From a virus: a stretch of 30,119 nt of DNA. Location of the stretch: positions 1-30,119 of the IMG/VR virus record IMGVR_UViG_3300020214_000081. One strand, 5' to 3'. Shown here piece by piece: positions 1-30,119 of this stretch (position 1 is its first letter; each line of letters begins with the position of its first letter). The notes under the pieces were generated by a model, which saw only the letters and a list, made by a program, of their open reading frames with translations, was not told the origin of the DNA and ran no database searches. Both the position numbers and the translations under genes were made by a program.

Positions 1-774
1 AAAAAAGAACTAAATGGAGAAATCTATGATATGGGTAGGAAATATGATAAAGAAGGTTTCATCAACAAAATCAAAACAGATGATGAGTTTGCTAAGAAGT
101 GGGGTGAATTAGGACCAATTTATGGTAAGCAGTGGAGAAGTTGGGGAACAAATAAATACGATGTTATTGGTATACATAGAGTAGATCAAATCCAAAATCT
201 AATCTCCGAACTTAAAACAAATCCAGACTCAAGACGACTAATGGTTTCAGCTTGGAATGTAGGTGAATTAGACCAAATGGTTCTTCCACCTTGTCATTAT
301 GGATTTCAGGTTTATACAAGAGAGCTAACCTGGGAAGAACAGGTGCAATGGGTAATGAAAAACACCGGTGTTGAATGGGAGAATGTCTATATTGTTGAAG
401 AAGTTGCTAAAGAGTCAACTCCAAAAAGAGCAGTTTCGCTAATGTGGAATCAGCGGTCAGTTGATACTTTCTTGGGTTTACCATTCAACATTGCCTCTTA
501 TGGACTGTTGCTTGAAATCATTGCTAAAGAAGTTAATATGGTTCCTGATGAACTAATTGGTAATTTAGGTGATGTACACCTTTACAGTAATCATATCAAA
601 CAAGCAAAGGAACAGATTGGTAGAGAACCTTACCCATTACCAATAGTCAAATTAAGCTCAGGTCATAACCTCAGAGCGGCTATTAAAGGTAACTTTGATG
701 AGATTGATCCAACCGACATCCTATTAATGAACTATAAATCACACCCAATAATTAAAGCACCTCTTTCAAACTAG
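1..774 (+). CDS. thyA: Thymidylate synthase (5' truncated by window edge)
   Basis: Converts dUMP to dTMP using methylene-tetrahydrofolate, supplying thymidine for phage DNA synthesis. The frame is open back to base 1, so the true start lies upstream; the ATG at 31 is internal. Visible family features are the catalytic Cys in PPCHYGFQ (Cys codon 292-294), the QRSVDTFLGLPFNIASYG nucleotide/folate-binding block and the C-terminal GDVHLYSNHI segment. An insert of roughly 35-40 residues separates the catalytic Cys strand from the QRS motif compared with E. coli ThyA; I recall similar inserts in other phage enzymes. The next gene starts 19 nt downstream on the same strand. Family assignment is secure; only the N-terminus is missing. 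Confidence 0.96.
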   Translation, partial: KKELNGEIYDMGRKYDKEGFINKIKTDDEFAKKWGELGPIYGKQWRSWGTNKYDVIGIHRVDQIQNLISELKTNPDSRRLMVSAWNVGELDQMVLPPCHYGFQVYTRELTWEEQVQWVMKNTGVEWENVYIVEEVAKESTPKRAVSLMWNQRSVDTFLGLPFNIASYGLLLEIIAKEVNMVPDELIGNLGDVHLYSNHIKQAKEQIGREPYPLPIVKLSSGHNLRAAIKGNFDEIDPTDILLMNYKSHPIIKAPLSN

Positions 775-805
775 ACTGAGGTAAATAACTTTAATGTATA
801 TTTAT

Positions 806-1471
806 ATGAAAAGAACCTTTTATATGTTGCTAATGTTGTTACCGGTGGTAGCAATGGCACAATCCCAACCTAAATATGCGGCAACTGATACTGTAAGACT
901 AAAACATACAAATTACACAGCAGTTTTTTCAAAATCACTAAAGTATCCAGTTCTTGTTGAGTGGTGGACTACTAAAGCAATGGTAACTTGTTCAACTCCT
1001 CTTAAAAGAAAGGATTCATTTAAACCTGACCCATTACTTCCAGCTGAAACAAATATTGCAGCAGATTATGTTGGATCAGGAACCGACCGTGGTCATATGA
1101 TGCCGGTGGCTGATAACCTTTGTCAAACTCAACAAGTTCAGGATGAATGTTTTTATTTTTCAAACATGGCTGCCCAATACCATTCCCTAAATGCAGGAGA
1201 TTGGAAGTCCCTGGAAACTTATACTCGTGCACTTGCATCAGAAAGAGATTCTATTAGAGTTTGGTGTGGTAATATTGGAGTAGCTAAAACAATCGGAAAG
1301 GGCACAGCTGTTCCAACTCACTGCTGGAAAGTTATTTACATTAAATCGTCTAATGAATGGCATGCATTCTTATTTGAAAATACTACAGAAAAGCCAGATG
1401 GCTTAGCAAATAATGAAGTGGCACTGCCTCAAATTAAAAAGCTTACCGGATTTAAGTTTAGAGTTAACTAA
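806..1471 (+). CDS. Secreted DNA/RNA non-specific endonuclease (NUC family)
   Basis: A beta-beta-alpha metal nuclease of the Serratia nuclease/NucA type. The catalytic motif DRGHMMP (His general base) is followed by YFSNMAAQ and a conserved Asn before GDWKSLE, the metal-binding part of the family. The protein begins with a basic, hydrophobic signal-peptide-like segment (KRTFYMLLMLLPVVAMAQS) with a plausible cleavage site after AMA, so it is probably exported to the periplasm or outside. I chose the ATG at 806 because it puts Lys-Arg directly before the hydrophobic core; an in-frame ATG at 794 would add four residues. At about 220 residues it is a normal length. Possible roles are digesting host or extracellular DNA or excluding other DNA; the role is inference, the fold is not. 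Confidence 0.9.
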   Translation: MKRTFYMLLMLLPVVAMAQSQPKYAATDTVRLKHTNYTAVFSKSLKYPVLVEWWTTKAMVTCSTPLKRKDSFKPDPLLPAETNIAADYVGSGTDRGHMMPVADNLCQTQQVQDECFYFSNMAAQYHSLNAGDWKSLETYTRALASERDSIRVWCGNIGVAKTIGKGTAVPTHCWKVIYIKSSNEWHAFLFENTTEKPDGLANNEVALPQIKKLTGFKFRVN

Positions 1472-1472
1472 A

Positions 1473-1496
1473 TTGGGTATAATATCCTAAACCCAA
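1473..1496 (+). other. Small hairpin with TATAAT in its loop, upstream of the next gene
   Basis: TTGGGT (1473-1478) can pair with ACCCAA (1491-1496) around an AT-rich loop containing TATAAT. There is no U-tract after it, so it is not a standard terminator. It lies 5 nt before the ATG at 1502 and could be a promoter, a translation-control hairpin or chance. Confidence 0.25.
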
Positions 1497-1501
1497 CCGT
1501 T

Positions 1502-2101
1502 ATGGATATTCGATTAACTGATACTTTTATAAAAAGTCTAAAGCGACTTATTTGGCATGAAAGCAGTGTCTATAAAACCTGGGCATTTTTTCGCTATGAT
1601 ATCTCCAGATTTATTAAGAATGTTTGGAGATTCCGAAAACCTCTTGCAAACCATTATTGGTGGGATCATCATGGCATATTAAGATTCATGGAAGTTGCGC
1701 TAATCCATATGTCTGATAATATTGAAGTTCACGGTAATGAAATAGATGAAACTCGTCTTAAGAAAGTTGCAGCAATGCGTAGAGTCATTAGACTAATTCA
1801 AAACTACAATGATGATCAGTATATTGAAATGGCTGAAGCTGAACTTGGTGAAATTGTCCATCATCCATGGGAATTTGAACCAGTTGATGGAAAGGACGAT
1901 CTTTTTCAATTAGTCGACCATGATACACCAAAAGAAAAGGAGCATACCCGCAAAGTTTATGATAGAGCCAGAGAAATAGAGGTTTCTGAATGGAATGAAT
2001 TAATGTTAATTCTTAAGGGCCAAAACTATACCAAATTTAAGAAAAAGGTCGATTGGAATAAACAGTTTGATGGATCAGGTCTAAAGTCCTGGTGGAACTA
2101 A
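1502..2101 (+). CDS. Conserved-looking phage protein of unknown function
   Basis: I do not recognise a named family. The 199-residue protein is soluble and rich in Trp and charged residues, with an aromatic/His cluster (NHYWWDHHGILRF, about residues 50-62) followed by a predicted helix with alternating charges and an ETRLKKVAAMRRVIRLI segment. The His-rich WWDHHG patch could bind metal, but no catalytic pattern is clear. No signal peptide or membrane segment is visible. The ATG at 1502 follows a 30-nt gap after the nuclease gene. A promoter-like sequence begins just after its stop, so it probably ends the thyA-side unit. Confidence 0.75.
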   Translation: MDIRLTDTFIKSLKRLIWHESSVYKTWAFFRYDISRFIKNVWRFRKPLANHYWWDHHGILRFMEVALIHMSDNIEVHGNEIDETRLKKVAAMRRVIRLIQNYNDDQYIEMAEAELGEIVHHPWEFEPVDGKDDLFQLVDHDTPKEKEHTRKVYDRAREIEVSEWNELMLILKGQNYTKFKKKVDWNKQFDGSGLKSWWN

Positions 2102-2103
2102 TT

Positions 2104-2120
2104 TTTAGTATAATATTATT
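2104..2120 (+). promoter_or_regulatory. Candidate phage promoter, 17-nt shared element
   Basis: TTTAGTATAATATTATT lies directly before the ATG at 2121 and recurs exactly at 19026-19042, before another gene start. It contains a TATAAT -10-like hexamer with no recognisable -35. Shorter relatives occur at 6075 (TTTAGTATAT) and 14407 (TAGTATAATACTA), each also between genes. Confidence 0.5.
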
Positions 2121-2276
2121 ATGGAAAATCAACCTACATTTAAGATATTTGTTAGAGAATATTGTAAAAGAAACAGTATTCCACTATCAAAGGTTATTTT
2201 GGATAGAAATTTAGCCAATAAAATCAAAAAAATTTATGACACAACCTATGGAAGCTCAACTAAAAAAACTGCCTGA
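2121..2276 (+). CDS. Small protein (51 aa), unknown
   Basis: This short reading frame begins at the ATG immediately after the 17-nt promoter-like element. It encodes a basic peptide starting MENQPTFKIFVREYCKRN and ending STKKTA. It overlaps the start of the next gene (2236) by 41 nt in another frame. Support is positional: a promoter-like element abuts the start and the gap upstream of 2236 is otherwise unexplained. No domain is recognisable. It could be a leader peptide whose translation is coupled to the next gene, or a chance frame. Confidence 0.45.
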   Translation: MENQPTFKIFVREYCKRNSIPLSKVILDRNLANKIKKIYDTTYGSSTKKTA

Positions 2277-2472
2277 GGCAGAGGTAACTGAATTTGCAAA
2301 GGAAACTGCAACGGCAATGATGCAAGCAATGGGCCAAGCAAAAGTAATGGGTCTGTTAAAGACTGATGAAGATATGTTGGATCTTATCGCGGTGGGCCTC
2401 AATGAAGCCTTTATTCAATTAACCGAAAAAATGGAAACGCCAGGAGAAGACTCTAAAATTATCCTAAAATGA
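2236..2472 (+). CDS. Small acidic helical protein, unknown
   Basis: The 78-residue product is predicted to be almost wholly helical, Met- and Ala-rich (ATAMMQAMGQAKVMG) with an acidic C-terminal half. No family is recognised. Its stop overlaps the ATG of the next gene (ATGA at 2469-2472), so the two are probably translationally coupled and belong to the small-gene chain that leads into the Clp ATPase. Confidence 0.7.
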   Translation: MTQPMEAQLKKLPEAEVTEFAKETATAMMQAMGQAKVMGLLKTDEDMLDLIAVGLNEAFIQLTEKMETPGEDSKIILK

Positions 2473-3113
2473 AACCAACAAGCCCAGTAGATATCGTATT
2501 TAAACGGACGCCTAAAACCTTTGCGGCTAAACCAAAGGAAGAAAAAGAGCCTGCCCCTGACTATTCTAAATACGAAATTCTAGCTGAAGCAGCATTTGAC
2601 ACTATGCTAACTCCCCCTAAACTTATTAGAACTCCTGGATTTATTAAACGTATGCTAAATCGACTTTCCTTTAAGTTTAAGAGATATTTAGCAAAACAGA
2701 GACTTAAAAAATTCTATTCTTCTCAAAATGGAATTGCAATTGATGGAAGAACTGAACTTGCAATTAAGGCGCTTGAGGTTTCACTAAAGGATCCCACTAA
2801 TACTCTTTTAATTGCGCCAACTTCTGGTTCTAGATACGTACAAACCACAAATTTACAAGTATTCATAATTCTTAAGTACCAAATGATTATTTTGTCCAAC
2901 CATCAATATTATTATGAAATTGCTATTTCAGGTTCAGTTTATGATTATTTGATAGATAGATTTGATAAAATGATTGAGAGTCGGCGCCGTCAAATGGAAA
3001 AGCATATGCTGGAAAATTCTAAAGTTACTTTAGAAAACGCTGTGTTAAGTTTACAGGAAAAAATGATTAAAAATATTAGTAAAAAACAATATGATGGCAA
3101 AAAGAGATACTAA
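2469..3113 (+). CDS. Basic protein of unknown function, upstream of Clp ATPase
   Basis: This 214-residue, Lys-rich protein has a disordered Pro/Lys/Glu N-terminus (about residues 1-35), a strongly basic helix (FIKRMLNRLSFKFKRYLAKQ), a central beta-like region and a long C-terminal charged helix. No family is recognised. It starts at an ATGA overlap with the preceding gene, and its last 23 nt overlap the Clp ATPase gene in another frame. An adaptor or regulator of the unfoldase is a possible role from position alone; nothing in the sequence proves it. Confidence 0.75.
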   Translation: MKPTSPVDIVFKRTPKTFAAKPKEEKEPAPDYSKYEILAEAAFDTMLTPPKLIRTPGFIKRMLNRLSFKFKRYLAKQRLKKFYSSQNGIAIDGRTELAIKALEVSLKDPTNTLLIAPTSGSRYVQTTNLQVFIILKYQMIILSNHQYYYEIAISGSVYDYLIDRFDKMIESRRRQMEKHMLENSKVTLENAVLSLQEKMIKNISKKQYDGKKRY

Positions 3114-5076
3114 AACCCCAGTCCTTGATAATTTTGGAAAAGACTTAACCCAGCTTGCATTTGAGGGTAGAATGGATCCAGTGGTCGGTCGACTTGCTGA
3201 GGTTAAACGCTGTAGTCAAATTTTATCTAGACGAAAAAAGAATAATCCAATTCTTATTGGAGAACCTGGAGTCGGTAAGACTGCAATTGTTGAAGGCATT
3301 GCCAAAATGATTGTGGAAAAAACTTGCCCAAGGATTTTATTTGATAAAAAAATTATTGCGCTTGAGATTAGCATACTAGTGGCTGGTACTAAATATAGAG
3401 GCCAGTTTGAAGAGAGGATGGAGGCCATTATCAATGAGGTCAGCGCCAATCCAAATATTATCCTGTTCATTGATGAAATTCATACAATGGTTGGAGCCGG
3501 TTCGGCAAGCGGTTCACTGGATGCAGCAAATATTCTTAAACCTGCATTGTCTCGTGGAGAAATTCAATGTATTGGTGCAACCACTCTTGATGAATATAGA
3601 GAATCTATCGAAAAGGATGGAGCTTTAAACCGGCGTTTTCAGCAAGTAATGGTTGAACAGTCTACACCAGAGCAGACACGCCAAATTTTACAAAATATCA
3701 AAGAATATTACGAAAGTCACCATTCAGTTAATTATACAGATTCTGCTCTAGATTCTTGCGTAAAACTTGCAGATCGTTACTTAACTGATAGATTTTTTCC
3801 AGATAAGGCGATTGATCTTTTAGATGAGGCGGGCGCAAATGTACACATTGATGGTATTATAGTACCTCAACTTATTAGGGAGCTTGAAGAAGAGCTTGGT
3901 GAAATTTCAAAAAATAAGAGGCAGGCGGTTGAATCCCAAAAATATGAAACTGCCGCAAAACTAAGAGATGCAGAAAAGGACCAACTTGCAAAAATAGAAG
4001 AGGCCAAGGTTGAGTGGGAAAAGACCCTAAAGGACAATCGACTTGAAGTCGATGAGAGAAAAATTGCAGAGGTTGTTGCAGCAATGACCGGGATCCCAGT
4101 CAACAAGCTTACTCAATCTGATATGGATAAAATAATGGCACTTGAAGAAGATTTGGCTAACCGCGTAATTGGCCAAAAAGAAGCCATTAAAAAATTAGCA
4201 CGGGCAATTAAAAGATCTAGAGCAAATATTGCATCTCGTAAAAAACCCATCGGTACGTTTATGTTTCTAGGCCCAACCGGGGTCGGAAAAACCGAACTGG
4301 CTAAGGCTCTTGCAAAGGAAATGTTTGACTCGGATGAAAATATTATTAGAGTCGATATGAATGAATACGGTGAAAAATTTACTGCATCTAAAATGATGGG
4401 AGCCCCTCCGGGCTATGTTGGTTACGAAGAGGGTGGACAGTTAACAGAAAAGGTTCGCCGTAAACCCTATTCGGTAGTGTTGCTTGATGAAATTGAAAAG
4501 GCACACCCAGACATTTTTAATAGTCTACTCCAAATCCTAGATGAAGGTTATACAGTCGACGGCCGTGGAAGACGGGTTAATTTTAGAAATACTGTCATTA
4601 TTATGACTTCTAATGTTGGGGTAAGGGATCTACTGGATCGAGGAGTTGGCATTGGCTTTGCCACTGCAAATAACATTGAGAGGGAAAGGGAACTTGCCAA
4701 AAACGTCTTGGAAAAGGCACTTAAAAACAAATTTCAGCCCGAATTTTTAAACAGGATCGACGATATTATTATTTTTGATTCACTTGAAAAGACTGAAATT
4801 AGCCAGATTCTTGAGCTTGAACTCAAAGATCTGCTTGTGAGATCTCTTGAAAATGGTTACACATTTGAATTAAATCAGTTGGCCAAGGACTTTATTGTTG
4901 AGCACGGCTATGACGAGAAATATGGAGCCAGGCCAATTAAAAGAATGGTTCAAAATCATGTTGAAGACTTATTAGCAGAACTCTGGATTGATGGTAAGTT
5001 AAAGGATAATGGTCACGTTAAGATAACAGTGTCAGAAGACAAAACTGGACTCGCTGCCCAAAGTATTGAATATTAG
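3091..5076 (+). CDS. ClpC/ClpA-like AAA+ protein unfoldase lacking the N-domain
   Basis: A two-ring Hsp100 unfoldase. The first AAA+ module has Walker A GEPGVGKT (57-64) and Walker B FIDE (D128-E129); the second has GPTGVGKT (394-401) and LLDE (D466-E467). Between them lies a short coiled-coil with a UVR-like stretch (KYETAAKLRDAE), typical of ClpC rather than ClpB. The protein is 661 residues against about 750-850 for ClpA/ClpC, because it starts directly at the first AAA+ module with no Clp-N double repeat. An IGF tripeptide at 521-523 sits where ClpA/ClpC/ClpX carry the ClpP-docking loop. No ClpP gene is in the window. ATG 3091 is followed at once by ATG 3094; either could be used. It may feed proteins to host ClpP or remodel virion proteins. 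Confidence 0.95.
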   Translation: MMAKRDTKTPVLDNFGKDLTQLAFEGRMDPVVGRLAEVKRCSQILSRRKKNNPILIGEPGVGKTAIVEGIAKMIVEKTCPRILFDKKIIALEISILVAGTKYRGQFEERMEAIINEVSANPNIILFIDEIHTMVGAGSASGSLDAANILKPALSRGEIQCIGATTLDEYRESIEKDGALNRRFQQVMVEQSTPEQTRQILQNIKEYYESHHSVNYTDSALDSCVKLADRYLTDRFFPDKAIDLLDEAGANVHIDGIIVPQLIRELEEELGEISKNKRQAVESQKYETAAKLRDAEKDQLAKIEEAKVEWEKTLKDNRLEVDERKIAEVVAAMTGIPVNKLTQSDMDKIMALEEDLANRVIGQKEAIKKLARAIKRSRANIASRKKPIGTFMFLGPTGVGKTELAKALAKEMFDSDENIIRVDMNEYGEKFTASKMMGAPPGYVGYEEGGQLTEKVRRKPYSVVLLDEIEKAHPDIFNSLLQILDEGYTVDGRGRRVNFRNTVIIMTSNVGVRDLLDRGVGIGFATANNIERERELAKNVLEKALKNKFQPEFLNRIDDIIIFDSLEKTEISQILELELKDLLVRSLENGYTFELNQLAKDFIVEHGYDEKYGARPIKRMVQNHVEDLLAELWIDGKLKDNGHVKITVSEDKTGLAAQSIEY

Positions 5077-5081
5077 ATTAG

Positions 5082-5089
5082 ATAAATAA
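5082..5089 (+). promoter_or_regulatory. Late-promoter-like ATAAATAA element
   Basis: ATAAATAA lies 20 nt before the ATG at 5110, just after the Clp gene. It resembles the T4 late promoter TATAAATA and belongs to a set repeated upstream of many genes here. An inverted repeat (AGATTA/TAATCT) overlaps it, and a 12-bp palindrome AAATAATTATTT lies next to the ATG. Confidence 0.45.
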
Positions 5090-5109
5090 TCTTGAAATAA
5101 TTATTTAAA

Positions 5110-6009
5110 ATGGGAAAATTTTCTAACAAAGAGTTGCCCTTTTTTTTAAAGAAGGCTAACTATTATTCAGACGACGAAACTTTCGATAACGAAGCCGGTC
5201 GTAACCCTCAGGTCACCGAAGAGTGCGAAACCTGTGGACAAGAACAGTCTATCCCCGAAAACAAGGTATTAAGATTCGCAGATTTTTTAAACGAAAAGAA
5301 ATATCAAAGGAGATACGATAGAGACGGTGACGGCGACAATGATTTTGAAGATTACAAAAAGTTTAAAACTGATGCAATCAATAAGTCTAAAAAGAAAGCA
5401 TCTGGCGTTACTGAAGGTCACTCTTGCCACGATGGTAGCAAAAATATGCTATCAGAAGCAGCCCATCACCTAATCGAATCAATGTGCGAATCAACTTATT
5501 CAGACGCGTCAATGTATGAAAATGATGAGGATCCAGAGCACAAATACGAAGGTTATATTAATGAGGCCTGTGCCTATATGGAAAAGTGCATGTACGAAAT
5601 GGTAGATGATGGTCTGACTGTTAATGAAGGCTGGAACAACGAATCTGCATGTTACGAATCAACTTGCGGCATGATTAAAGAAGTTTGCGAAAAACTTTGC
5701 CACGAAGGTCTTGATATTCATACTGACGATTCGGATTGTACATACAATGATTATGTAAAAGAGGCCGTTGGTTGCTATAGAAATGGTCTTGCAGAGTATG
5801 GAATGGGTGGATATGGAATGAATGAGTCTACCGAGGAACCTGAAAAACCAACCGAAGACAACACACTCGAAATGGTTACCGCCTGGTTAGCAAATTCAGA
5901 AAATCAGGAAAAATCCTTAACTATGTCTCCAGAAGACCAAGCCAAGGAAATTGGAATAAGCCTGGCTGATTATACTAAAGCCCTAGAGACAATTAAATCT
6001 AATATGTAA
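5110..6009 (+). CDS. Cys-rich protein with calcium-loop-like motif and capsid-targeting-like motif
   Basis: Not a recognised family. The N-terminus has a CETCG pair (40-43). Residues 52-63 (KVLRFADFLNEK) nearly duplicate a segment of the protein encoded at 27040 and resemble the T4 capsid-targeting/protease-site motif. Directly after it, DRDGDGDNDFED (70-81) has Asp at EF-hand/thrombospondin-like spacing and could bind calcium. The middle is acidic and helical with about ten further Cys and loosely repeated EAC/YxxxC units, and the C-terminus is a small helical domain. Twelve Cys in 299 residues is unusual for a cytoplasmic phage protein. The gene stands alone between a late-promoter-like element and a strong terminator, so it is probably a late, possibly packaged, protein. 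Confidence 0.8.
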   Translation: MGKFSNKELPFFLKKANYYSDDETFDNEAGRNPQVTEECETCGQEQSIPENKVLRFADFLNEKKYQRRYDRDGDGDNDFEDYKKFKTDAINKSKKKASGVTEGHSCHDGSKNMLSEAAHHLIESMCESTYSDASMYENDEDPEHKYEGYINEACAYMEKCMYEMVDDGLTVNEGWNNESACYESTCGMIKEVCEKLCHEGLDIHTDDSDCTYNDYVKEAVGCYRNGLAEYGMGGYGMNESTEEPEKPTEDNTLEMVTAWLANSENQEKSLTMSPEDQAKEIGISLADYTKALETIKSNM

Positions 6010-6029
6010 TCTGATTAAATTAATTAGTT

Positions 6030-6065
6030 AAACGCAGAGCTTAATGTTCTGCGTTTTTCTTTTTA
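6030..6065 (+). terminator. Rho-independent terminator
   Basis: AAACGCAGA (6030-6038) pairs perfectly with TCTGCGTTT (6048-6056) around a 9-nt loop and is followed by a T-rich tract (TTCTTTTT). It ends the unit containing the Clp and Cys-rich genes. Confidence 0.88.
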
Positions 6066-6074
6066 TGGGCCAGA

Positions 6075-6122
6075 TTTAGTATATTTACATTGAATAATGG
6101 GCTAAATAAATAACAAAAAAGG
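6075..6122 (+). promoter_or_regulatory. Promoter region with late-promoter-like leader
   Basis: TTTAGTATATTTACATTG (6075-6092) resembles the element at 2104 and also approximates the Bacteroidota -7 box (TAnnTTTG). Downstream, 6102-6122 (CTAAATAAATA, then CA-A-rich, ending AAAAGG) matches 23634-23654 at 19 of 21 positions. Both copies are followed by 8-9 nt and a GTG start. AAGG could serve as the ribosome-binding site. Confidence 0.5.
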
Positions 6123-6130
6123 ATTAGCCT

Positions 6131-7474
6131 GTGCAAAAAGTTAATGAAATGGCATTTTCTAAAGACAACTCTATCATTATCTTTGATCTAGATGACACCC
6201 TGGTAGTTACCAATGCAAAGATCCTAGTTAAAGATTCTCTGACTGGCGAAACCTTTGATCTTACTCCACAGGAGTTTAATGAGTACGAAAAGGAGCCCCA
6301 TCACGAGGTTGATTATAATCAGTTCAATGATGCAAATATTCTTAAAGCCGGCCGCCTAGTTGAATGGGTGCTTAATATATTAAGGGAAGCCTATGAATCT
6401 GGAACAGCTGTCGGCATTATAACTGCTAGAGATAATAAACAATTAGTTAGAGAATTTTTACTTTCTCATGGCATCGACGTACACCCTAAATTAATCTACG
6501 CCGTCAGCGATCCAGAATTTGGGGTTGACGGATCTATCGCAGAAAAGAAAAAAGAGGCTTTCAGAAAGCTAATCACAAAGGGTTTTAGACACTTTACTTT
6601 TTATGATGATGATCGTAAAAATCTAGAATTAGCAAAAAGCCTTGAAAACGAATTTGATAATATTACCATAAAGACCAGAAAAATTGGGCGGACACAGGTT
6701 CCAAAGCTTAATATTAAAACAGTTGGAATTTTCAGTGGAAAATTTAAACCACCACACACCGGTCACTATGAAGCAATTAAAAAGATTGCCGAAGAAAATG
6801 ATGAGGTACACGTGTTTATCTCAAGGACTCCAATGGCTGGAATTAGTGGAAAAGAGGCCAGGGCTGCACTTGAATATTATCTAGAAGACTTTGATAATGT
6901 TGAATTGCATATTGCATCAGTAACACCAGTTAGAAGTGGATATGAATTTGTTGATGCCCTTGGTAAAACCCAGCTTGCACCAAATATAGTTGTTAATCTT
7001 TATGCAATCGCTAAAGATATGCCCAGATGGGCTGACATGGAAAAGTGGAAGGGCGCCATTTCTAAAATTAATAGAATTGAAACTGAACGCCCTGAATTTG
7101 GAGGAAACTCTGGTTCGGGAGGTGATGAAGATGGCATGTCTGGAACTTTAATGAGAAAGTTTTGGGCAGATCGGGATCTTGACAATTTTGCTTTAGGGAT
7201 TCCTCAAGGAAAAGATCCCAACCGGGTTTGGTTACTATTAGGAGGTAAAATTGAAGAGGACCTGCTATTGCCAGAGTTACCCAGAAGCCGCTCTAAAAGT
7301 AACCCCGATATGGATGATTTACCACCAGAAAGGGCTCCTCAAAGAGTTGGTGGAGGAAATAGAGTTCCAGCCCAATGGACAATGTACAGAGCAAGTAGAC
7401 AAGAACTAGGCGCCAGTCCCGCGGCTGGAACAAGCCGAATAAAAACTTTTTCGGACTTTATTTCCGATAAATAA
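6131..7474 (+). CDS. HAD phosphatase fused to HxGH nucleotidyltransferase
   Basis: A two-domain enzyme. Residues about 14-185 are a HAD phosphatase: motif I FDLDDT (D19, D21), motif II Thr in GIITAR, Lys-rich motif III (AEKKKEAF) and motif IV FYDDDRKN. Residues about 195-350 are a cytidylyltransferase/NMN-adenylyltransferase-like domain with GKFKPPHTGH (203-212) and the second nucleotide-binding motif MSGTLMR (336-342). The tail is Pro/Arg-rich and ends RIKTFSDFISDK, a capsid-targeting-like motif at the extreme C-terminus. Plausible roles are nucleic-acid 3'-end or nucleotide processing, or NAD-related metabolism; the substrate cannot be read from sequence. The GTG at 6131 has AAGG 8 nt upstream; the ATG at 6149 is an alternative start. 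Confidence 0.85.
   Translation: MQKVNEMAFSKDNSIIIFDLDDTLVVTNAKILVKDSLTGETFDLTPQEFNEYEKEPHHEVDYNQFNDANILKAGRLVEWVLNILREAYESGTAVGIITARDNKQLVREFLLSHGIDVHPKLIYAVSDPEFGVDGSIAEKKKEAFRKLITKGFRHFTFYDDDRKNLELAKSLENEFDNITIKTRKIGRTQVPKLNIKTVGIFSGKFKPPHTGHYEAIKKIAEENDEVHVFISRTPMAGISGKEARAALEYYLEDFDNVELHIASVTPVRSGYEFVDALGKTQLAPNIVVNLYAIAKDMPRWADMEKWKGAISKINRIETERPEFGGNSGSGGDEDGMSGTLMRKFWADRDLDNFALGIPQGKDPNRVWLLLGGKIEEDLLLPELPRSRSKSNPDMDDLPPERAPQRVGGGNRVPAQWTMYRASRQELGASPAAGTSRIKTFSDFISDK
7467..7474 (+). promoter_or_regulatory. Late-promoter-like element overlapping a stop codon
   Basis: ATAAATAA includes the Asp-Lys-stop end of the preceding gene (GAT AAA TAA) and lies 20 nt before the ATG at 7495. Its extension shares the 15-mer ATAAATAACAAAAAA with the leader at 6106-6120. 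Confidence 0.4.
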
Positions 7475-7494
7475 CAAAAAATAATTAACTAAAA

Positions 7495-7722
7495 ATGATT
7501 AAATCTTTTCAAACCTATTTTGGCCTAACCGAGGACGCGGCGACTGATTTGGTAACTTTAAATACCCAAGAGGCAGTTGCAATGAAGAAGGTAGATGACG
7601 CCCAGAAGGAGCTTGATGCAATTCGTTTAAAAATTGCTGACACCAATAGGATTGCAGGAGAAGAGGCCAAAAAGAAAGCGCAGGCGGACCAAGCAGCAGC
7701 TGCGATGGCACCAATTTCCTAA
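7495..7722 (+). CDS. Small coiled-coil protein with capsid-targeting-like N-terminus
   Basis: The 75-residue protein begins MIKSFQTYFGLTEDAATD and continues as a Glu/Lys/Ala-rich amphipathic helix (about residues 28-70) ending AAAAMAPIS. The N-terminus has the K-x-F-x-x-(Y/F) pattern seen in several proteins here. A similar stretch (FNQFFGTDEDATDF) is inside the 964-residue ligase fusion at 20727. A short helical protein with such a tag would suit a prohead core or internal protein like the small T4 core proteins, but that is inference. It lies between an ATAAATAA element and the connector-like gene. Confidence 0.65.
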   Translation: MIKSFQTYFGLTEDAATDLVTLNTQEAVAMKKVDDAQKELDAIRLKIADTNRIAGEEAKKKAQADQAAAAMAPIS

Positions 7723-7741
7723 TTAAAATAACTCACCCCGT

Positions 7742-8476
7742 GTGACTAGACAAGAATTAATATCAGATATTATTGATGAAGTAACCTTTTCGGGGGCGCT
7801 TCCTTATCGGCTGCCAACCAAAGAGGTTGAACGGGTTATCAAGAATGCTGAAAATTTCTTTTATGATAACTGGCACTATGCTCTATCTAAAGCATATTTA
7901 CAGATCCCAGTCGAAGTTTTTAGTGCGGCTCAATTCAAAGAGAGTCGTACTATCACTCTACCCGATTGTGTTCAATTTGTACACAAAGCGGTTGAACCTA
8001 CTGGGGCATCAGTATTTTCAACGATGGATCGCGATTTTGGTGAAAATAAATTTATTGGAGCCGAAGTTTACCTAACCCCGTTTATTGGAGAGTCCTTAAT
8101 GTACAGAACCGTAATGTTTTCATTCTTGGATTTAACTAGAGCATTTTTACTAGATACTATCACTTACGACTATAATAAAAATACAAAGCAGATAACTATA
8201 TTAGGCCGAACTCCAAAAAGAGGAGCCGTATTAGAGGTTGCCAAAAAAATAGATGAGTCCAATCTTTACGAAGACGAAATGTTTCAGAGATACTGTAGAG
8301 CAAAATCAAAACAAAGACTTGGTGAAATGCTTACAACATTTGATTATGTTCTCCCAGGCGACGTTAAAATAAGTTATACTAATCTTGTCACAAAGGCTGA
8401 TGCTGAACTGACTGCTGTACTGGATGCATTTAAAACTGAAAACCCTGCAGGTTGGATGTACACAATGAGATTTTAA
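7742..8476 (+). CDS. Probable head-tail connector or neck structural protein
   Basis: The 244-residue protein starts with a helical MTRQELISDIIDEV segment, then a beta-rich centre with many aromatic residues, and ends with helices around RYCRAKSKQRLGEML and a loop FDYVLPGDVKISY before a final helix. In my recollection this helix-beta-helix arrangement with a C-terminal LPG-type loop occurs in phage connector/neck proteins, but no residue-level signature proves it. The start codon is GTG at 7742, 19 nt after the previous stop. The gp25-like gene follows after 2 nt, supporting a virion role. A baseplate component is an alternative. Confidence 0.5.
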   Translation: MTRQELISDIIDEVTFSGALPYRLPTKEVERVIKNAENFFYDNWHYALSKAYLQIPVEVFSAAQFKESRTITLPDCVQFVHKAVEPTGASVFSTMDRDFGENKFIGAEVYLTPFIGESLMYRTVMFSFLDLTRAFLLDTITYDYNKNTKQITILGRTPKRGAVLEVAKKIDESNLYEDEMFQRYCRAKSKQRLGEMLTTFDYVLPGDVKISYTNLVTKADAELTAVLDAFKTENPAGWMYTMRF

Positions 8477-8478
8477 TT

Positions 8479-8856
8479 ATGATTAGAGATATTTACCTAA
8501 AACATATTAATGACCCTGGATATAATCAAGATTCAATTATGGAGTCTCAAGAATTTGAAGTACTACTATCTCAAATTAAAATGACACTGTTAACTCCAAA
8601 TCGTTCAGTATTAGGCTTTTCAGAGTATGGAGTCGATGAAGAAAGCATCCTATTTAATTTTTCAGATTCAGTTGATTTAGAATCTCTGGAAGCATCTTTA
8701 AGATTTCAGCTAAAAAAATATTGCACTTTACTCAGGAATAGAGATTGGGACGTTTCTGCAGTTATTGTACCGGATAGTATTGATCAGCACAGAGATACTA
8801 TTCATGCAGTATTAACAGTTGACAAAACTGTAACCTTTGTTATAGCATACGATTAA
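8479..8856 (+). CDS. gp25-like baseplate wedge protein
   Basis: The 125-residue protein matches the layout of T4 gp25: an N-terminal helical part, then a short strand with a basic loop (KMTLLTPNRSVLGF), a FSEYGVDEESILFNF segment matching gp25 R-x-F-x-x-FG-x-D-x-x-x-x-LF, a helix (LESLEASLRFQLKKY) and two final strands ending near VDKTVTFVIAYD. T4 gp25 is 132 residues and is part of the baseplate wedge and sheath initiator. I prefer ATG 8479, 2 nt after the upstream stop, over an upstream in-frame TTG at 8452. It is the last gene before a bidirectional terminator. Confidence 0.6.
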   Translation: MIRDIYLKHINDPGYNQDSIMESQEFEVLLSQIKMTLLTPNRSVLGFSEYGVDEESILFNFSDSVDLESLEASLRFQLKKYCTLLRNRDWDVSAVIVPDSIDQHRDTIHAVLTVDKTVTFVIAYD

Positions 8857-8872
8857 TTAATGATATGTATAA

Positions 8873-8901
8873 AAAACAAAAGCCGCAAAGCGGCTTTTTT
8901 T
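8873..8901. terminator. Bidirectional terminator between convergent units
   Basis: AAAAGCCGC (8878-8886) and GCGGCTTTT (8890-8898) form a perfect 9-bp stem with an AAA loop. A-rich sequence on one side and a T-tract on the other allow termination in both directions. It lies between the gp25-like gene (+) and the portal gene (-). Confidence 0.9.
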
Positions 8902-8918
8902 ATGAAGTTTAAATAGTA

Positions 8919-10625
8919 TTAAAGTGCTCCGGGTGCGCCAAGTTCAGTTGCAGTTTCTTTACCTGCCGCTGCCTCAGCTCCTGCTCCTCCTTCTGGTGCA
9001 GTACCGGGCTCAACGGCCGCGCCACCTGCTGCAGCCTCCACAGCTTCACCCTCAGCAGAAGGCGCCTGATTCATATAGTCTTTATTCTTTTGAAGATCCT
9101 CATCACTTATACGAAGATATTCTTTAACCAAGTACTCGGTTGAGAAGTAAGGTTTACCCTCATCATCAACAACCCCTTTAAGGGCATTAAGAGTAGCAAG
9201 GCGCTTATTCAGAAGATCCTGTTGTTTGATTTCTTCAAACACGTTATCATCATGCCAGTTAACACCAATTGCATTTTTAAATCGGTAATCGTCTTTTAGG
9301 TCTTTAAAATCAAGACACATTTGAAGGTATATTGGCTTGGTTAATAATTCTTTAAAGGCTGAGCGAAGACGTGTTACAAATTTATTATAACGAATTTCTT
9401 CACGACGGATACCTTCAGCATTCATTGTATATTGACCGGCACCATTTGCAGAATCCCATCTTGAATATGGAATCTTAGAGTCCATCTTTAGTTTATCTTT
9501 AAAATAATTAAGAAGTTCGGAACCTGACATATTTGGCCCAGCATATTCAAGAGGAGCAATGTCAATTGATTGGTTTTGGTCATTAATTGGGAGAATGTAA
9601 TTCTTATAGAAGAGAAGATTGGGTCGACCGTCTACTTGAATTTCTCCAGTATTTGTATCAAAGAAAATATCCTCCTTTAATTGATTTGCAAATTCTCTAA
9701 CGTCCTCCTTTGCTTTATTTAGGGACTTACTTCCAATTGGAACCTTAGTTGTTAACCGAATGGGGGCATTCATCGTATGCCAAATAACTTTAGAGTGTTC
9801 GATTACACGCATTAAGTTAAATGATCTAACCATTCTTTCAACAAATGAAATACGTTTTGTTCTAAAATGATTTGAATATGATAAGTAGATAACTTGAGAA
9901 TCGGTTAGGGTTCTTATTCTAGAGTCGCCGGCAACCTTTTGGGCCCACTCTAAAACGATTTTACCGACTGCATCTTTTTTAATTTGTGGATAGAGGGTAG
10001 AAGGATCGATCTCTTTAAATCCAATAATTTCTCTTGGATTTTGTAGATCATCATATAAAATTTCAAAGGCGAGGTGGCCTTCAATTAACCACTGAAAAAA
10101 ATACTGCCATGCTGAAATTCCCTCATTGAAACCCCAAGCATTATAAACCTTTTCAAAGTTTTCATTATACTTATCGATAACCTTTTCCTGATATTTAAGG
10201 CGCTGTTCTTTGTTTTTGCCTTTATACCGCATTTCTCCGACAAGGTCATTTGGATAGACAAATCTATTATCCTCGTCAAATACAATTGCATCATCGGTTA
10301 TTGATTCAATTACAAATTCTATTTCCCCGTTTGAGGCTAGATCTCTAAGCCTTTCACGTTTTGTTGCGTAGTCTAATTGAAAAAAGGCGATTGCTTTGGT
10401 TCTAAGCGCAGAGGTTGTATCTGTAATGGCCATTGTTGCACGGGCCAAAGAATCTTGGGTTCCGCCAAGTACATTACCCCTGGCCTGCATGAGCTGGCTT
10501 TCAATAAAACCTATCGATTGTGAATTCTTAATTAAAAGATCTTCGTACTTCATACCGACTCTGCTTAAATCAGATAGTCTTGATTTAAGTCCGCCTAAGC
10601 CGATATTGTCTAGAAATCCTGCCAT
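8919..10625 (-). CDS. Portal vertex protein (T4 gp20 family)
   Basis: Forms the dodecameric ring through which DNA is packaged and to which the neck attaches. The 568-residue product follows T4 gp20: an N-terminal wing region, WQYFFQWLIEGHLAFEILYD, a helix-rich stem region, then KAKEDVREFANQLKEDIFFD with TGEI, the YILPI strand, and the IRREEIRYNKFVTRLRSAF helix typical of gp20 (ITRDE-like). T4 gp20 is 524 residues; the extra length is an Ala/Gly/Glu-rich low-complexity tail of about 55 residues, probably disordered. The ATG is 2 nt after the stop of the upstream gene on this strand. It is the last gene of the leftward unit, ending at the bidirectional terminator. Confidence 0.92.
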   Translation of the reverse strand: MAGFLDNIGLGGLKSRLSDLSRVGMKYEDLLIKNSQSIGFIESQLMQARGNVLGGTQDSLARATMAITDTTSALRTKAIAFFQLDYATKRERLRDLASNGEIEFVIESITDDAIVFDEDNRFVYPNDLVGEMRYKGKNKEQRLKYQEKVIDKYNENFEKVYNAWGFNEGISAWQYFFQWLIEGHLAFEILYDDLQNPREIIGFKEIDPSTLYPQIKKDAVGKIVLEWAQKVAGDSRIRTLTDSQVIYLSYSNHFRTKRISFVERMVRSFNLMRVIEHSKVIWHTMNAPIRLTTKVPIGSKSLNKAKEDVREFANQLKEDIFFDTNTGEIQVDGRPNLLFYKNYILPINDQNQSIDIAPLEYAGPNMSGSELLNYFKDKLKMDSKIPYSRWDSANGAGQYTMNAEGIRREEIRYNKFVTRLRSAFKELLTKPIYLQMCLDFKDLKDDYRFKNAIGVNWHDDNVFEEIKQQDLLNKRLATLNALKGVVDDEGKPYFSTEYLVKEYLRISDEDLQKNKDYMNQAPSAEGEAVEAAAGGAAVEPGTAPEGGAGAEAAAGKETATELGAPGAL

Positions 10626-10627
10626 AG

Positions 10628-11293
10628 TTATGCGTTAAATTGTGATATTACTGAATCCATGCTTAAGGATCTGGTCTGGATGCCGTCAAAGATATTTGTT
10701 TGAGCTACCCTGGGCACCAGATGAAATGGAATAAGCTTTGGATTTATAATAGTCGCTTTTTGATATTTATTTACTGCATAACGGATGTTAAATCGGTCTC
10801 CGCTCGCGTTTTGAAAAAATTCAACCAGGGCAAATGGATTTGCATTAAATCCTATTAAAGGAGCATATTCCGGAAGCTCATACAGTCTTCTGGTATCTCC
10901 AATAAACTCCCCTTTATCATTATATGATTTACTTATGATATTATTAAATGCCTGCCAAAGTATGTTCAGGATGATCTGGGTAGCCCCGATCGACATTATT
11001 TTAAGATTTAATATAACTACGCCATCTATCTCATTAGCTAAGCAGATGCCGATGGGCCGCTGGTCGTAATAGGGTCTTTTAATTGGGTATTTTGCAAGTT
11101 CTTTGGGGTCTCCATATTGATCTGGAGTTGGAATAAGCGAATCATCTACTGGTTGAGAAAAAAAGGTGTAGACGTGCCCTGGTATAAAAATGGATTCGGG
11201 TAAAGGGGCAAGATCTCCAAAAAATGGATCTTCCAGTCTTTCGCCTTTATTTGTAAAGTCATCTATTTGATCGTTAAATGTTGGCTTGATCAT
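10628..11293 (-). CDS. Probable virion assembly protein next to gp4, family uncertain
   Basis: The 221-residue protein contains PGHVYTFFSQP, a YYDQRPIGICL strand and GVVILNLKIM, followed by helices and a C-terminal segment. The order (P-G-x-x-Y-x-F, then Y-Y-D-x-x-P, then a hydrophobic strand) resembles a set of T4-like phage virion proteins I cannot name reliably. In T4, gene 4 is flanked by gene 2 (DNA end protector) and gene 53 (baseplate wedge). The position between gp4 and portal suggests a similar head- or baseplate-completion job. The gp53 signature is not evident here. It starts at an ATG 9 nt downstream of gp4 and ends 2 nt before portal. Confidence 0.55.
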   Translation of the reverse strand: MIKPTFNDQIDDFTNKGERLEDPFFGDLAPLPESIFIPGHVYTFFSQPVDDSLIPTPDQYGDPKELAKYPIKRPYYDQRPIGICLANEIDGVVILNLKIMSIGATQIILNILWQAFNNIISKSYNDKGEFIGDTRRLYELPEYAPLIGFNANPFALVEFFQNASGDRFNIRYAVNKYQKATIINPKLIPFHLVPRVAQTNIFDGIQTRSLSMDSVISQFNA

Positions 11294-11302
11294 CTCTATA
11301 TT

Positions 11303-11815
11303 TTACAAACTTTTAAATAAGAAGTTTTCGGTAATAATTCCAAACTTTATCCCTTTTTGTGCAGCATAGTCACGGGCTGCTTCAAATTTAGCCTGGTTCA
11401 TAATAAACTGCTTTGCAGCATAGACATAATTTGCAGTCTTTTTATCAGTCAGCCGCTTTGGTTTAGTTGGAGGGGCAACATACTTATTAGGTTTGATCTC
11501 AATTAGCCAATTTTCCTCGCTACCATCAGGGTTTCCTATTTTAACAAAGAAGTCAATATAGTAGACATGGCCCCTCTTATCTAGAGGACTGTAATATGGA
11601 ATTCCGATCGGCTCCGACGAATATTTAACGACAGATGGACTAGAGTCAAGCCACTTTAAAAATTTAAATTCCCAGCTTGATCTATAAATAATTTGACCCG
11701 GATTCCCCATATATTTTTCTGGATTTTGTGGTCTAAAATAACCCTGCTTAACTAAACCTCCAAGTCTGGGCTTAAGAAAAGATTTGATATTACGATTTTG
11801 GTTTTTACCTATCAT
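11303..11815 (-). CDS. Head completion nuclease (T4 gp4 family)
   Basis: Clear similarity to T4 gp4, which finishes packaged heads and has a TnsA/PD-(D/E)xK-like nuclease fold. Matching blocks in order are PEKYMGNPGQIIYRSSWE (about 32-49), FLKWLD, SSEPIGIPYY, YYIDFFVK and WLIEIKPNKYVAPP. The predicted active site is E49, D88 and E106-x-K108. The C-terminal KGIKFGIITENFL segment also matches. The length of 170 residues is close to T4 gp4 (150) with a basic N-terminal extension. An exact TATAAATA ends 5 nt upstream of the ATG, so this late gene may have its own promoter inside the end of the primase gene. Confidence 0.93.
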   Translation of the reverse strand: MIGKNQNRNIKSFLKPRLGGLVKQGYFRPQNPEKYMGNPGQIIYRSSWEFKFLKWLDSSPSVVKYSSEPIGIPYYSPLDKRGHVYYIDFFVKIGNPDGSEENWLIEIKPNKYVAPPTKPKRLTDKKTANYVYAAKQFIMNQAKFEAARDYAAQKGIKFGIITENFLFKSL

Positions 11816-11820
11816 GTTAT

Positions 11821-11828
11821 TATTTATA
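11821..11828 (-). promoter_or_regulatory. T4-type late promoter TATAAATA before gp4
   Basis: On the minus strand TATAAATA spans the primase stop codon and is followed by ATAAC and the ATG of gp4. It equals the T4 late-promoter consensus. If initiation occurs at the T4 spacing, the transcript would begin at or next to the start codon, giving a leaderless mRNA. Confidence 0.55.
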
Positions 11829-12930
11829 GATAGGCGATATCGTATACTGAGCTGCTAAAGTACTTACCGATTAGTGATTGAAATTGATCGAGTGTAATAG
11901 ATGGATCTTGTGTATTTAAAAATAAAAAAAGATCATTAATATCTTTGATTTTAGAAATCTTGATAATTTGGGTTGGATAGTTCTTTTTTAATTCATTAAT
12001 GAGAGCATTCCATAAAAATACAGAATAGCCGTCCTTAATAAAACCTAGCATTGAATCCTTGCCCGCCTTATCCCTATCAAAGATAATTTTAATGTCCACT
12101 GCTCCCATTGCCTTTAGGATAGATTTTGCTTTGGAAACTCCTGAAGTGGCAAGCCCATTCTTTAAAAACATCGAGTCGATTTGACCTTCAGTTACCATTA
12201 GTGGCTGGGTAAAATCAACGTTAAGAATATTAAAATAGTTATTTAGATAGTTGGCATCGTCAATAATTTCAGGGGTGTCACTGTTTGAAAAAATCTTTGA
12301 AACCTCATTGTAGGACTTGATTAGATATTTTCGATCAGTAAATGGATCTAGGCTTCTGGTTGCAAGTCCTAAAACTTTACCAGACCGATGATCAAAGTTA
12401 AAAATATAAACCTTGTTGTCCATTGCATCAGCATACATAATGTCTCCAAAGTTTTTAACTTTGGTTAAACCTCTAGCTTGGGCAAATCTAAATGCCGCCG
12501 ATTTTTCTGAAATTTGATCTAGCCGCTTTAGCGAAAAGCGATTAATCACATCTGTGATTGAAATCATGCCCTTTCGATTAGACGTCAAGAAACGAACAAG
12601 GTGGTTTTCTGTAGTCTTTTTATAATTGACTTCCAGATCGGTCTCTTCTAAAAATAACGAAGAGATAATGCCATACTGATTACTTAGACTTGCAACAAAT
12701 TCACCAAGACTCATCCACGCCATGCACCCATCGTTAAAACACTTATAGGTATTAGTCTCCATATAGAGGTGGCCCCTTTTCTTTGATGCCTTAACTTTGG
12801 AGTCTCCACAAAATGGACAGGCAAAATTTAATTTGTTTTCGCTCTCTTCAATAATCTGTTTATCATGGATGCCAGGAAACCTGGCAAGCAAGACACTCTT
12901 AACAAACTTGGAAACTTCGTTTATGTCCAT
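11824..12930 (-). CDS. DNA primase (gp61/DnaG-like, zinc finger plus TOPRIM)
   Basis: Synthesises RNA primers for lagging-strand replication. An N-terminal zinc-binding domain has CPFC (C38, C41) and CFNDGC (C64, C69), the DnaG/gp61 type. The TOPRIM domain has the catalytic Glu in VTEGQID (E248) and the metal-binding FDRDKAG motif (D285, D287). The length of 368 residues is close to T4 gp61 (342). No helicase domain is fused. The gene follows the polymerase C-half by 3 nt on the same strand, a replication pair. The start ATG at 12930 is well placed, and the stop overlaps the gp4 late-promoter-like element. Confidence 0.93.
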   Translation of the reverse strand: MDINEVSKFVKSVLLARFPGIHDKQIIEESENKLNFACPFCGDSKVKASKKRGHLYMETNTYKCFNDGCMAWMSLGEFVASLSNQYGIISSLFLEETDLEVNYKKTTENHLVRFLTSNRKGMISITDVINRFSLKRLDQISEKSAAFRFAQARGLTKVKNFGDIMYADAMDNKVYIFNFDHRSGKVLGLATRSLDPFTDRKYLIKSYNEVSKIFSNSDTPEIIDDANYLNNYFNILNVDFTQPLMVTEGQIDSMFLKNGLATSGVSKAKSILKAMGAVDIKIIFDRDKAGKDSMLGFIKDGYSVFLWNALINELKKNYPTQIIKISKIKDINDLFLFLNTQDPSITLDQFQSLIGKYFSSSVYDIAYL

Positions 12931-12933
12931 CTA

Positions 12934-14364
12934 TTAATCTTCTACCTCCTCCAACTCGTCTTCTTCAACTACAACGGCTTTGGAAGTTTTCTTTTTCTTG
13001 ATTTTATCAATATATTTGGCAAGTTCGGCATCTGGCACAACTACCGTATTTAAACCGTACTTTGAAACAATATTTAAGTATTGTGGCATCAATTGAGGCG
13101 GCACAGCTAATTCGGGATTTGCAATAAATTCCTGAAGAGACTCTGGCACAAGGGTATTTTCAAAAGTTTCTGAATCAACAATATGGATTGGAAAATCTTG
13201 AGCGGCTTGACCCTTTTTCGGTTTGTGTTTAACTACTTCGATTGCACGTCTTAGTTGAAGATTAATTTGAGGCAATCCCATTGCAAGAAGCAGCTTGTTT
13301 AGGGGTTCGCAAATTAACCTAAAGAATTGTTGATCTTTGTCCATTGGAATTGCAAATTCTGAAGGATAAACCCCTGGAGAAAATGCAAAAATATCGAAAT
13401 CGTACTGGTTTTGAGTAGCGTAGTAAAATTTAACCTTACCGCTTACTACTCGATTGTATTTTTTATTACCGGTTTCTTTTAATAAGAAATTATGATAAGC
13501 GGCCGCTCTTGTATAAATCGGAGCGCCTTTATCTAAACGAAGAGGTGATTCACTTTTAACGTATTTGTCATAGGTGCGAACTGAGAATGAAAAACTAATA
13601 TCATCGGGCGTAAGGGATTCCATTTCGGCTCTTAGCACCTGTAGTTTTGGAATTAATTCACCTTCAAGATCTAGCGCATAACCTCGATCTAAAAAGAAAT
13701 CATATAATTTTTCAAGGTGATTTCTTGCCCAAATTGGATAAGATGATTGGACCTTTTCAAGACCCTTTACGACTTGATTTTCACGTTCAGCTAATTCTTC
13801 AGCTGGATTATCTTCATAACTAACCTTAAGTACATACTTTTTCTTAGCACACCAAATTGCAGCCCTTGATAAATTTTCTAGTTCAAAATCTTGGCGATTA
13901 TTGGTGTTAAATGCAGACGCATACTTTTGAAATGCAGCTTTGAAGTAGTCTTTAAGGCGCTCGCGATTAATTGCTAAGCAAAATTTAAGAGCATCGTTAT
14001 CATTTAGATTAAGACCTTCAATTGACTTAATTGCTGGGTGAAAACACACATAGCAAGAATCAGTATCTGTATAAATTGCCGAATCTTCTTCGATTTTATT
14101 AATCTTAAGCTGCGAGATACCCAATTTTTCATGAAGTTCAGTGTCAATGTGCCACTTTTCTCTAAAATAGTGATTTATTGCCTTAATTGAAAATTTAATT
14201 AGGTCTTGGCCTTGTAGTGTGATTGATTGAGCAATATCTGTATCGTGAAAATAGAAATATTTGTTACCAAACGCACCGTAAAACGAATTAATCAAGATTT
14301 TGAGTGCATTTTGTTCAAGATTAAGCCGCTTGATTTCTTTGTCGAGCTGTTGTTTAGTTTGCAT
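12934..14364 (-). CDS. Family B DNA polymerase, C-terminal half (split gp43)
   Basis: Contains only the part of a gp43-type polymerase from motif B on. Motif B is NALKILINSFYGAFGNKYF (K22, N26, Y29, G30) and motif C is YTDTDS (98-103) with catalytic Asp residues, followed by thumb-like sequence and an acidic Lys/Glu-rich tail (ending EELEEVED-type acidic residues). The 3'-5' exonuclease and motif A (D-x-x-S-L-Y-P) are absent, and no such sequence is elsewhere in the window. At 476 residues it is about half of T4 gp43 (898). It has an ordinary ATG and a promoter-like intergenic region upstream, so it looks like a genuine split subunit rather than a broken gene. Activity would require the other half to supply motif A. 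Acidic-tail wording is approximate. Confidence 0.92.
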   Translation of the reverse strand: MQTKQQLDKEIKRLNLEQNALKILINSFYGAFGNKYFYFHDTDIAQSITLQGQDLIKFSIKAINHYFREKWHIDTELHEKLGISQLKINKIEEDSAIYTDTDSCYVCFHPAIKSIEGLNLNDNDALKFCLAINRERLKDYFKAAFQKYASAFNTNNRQDFELENLSRAAIWCAKKKYVLKVSYEDNPAEELAERENQVVKGLEKVQSSYPIWARNHLEKLYDFFLDRGYALDLEGELIPKLQVLRAEMESLTPDDISFSFSVRTYDKYVKSESPLRLDKGAPIYTRAAAYHNFLLKETGNKKYNRVVSGKVKFYYATQNQYDFDIFAFSPGVYPSEFAIPMDKDQQFFRLICEPLNKLLLAMGLPQINLQLRRAIEVVKHKPKKGQAAQDFPIHIVDSETFENTLVPESLQEFIANPELAVPPQLMPQYLNIVSKYGLNTVVVPDAELAKYIDKIKKKKTSKAVVVEEDELEEVED

Positions 14365-14439
14365 ACATAAGTGTTTTACTTGCTAGCTGTTCTTGGTTTA
14401 CGGTAATAGTATAATACTAATAAATAATAAAAATTAGCA
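14365..14439. promoter_or_regulatory. Divergent promoter region
   Basis: The 75-bp gap between divergent genes contains the perfect inverted repeat TAGTAT-A-ATACTA (14407-14419), giving TATAAT on the plus strand and TATTAT on the minus strand. ATAAATAA follows at 14420-14427, 12 nt before the plus-strand ATG at 14440. It probably drives both the polymerase C-half and the gene at 14440. Confidence 0.55.
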
Positions 14440-15054
14440 ATGCAAGTGGTGGCCCAAGACCGAACCTTATCAAAAGTTTACTCAAATTATCCATTTTTAA
14501 GAAATTTTCCTTTCCAGGACTTTCACATTGAAGCCGAGGAGGTAAAAAGCCCCCAAGTTGAGGATGGGGAGTACATTACGGTGCCGACTTCTGTCACAAA
14601 TCCGTTTATTATTAATTTTATCTACACTCGGGACAAACAGCGGACTGCAATTTCAGTTTTTGACAGAGAGCTTGCCTGGTTAAGCTCCAGAGCAGAGACA
14701 ATTAGCCAATTGGACGATATTGCTCATATCATTAGTGAAGGCCTGAACTCAGGTGACATTATTAAAAAACGGGATGCTGTCCTTGTTGTTGAACACTGGC
14801 TCAAAAAGATCGCTGACGACCGCGCAACCTTAAATTATAGTACATTTAATGACATTTTAACGCGCCTAATAGGCATCACGCAACTCAAAGAGACGGTTCA
14901 GTTGATAAATAATATTAACAAGTTGTCCTTGGGAGCAAATGTAATAAAAATGGATAAAAAACAGTACGACATTATTATGACATATTACGATTTCCAGATG
15001 ATTTATTGCAAGCTTGTCCTTGGATTAATCATTGCTGCAAAAATATCGATATAA
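14440..15054 (+). CDS. Unknown protein (204 aa)
   Basis: No family is recognised. The N-terminal part (about 1-75) looks beta-rich with aromatic residues (YPFLRNFPFQDF), and residues about 80-175 look helical and charged (SRAETISQLDDIAHIISEG, VLVVEHWLKKIADD). The C-terminus ends in a hydrophobic segment (MIYCKLVLGLIIAAKISI) that could be membrane-associated or a buried helix. It is the first gene after a divergent promoter-like region with an ATAAATAA element. The next small gene starts 1 nt after its stop, indicating coupled translation. Confidence 0.7.
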   Translation: MQVVAQDRTLSKVYSNYPFLRNFPFQDFHIEAEEVKSPQVEDGEYITVPTSVTNPFIINFIYTRDKQRTAISVFDRELAWLSSRAETISQLDDIAHIISEGLNSGDIIKKRDAVLVVEHWLKKIADDRATLNYSTFNDILTRLIGITQLKETVQLINNINKLSLGANVIKMDKKQYDIIMTYYDFQMIYCKLVLGLIIAAKISI

Positions 15055-15055
15055 A

Positions 15056-15253
15056 ATGTCTCAAATCGACAAATTGTCAAGGCAAAGTGCTTCGGTTAAT
15101 AAGCGATCTCCTCAATTAAATAAGCAAAATTATCAAAAAATTTGTGAAATCAGAGATAGGGTGACAGAGATTGCTGCCAAGATTCAACAGAGGCCCCAAG
15201 CAGATAGCATATTGTTATCTAAACTAAATGCAAAAGCACAGCCCGGATCATAA
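15056..15253 (+). CDS. Small basic helical protein (65 aa)
   Basis: Starts at the ATG 1 nt after the preceding stop; the in-frame TTG at 15032 would overlap the upstream gene and is less likely. The product is Gln-, Lys- and Ser-rich and probably helical (YQKICEIRDRVTEIAAKIQ), ending AKAQPGS. No domain is recognised. A 49-nt gap follows before the GNAT-domain gene. Confidence 0.6.
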   Translation: MSQIDKLSRQSASVNKRSPQLNKQNYQKICEIRDRVTEIAAKIQQRPQADSILLSKLNAKAQPGS

Positions 15254-15302
15254 TAATTACTGTAGGTATTACAGATGTGATTAATTGCTAAATCAAGAAC
15301 TA

Positions 15303-16514
15303 ATGAAGCATATTAAATTATTTGAAAATTTTAGTAGAGACTATCCAAAGCAGAATAATAATTCTCTAACTGCCTTTTATTCAGGTAAGATGTCATCATT
15401 TAACCTCGAAAAAAGGGTATTGGACGCATTGGACGCGCTTGAGCGCCAAGTCGATTCAACATTTTCAGATAATTGGAATTTAAATAGAGGTCAAAGTTAC
15501 GGTAGATATAACGGAGACTACTTTGCACTAAATGTAAAAGTTCACGTTTGGCCATCAGTCGAAAAAGTAAAAGCTTTAACCGGTGTTGGCCTTGATGATG
15601 AGAGACTTAGTGATATTTGGTATAGATGGTTACAAGATCAAGCCGAAATGTTTGAAGAGGATATTAAAGAGTCTTATCGCTGGGTTGATAATATTTCATG
15701 GGGTGGAAACAGCGGCGGCTGGATTCATATCTATCCAGACAATGGCGCGGACCAATTATTAGAAAAAGCAGAAGAAGAGATTCAGGATTATTTAGACACT
15801 AGAGAAGAATTTGATGAAGAAGACTTGGCGGAGATTGGCAAAGCAATTGATAATCCAGAGTGGCAGCGACTTTCTGATTTAGGTTTAGTTGAAGACGAAG
15901 AATCTGTTACTGTCATTGTTAATAAGTTAAGGAGCGTAACCGAGTGGTTAGATGCAGAAATTAGAAATCTTATACAAATTGAGGAGGATCTTAGAGCTAT
16001 TCAAAGACAACACCGTGAATTTGTAAAAAATGCTGAAAAGTATTTTCTAGATTTTATTCAGGAAGAGGTTTCGGATGGTCACCTCTCTGAGAACCATTCA
16101 TCATTTGTTATTAAAACTGAAGGAGATGCTAATTCTGAATCAGGCATTAGGATTGCACTAAGTAATGGCGATAAAGAAGCAGGGGTAGTTGGAATAATAA
16201 ATTTGGATAATTCAAATTCAAATGATTTTGATCCAGATCTGGTTGATTTTTTAAATAGAGACGCTGGGCCTTTTACTAATGATAATACATATTATCTCCA
16301 CAGCATGGGAGTTGAACCTGAATATAGAGGTCAGGGTTTAAGCAAGCAGCTACTACAAAAGTGTCATGAAATTGCAAAGGCTAATGGCATGTCCCATATT
16401 CTATTAATTACAAATTGTGATAATACGGTTGCTCAAAATCTATGTGCTGGATTTGGTTATAGGCCATGCGATTCAACTGGAATAAAAGATCTTTTAGTTA
16501 AGAATCTTGCTTAA
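15303..16514 (+). CDS. GNAT acetyltransferase-domain protein with capsid-targeting-like N-terminus
   Basis: The C-terminal about 110 residues are a GNAT domain: a strand YYLHSMGVEPEYRGQG with the acetyl-CoA loop R-G-Q-G (342-345), the following helix LSKQLLQKCHEIAKANG, a strand SHILLITN and the closing ALC/FGYRP-type segment. It transfers an acetyl group to an unknown substrate. The first about 280 residues are acidic, Trp-rich and helical and are not recognised. I chose ATG 15303 over the upstream TTG 15285 because it gives MKHIKLFENFS, which fits the tag-like motif on other proteins here. The 3' end overlaps the convergent UvsW gene by 17 bp. A packaged, injected modifying enzyme is possible but unproven. 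Confidence 0.8.
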   Translation: MKHIKLFENFSRDYPKQNNNSLTAFYSGKMSSFNLEKRVLDALDALERQVDSTFSDNWNLNRGQSYGRYNGDYFALNVKVHVWPSVEKVKALTGVGLDDERLSDIWYRWLQDQAEMFEEDIKESYRWVDNISWGGNSGGWIHIYPDNGADQLLEKAEEEIQDYLDTREEFDEEDLAEIGKAIDNPEWQRLSDLGLVEDEESVTVIVNKLRSVTEWLDAEIRNLIQIEEDLRAIQRQHREFVKNAEKYFLDFIQEEVSDGHLSENHSSFVIKTEGDANSESGIRIALSNGDKEAGVVGIINLDNSNSNDFDPDLVDFLNRDAGPFTNDNTYYLHSMGVEPEYRGQGLSKQLLQKCHEIAKANGMSHILLITNCDNTVAQNLCAGFGYRPCDSTGIKDLLVKNLA

Positions 16515-18072
16515 TAAATTTACTTAAATCATAAGTGTGTTTTGTGATAACCCACTTTTCTTTTTCATAAATTTTTTCTCTAACTTTACCGTGTTTTACA
16601 ATATAACCATTTAGATCATCAATAAGATCGTAGATTGTTACTTTGTGTTTTCCAGCAAGCTTACGCATTCCTCTACCCACCGCCTGTCTAACCGTAATTT
16701 CAGATTTATAGCTTTCAGCAAAGATAATATTTTGTACGTTTTTTAGGTCAATTCCAGTTGCAAAGGTTGCATAGCTTGCAACAAGTGCCACATTAGACCC
16801 AGCCTCCATCGCCTCTTTGTATTCTGCCCGATCATCACCGCTTACTTCGCCGTCAATATAGAATGAATTGGGATTCCATTCGGTGATTTTTTCCTTAATG
16901 CGCTGGCCGTATTTGTCTTTTACATTAATAAAAAGAATAAGGGAGTTGCCGCCAAGTTTTTGAACAAGGGTTGAGATAAAATCTACTCGGGGTTCATACG
17001 AAATAATAAAATCCTTTTCCATTTGAAACATGTTTTTACCATAGTCTTCAATTCTGTGAAACTGGCTTTTACCGTGCTCCTGCATATATCGGTAGTTTTG
17101 AATAAACGGCTCGTTCTCTGGATATTTTAGCGAAAGCATTTTAATAAAAACATCAGGAGAGTGGTTGTTTTCAATTAAGAAACTTGATTTTAGGGTCATA
17201 CTTAGCGGACCAATATATTCTTGAATTTTGTAGAAGTCTGAAAAATCCTCATCGACTTGAATTGTACCAGAGAGTCCTAATTTATATTCAACATTAGTTG
17301 AAGCTAAGAGAACATCCTTAATTGTGTCTCCCCTTGAAGTATGACACTCATCGACACAAAGTACAGTAAACTTCTTAAAGAAATCGCCATCCCGTTTGGC
17401 TAAACTTTGATAGGTTGAAATGACTAAATCGGCATCTTCAAATTTCTTATCAGAATATTTGTTTTTACCGCCAATTTCTAAAATATTCCAGTTAATTAGG
17501 CCGGTGTGATAGTCCTTTACAAATTTTTCAGCGGTTTGGCCAACTAGCGAAATATTAGGAACTACAATAAGGGCTTTTTTGTCCTTACCGTTAATGATGC
17601 CTTTGCGCTTTAAGAAACTTAAATATAGAAATAGGATAAGTGTTTTACCGGCAGAGGTGGCTAATTCTTGAGCACTAAATTTAAACTTAAGAGCCCGGTA
17701 TGCGGCCTCCATTTGATAATCGTATGGCGTAAGATCAACCCCATCTAGGAGAACACTTGCAAATTTCTCTAATTGATCTTTGGTAAACTCCATATTAAGC
17801 AGAGCATCCAATCCTTCTAATTCAACTTCATGTCCATAGATTTGACCAAACTGCCGGATTTGATACCAAAGCCCAACCCCAATTCGGTTTTCTCTGTCAA
17901 TAAATTTATTGTATCCGTCCCAAAGCCGCCGCTGAAATAACGGGCTAAAGTGATAGCCCTTTGCCCTCTTTTTAAAAAAGTTTTTTAGATCAACTAATTC
18001 TTTTTTAAGGTCGTTGTGTACTAATTGAAAATATCTTTTGTCTTGTGTTAACTTAAACTTTAACAAACTCAT
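16498..18072 (-). CDS. uvsW: UvsW-like superfamily 2 helicase
   Basis: T4 UvsW unwinds branched DNA and R-loops and helps switch replication to the recombination-dependent mode. The N-terminal domain matches UvsW (KGYHFSPLFQRRLWDGYNKFID, like its YRFNPRFRYGNWDGR). Helicase motifs are ATSAGKT (138-144), DECH (241-244), SGT (268-270), a SGEVSGDDR-type block and QAVGRGMRKL (motif VI). The length of 524 residues from ATG 18072 compares with 587 in T4. An in-frame TTG at 18111 would overlap the upstream gene and is rejected. The preceding gene on this strand encodes a UvsY-like protein, as in T4, and the two are 10 nt apart. Confidence 0.95.
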   Translation of the reverse strand: MSLLKFKLTQDKRYFQLVHNDLKKELVDLKNFFKKRAKGYHFSPLFQRRLWDGYNKFIDRENRIGVGLWYQIRQFGQIYGHEVELEGLDALLNMEFTKDQLEKFASVLLDGVDLTPYDYQMEAAYRALKFKFSAQELATSAGKTLILFLYLSFLKRKGIINGKDKKALIVVPNISLVGQTAEKFVKDYHTGLINWNILEIGGKNKYSDKKFEDADLVISTYQSLAKRDGDFFKKFTVLCVDECHTSRGDTIKDVLLASTNVEYKLGLSGTIQVDEDFSDFYKIQEYIGPLSMTLKSSFLIENNHSPDVFIKMLSLKYPENEPFIQNYRYMQEHGKSQFHRIEDYGKNMFQMEKDFIISYEPRVDFISTLVQKLGGNSLILFINVKDKYGQRIKEKITEWNPNSFYIDGEVSGDDRAEYKEAMEAGSNVALVASYATFATGIDLKNVQNIIFAESYKSEITVRQAVGRGMRKLAGKHKVTIYDLIDDLNGYIVKHGKVREKIYEKEKWVITKHTYDLSKFIKQDS

Positions 18073-18082
18073 TTGGATGTTT

Positions 18083-18532
18083 TTATACACCCAGCATCTT
18101 TTCGATATCAAGTCTAGTTTTAATGCCGAAAAGAGCGGCGTCTACTGTCTTGATAGTGTCTAGATAAAATTGAGTTTGGCTTTCAATTTGTTCGATAGTT
18201 TCTTTGATATTAGACGTTTTTCCGTCGACAATAGTAGTCTTTTCGTTAGAATTGTATCTTAGCTGTGATGTTCTGGAGACGGCTTCCCACTCCTCTCCCT
18301 TTTGCTCGCGGTATTTCTTTTTATAACGGTTGTAGTGTTCAATAAGTGTATGGTTTTCTTCTAATAACCTTTGGCGAAGACTTAAAAAATAGACTTGGGC
18401 ATCAGCTAAGCGTTTAATATTATTCATATAGCCGATCCCTTCCTGTACCTCTTCCGATACAGCTTTACGCTTGGCTGAAAATACTTCGGCCAAGCTTTTC
18501 TTTGCTTCTGGTGCAGGTTGTTCAAATTCCAT
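18083..18532 (-). CDS. Probable UvsY-like recombination mediator
   Basis: T4 UvsY (137 aa) loads the UvsX recombinase onto single-stranded DNA. This 149-residue protein sits directly upstream of UvsW, the T4 neighbour, and has the expected helical pattern: a hydrophobic/charged helix (LADAQVYFLSLRQRLLEE), a Tyr/Lys-rich turn (HYNRYKKKYREQKGEEW), a short beta-like region with a Lys-Thr strand, then a long helix ending DAALFGIKTRLDIEKML, resembling the UvsY ending DAIKSR. Similarity is weak at residue level, so context carries much of the weight. The ATG at 18532 is directly preceded by AAGAAGGT, a plausible ribosome site. Confidence 0.55.
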   Translation of the reverse strand: MEFEQPAPEAKKSLAEVFSAKRKAVSEEVQEGIGYMNNIKRLADAQVYFLSLRQRLLEENHTLIEHYNRYKKKYREQKGEEWEAVSRTSQLRYNSNEKTTIVDGKTSNIKETIEQIESQTQFYLDTIKTVDAALFGIKTRLDIEKMLGV

Positions 18533-18562
18533 ACCTTCTTTTACTAGGGCTGGACTTAAGGT

Positions 18563-19024
18563 TTAGACAAATGTGTAGCAGGTACTTTCGACTTTAAAGT
18601 AATAGTTTTCAAATACTAGAGGATCTAGGCTTGTGTAGATATCTGTCCCAATAGAGTGGCGCTCGCCGTTTTTGTAATAAGATGAGATTTGGCCTGCATA
18701 GAGACAAATAATAGAATCAATATGATATTGCTTTAAGCAGCCTAGCATCATTTGTTTAAAGTTTGAATCTGACACCTCGGATCCAACATTTGTAACAAAA
18801 ATGCTTGGATAGATTAATGGATAGCCTCCCATGTGATGGTTTGCCATAAAGGTTTGACGCACATAGGGCAGGGCTGCAAATTTGGAAAGATCTGTTAAAA
18901 ACTGTCGATAAATCTTTGGATTACTAAAGGTAAAGATTGCAAAGGGCTGCTTTCTTTGTACGGTTTCCCGAATAAGATTAACCCGATTGCCTTCATATTC
19001 CCCTTTTATAAACTCTAAGTTCAA
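18563..19024 (-). CDS. Unknown protein (153 aa)
   Basis: No family is recognised. It looks like a mixed alpha/beta globular protein: a strand FAIFTFSN, a helix YRQFLTDLSKFAAL, an ANHHMGG turn, strands around PSIFVTNVGSE, a helix FKQMMLGCLKQY and a strand IDSIICLYAG. The start appears to be TTG at 19024; the next Met is far inside. It is the first gene of the leftward uvsY-uvsW unit and lies behind both an AAATAAATAAC element (19048-19058) and the shared TATAAT element. Confidence 0.65.
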   Translation of the reverse strand: MNLEFIKGEYEGNRVNLIRETVQRKQPFAIFTFSNPKIYRQFLTDLSKFAALPYVRQTFMANHHMGGYPLIYPSIFVTNVGSEVSDSNFKQMMLGCLKQYHIDSIICLYAGQISSYYKNGERHSIGTDIYTSLDPLVFENYYFKVESTCYTFV

Positions 19025-19060
19025 CTTTAGTATAATATTATTTCAAAGTTATTTATTTGC
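19025..19060. promoter_or_regulatory. Divergent promoter region with shared 17-mer
   Basis: TTTAGTATAATATTATT at 19026-19042 is identical to 2104-2120 and includes the palindrome ATAATATTAT, so it can act on both strands. On the minus strand AAATAAATAAC (19048-19058) matches the late-like leader at 6104. The gap separates the leftward recombination unit from the rightward repair-like unit. Confidence 0.5.
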
Positions 19061-19591
19061 ATGGAGAAAATTTTAAACGTCGTCGATTTTGATGAGACCC
19101 TATTTAGGGTTCCGGGCTTTACCCACGCTGGGTCAGAATTTAAGAAACCCTATGCGTGGTTTGATAGCCCCAACTCCTTAAATACAAATTTGTATAGGCT
19201 GCAGCTTATCGAGACAGTTTTTAATCATCTCCATAAAGAAAATACAACAATTATTTTAAGTCATCGAGTTGAAGCAACACGAAAGGCACTGGAGGCAGTT
19301 TTATATAAGTTTGGTATTAGTAAGAGATTTGATAAAATTATCCTTGGCGAAAGGGATTTAGACAAGCCTCAAATTCTCCTTGAATATTTAGATGAAGTTG
19401 GGCCAAGTTTTGATAAGATTAGAATATTCGAGGACTCTCTGGTTCAGTTAGACAAATACATAAAAAATCCATATCTTTCCAAAGTTACTGATTCGGTTGA
19501 ATACTGGTTTGTTGACAAAACTGAACTGCTCCAGCTTAATCAAAAAATTGGTATAATATCAAGAGAAAGACTACAACTTAAATACTCATGA
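19061..19591 (+). CDS. HAD-superfamily phosphatase, probable end-healing enzyme
   Basis: A single HAD domain. Motif I is NVVDFDETLF (nucleophile D9, acid D11); motif II is the Ser in ILSHR; a Lys in GERDLDKPQ is a motif III candidate; motif IV is IRIFEDSLVQLDKYI. The arrangement resembles the phosphatase domains of nucleic-acid repair proteins (Swiss-Army-knife RNA repair HAD and T4 Pnkp C-terminal domain), though substrate specificity cannot be read. The gene overlaps the P-loop kinase gene by 4 nt (ATGA at 19588-19591), so the two are translated together. In T4 the kinase and phosphatase of Pnkp are one polypeptide; here they would be split. Confidence 0.8.
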   Translation: MEKILNVVDFDETLFRVPGFTHAGSEFKKPYAWFDSPNSLNTNLYRLQLIETVFNHLHKENTTIILSHRVEATRKALEAVLYKFGISKRFDKIILGERDLDKPQILLEYLDEVGPSFDKIRIFEDSLVQLDKYIKNPYLSKVTDSVEYWFVDKTELLQLNQKIGIISRERLQLKYS

Positions 19592-20187
19592 TTATTTTTA
19601 TCGAGGGCACCAGGCACTCTGGCAAAACATATCTGCTAAATCAGCTAATTGAAAAGCACGGTGCCGATCTTAATCTTTTCTACTACAAATTTTATTTAGC
19701 CGATGAATATTCGGCAATTGTTAAAGACTGGGAAAAGTCTGCCCTGGGTATTCACTATTTTAGCATGGGTAATATTATGACTATTCTTGATCTGCACAAG
19801 CATTTTCCAGAAAAAATCTTTATATTTGATCGAGCCCATATTACGGCAGCCGCTTGGGCAACCCTATGGAATCGAATAGATTATGACCGGGCCAAGACCG
19901 AACTTTGTGGCCTAATCAGTCGCCCCGGCTATGAAAACTGCAAAACAGTTTTTATTGATGCGCTTGACGACCTTAAACAGGATCACGCTCGCAAAAAAGA
20001 CCTTTGGGATGGATTAGTTTTGTCTAAAGACGAGCAAAGAATTATGCAACGGCTTATTGAAGATACCCCGTTTAGATTTAGAGATGAGCGGCTCGGCAAT
20101 TCATTTGACCATTTTACTAATAATTTTGATCAAGAGTCGGTTGATGGGTTCTGCGGTTTAATTCAAAAGCTGGTTCGGGATAAATAA
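19588..20187 (+). CDS. P-loop nucleoside/polynucleotide kinase-like protein
   Basis: An N-terminal Walker A EGTRHSGKT (7-14 for the loop), a central strand with FIFDRAHITAAAW (D-R-x-H, like the D-R-x-x-x-S block of thymidylate and deoxynucleoside kinases), a strand KTVFIDALDD and an Arg/Lys-rich lid-like helix (QDHARKKDLWDG). It is likely a kinase of nucleotides or of nucleic-acid 5' ends, with ATP as donor. The 199-residue length fits a single kinase domain. It overlaps the HAD phosphatase gene by 4 nt and is followed after 20 nt by a tag-bearing small protein and then the ligase fusion. A thymidylate kinase-like role is the main alternative to end repair. Confidence 0.7.
   Translation: MIIFIEGTRHSGKTYLLNQLIEKHGADLNLFYYKFYLADEYSAIVKDWEKSALGIHYFSMGNIMTILDLHKHFPEKIFIFDRAHITAAAWATLWNRIDYDRAKTELCGLISRPGYENCKTVFIDALDDLKQDHARKKDLWDGLVLSKDEQRIMQRLIEDTPFRFRDERLGNSFDHFTNNFDQESVDGFCGLIQKLVRDK
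20180..20187 (+). promoter_or_regulatory. Late-promoter-like element overlapping a stop codon
   Basis: ATAAATAA overlaps the Asp-Lys-stop end of the kinase gene (GAT AAA TAA), 20 nt before ATG 20208. The overlap with a DK-stop matches 7467-7474 and suggests the two genes downstream can be transcribed separately from the kinase. Confidence 0.4.
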
Positions 20188-20207
20188 TTAGAAATAGGCA
20201 ACATCAC

Positions 20208-20708
20208 ATGACAAAACGTGTTATTGGAGATTTTAAACAATTTCTAAACGAGGCAGAAGAACCTAAAGAACTTAAAGGCTTACCCTTTAAAGAGCTAATG
20301 GAAATTTTAGCCAAACTGACTGACTTAACTTCTGATAATTTAGAAATCGGTACACCGGCAGATATTTACGGTCACTCGACTTCGTATAAAACAGATCTTT
20401 CTGATGTGCAGGCTAGATTGGCAGATATTGATCACTATTTTGCCTCAAAAATGAAGCAAGAGGTTAAATTCTATTGCTGGAACCTAAAATGGAAAGATTA
20501 TTCTTCAGGCATAGCGCTGGAAAAGAAACTTCCAGAGGGAACAATTATTCCTTATCAAAATGTAAATCTTGCTAATTTAATTACCTATTTTGAAGAAAAT
20601 CCAGAAGATGCTGGCCTCCTAAAAGGTCTCAATTTAAGCGTTTCTTCTAAGGCTGGCCAAGAGTTTGCTAAGGCAATGTCGTCAGGGGACCTGGGAAGTT
20701 TAGATTAA
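20208..20708 (+). CDS. Unknown protein with N-terminal capsid-targeting-like tag
   Basis: The 166-residue protein starts MTKRVIGDFKQFLNEAEEPKE. FKQFLNE|AEE fits both the T4 capsid-targeting pattern and the prohead-protease cleavage consensus (L/I-x-E before Ala). The rest is an alpha/beta protein with a YKTDLSDVQARL helix and a VKFYCWNLKWKDY strand; no family is recognised. It lies between the kinase and the ligase fusion genes, 20 and 18 nt away. It may be packaged into the head and cleaved during maturation; this is inferred from the motif only. Confidence 0.7.
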   Translation: MTKRVIGDFKQFLNEAEEPKELKGLPFKELMEILAKLTDLTSDNLEIGTPADIYGHSTSYKTDLSDVQARLADIDHYFASKMKQEVKFYCWNLKWKDYSSGIALEKKLPEGTIIPYQNVNLANLITYFEENPEDAGLLKGLNLSVSSKAGQEFAKAMSSGDLGSLD

Positions 20709-20726
20709 ACAACAGTGTAAGATTTT

Positions 20727-23621
20727 ATGGCAGGGCTAAACCACTTAAAAGATATTTACGAAAAAAAGGGCAAAGAATTTTTAGAGGCCTTACTTAACAA
20801 AGAGGTGATCGTTAATGAAAAAATGGACGGTGCATTTTTTGGTGCGCAAAGAAACTGTGGAAACAGCGAAGAACCCTTTGACTTTTTTAAGCGTAATACT
20901 AAGTTGACTGGAGTTGACCGTGTCCTAAGTTCATATTATAATCCGGCGCTAAAGCATTTTGATTCAATTTCGACAGAGACGATTGAAAAATTACCATGCA
21001 ATTATCACTTTGGCATGGAGTATTTTAGCTCGCCAACTGCTCAGTCAATTCAATATGATAGACTTCCAAAGAATCACCTTATTTTGAGTTATATCCATAA
21101 GTTAGACCAAAGCGGAGAGCCTTCAGAAACTATTCAAGATAAAGCTGAACTCGACAAATGGGCAGATATTTTAGAAATTGAAAGGCCGCCAATTATTTTT
21201 CAGGGTAAACTTACTGACGATCAGCGAGAAAAAATTCTTGATTTTGTCTATACTCCATTAGATGAATTGGTTGGAAAATTTAAGACTGCTTCTTTTACTA
21301 AATATATTATTAATGTCCTAAACCCAGAATTGAAAACTTCATTCTTAAGAGATACGGCAGACAAAGATATTGAGGGGATTGTTTTTAGATTTTACGAACC
21401 CAGTGGTGAAGATTCAGTATTTTTAGCAAAACTCGTTGACCCAGTGTTCCAAGCAAGAGCAAAAGAAAAGGCTCAAGCCAGAGTCGAGGCGCCTAAGACA
21501 GATGATTATATTTGGATTATGACAGCCGATCTAATGAATTTTATTGAAACCTATTCGCAGGCAGATCTTAGTGCAATTAAACCCGATGGAAAAACGTTTG
21601 AAAAGAGATATATTCAAATAATTAATGCCATCTTTAAGGATTTTGTGCAAGAGTATGGAGCAAAATACCGTGGTCTTGAAATTACCACACCCGAATTTTT
21701 AAATAAACCAGAATTTGATGTTAACCGCGAACTAATTAATGACGATATTATTATTAAGTTAATTGATTCAGATAAAACCCTTAAAGAACTTTATAGAGTT
21801 TTTTTAAATACTTTTAGAAAGAAAAACATTAGAGTTAGCTCAACATTCTTTAATAAGACTATGAAAGAGACTCTAAAAAATCAAATTGCCAAAGTGCAGC
21901 TTGCCGCAGAGGACAAATTAAACGAATCATTTTTTCCGACCTTTAATCAATTTTTTGGAACTGATGAGGATGCCACTGACTTTTTTAGTCAGTTTCAAGC
22001 GGACCAAAATAAAAAAAAAGAAATTGAGGTCGTTGTTTATTTAGACAAGTTTCAACCGCTAAGCAAAGAGCACGAAAAAATTGCAGCTAATATTAAGGGC
22101 AAGTACGATGCAGCCTGTTTAATGGTAGCGTACCATCCCGGCCAACGAAGTTCGGCTTTTCCAATGACACTGGAAACGGTTAAGGGGTCAATTGATAGAT
22201 TGGCAAAAACTTCTGATTATGTAGTTGGCGGATCTACCGTTGATTCAGTTGGAATCGATGAATTAATTTCTGCAGTTGGCCAGGGCTATTCAATCAAAGC
22301 CGTTGCAACAAATCCAGAATTTATACCAGATCTTGTAATTGATCTAAAGCGAATCAATAAAAGAGCACCGTATGCTAAAATCCCTTCACAATTAAAGGTG
22401 GTAGAAGTTCCAAAAATCGAATTTGAAGGCGATCTAATTAAATCAGTAAAGGATCAAGATTTTGTTCTCTATAAGAACTTAACTAGCAAACCATTGCATT
22501 CCGAATTTTATAATATGACAAAGGAGATTGAAGAATCCCTATTGACTGAGTCAATTTCGGTTGAAGAACTTGAGAAAAAGAAAACGGATCTACTTGATTT
22601 GATTATTGATGCACCCTATAATGAAAAGATCTATAAAAAGATTGAAAAACTTTTAAAGAAAACTCACAAAGATAATACTAATGATTTAACTGAGTTTTTA
22701 TCAAAGACTAAAGGCTGGAAAGATCTTGCAAAAACAATTGTTGCACTTGCAGATGAACTTGATCAAGATGATGACCTAATGATATATCTTCAAACACCGA
22801 CTCTTACACTGACAGATCTTACCTCAACCGCAAGCGGCAATTTGAAAACTCTCTTTAAGAGTACCGGGCTTAAGCCAGAACTATATGATTCTCTTTTCAA
22901 TCTAATTGGATCAGTCGGTAATGTAAATATTGGTCGCGGTGAAATTTTAATCTCAATCTTAATTAAAGATGCAGTAAATGCAGATAATCGTACAAAGGGA
23001 GACATTAAAATTGGATCGGATTCGATTGAACTTAAATCGAGCGGCGACAATTTTAGATTAACTGGACAGAGCGGAACTGGACTGGGCGCGGACGCTGGAA
23101 ACTATATTAGAAAAGGTCTTTCTGACCTATTTAAAGAGGCAGAACATCCCATTCCGGAATATTTAGATGATTCATCAAGCTTTACCCCAACGGCATCCGA
23201 TAAACCCAGAAAAGAATATTTTAGTCAGGGAATCGAAGCCGCGGTTAAAGCTTCATCCAAGGCCGAGGTTGTTGATATTTTAGCCAGTGGCTTTAACTTA
23301 ATTTATAAAAACTATCGGGCTGAGCTTATCCAGACTTTTAATTTAGCAATTAGCGACGAGGGGGTATTTAATAATAAAGCCTACCTAGATGGGGTGCTTA
23401 AAATTGAGTTTGACAGATATTTAGAGGACGGTAAATACTTTATGGCTGTAAATAAGCACACCGGAGACTACATTTTAATTAATGGCAAGATCACAGACGA
23501 CCAACTTAAATACTTTAAAGTTGGGCAGGCCAACAATATTAGAGCCAAATCAACTTCCTCGGACTCTTTATTGGGAATAGACCTCAATATGGATTCGTTC
23601 CTACCTCAAAACCAAGAATAA
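20727..23621 (+). CDS. Fusion: RNA/DNA ligase domain, degenerate nucleotidyltransferase, PD-(D/E)xK-like domain
   Basis: At 964 residues this is the largest protein in the window. Residues about 25-240 carry ligase-type motifs: VNEKMDG (31-35, K32 the AMP-accepting Lys), HFGMEYF (motif III, 94-100), DIEGIVFR (motif IV, 214-221) and LAKLVD (motif V, 234-238). Residues about 432-600 resemble the cytidylyltransferase/NMNAT fold, with KFQPLSKEHEKI (441-452) where active enzymes have an HxGH motif, so this copy may be inactive. Residues about 730-800 fit a PD-(D/E)xK nuclease core: E739 in IGRGE, GDI (D759) and IELKSS (E768, K770). A FNQFFGTDEDATDF stretch near 406-419 recalls the small protein at 7495. 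It could seal or trim nucleic-acid ends; the full architecture is unknown to me. Confidence 0.8.
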   Translation: MAGLNHLKDIYEKKGKEFLEALLNKEVIVNEKMDGAFFGAQRNCGNSEEPFDFFKRNTKLTGVDRVLSSYYNPALKHFDSISTETIEKLPCNYHFGMEYFSSPTAQSIQYDRLPKNHLILSYIHKLDQSGEPSETIQDKAELDKWADILEIERPPIIFQGKLTDDQREKILDFVYTPLDELVGKFKTASFTKYIINVLNPELKTSFLRDTADKDIEGIVFRFYEPSGEDSVFLAKLVDPVFQARAKEKAQARVEAPKTDDYIWIMTADLMNFIETYSQADLSAIKPDGKTFEKRYIQIINAIFKDFVQEYGAKYRGLEITTPEFLNKPEFDVNRELINDDIIIKLIDSDKTLKELYRVFLNTFRKKNIRVSSTFFNKTMKETLKNQIAKVQLAAEDKLNESFFPTFNQFFGTDEDATDFFSQFQADQNKKKEIEVVVYLDKFQPLSKEHEKIAANIKGKYDAACLMVAYHPGQRSSAFPMTLETVKGSIDRLAKTSDYVVGGSTVDSVGIDELISAVGQGYSIKAVATNPEFIPDLVIDLKRINKRAPYAKIPSQLKVVEVPKIEFEGDLIKSVKDQDFVLYKNLTSKPLHSEFYNMTKEIEESLLTESISVEELEKKKTDLLDLIIDAPYNEKIYKKIEKLLKKTHKDNTNDLTEFLSKTKGWKDLAKTIVALADELDQDDDLMIYLQTPTLTLTDLTSTASGNLKTLFKSTGLKPELYDSLFNLIGSVGNVNIGRGEILISILIKDAVNADNRTKGDIKIGSDSIELKSSGDNFRLTGQSGTGLGADAGNYIRKGLSDLFKEAEHPIPEYLDDSSSFTPTASDKPRKEYFSQGIEAAVKASSKAEVVDILASGFNLIYKNYRAELIQTFNLAISDEGVFNNKAYLDGVLKIEFDRYLEDGKYFMAVNKHTGDYILINGKITDDQLKYFKVGQANNIRAKSTSSDSLLGIDLNMDSFLPQNQE

Positions 23622-23633
23622 GACCGGAACCGC

Positions 23634-23654
23634 CTAAATAAATATCATAAAAGG
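23634..23654 (+). promoter_or_regulatory. Late-promoter-like leader, copy of 6102-6122
   Basis: CTAAATAAATA followed by CA and ending AAAAGG, matching the leader at 6102 at 19 of 21 positions. A GTG start follows 9 nt later, as in the other copy. It probably drives the seven-gene unit 23664-27762. Confidence 0.5.
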
Positions 23655-23663
23655 GCGAATTTT

Positions 23664-23843
23664 GTGAACTCTTCTCAGAAAAACTATAAAGATTATCTCC
23701 GCGGCAAAGCCAGACTAGAAAATGCTGTGCTGCAGCATCCAAGCGGAGAAAATCAAATTATAGCAATGTTAAAAAAGGAGACTAGCCGAAACTTTTGGAT
23801 CAAGCCATTCGCTGATTGGAAAAAACACACCACTAAAAAATGA
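23664..23843 (+). CDS. Small basic protein (59 aa), first gene of an operon
   Basis: The GTG at 23664 follows the conserved leader and a possible AAGGG ribosome site. The product starts MNSSQKNYKDYLRGKARLEN and ends WIKPFADWKKHTTKK; it is basic and probably helical, with no recognised domain. Its TGA overlaps the ATG of the Dps-like gene (ATGA at 23840-23843), which strongly supports it being translated despite its size. Confidence 0.7.
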   Translation: MNSSQKNYKDYLRGKARLENAVLQHPSGENQIIAMLKKETSRNFWIKPFADWKKHTTKK

Positions 23844-24259
23844 TTCCAGTTGAATTACAAACAGGATTAGACGAGCCTCAAACTGAGGGTATGGACGTAT
23901 CTACTTTTATGCTAAGTCTTTTACAAATTAGAGACCAGGCCCACATTTTGCACTGGCAAACCACAAATGAAGCACAACATAATGCCTTTGGCATTTTTTA
24001 TGATGAGTTTCTTGCGCTAGTTGATAAAATGGCAGAAGAGGTTATTGGAAAATACGGCAGATTTAAAGTCGGCGGCTGTGGGCTTATGTTAATGGATTAT
24101 GAATCGGCTATGCCGATTTTTATTCAAAATATTGAAAAAGTCTTTATCCAAGATTTTTGTGAGATATTTGAACCCGAATCTAATACTGAACTTTACAATT
24201 TGAGAGATGAATTTTTATCTCTTAAAAATAGACTCTCATATAGATTAACCCTAGACTAA
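23840..24259 (+). CDS. Ferritin/Dps-like helical protein (DUF5856-type)
   Basis: The 139-residue protein has the segment AHILHWQTTNEAQHNAFG (H35, H38, W39, H47), then a helix with FYDEFLALVDKMAEEVIGKYG, matching the H-x-x-HWQT...H-x-A pattern of a Dps-like phage family that I recall as DUF5856. Dps-like proteins bind iron or DNA and protect against oxidation; here the function is unproven. The length suits one four-helix bundle. It overlaps its neighbours by 4 nt upstream (ATGA) and 1 nt downstream (TAATG), showing tight operon translation. Confidence 0.75.
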   Translation: MIPVELQTGLDEPQTEGMDVSTFMLSLLQIRDQAHILHWQTTNEAQHNAFGIFYDEFLALVDKMAEEVIGKYGRFKVGGCGLMLMDYESAMPIFIQNIEKVFIQDFCEIFEPESNTELYNLRDEFLSLKNRLSYRLTLD

Positions 24260-25875
24260 TGCTTAAATTTAAACACATAAATATTCTAGAAAAACTTTTA
24301 CTAGAATCTGACCTGATTATTATTGGAAACGAAATTTCCGACATTATTACTTTTGCCAAAGAAAATAAGCAAAAGGAAGAGGATATTATGAAAAAGGTCG
24401 ATGAGTTTTTGACTAGACTTATCGAAAACGATGTTTTAAATAAAGCAAAAACCGATCCTCAAGTTCTCCAAACTTTAATCCAAGCCTTTTTAAATACAGA
24501 ATGGGTTAAAATCTTAGACAAATACATTGAGTTTGTTTCTCAAATTCTAAAATATGAAACTGAAATTTTAGATAAGATGGTTAAAAATGGAGAAGCGGTT
24601 GAACTGCAGCTAGAAAGAATCAGAGCATATAAAGGTCGTCTTGCAATTATATGGGAAGCATACAATACAATTGAAGAGAGTAACTGGACCGCTGAGGTAA
24701 ATCAATTATTGGAAAAAATTAAAGTTTCCTTTACAGATCAAAAGAAAACCGAAGTTGAAATTACCAAACTACTGACGTCTGCGGCTAAGGAAAAAATGCA
24801 AGAGACTGGGCCGGAGTCCGAAAATTTTAAGAAAACTGTTGATGATTCAGTAAAGGTTGCTTTTATTATTTCTGATTTTTCAAATAAAGACGAAGACAAA
24901 AAAAGACCAGAACCAGATATTACTGATGTAGAATGGGAAGAGGTTCAAACTGAACTTGAAAAAGAAGTTGACGATTTTAGAAAATCTACTAATAAGTTTA
25001 ACGATAATAGTGGAGGTCTTGCTCGTGATATTACTAAACGTGATGTAATTATTAGATCTGCTATAGAAGAATTAAGAAATTGGCAAGATTTAAATACGTT
25101 AGAATCACAGTTTGTTAAGGTTAGAATAACCATTATGACTGACGAGAAAAGAGAGTTTGACCCTGTCACCAAAAGACAAGTGTATTCCACCAAATTGGAC
25201 TCTTCAGCTAAGCGTCAATACATGTCAGAAGCAATTGATGCATATTTAGAGGCAAAGGCTAGACTGGGAAAATATAAAACTGACCTTGATGTAAAAAAAT
25301 ATAAGGGGGTTTCATACTCTCCATCAATAAATTTGCCACTTTTTGAAAGAATTAAAATCGCAGTAACATCAAAGCAGATGTTAGATTCAAGTAGACTCAA
25401 TTACCTTTTAAAAATTGGTACATATCTAGGAACATTGCTTGCACCAGATGAATTTTACGGAAGCGCGGAAGTTAAAAATTTAGCAAATCACATTGAAAGA
25501 TTTAGAAAAGCAACTCTTCCAATTATAGGAAGAACCATTTCTAGAACGGCAAAGGCAGCCGGAGGAAAGGGGGCTCAGCTAAAAGCTGAAAAATGGACCA
25601 GATTTCTTTTTACCAGTGCTGAGAGCGGATTGGATGCTCCACAAAGTAAAATAAAGGGAGCGACTAAAGTTGGATCAGGTCAAGTTAAAGAGGATGCTGT
25701 CGCGCCAGGTGTTGCATTTCAAGCCCCAACTTTAGTTAGTGGTATGGGAGATCCCATTGCGCCGACCCAAACCTCGCTTGGTTCGGGTGATAATTTTCAA
25801 CCAAGAGCAAAGAAAAAGTCTAATAAAGCAATTATGGACTTTAAGACATTCTATAAAAATTTAGGAAAAAAATAA
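24259..25875 (+). CDS. Large helical protein with disordered linker and C-terminal tag-like motif
   Basis: The 538-residue protein is mostly charged helix and coiled-coil (residues about 1-300), followed by a more compact region (about 330-450), then a Gly/Pro/Ser/Thr linker (GMGDPIAPTQTSLGSGD) and the end AIMDFKTFYKNLGKK, a K/M-x-F-x-x-F motif at the C-terminus. No enzyme motif is visible. A flexible linker plus terminal tag is the layout expected of a protein delivered to a structure such as the head interior. It starts at a 1-nt overlap with the Dps-like gene and ends 1 nt before the next ATG. A structural or core role is inference. Confidence 0.75.
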   Translation: MLKFKHINILEKLLLESDLIIIGNEISDIITFAKENKQKEEDIMKKVDEFLTRLIENDVLNKAKTDPQVLQTLIQAFLNTEWVKILDKYIEFVSQILKYETEILDKMVKNGEAVELQLERIRAYKGRLAIIWEAYNTIEESNWTAEVNQLLEKIKVSFTDQKKTEVEITKLLTSAAKEKMQETGPESENFKKTVDDSVKVAFIISDFSNKDEDKKRPEPDITDVEWEEVQTELEKEVDDFRKSTNKFNDNSGGLARDITKRDVIIRSAIEELRNWQDLNTLESQFVKVRITIMTDEKREFDPVTKRQVYSTKLDSSAKRQYMSEAIDAYLEAKARLGKYKTDLDVKKYKGVSYSPSINLPLFERIKIAVTSKQMLDSSRLNYLLKIGTYLGTLLAPDEFYGSAEVKNLANHIERFRKATLPIIGRTISRTAKAAGGKGAQLKAEKWTRFLFTSAESGLDAPQSKIKGATKVGSGQVKEDAVAPGVAFQAPTLVSGMGDPIAPTQTSLGSGDNFQPRAKKKSNKAIMDFKTFYKNLGKK

Positions 25876-25876
25876 A

Positions 25877-26212
25877 ATGAGAAAAATTAAAACATTTGAA
25901 ACATTTACACAGGATGATTTTGAGCCTGCAATGATTCAGCCATTTAAAAAAGAGCCACACACTCAAGAAGAAGAGCACGAAATGGGCCAAGAAAATTATA
26001 TGTTTTTTGGAAATCTTCAAACTATCAAAAGAAATATTGATCAGCTACTTCAAATGGATCCAGCAAAGGTTGATCAAATTCTTTCAAACGGACACGACTG
26101 GGCAGCAGATCATGTTGCAACATCAAAGGACGATATCGAAGAGGTATTTAATTTCTTAGTTAATGATATTGAGCCCACGGAAAAAGAGTTGATTCAAGAA
26201 GATCCAATCTAA
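25877..26212 (+). CDS. Small acidic protein with capsid-targeting-like N-terminus
   Basis: The 111-residue protein starts MRKIKTFETFTQDDFEPAM, the clearest tag-like N-terminus in the window after that at 20208. The C-terminal half contains VDQILSNGHDWAADHVATSK and an acidic helix EEVFNFLVNDIEP; a very similar NGHDWAxDHxATSKDD block occurs in other phage proteins as I recall, without known function. It is encoded 1 nt after the long helical protein and 1 nt before the next gene. Confidence 0.7.
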   Translation: MRKIKTFETFTQDDFEPAMIQPFKKEPHTQEEEHEMGQENYMFFGNLQTIKRNIDQLLQMDPAKVDQILSNGHDWAADHVATSKDDIEEVFNFLVNDIEPTEKELIQEDPI

Positions 26213-26213
26213 T

Positions 26214-26744
26214 ATGTCTCCAAATCTACAATACCACCTAAATGAAAATTTGTGTGTTGCCGAGTCGGTTTTTAGACCAGCCAGCGATGCACATATTTCT
26301 CTATTAACTGAGGCTAGGTATTATTTTGAAAAAGGAGTAAGCTTTGACCCAATTACAGAAGAACTTTTTATTAAAACTGAGTTAGGTTTTATTGGAGAAT
26401 ACGCCGGAGAATTGGTTCCTCTCGATTTTCCGATTGAGGAGATTAATGAGGCCGAATATAAAGGCAAGCAGGTTGAACTAAACTATCCAAGACGGGGCGA
26501 CGGTACTAAAAAGTATCATGTTTATGTAAAAAATCCAAAAACCAATCGAGTAATGAAGATTGAGTTTGGCGATATTAAAGGAGGACTTACCGCAAAGGTG
26601 AGTAACCCTAAGGCCAGGGCAAGCTTTGCGGCAAGGCACCAGTGTCATCTTAAAAAGGATAAAACCAAGGCCGGGTACTGGGCGTGTCGTATTAATCGTT
26701 ATGCCCATCTTTGGGGCGGCAAAACTTATCCTGGGTATTGGTAA
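26214..26744 (+). CDS. Conserved phage protein with RHxC-YWxCR C-terminal module
   Basis: The 176-residue protein has two parts. The N-terminal about 85 residues contain two L/I-x-E|A sites (LLTEARYY and EINEAEYK) that fit the T4 prohead-protease consensus. The C-terminal about 80 residues are basic: KYHVYVKNPKTNRV, GGLTAKVSNPKARASFAARH, then CHLKKDKTKAGYWACRINRY and WGGKTYPGYW. This block occurs in phage and giant-virus proteins of unknown function to my recollection; the paired Cys and His could bind metal. Cleavage at the E|A sites would release the basic module, perhaps a DNA-binding internal protein. It sits in the tight operon with 1- and 6-nt gaps. Confidence 0.7.
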   Translation: MSPNLQYHLNENLCVAESVFRPASDAHISLLTEARYYFEKGVSFDPITEELFIKTELGFIGEYAGELVPLDFPIEEINEAEYKGKQVELNYPRRGDGTKKYHVYVKNPKTNRVMKIEFGDIKGGLTAKVSNPKARASFAARHQCHLKKDKTKAGYWACRINRYAHLWGGKTYPGYW

Positions 26745-26750
26745 ATATTA

Positions 26751-27038
26751 ATGTCAAAAAGACTAAATAATATGCATCCATACACAGATATTTCATCTGG
26801 TGATGGTTGGGTCATTAGAGAGTTTACTCAAGATATCGATCCAATTGACCTACTATGGCATCGGGACGATGAAACCCGATCTCTTGAGTTAATCGAGGGT
26901 CAGGGCTGGAAAATACAGCTGGATAATAAGTTACCGATTGAGTTAACTAAATCAAATCAAATAAATATTAAAAAGCACGATTGGCATCGCCTAATTAAAG
27001 GAGAGGGTAATCTGTTAGTAAAAATCTGCAAATCATAA
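26751..27038 (+). CDS. Cupin-like small phage protein
   Basis: The 95-residue protein has the pattern WHRDDETRSLELIEGQGW, then QLDNKLPIELT, then INIKKHDWHRLIKGEG and a final strand LLVKI, i.e. a small double-stranded beta-helix of cupin type with His residues (WHRD and WHRL) placed to bind a metal. Many phages encode similar proteins of unknown function. It is part of the operon, with a 6-nt gap upstream and 1 nt downstream. Confidence 0.7.
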   Translation: MSKRLNNMHPYTDISSGDGWVIREFTQDIDPIDLLWHRDDETRSLELIEGQGWKIQLDNKLPIELTKSNQINIKKHDWHRLIKGEGNLLVKICKS

Positions 27039-27039
27039 A

Positions 27040-27762
27040 ATGGCATTTCAAATAGGAGATAGGGTTAAATTAAGACTTTCCAAAGATACGCTGGATCGTC
27101 TAAACCTTGTTGGAGCGCCAATTGACGGTCAACTTGTTACAATTGGAAAAGTCTATAAATTAGACTATTCGCCGGACCAGACTCTCTATATGGTGGATCT
27201 TGATCAACCAATCGAATTTGAAGAAAACACTTTTGACGAAATATACGATCTTAGAGATGCTGATCTTGATCTTATTGATGTAAATGAACCTCTACCTGAG
27301 GGCAAGGTTTTAAGATTTGCTAATTTTATAAATGAAGCAGAAGAAACCCTAGTATGGTATTTTGGAATTGCGGATTGTCATGGCCTTGAAAGTTTTACTA
27401 GAGAAAATATTGACCACGATTATCTAAATAAGCTGGACCGGATTCATGATCTAGGGCTGGCCGATGAAACTGCACCTACAAGAAAGAGCGTTATGAAAGA
27501 ATATAACGGTCAATTAAATATGATGGTGATGCGGTGCCGATTCAATGAGCAGCGCCATCCAGTTGTATATCGTGTGCTTTTACCAGAAGATACAGCAGAG
27601 CTTATTCAATCCCTTATGGATGACGGTGATTATATTAATGCACTGGGGGCAATTAAATTAGGTGCTCACGAAATTCAACTAGCAAGGGGTCAGGCCGGAA
27701 ACCTAGAGCGTCGCTGGAATATGATTCCCAATCCAGACCTCGATCCAATGTACAACGGCTAA
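27040..27762 (+). CDS. Two-domain protein with an internal capsid-targeting-like motif
   Basis: Residues about 1-80 look like a small beta-barrel (FQIGDRVKLRLS, QLVTIGKVYKLDY, LYMVDLDQPI), SH3/KOW-like. Residues 89-102 are KVLRFANFINEAEE, almost the same as KVLRFADFLNEK in the protein at 5110 and fitting the L/I-x-E|A protease site. The C-terminal about 135 residues are an unrecognised alpha/beta domain (VWYFGIADCHGLESF, EIQLARGQAGNLERRWNMI). The motif sits at the domain junction, as if an independent tagged protein had been fused behind the barrel. It is the last gene of the operon, 1 nt after the cupin-like gene. Confidence 0.75.
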   Translation: MAFQIGDRVKLRLSKDTLDRLNLVGAPIDGQLVTIGKVYKLDYSPDQTLYMVDLDQPIEFEENTFDEIYDLRDADLDLIDVNEPLPEGKVLRFANFINEAEETLVWYFGIADCHGLESFTRENIDHDYLNKLDRIHDLGLADETAPTRKSVMKEYNGQLNMMVMRCRFNEQRHPVVYRVLLPEDTAELIQSLMDDGDYINALGAIKLGAHEIQLARGQAGNLERRWNMIPNPDLDPMYNG

Positions 27763-27829
27763 TCCATTGCTGATACTCGCGGGTTTTTTATTTTCACAAA
27801 TAGATAATAAAAAGGGCTAAAGATACAGC
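27763..27829 (+). promoter_or_regulatory. Intergenic leader before the virion gene
   Basis: A T-rich run (27782-27794) follows GCGGG but I find no matching upstream stem, so a terminator is not supported. AATAGATAATAAAAAGGGC (from 27799) is a weaker relative of the late-like leaders at 6102 and 23634 and ends about 13 nt before ATG 27830. Confidence 0.3.
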
Positions 27830-29758
27830 ATGCCAATTGATTATCTAGTTAATAATAATGAATCATCTTCAAAGGTTAATAACACCGGAAAAGAGATTAC
27901 GACGTTTGATACTCACACCGGCCGCCCAGAGACATCTGGGGCGTCAGTTTCTCTATTTAATGCTTTTTATGTATTTAAATACAGCGGCGGTACTGATCAG
28001 GTTAATCCATCTACCTACATATCAAACAATAAGGACTCACGAAATGGAGCCCAGCCTGAAACCATAAGTAATCCTACGGCAAGCGCTATTGTTGATTGGG
28101 CTAGATCTATTCCGGCAAATGCAAAGAAGGGGGATCCTGGCGTTCAAAATTCTCCATATTCTTGGTCCGATTTCTTATTTTGTAAGTGGTATGGAATCGT
28201 TCCAAACAATAGATTAATTACATTAAGAAAATACCCACTTGCATCAAGGGATGACGCTTCACTAAATGTGAAGGGAGAGGACACTAATCTGGAAGTTCAA
28301 AATATCCCTGTTGCTCAGGCTGTGACTTGGTTTGGAGGCCCCACTGGCAATGAGTTGAATAAACTATGGCAAAATACATGGTCTATTCCTTGGCTAAGAA
28401 AGGGGGTAGATCTCAAAGAGGTTGCGGGTAATGAAATAACAAATTTCTCTGAGGCTTTGCTTAGGCTTTTGCCGGACGATATGAACGCGAGCTTGAAAGC
28501 TGTAATTAAAAATATTTCCGTACAGGTCGATGCGATAACCTCAAGCACGCAACCTGAAAGAGTGCTGAATTCGGTTGGAAAAGCAGTAATTGAAGAAAAA
28601 CAACAGGCATTTTTAAAAACTTTGTGGAGTGAGAATGGTGCATTTTGGAATCAAATTCAAGGTCCAGTTAATGTTAAAAACCAGTTTTTGATTAGAGATA
28701 GAGGATTAAGCAATGCTGCTCCCGATGCACAATGGGAGATTGTTTTTGAATATAGAACAGATTCGTATTTTGGAATGAACCAGCGCAGAGTAGGTTTAGA
28801 TATTCTTGCAAATATGATAAACCTAACATACTCGGACGGGGATTGGTTGCAATCCCTAAACGTTTATTATAAGAAAGTCGGACTTGCAATCTCCCCAGAT
28901 GAGCAAATACTGATTGAAAATGCCTTAAACGATGGTGGAATAGATGCTGGTAAATTAACGGAGGCCTTTGTTTCACTTGCCAAGACACGGGCCAAGGGGA
29001 TACTTGACCAGTCAATTAACCTTGCTAAACAAGGTGCAGCGTTTACAGTGGATGCTGCCAAGACGCTCTTCAGCGGAAAGACTGATGTGATGACCACCTT
29101 AAAAAACTTAAAAGATAACTTAGAACAAGATCCCAAGTACAAAGCCTTGCTGAACGCCCTTGAAATTGAGGCGATAAAAGCACTAGCTGATAGTTTTCCG
29201 GCATTTCTTCAACAAAGAGCTGCGGTTGCGGATATTAATACTGGAAACTGGCACTTAACGGTGGGTAATCCAATGAACCCTATTTTAAGAATAGGCAATT
29301 TGATAGTTAGAGAATGTAAATTGGATTTTGGTGAAGAGCTTGGGCCCGACGATTTTCCTATTGAAATGAAGTTTACTGTTAAACTTTCACCGTCTAAACC
29401 CAGAGACGGACAAGATTTGCGTAGAACGTTTAACAACGGTCGAGCTGATTTCATTAATAATTTTGAAGGACATACATGGGACAAGGCTAATACATACGGA
29501 AAACAGAACAACGGATATCAGCAATGGGCACAGGGCATTGAAATTAAAGACGGCGCAAAAACCAATTTTCCAAAATCTAAAAGTAATAATGAAAGAGTAA
29601 ATGCAGCTGCCTCATGGATAGTTAACCGTTACGGCGCTGGGATGGTAGATCTATCAGTATTTGAAAAAATTTATTTCTATCAGCCGCCTCAAGAAGAAGA
29701 ACAAGGAGGATCGGGTACACCCAAAGTAACAAACGTGCCTAAAGTCACCGGAGGATAG
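27830..29758 (+). CDS. Large virion structural protein, probably baseplate or tail
   Basis: The 642-residue protein has an N-terminal Asn/Ser/Thr-rich part with aromatic strands, a central beta-rich region (QWEIVFEYRTDSYFGMNQRR), a helical middle (about 400-450) and a diagnostic C-terminal block: WHLTVGNPMNPILRIGNL, then FGEELGPDDFPIEMKFTVKL and PRDGQDLRRTFNNG. This W-H-x-x-x-GNP...GPDDFP...PRD order is one I associate with tail or baseplate structural proteins of large phages. The tail is Pro/Gly/Thr-rich. It is followed after 21 nt by a LysM/gp53-like gene. A virion role is well supported by pattern; the exact part is not. Confidence 0.6.
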   Translation: MPIDYLVNNNESSSKVNNTGKEITTFDTHTGRPETSGASVSLFNAFYVFKYSGGTDQVNPSTYISNNKDSRNGAQPETISNPTASAIVDWARSIPANAKKGDPGVQNSPYSWSDFLFCKWYGIVPNNRLITLRKYPLASRDDASLNVKGEDTNLEVQNIPVAQAVTWFGGPTGNELNKLWQNTWSIPWLRKGVDLKEVAGNEITNFSEALLRLLPDDMNASLKAVIKNISVQVDAITSSTQPERVLNSVGKAVIEEKQQAFLKTLWSENGAFWNQIQGPVNVKNQFLIRDRGLSNAAPDAQWEIVFEYRTDSYFGMNQRRVGLDILANMINLTYSDGDWLQSLNVYYKKVGLAISPDEQILIENALNDGGIDAGKLTEAFVSLAKTRAKGILDQSINLAKQGAAFTVDAAKTLFSGKTDVMTTLKNLKDNLEQDPKYKALLNALEIEAIKALADSFPAFLQQRAAVADINTGNWHLTVGNPMNPILRIGNLIVRECKLDFGEELGPDDFPIEMKFTVKLSPSKPRDGQDLRRTFNNGRADFINNFEGHTWDKANTYGKQNNGYQQWAQGIEIKDGAKTNFPKSKSNNERVNAAASWIVNRYGAGMVDLSVFEKIYFYQPPQEEEQGGSGTPKVTNVPKVTGG

Positions 29759-29779
29759 GGATAAAAAAGCTGAATAATT

Positions 29780-30119
29780 ATGTTAAATTTTAGAATTATT
29801 GAAAATAAACCATTTTTTAAAGAAAGTTTTACTAGAAAACAATTAAGTCGAGGCTCTGTAAATTTCTCAAAGCCACAAACAACAGCGGATTATAAATGGC
29901 ACAGAGTCGATTCGGTTGAAGAAATGCGGCCTGATCTGATTTCTCTTTCATATTATGGAACCGAAAACTACGCAGATATTCTTTGTAAATATAATGGAAT
30001 ATCTAATCCGTTTAGTTTAGCAAAGGATGACCTAATTAAAGTTCCTCTTAAGCCAGATTCATATTATTTTAACGGAGCAGACATAATTGACAAAGGAACA
30101 GTTAAGGCTAGTCCAAATC
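29780..30119 (+). CDS. LysM/gp53-like baseplate protein (3' truncated by window edge)
   Basis: The open frame runs from ATG 29780 off the window end; 113 residues are visible. After a basic N-terminus comes VDSVEEMRPDLISLSYYG, then ADILCKYNGISNPFSL and DDLIKVP. The sequence of P-D-x-I-S...YYG...I-x-x-x-N-x-I-x-N-P-F...IKVP is that of LysM-type repeats and of the T4 gp53 baseplate wedge region. The adjacent virion gene supports baseplate assembly. I cannot judge full length or C-terminal domains. Confidence 0.6.
   Translation, partial: MLNFRIIENKPFFKESFTRKQLSRGSVNFSKPQTTADYKWHRVDSVEEMRPDLISLSYYGTENYADILCKYNGISNPFSLAKDDLIKVPLKPDSYYFNGADIIDKGTVKASPN

Follow-up and report, generated by a model that had tools for sequence, protein, structure and literature searches.

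A predicted exported nuclease of large T4-like phages and its possible part in host lysis

Results

The nuclease locus

The window, by which we mean the whole stretch of DNA analysed, is a virus record of 30,119 bases with T4-like genes. Among them are those for a portal (PF07230, 1e-65 by Pfam), a ClpA/C-type ATPase (by Pfam) and a UvsW-type helicase; the window is a fragment of a large T4-like phage whose host probably belongs to the Bacteroidota. Positions 6131–7474 encode a protein that combines a polynucleotide-kinase/HAD-like part with a cytidylyltransferase-like one, and positions 20727–23621 a 964-aa protein carrying an RNA-ligase domain.

The features around the nuclease gene are collected in Table 1. 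Its reading frame is open and intact from the ATG at position 806; the ORF listing starts it at an in-frame ATG at 794 (225 aa), and the homologues fit the 806 start. An earlier note had described an intact DRGH nuclease lying beside thyA, and both parts of that description hold: the open frame scores 126.6 bits against PF01223, with DRGH at residues 94–97, and thyA lies directly upstream. The 5′ end of thyA has been lost at the window edge, since the Pfam match begins at profile position 76. The gene downstream of the nuclease has no Pfam match above cut-off.

Table 1. Features at and around the nuclease gene (window coordinates)
Feature	Position	Strand	Basis or remark
thyA, thymidylate synthase	1..774	+	PF00303, 9.6e-62; upstream neighbour of nuclease, same strand
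TAAATAA, promoter-like element	782..788	+	17 nt before ATG at 806
TATTTAT	799..805	+	Directly before ATG at 806
DNA/RNA non-specific endonuclease (Endonuclease_NS), 221 aa, intact	806..1471	+	PF01223, phrog_14168, AlphaFold2/Foldseek
Predicted Sec/SPI-type signal peptide, residues 1–18 (MKRTFYMLLMLLPVVAMA)	806..859	+	Crude rule; kept in kind, not in sequence
Gln19, predicted new N-terminus (Q-rule)	860..862	+	[ASG]^Q across homologues
DRGH catalytic motif, residues 94–97	1085..1096	+	R95, H97 invariant in 62/62
Asn129	1190..1192	+	Invariant in 62/62
Glu137	1214..1216	+	Invariant in 62/62
Downstream colinear gene, function not assigned	1502..2101	+	Kept beside nuclease in L002–L008, L044

Fold and active site

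The PF01223 match (E-value 1.5e-36, against a cut-off of 23 bits) is joined by one to the nuclease family phrog_14168 (2.1e-22); a search of NCBIfam returned nothing. Relatives of solved structure found by sequence are EXOG (2e-16), the Serratia nuclease (3.5e-14), Anabaena NucA and EndoG. A Foldseek search with an AlphaFold2 model (pLDDT 91.8, pTM 0.84) returned EXOG at 6.5e-18 and also EndoG, NucA and the Serratia nuclease. We take the fold that these proteins share to be the Beta-beta-alpha-Me nuclease fold.

Searching IMG/VR with the window protein turned up 172 related stretches, and 80 of these were kept. The resulting homologue set of 80 full-length copies, from 79 of the 80 fetched loci (the truncated L044 being excluded) plus the window, contains 62 distinct proteins. 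R95, H97, N120, Q124, N129 and E137 are invariant in all 62, and D94 is kept in 61; one homologue (L056:6001–6630) carries NRGH in place of DRGH. H97, the His of DRGH, is presumably the general base; Asn129 we take to be the equivalent of the family's Mg2+-binding, metal-binding Asn, and Glu137 the second conserved active-site acid. C62, C106 and C173 are likewise invariant and C115 is present in 61 of the 62, a pattern that would be compatible with disulphides forming only after the protein has left the cytoplasm. Among three close relatives the dN/dS of the mature part is 0.07–0.09, an approximate value as dS reaches 1.26, and by this measure the mature part is under purifying selection. A chance or broken ORF is ruled out by the Pfam match, the invariant residues and dN/dS. 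Membership of PF01223 with the active-site residues checked here is well supported, and cleavage of DNA and RNA is predicted.

Signal peptide and export

The N-terminus of the nuclease, MKRTFYMLLMLLPVVAMA^Q, has a basic start and an 11-residue stretch with a mean hydropathy of 2.68, and the predicted cut is VAMA^Q. The earlier note had called this an export signal, open to checking by signal peptide prediction. Under a crude rule (a positive start, an 11-residue hydrophobic stretch and small residues at −3 and −1) the window nuclease passes, with the cut at AMA^Q, as do 61 of the 62 distinct viral homologues, the window included. The exception, L059, is read from a late ATG, and its N-terminus from an upstream ATG is signal-like (not re-scored). 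Gln follows Ala, Ser or Gly at the cut in 61 of the 62 proteins and Thr in L059. For comparison, the rule was run on 362 gene clusters neighbouring the nuclease, with each Met up to residue 40 tried as a start; 59 passed, 22 of them with Gln after the cut. A scan with a deep-branching homologue added 13 further distinct proteins, of which 12 pass; L319 fails on charge under the rule.

The signal sequence is more variable than the mature part (mean top-residue frequency 0.51 vs 0.76). Model confidence is low over the first 30 residues (block means 57, 51 and 66) and reaches 94–99 in the later blocks, except the last, a profile more in keeping with a cleaved signal than with an internal helix. 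An internal helix is further disfavoured by the homologues, whose corresponding segment is N-terminal, variable and of signal type.

Ala, Ser or Gly followed by Gln at the cut constitutes the Bacteroidetes 'Q-rule', as set out in an excerpt of PMC5837995. A signal of this kind therefore supports export and, following the available part of PMC10653852, points to a Bacteroidota host. The protein was also examined for a type IX secretion tail, and none was seen: the Pfam match reaches residue 223 of 225 (794-start numbering) and no other family is present. The first destination is therefore expected to be the periplasm, and release to the surroundings would come on lysis. We regard the presence of an intact Sec-type export signal as well supported, and from it we infer export itself.

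Distribution and phylogeny

A scan with the portal of the window's clade found 38 loci that are 91–100% identical in the best segment. Twelve of these lie on contigs longer than 15 kb, and seven of the twelve hold the nuclease; judged from the position of the portal, the other five contigs end before its expected place. The gene is present in all seven of the searched window-clade records that span this place. More widely, a T4-type portal occurs in 15 of 50 nuclease records, including 7/7 of those of 180 kb or more, which makes it unlikely that bacterial contigs have been mistaken for phage.

A tree was built from 62 viral rows, 59 homologues from bacterial genomes and 6 INPHARED phages. The viral rows and 12 of the genome rows form one clade of 74 with full support (100/100), in which the window groups with L002 and L005 (100/99); long branches carry five of the six INPHARED rows, and L162 may have been joined to L168 falsely. 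Genome rows L082–L084 fall among the phage rows, and a comparison of their flanks with phage neighbour proteins gave one match, in L083. Bacterial relatives are common (at least 456 confirmed stretches), and many of the 25 looked at have signal-like N-termini by eye. The nuclease clade is a mainly viral branch, most likely with a bacterial origin. One record labelled as phage, L169 (CAKLQH020000003.1, 'Acinetobacter phage MD-2021a'), has the bacterial genes kup, aqpZ and rhtB around its nuclease and is probably a bacterial contig.

Promoter-like elements

TAAATAA occurs within 45 nt upstream of 8 of the 31 window genes, the nuclease included, where 0.54 would be expected; we take it to resemble T4 late promoters. 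Of 61 nuclease genes, 30 have TATTTAT no more than 22 nt from the start, compared with 0.9% of random positions. On both strands of 61 related loci, chosen as representatives of L002–L081, there are 758 copies of TATTTAT, with an ATG following after 4 nt in 103 cases, after 5 nt in 50 and after 6 nt in 28; the background is 6–14 at gaps of 1–3 and 7–11 nt, and 20 at gap 0. A second rise (18–39) is seen at gaps of 12–18 nt. These sequences suggest that the nuclease gene has a promoter of its own, which, if the likeness to T4 late promoters is a true one, would be late. Separately, TATTTAT may be a promoter element, and its closeness to the start codon would then make the mRNAs leaderless.

Linkage to the endolysin gene

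A GH19 endolysin (PF00182) was found in 40 of the 50 nuclease records searched. It is on the nuclease's strand in all 40 and upstream in 33; the median distance is 7.8 kb, with 31 of the 40 within 10 kb, in a sample of related records some of which are short, and shortness favours small distances. Because the records are related, we attach no p-value to the linkage. Counting once a phage that was sampled four times leaves 28 of 37 within 10 kb. Fourteen records of at least 100 kb have both genes. In 13 of them no more than 18.3 kb separates the two, and in L080 the endolysin is 91 kb away; of the 11 records left once duplicates are removed, 10 have it within 18.3 kb, 7 of these within 10 kb. 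The other ten of the 50 records gave no match to PF00182, and those of at least 100 kb among them are L075 (115 kb) and L013, whose sequence stops 2 kb beyond the nuclease. The 30,119 bases of the window exclude the endolysin gene, so that the linkage is known from relatives.

In the same records the portal gene, taken as a control, is within 10 kb of the nuclease in 2/14 and on the same strand in 4/14. For thyA the figures are 7/24 within 10 kb and 24/24 on the same strand, with a median of 20.7 kb; adding six weaker matches, some with stops, gives 11/30 and 30/30 for records over the Pfam cut-off. Since thyA is also always on the nuclease's strand, a common strand alone is weak evidence. thyA lies within 1.5 kb of the nuclease in L060, L076, L080 and L081. 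A thyA–nuclease pair as a general unit was rejected, as the two are close only in some lineages. Direct neighbours vary by lineage, and in many lineages they are unrelated genes on the opposite strand. The immediate neighbours were also discarded as a guide to function, given that the window's downstream gene order recurs in only 8 of the 80 fetched loci (L002–L008 and L044, with L005 ending after the first gene).

Individual loci give a closer view of the endolysin region. In L007, which is close to the window, the stretch between endolysin and nuclease covers 5.8 kb, and every gene called in it, the two included, is on one strand. L051 and L076 share the order nuclease, thioredoxin-type gene, GH19 endolysin and small two-TM protein, and in L063 a spanin-like protein with a signal and a C-terminal TM segment is followed by the GH19 endolysin and then the nuclease. 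A thioredoxin-type gene stands directly behind the nuclease in six loci, namely L051 (6647–6904), L046, L054, L057, L060 and L076; the L051 copy, the only one tested with Pfam, matches PF00085 at 2.4e-16. Spanin-like genes near the endolysin or nuclease were noted at L063:3057–3767 and, in similar form, in L046, L057, L060, L070 and L076. Their products have a signal and a coiled region, with a C-terminal TM segment in four of the six as called, and two that were tested matched no Pfam family over cut-off. The holin and spanin labels are topology-based, and the best Pfam holin match falls below its cut-off. Receptor-type proteins with Q-rule signals are encoded close to the nuclease at L036:2118–5396 (OMP_b-brl_4 with CarboxypepD_reg) and at L051:9342–11594 (Plug with OMP_b-brl_3).

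A second phage family and related nucleases

The 'DNA/RNA endonuclease G' of Flavobacterium phage vB_FspM_immuto (MW353176) resembles the window nuclease in having a Q-rule signal (FSFS^Q) and in being an exported-type nuclease in a phage of the Bacteroidota, but is only 27.8% identical, has DKGH, and lies near nrdA and nrdB in a 160-kb phage. Its relatives in IMG/VR number 116 confirmed, of which 80 were kept and 56 are distinct; 55 of the 56 pass the signal rule, and 55 of the 56 have Gln after Ala, Gly, Ser or Cys. The linkage is looser in this family: a GH19 endolysin is present in 21 of 37 searched records, on the same strand in 21/21 and at a median of 11.8 kb; in immuto itself, nrdA and nrdB are closer to the nuclease than GH19 is.

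The nucleases of Klebsiella phages K64-1 (gp363, NC_027399, annotated as 'periplasmic DNA/RNA non-specific endonuclease') and RaK2 belong to the nuclease family of the window protein, come from jumbo phages and have a signal-like N-terminus. The K64-1 protein differs in its identity to the window's (27.9%), in having DKGH for DRGH, in its Klebsiella host, in the lack of a Q-rule site and in sitting on another branch of the tree; its relatives in IMG/VR come to one locus only. Signal-like N-termini were also seen by eye on family members from phages of Pseudomonadota, namely K64-1, Phosso and XaC1 (all >300 kb) and GN1 (145 kb). Two families and the Pseudomonadota phages together make a predicted exported nuclease a recurring phage trait. 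The earlier note had said that phages more often keep nucleases inside the cell; the present one is no oddity, with two phage families keeping export signals and the K64-1 example already annotated as periplasmic.

Outside phages, the best PDB matches by both sequence and fold are the mitochondrial nucleases EXOG and EndoG, which differ in being eukaryotic and, for EXOG, in an added domain (title of 5t4i). The extracellular nuclease of Serratia marcescens (1g8t, 1ql0; TMq 0.74 for 1ql0) and Anabaena NucA (1zm8; TMq 0.80) have the same fold and active-site pattern but come from bacteria rather than phages; for NucA an intracellular inhibitor, NuiA, is on record (title of 2o3b). The phage proteins form a viral branch, well conserved, within a nuclease family that is already known, and we have not found the positional link of this branch to lysis described. 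In the open-licence PMC literature we found no description of this nuclease family or of a lysis-linked exported nuclease, which is weak evidence of novelty.

Discussion

The fold, active site and signal of this nuclease, its mainly viral clade and its linkage to the endolysin gene in relatives are results of computation. The interpretation we favour, at a little short of an even chance, is that the protein enters the periplasm by export while infection proceeds and, at lysis, attacks the nucleic acid that is set free. The phage would make a non-specific, metal-dependent nuclease that the host Sec system exports; signal peptidase I would remove 18 residues to leave Gln19, which the host may convert to pyroglutamate. 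In the periplasm the enzyme would be kept apart from the phage genome during copying and packaging, and this separation of compartments would also spare the phage's own genome from attack by a non-specific nuclease. Once the endolysin opened the wall, the nuclease would come upon DNA and RNA released from the host or left unpackaged and cut them, thinning the lysate and freeing the virions, whose packaged DNA would be protected. That the enzyme works during or after lysis is favoured by its linkage with the endolysin; its activity, its late timing and any gain to the phage are inferred along with export itself. A more elaborate proposal, which we consider doubtful, is that large Bacteroidota phages possess, in addition to holin, endolysin and spanin, a fourth lysis function in the form of a nuclease that is loaded into the periplasm ahead of lysis, is inert in the reducing cytoplasm and is activated by oxidative folding outside. 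It draws on the four near-invariant cysteine columns and on the thioredoxin-type gene behind the nuclease in six loci, and would make wall breakage and the clearing of released nucleic acid one programme.

Other roles for a periplasmic nuclease have to be considered, among them the nucleotide recycling, the breaking of DNA-rich matrix and the blocking of other phages' DNA that the earlier note proposed. The export signal targets the very compartment that incoming DNA must cross, so the enzyme could destroy the DNA of later-arriving phages, perhaps where another phage protein blocks passage through the inner membrane and leaves that DNA in the periplasm. In T4 exclusion, DNA is broken down by host endonuclease I; our literature search found no text on T4 exclusion with such breakdown. 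Against a superinfection barrier, lambda DNA is not degraded by periplasmic nuclease according to an excerpt of PMC10287942, and T5 enters in a way that shields its DNA from nucleases in the periplasm according to an excerpt of PMC10975011. The escape of entering lambda and T5 DNA weakens the idea, and no PADLOC model matches the nuclease (0 families at E 0.01). Envelope-sited cutting of injected DNA can exist, as the available text on SNIPE indicates, with a nuclease that faces the cytoplasm (PMC13190303). On balance we think a barrier of this kind unlikely. Digestion of biofilm or cell-surface DNA, helping virions to spread, would call for the same biochemistry and for a nuclease released on lysis, and other genes with Q-rule signals lie near the nuclease in relatives (the 22 of 362 neighbour clusters). 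It overlaps with a role at lysis to the point that sequence cannot separate the two, but a surface anchor or type IX secretion tail is absent and we consider it improbable as a purpose of its own.

The nuclease might instead degrade nucleic acid outside the cytoplasm for products that feed phage DNA synthesis. thyA adjoins it in the window clade and is no more than 10 kb away in 11 of the 30 records over the Pfam cut-off, nrdA and nrdB are near the immuto nuclease, and phage-borne TonB-type receptors lie near it in L036 and L051. Nucleotides would, however, need dephosphorylation and import, the main source of DNA, the host chromosome, sits in the cytoplasm, and thyA is distant in most lineages (the median of 20.7 kb over 24 measured), which together leave nucleotide supply quite improbable. 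That the gene is a captured bacterial one with no phage-specific task, or encodes a virion component, seems to us very improbable. Bacterial relatives are indeed common, many with signal-like N-termini by eye, but viral copies make up 62 of the 74 rows of the fully supported clade, the mature part appears to be under purifying selection, and the gene is kept in 7/7 window-clade records spanning its place; a cleavable signal is unsuited to a virion protein.

If action at lysis is the true role, then when large phages lyse cells of an abundant host phylum, an enzyme that deals with the spilled nucleic acid is part of the process. This would bear on virion release, on the amount of free DNA remaining for gene transfer and on the kinds of nutrient that the environment gets back. 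The family is also a diverse set of candidate benzonase-like enzymes and a clear test case for phages using the Bacteroidetes Q-rule export path. Phage proteins that would use this host path have been noted in phages of Porphyromonas gingivalis, where the set consists of five prophage genes whose function is not known and which the available part of the source does not describe as nucleases (PMC10367356). Within the immuto-type family, the two exceptions to the counts for the signal rule and for Gln, L269 and L279, have a lipoprotein-like signal by eye, with export seemingly kept and the anchor changed.
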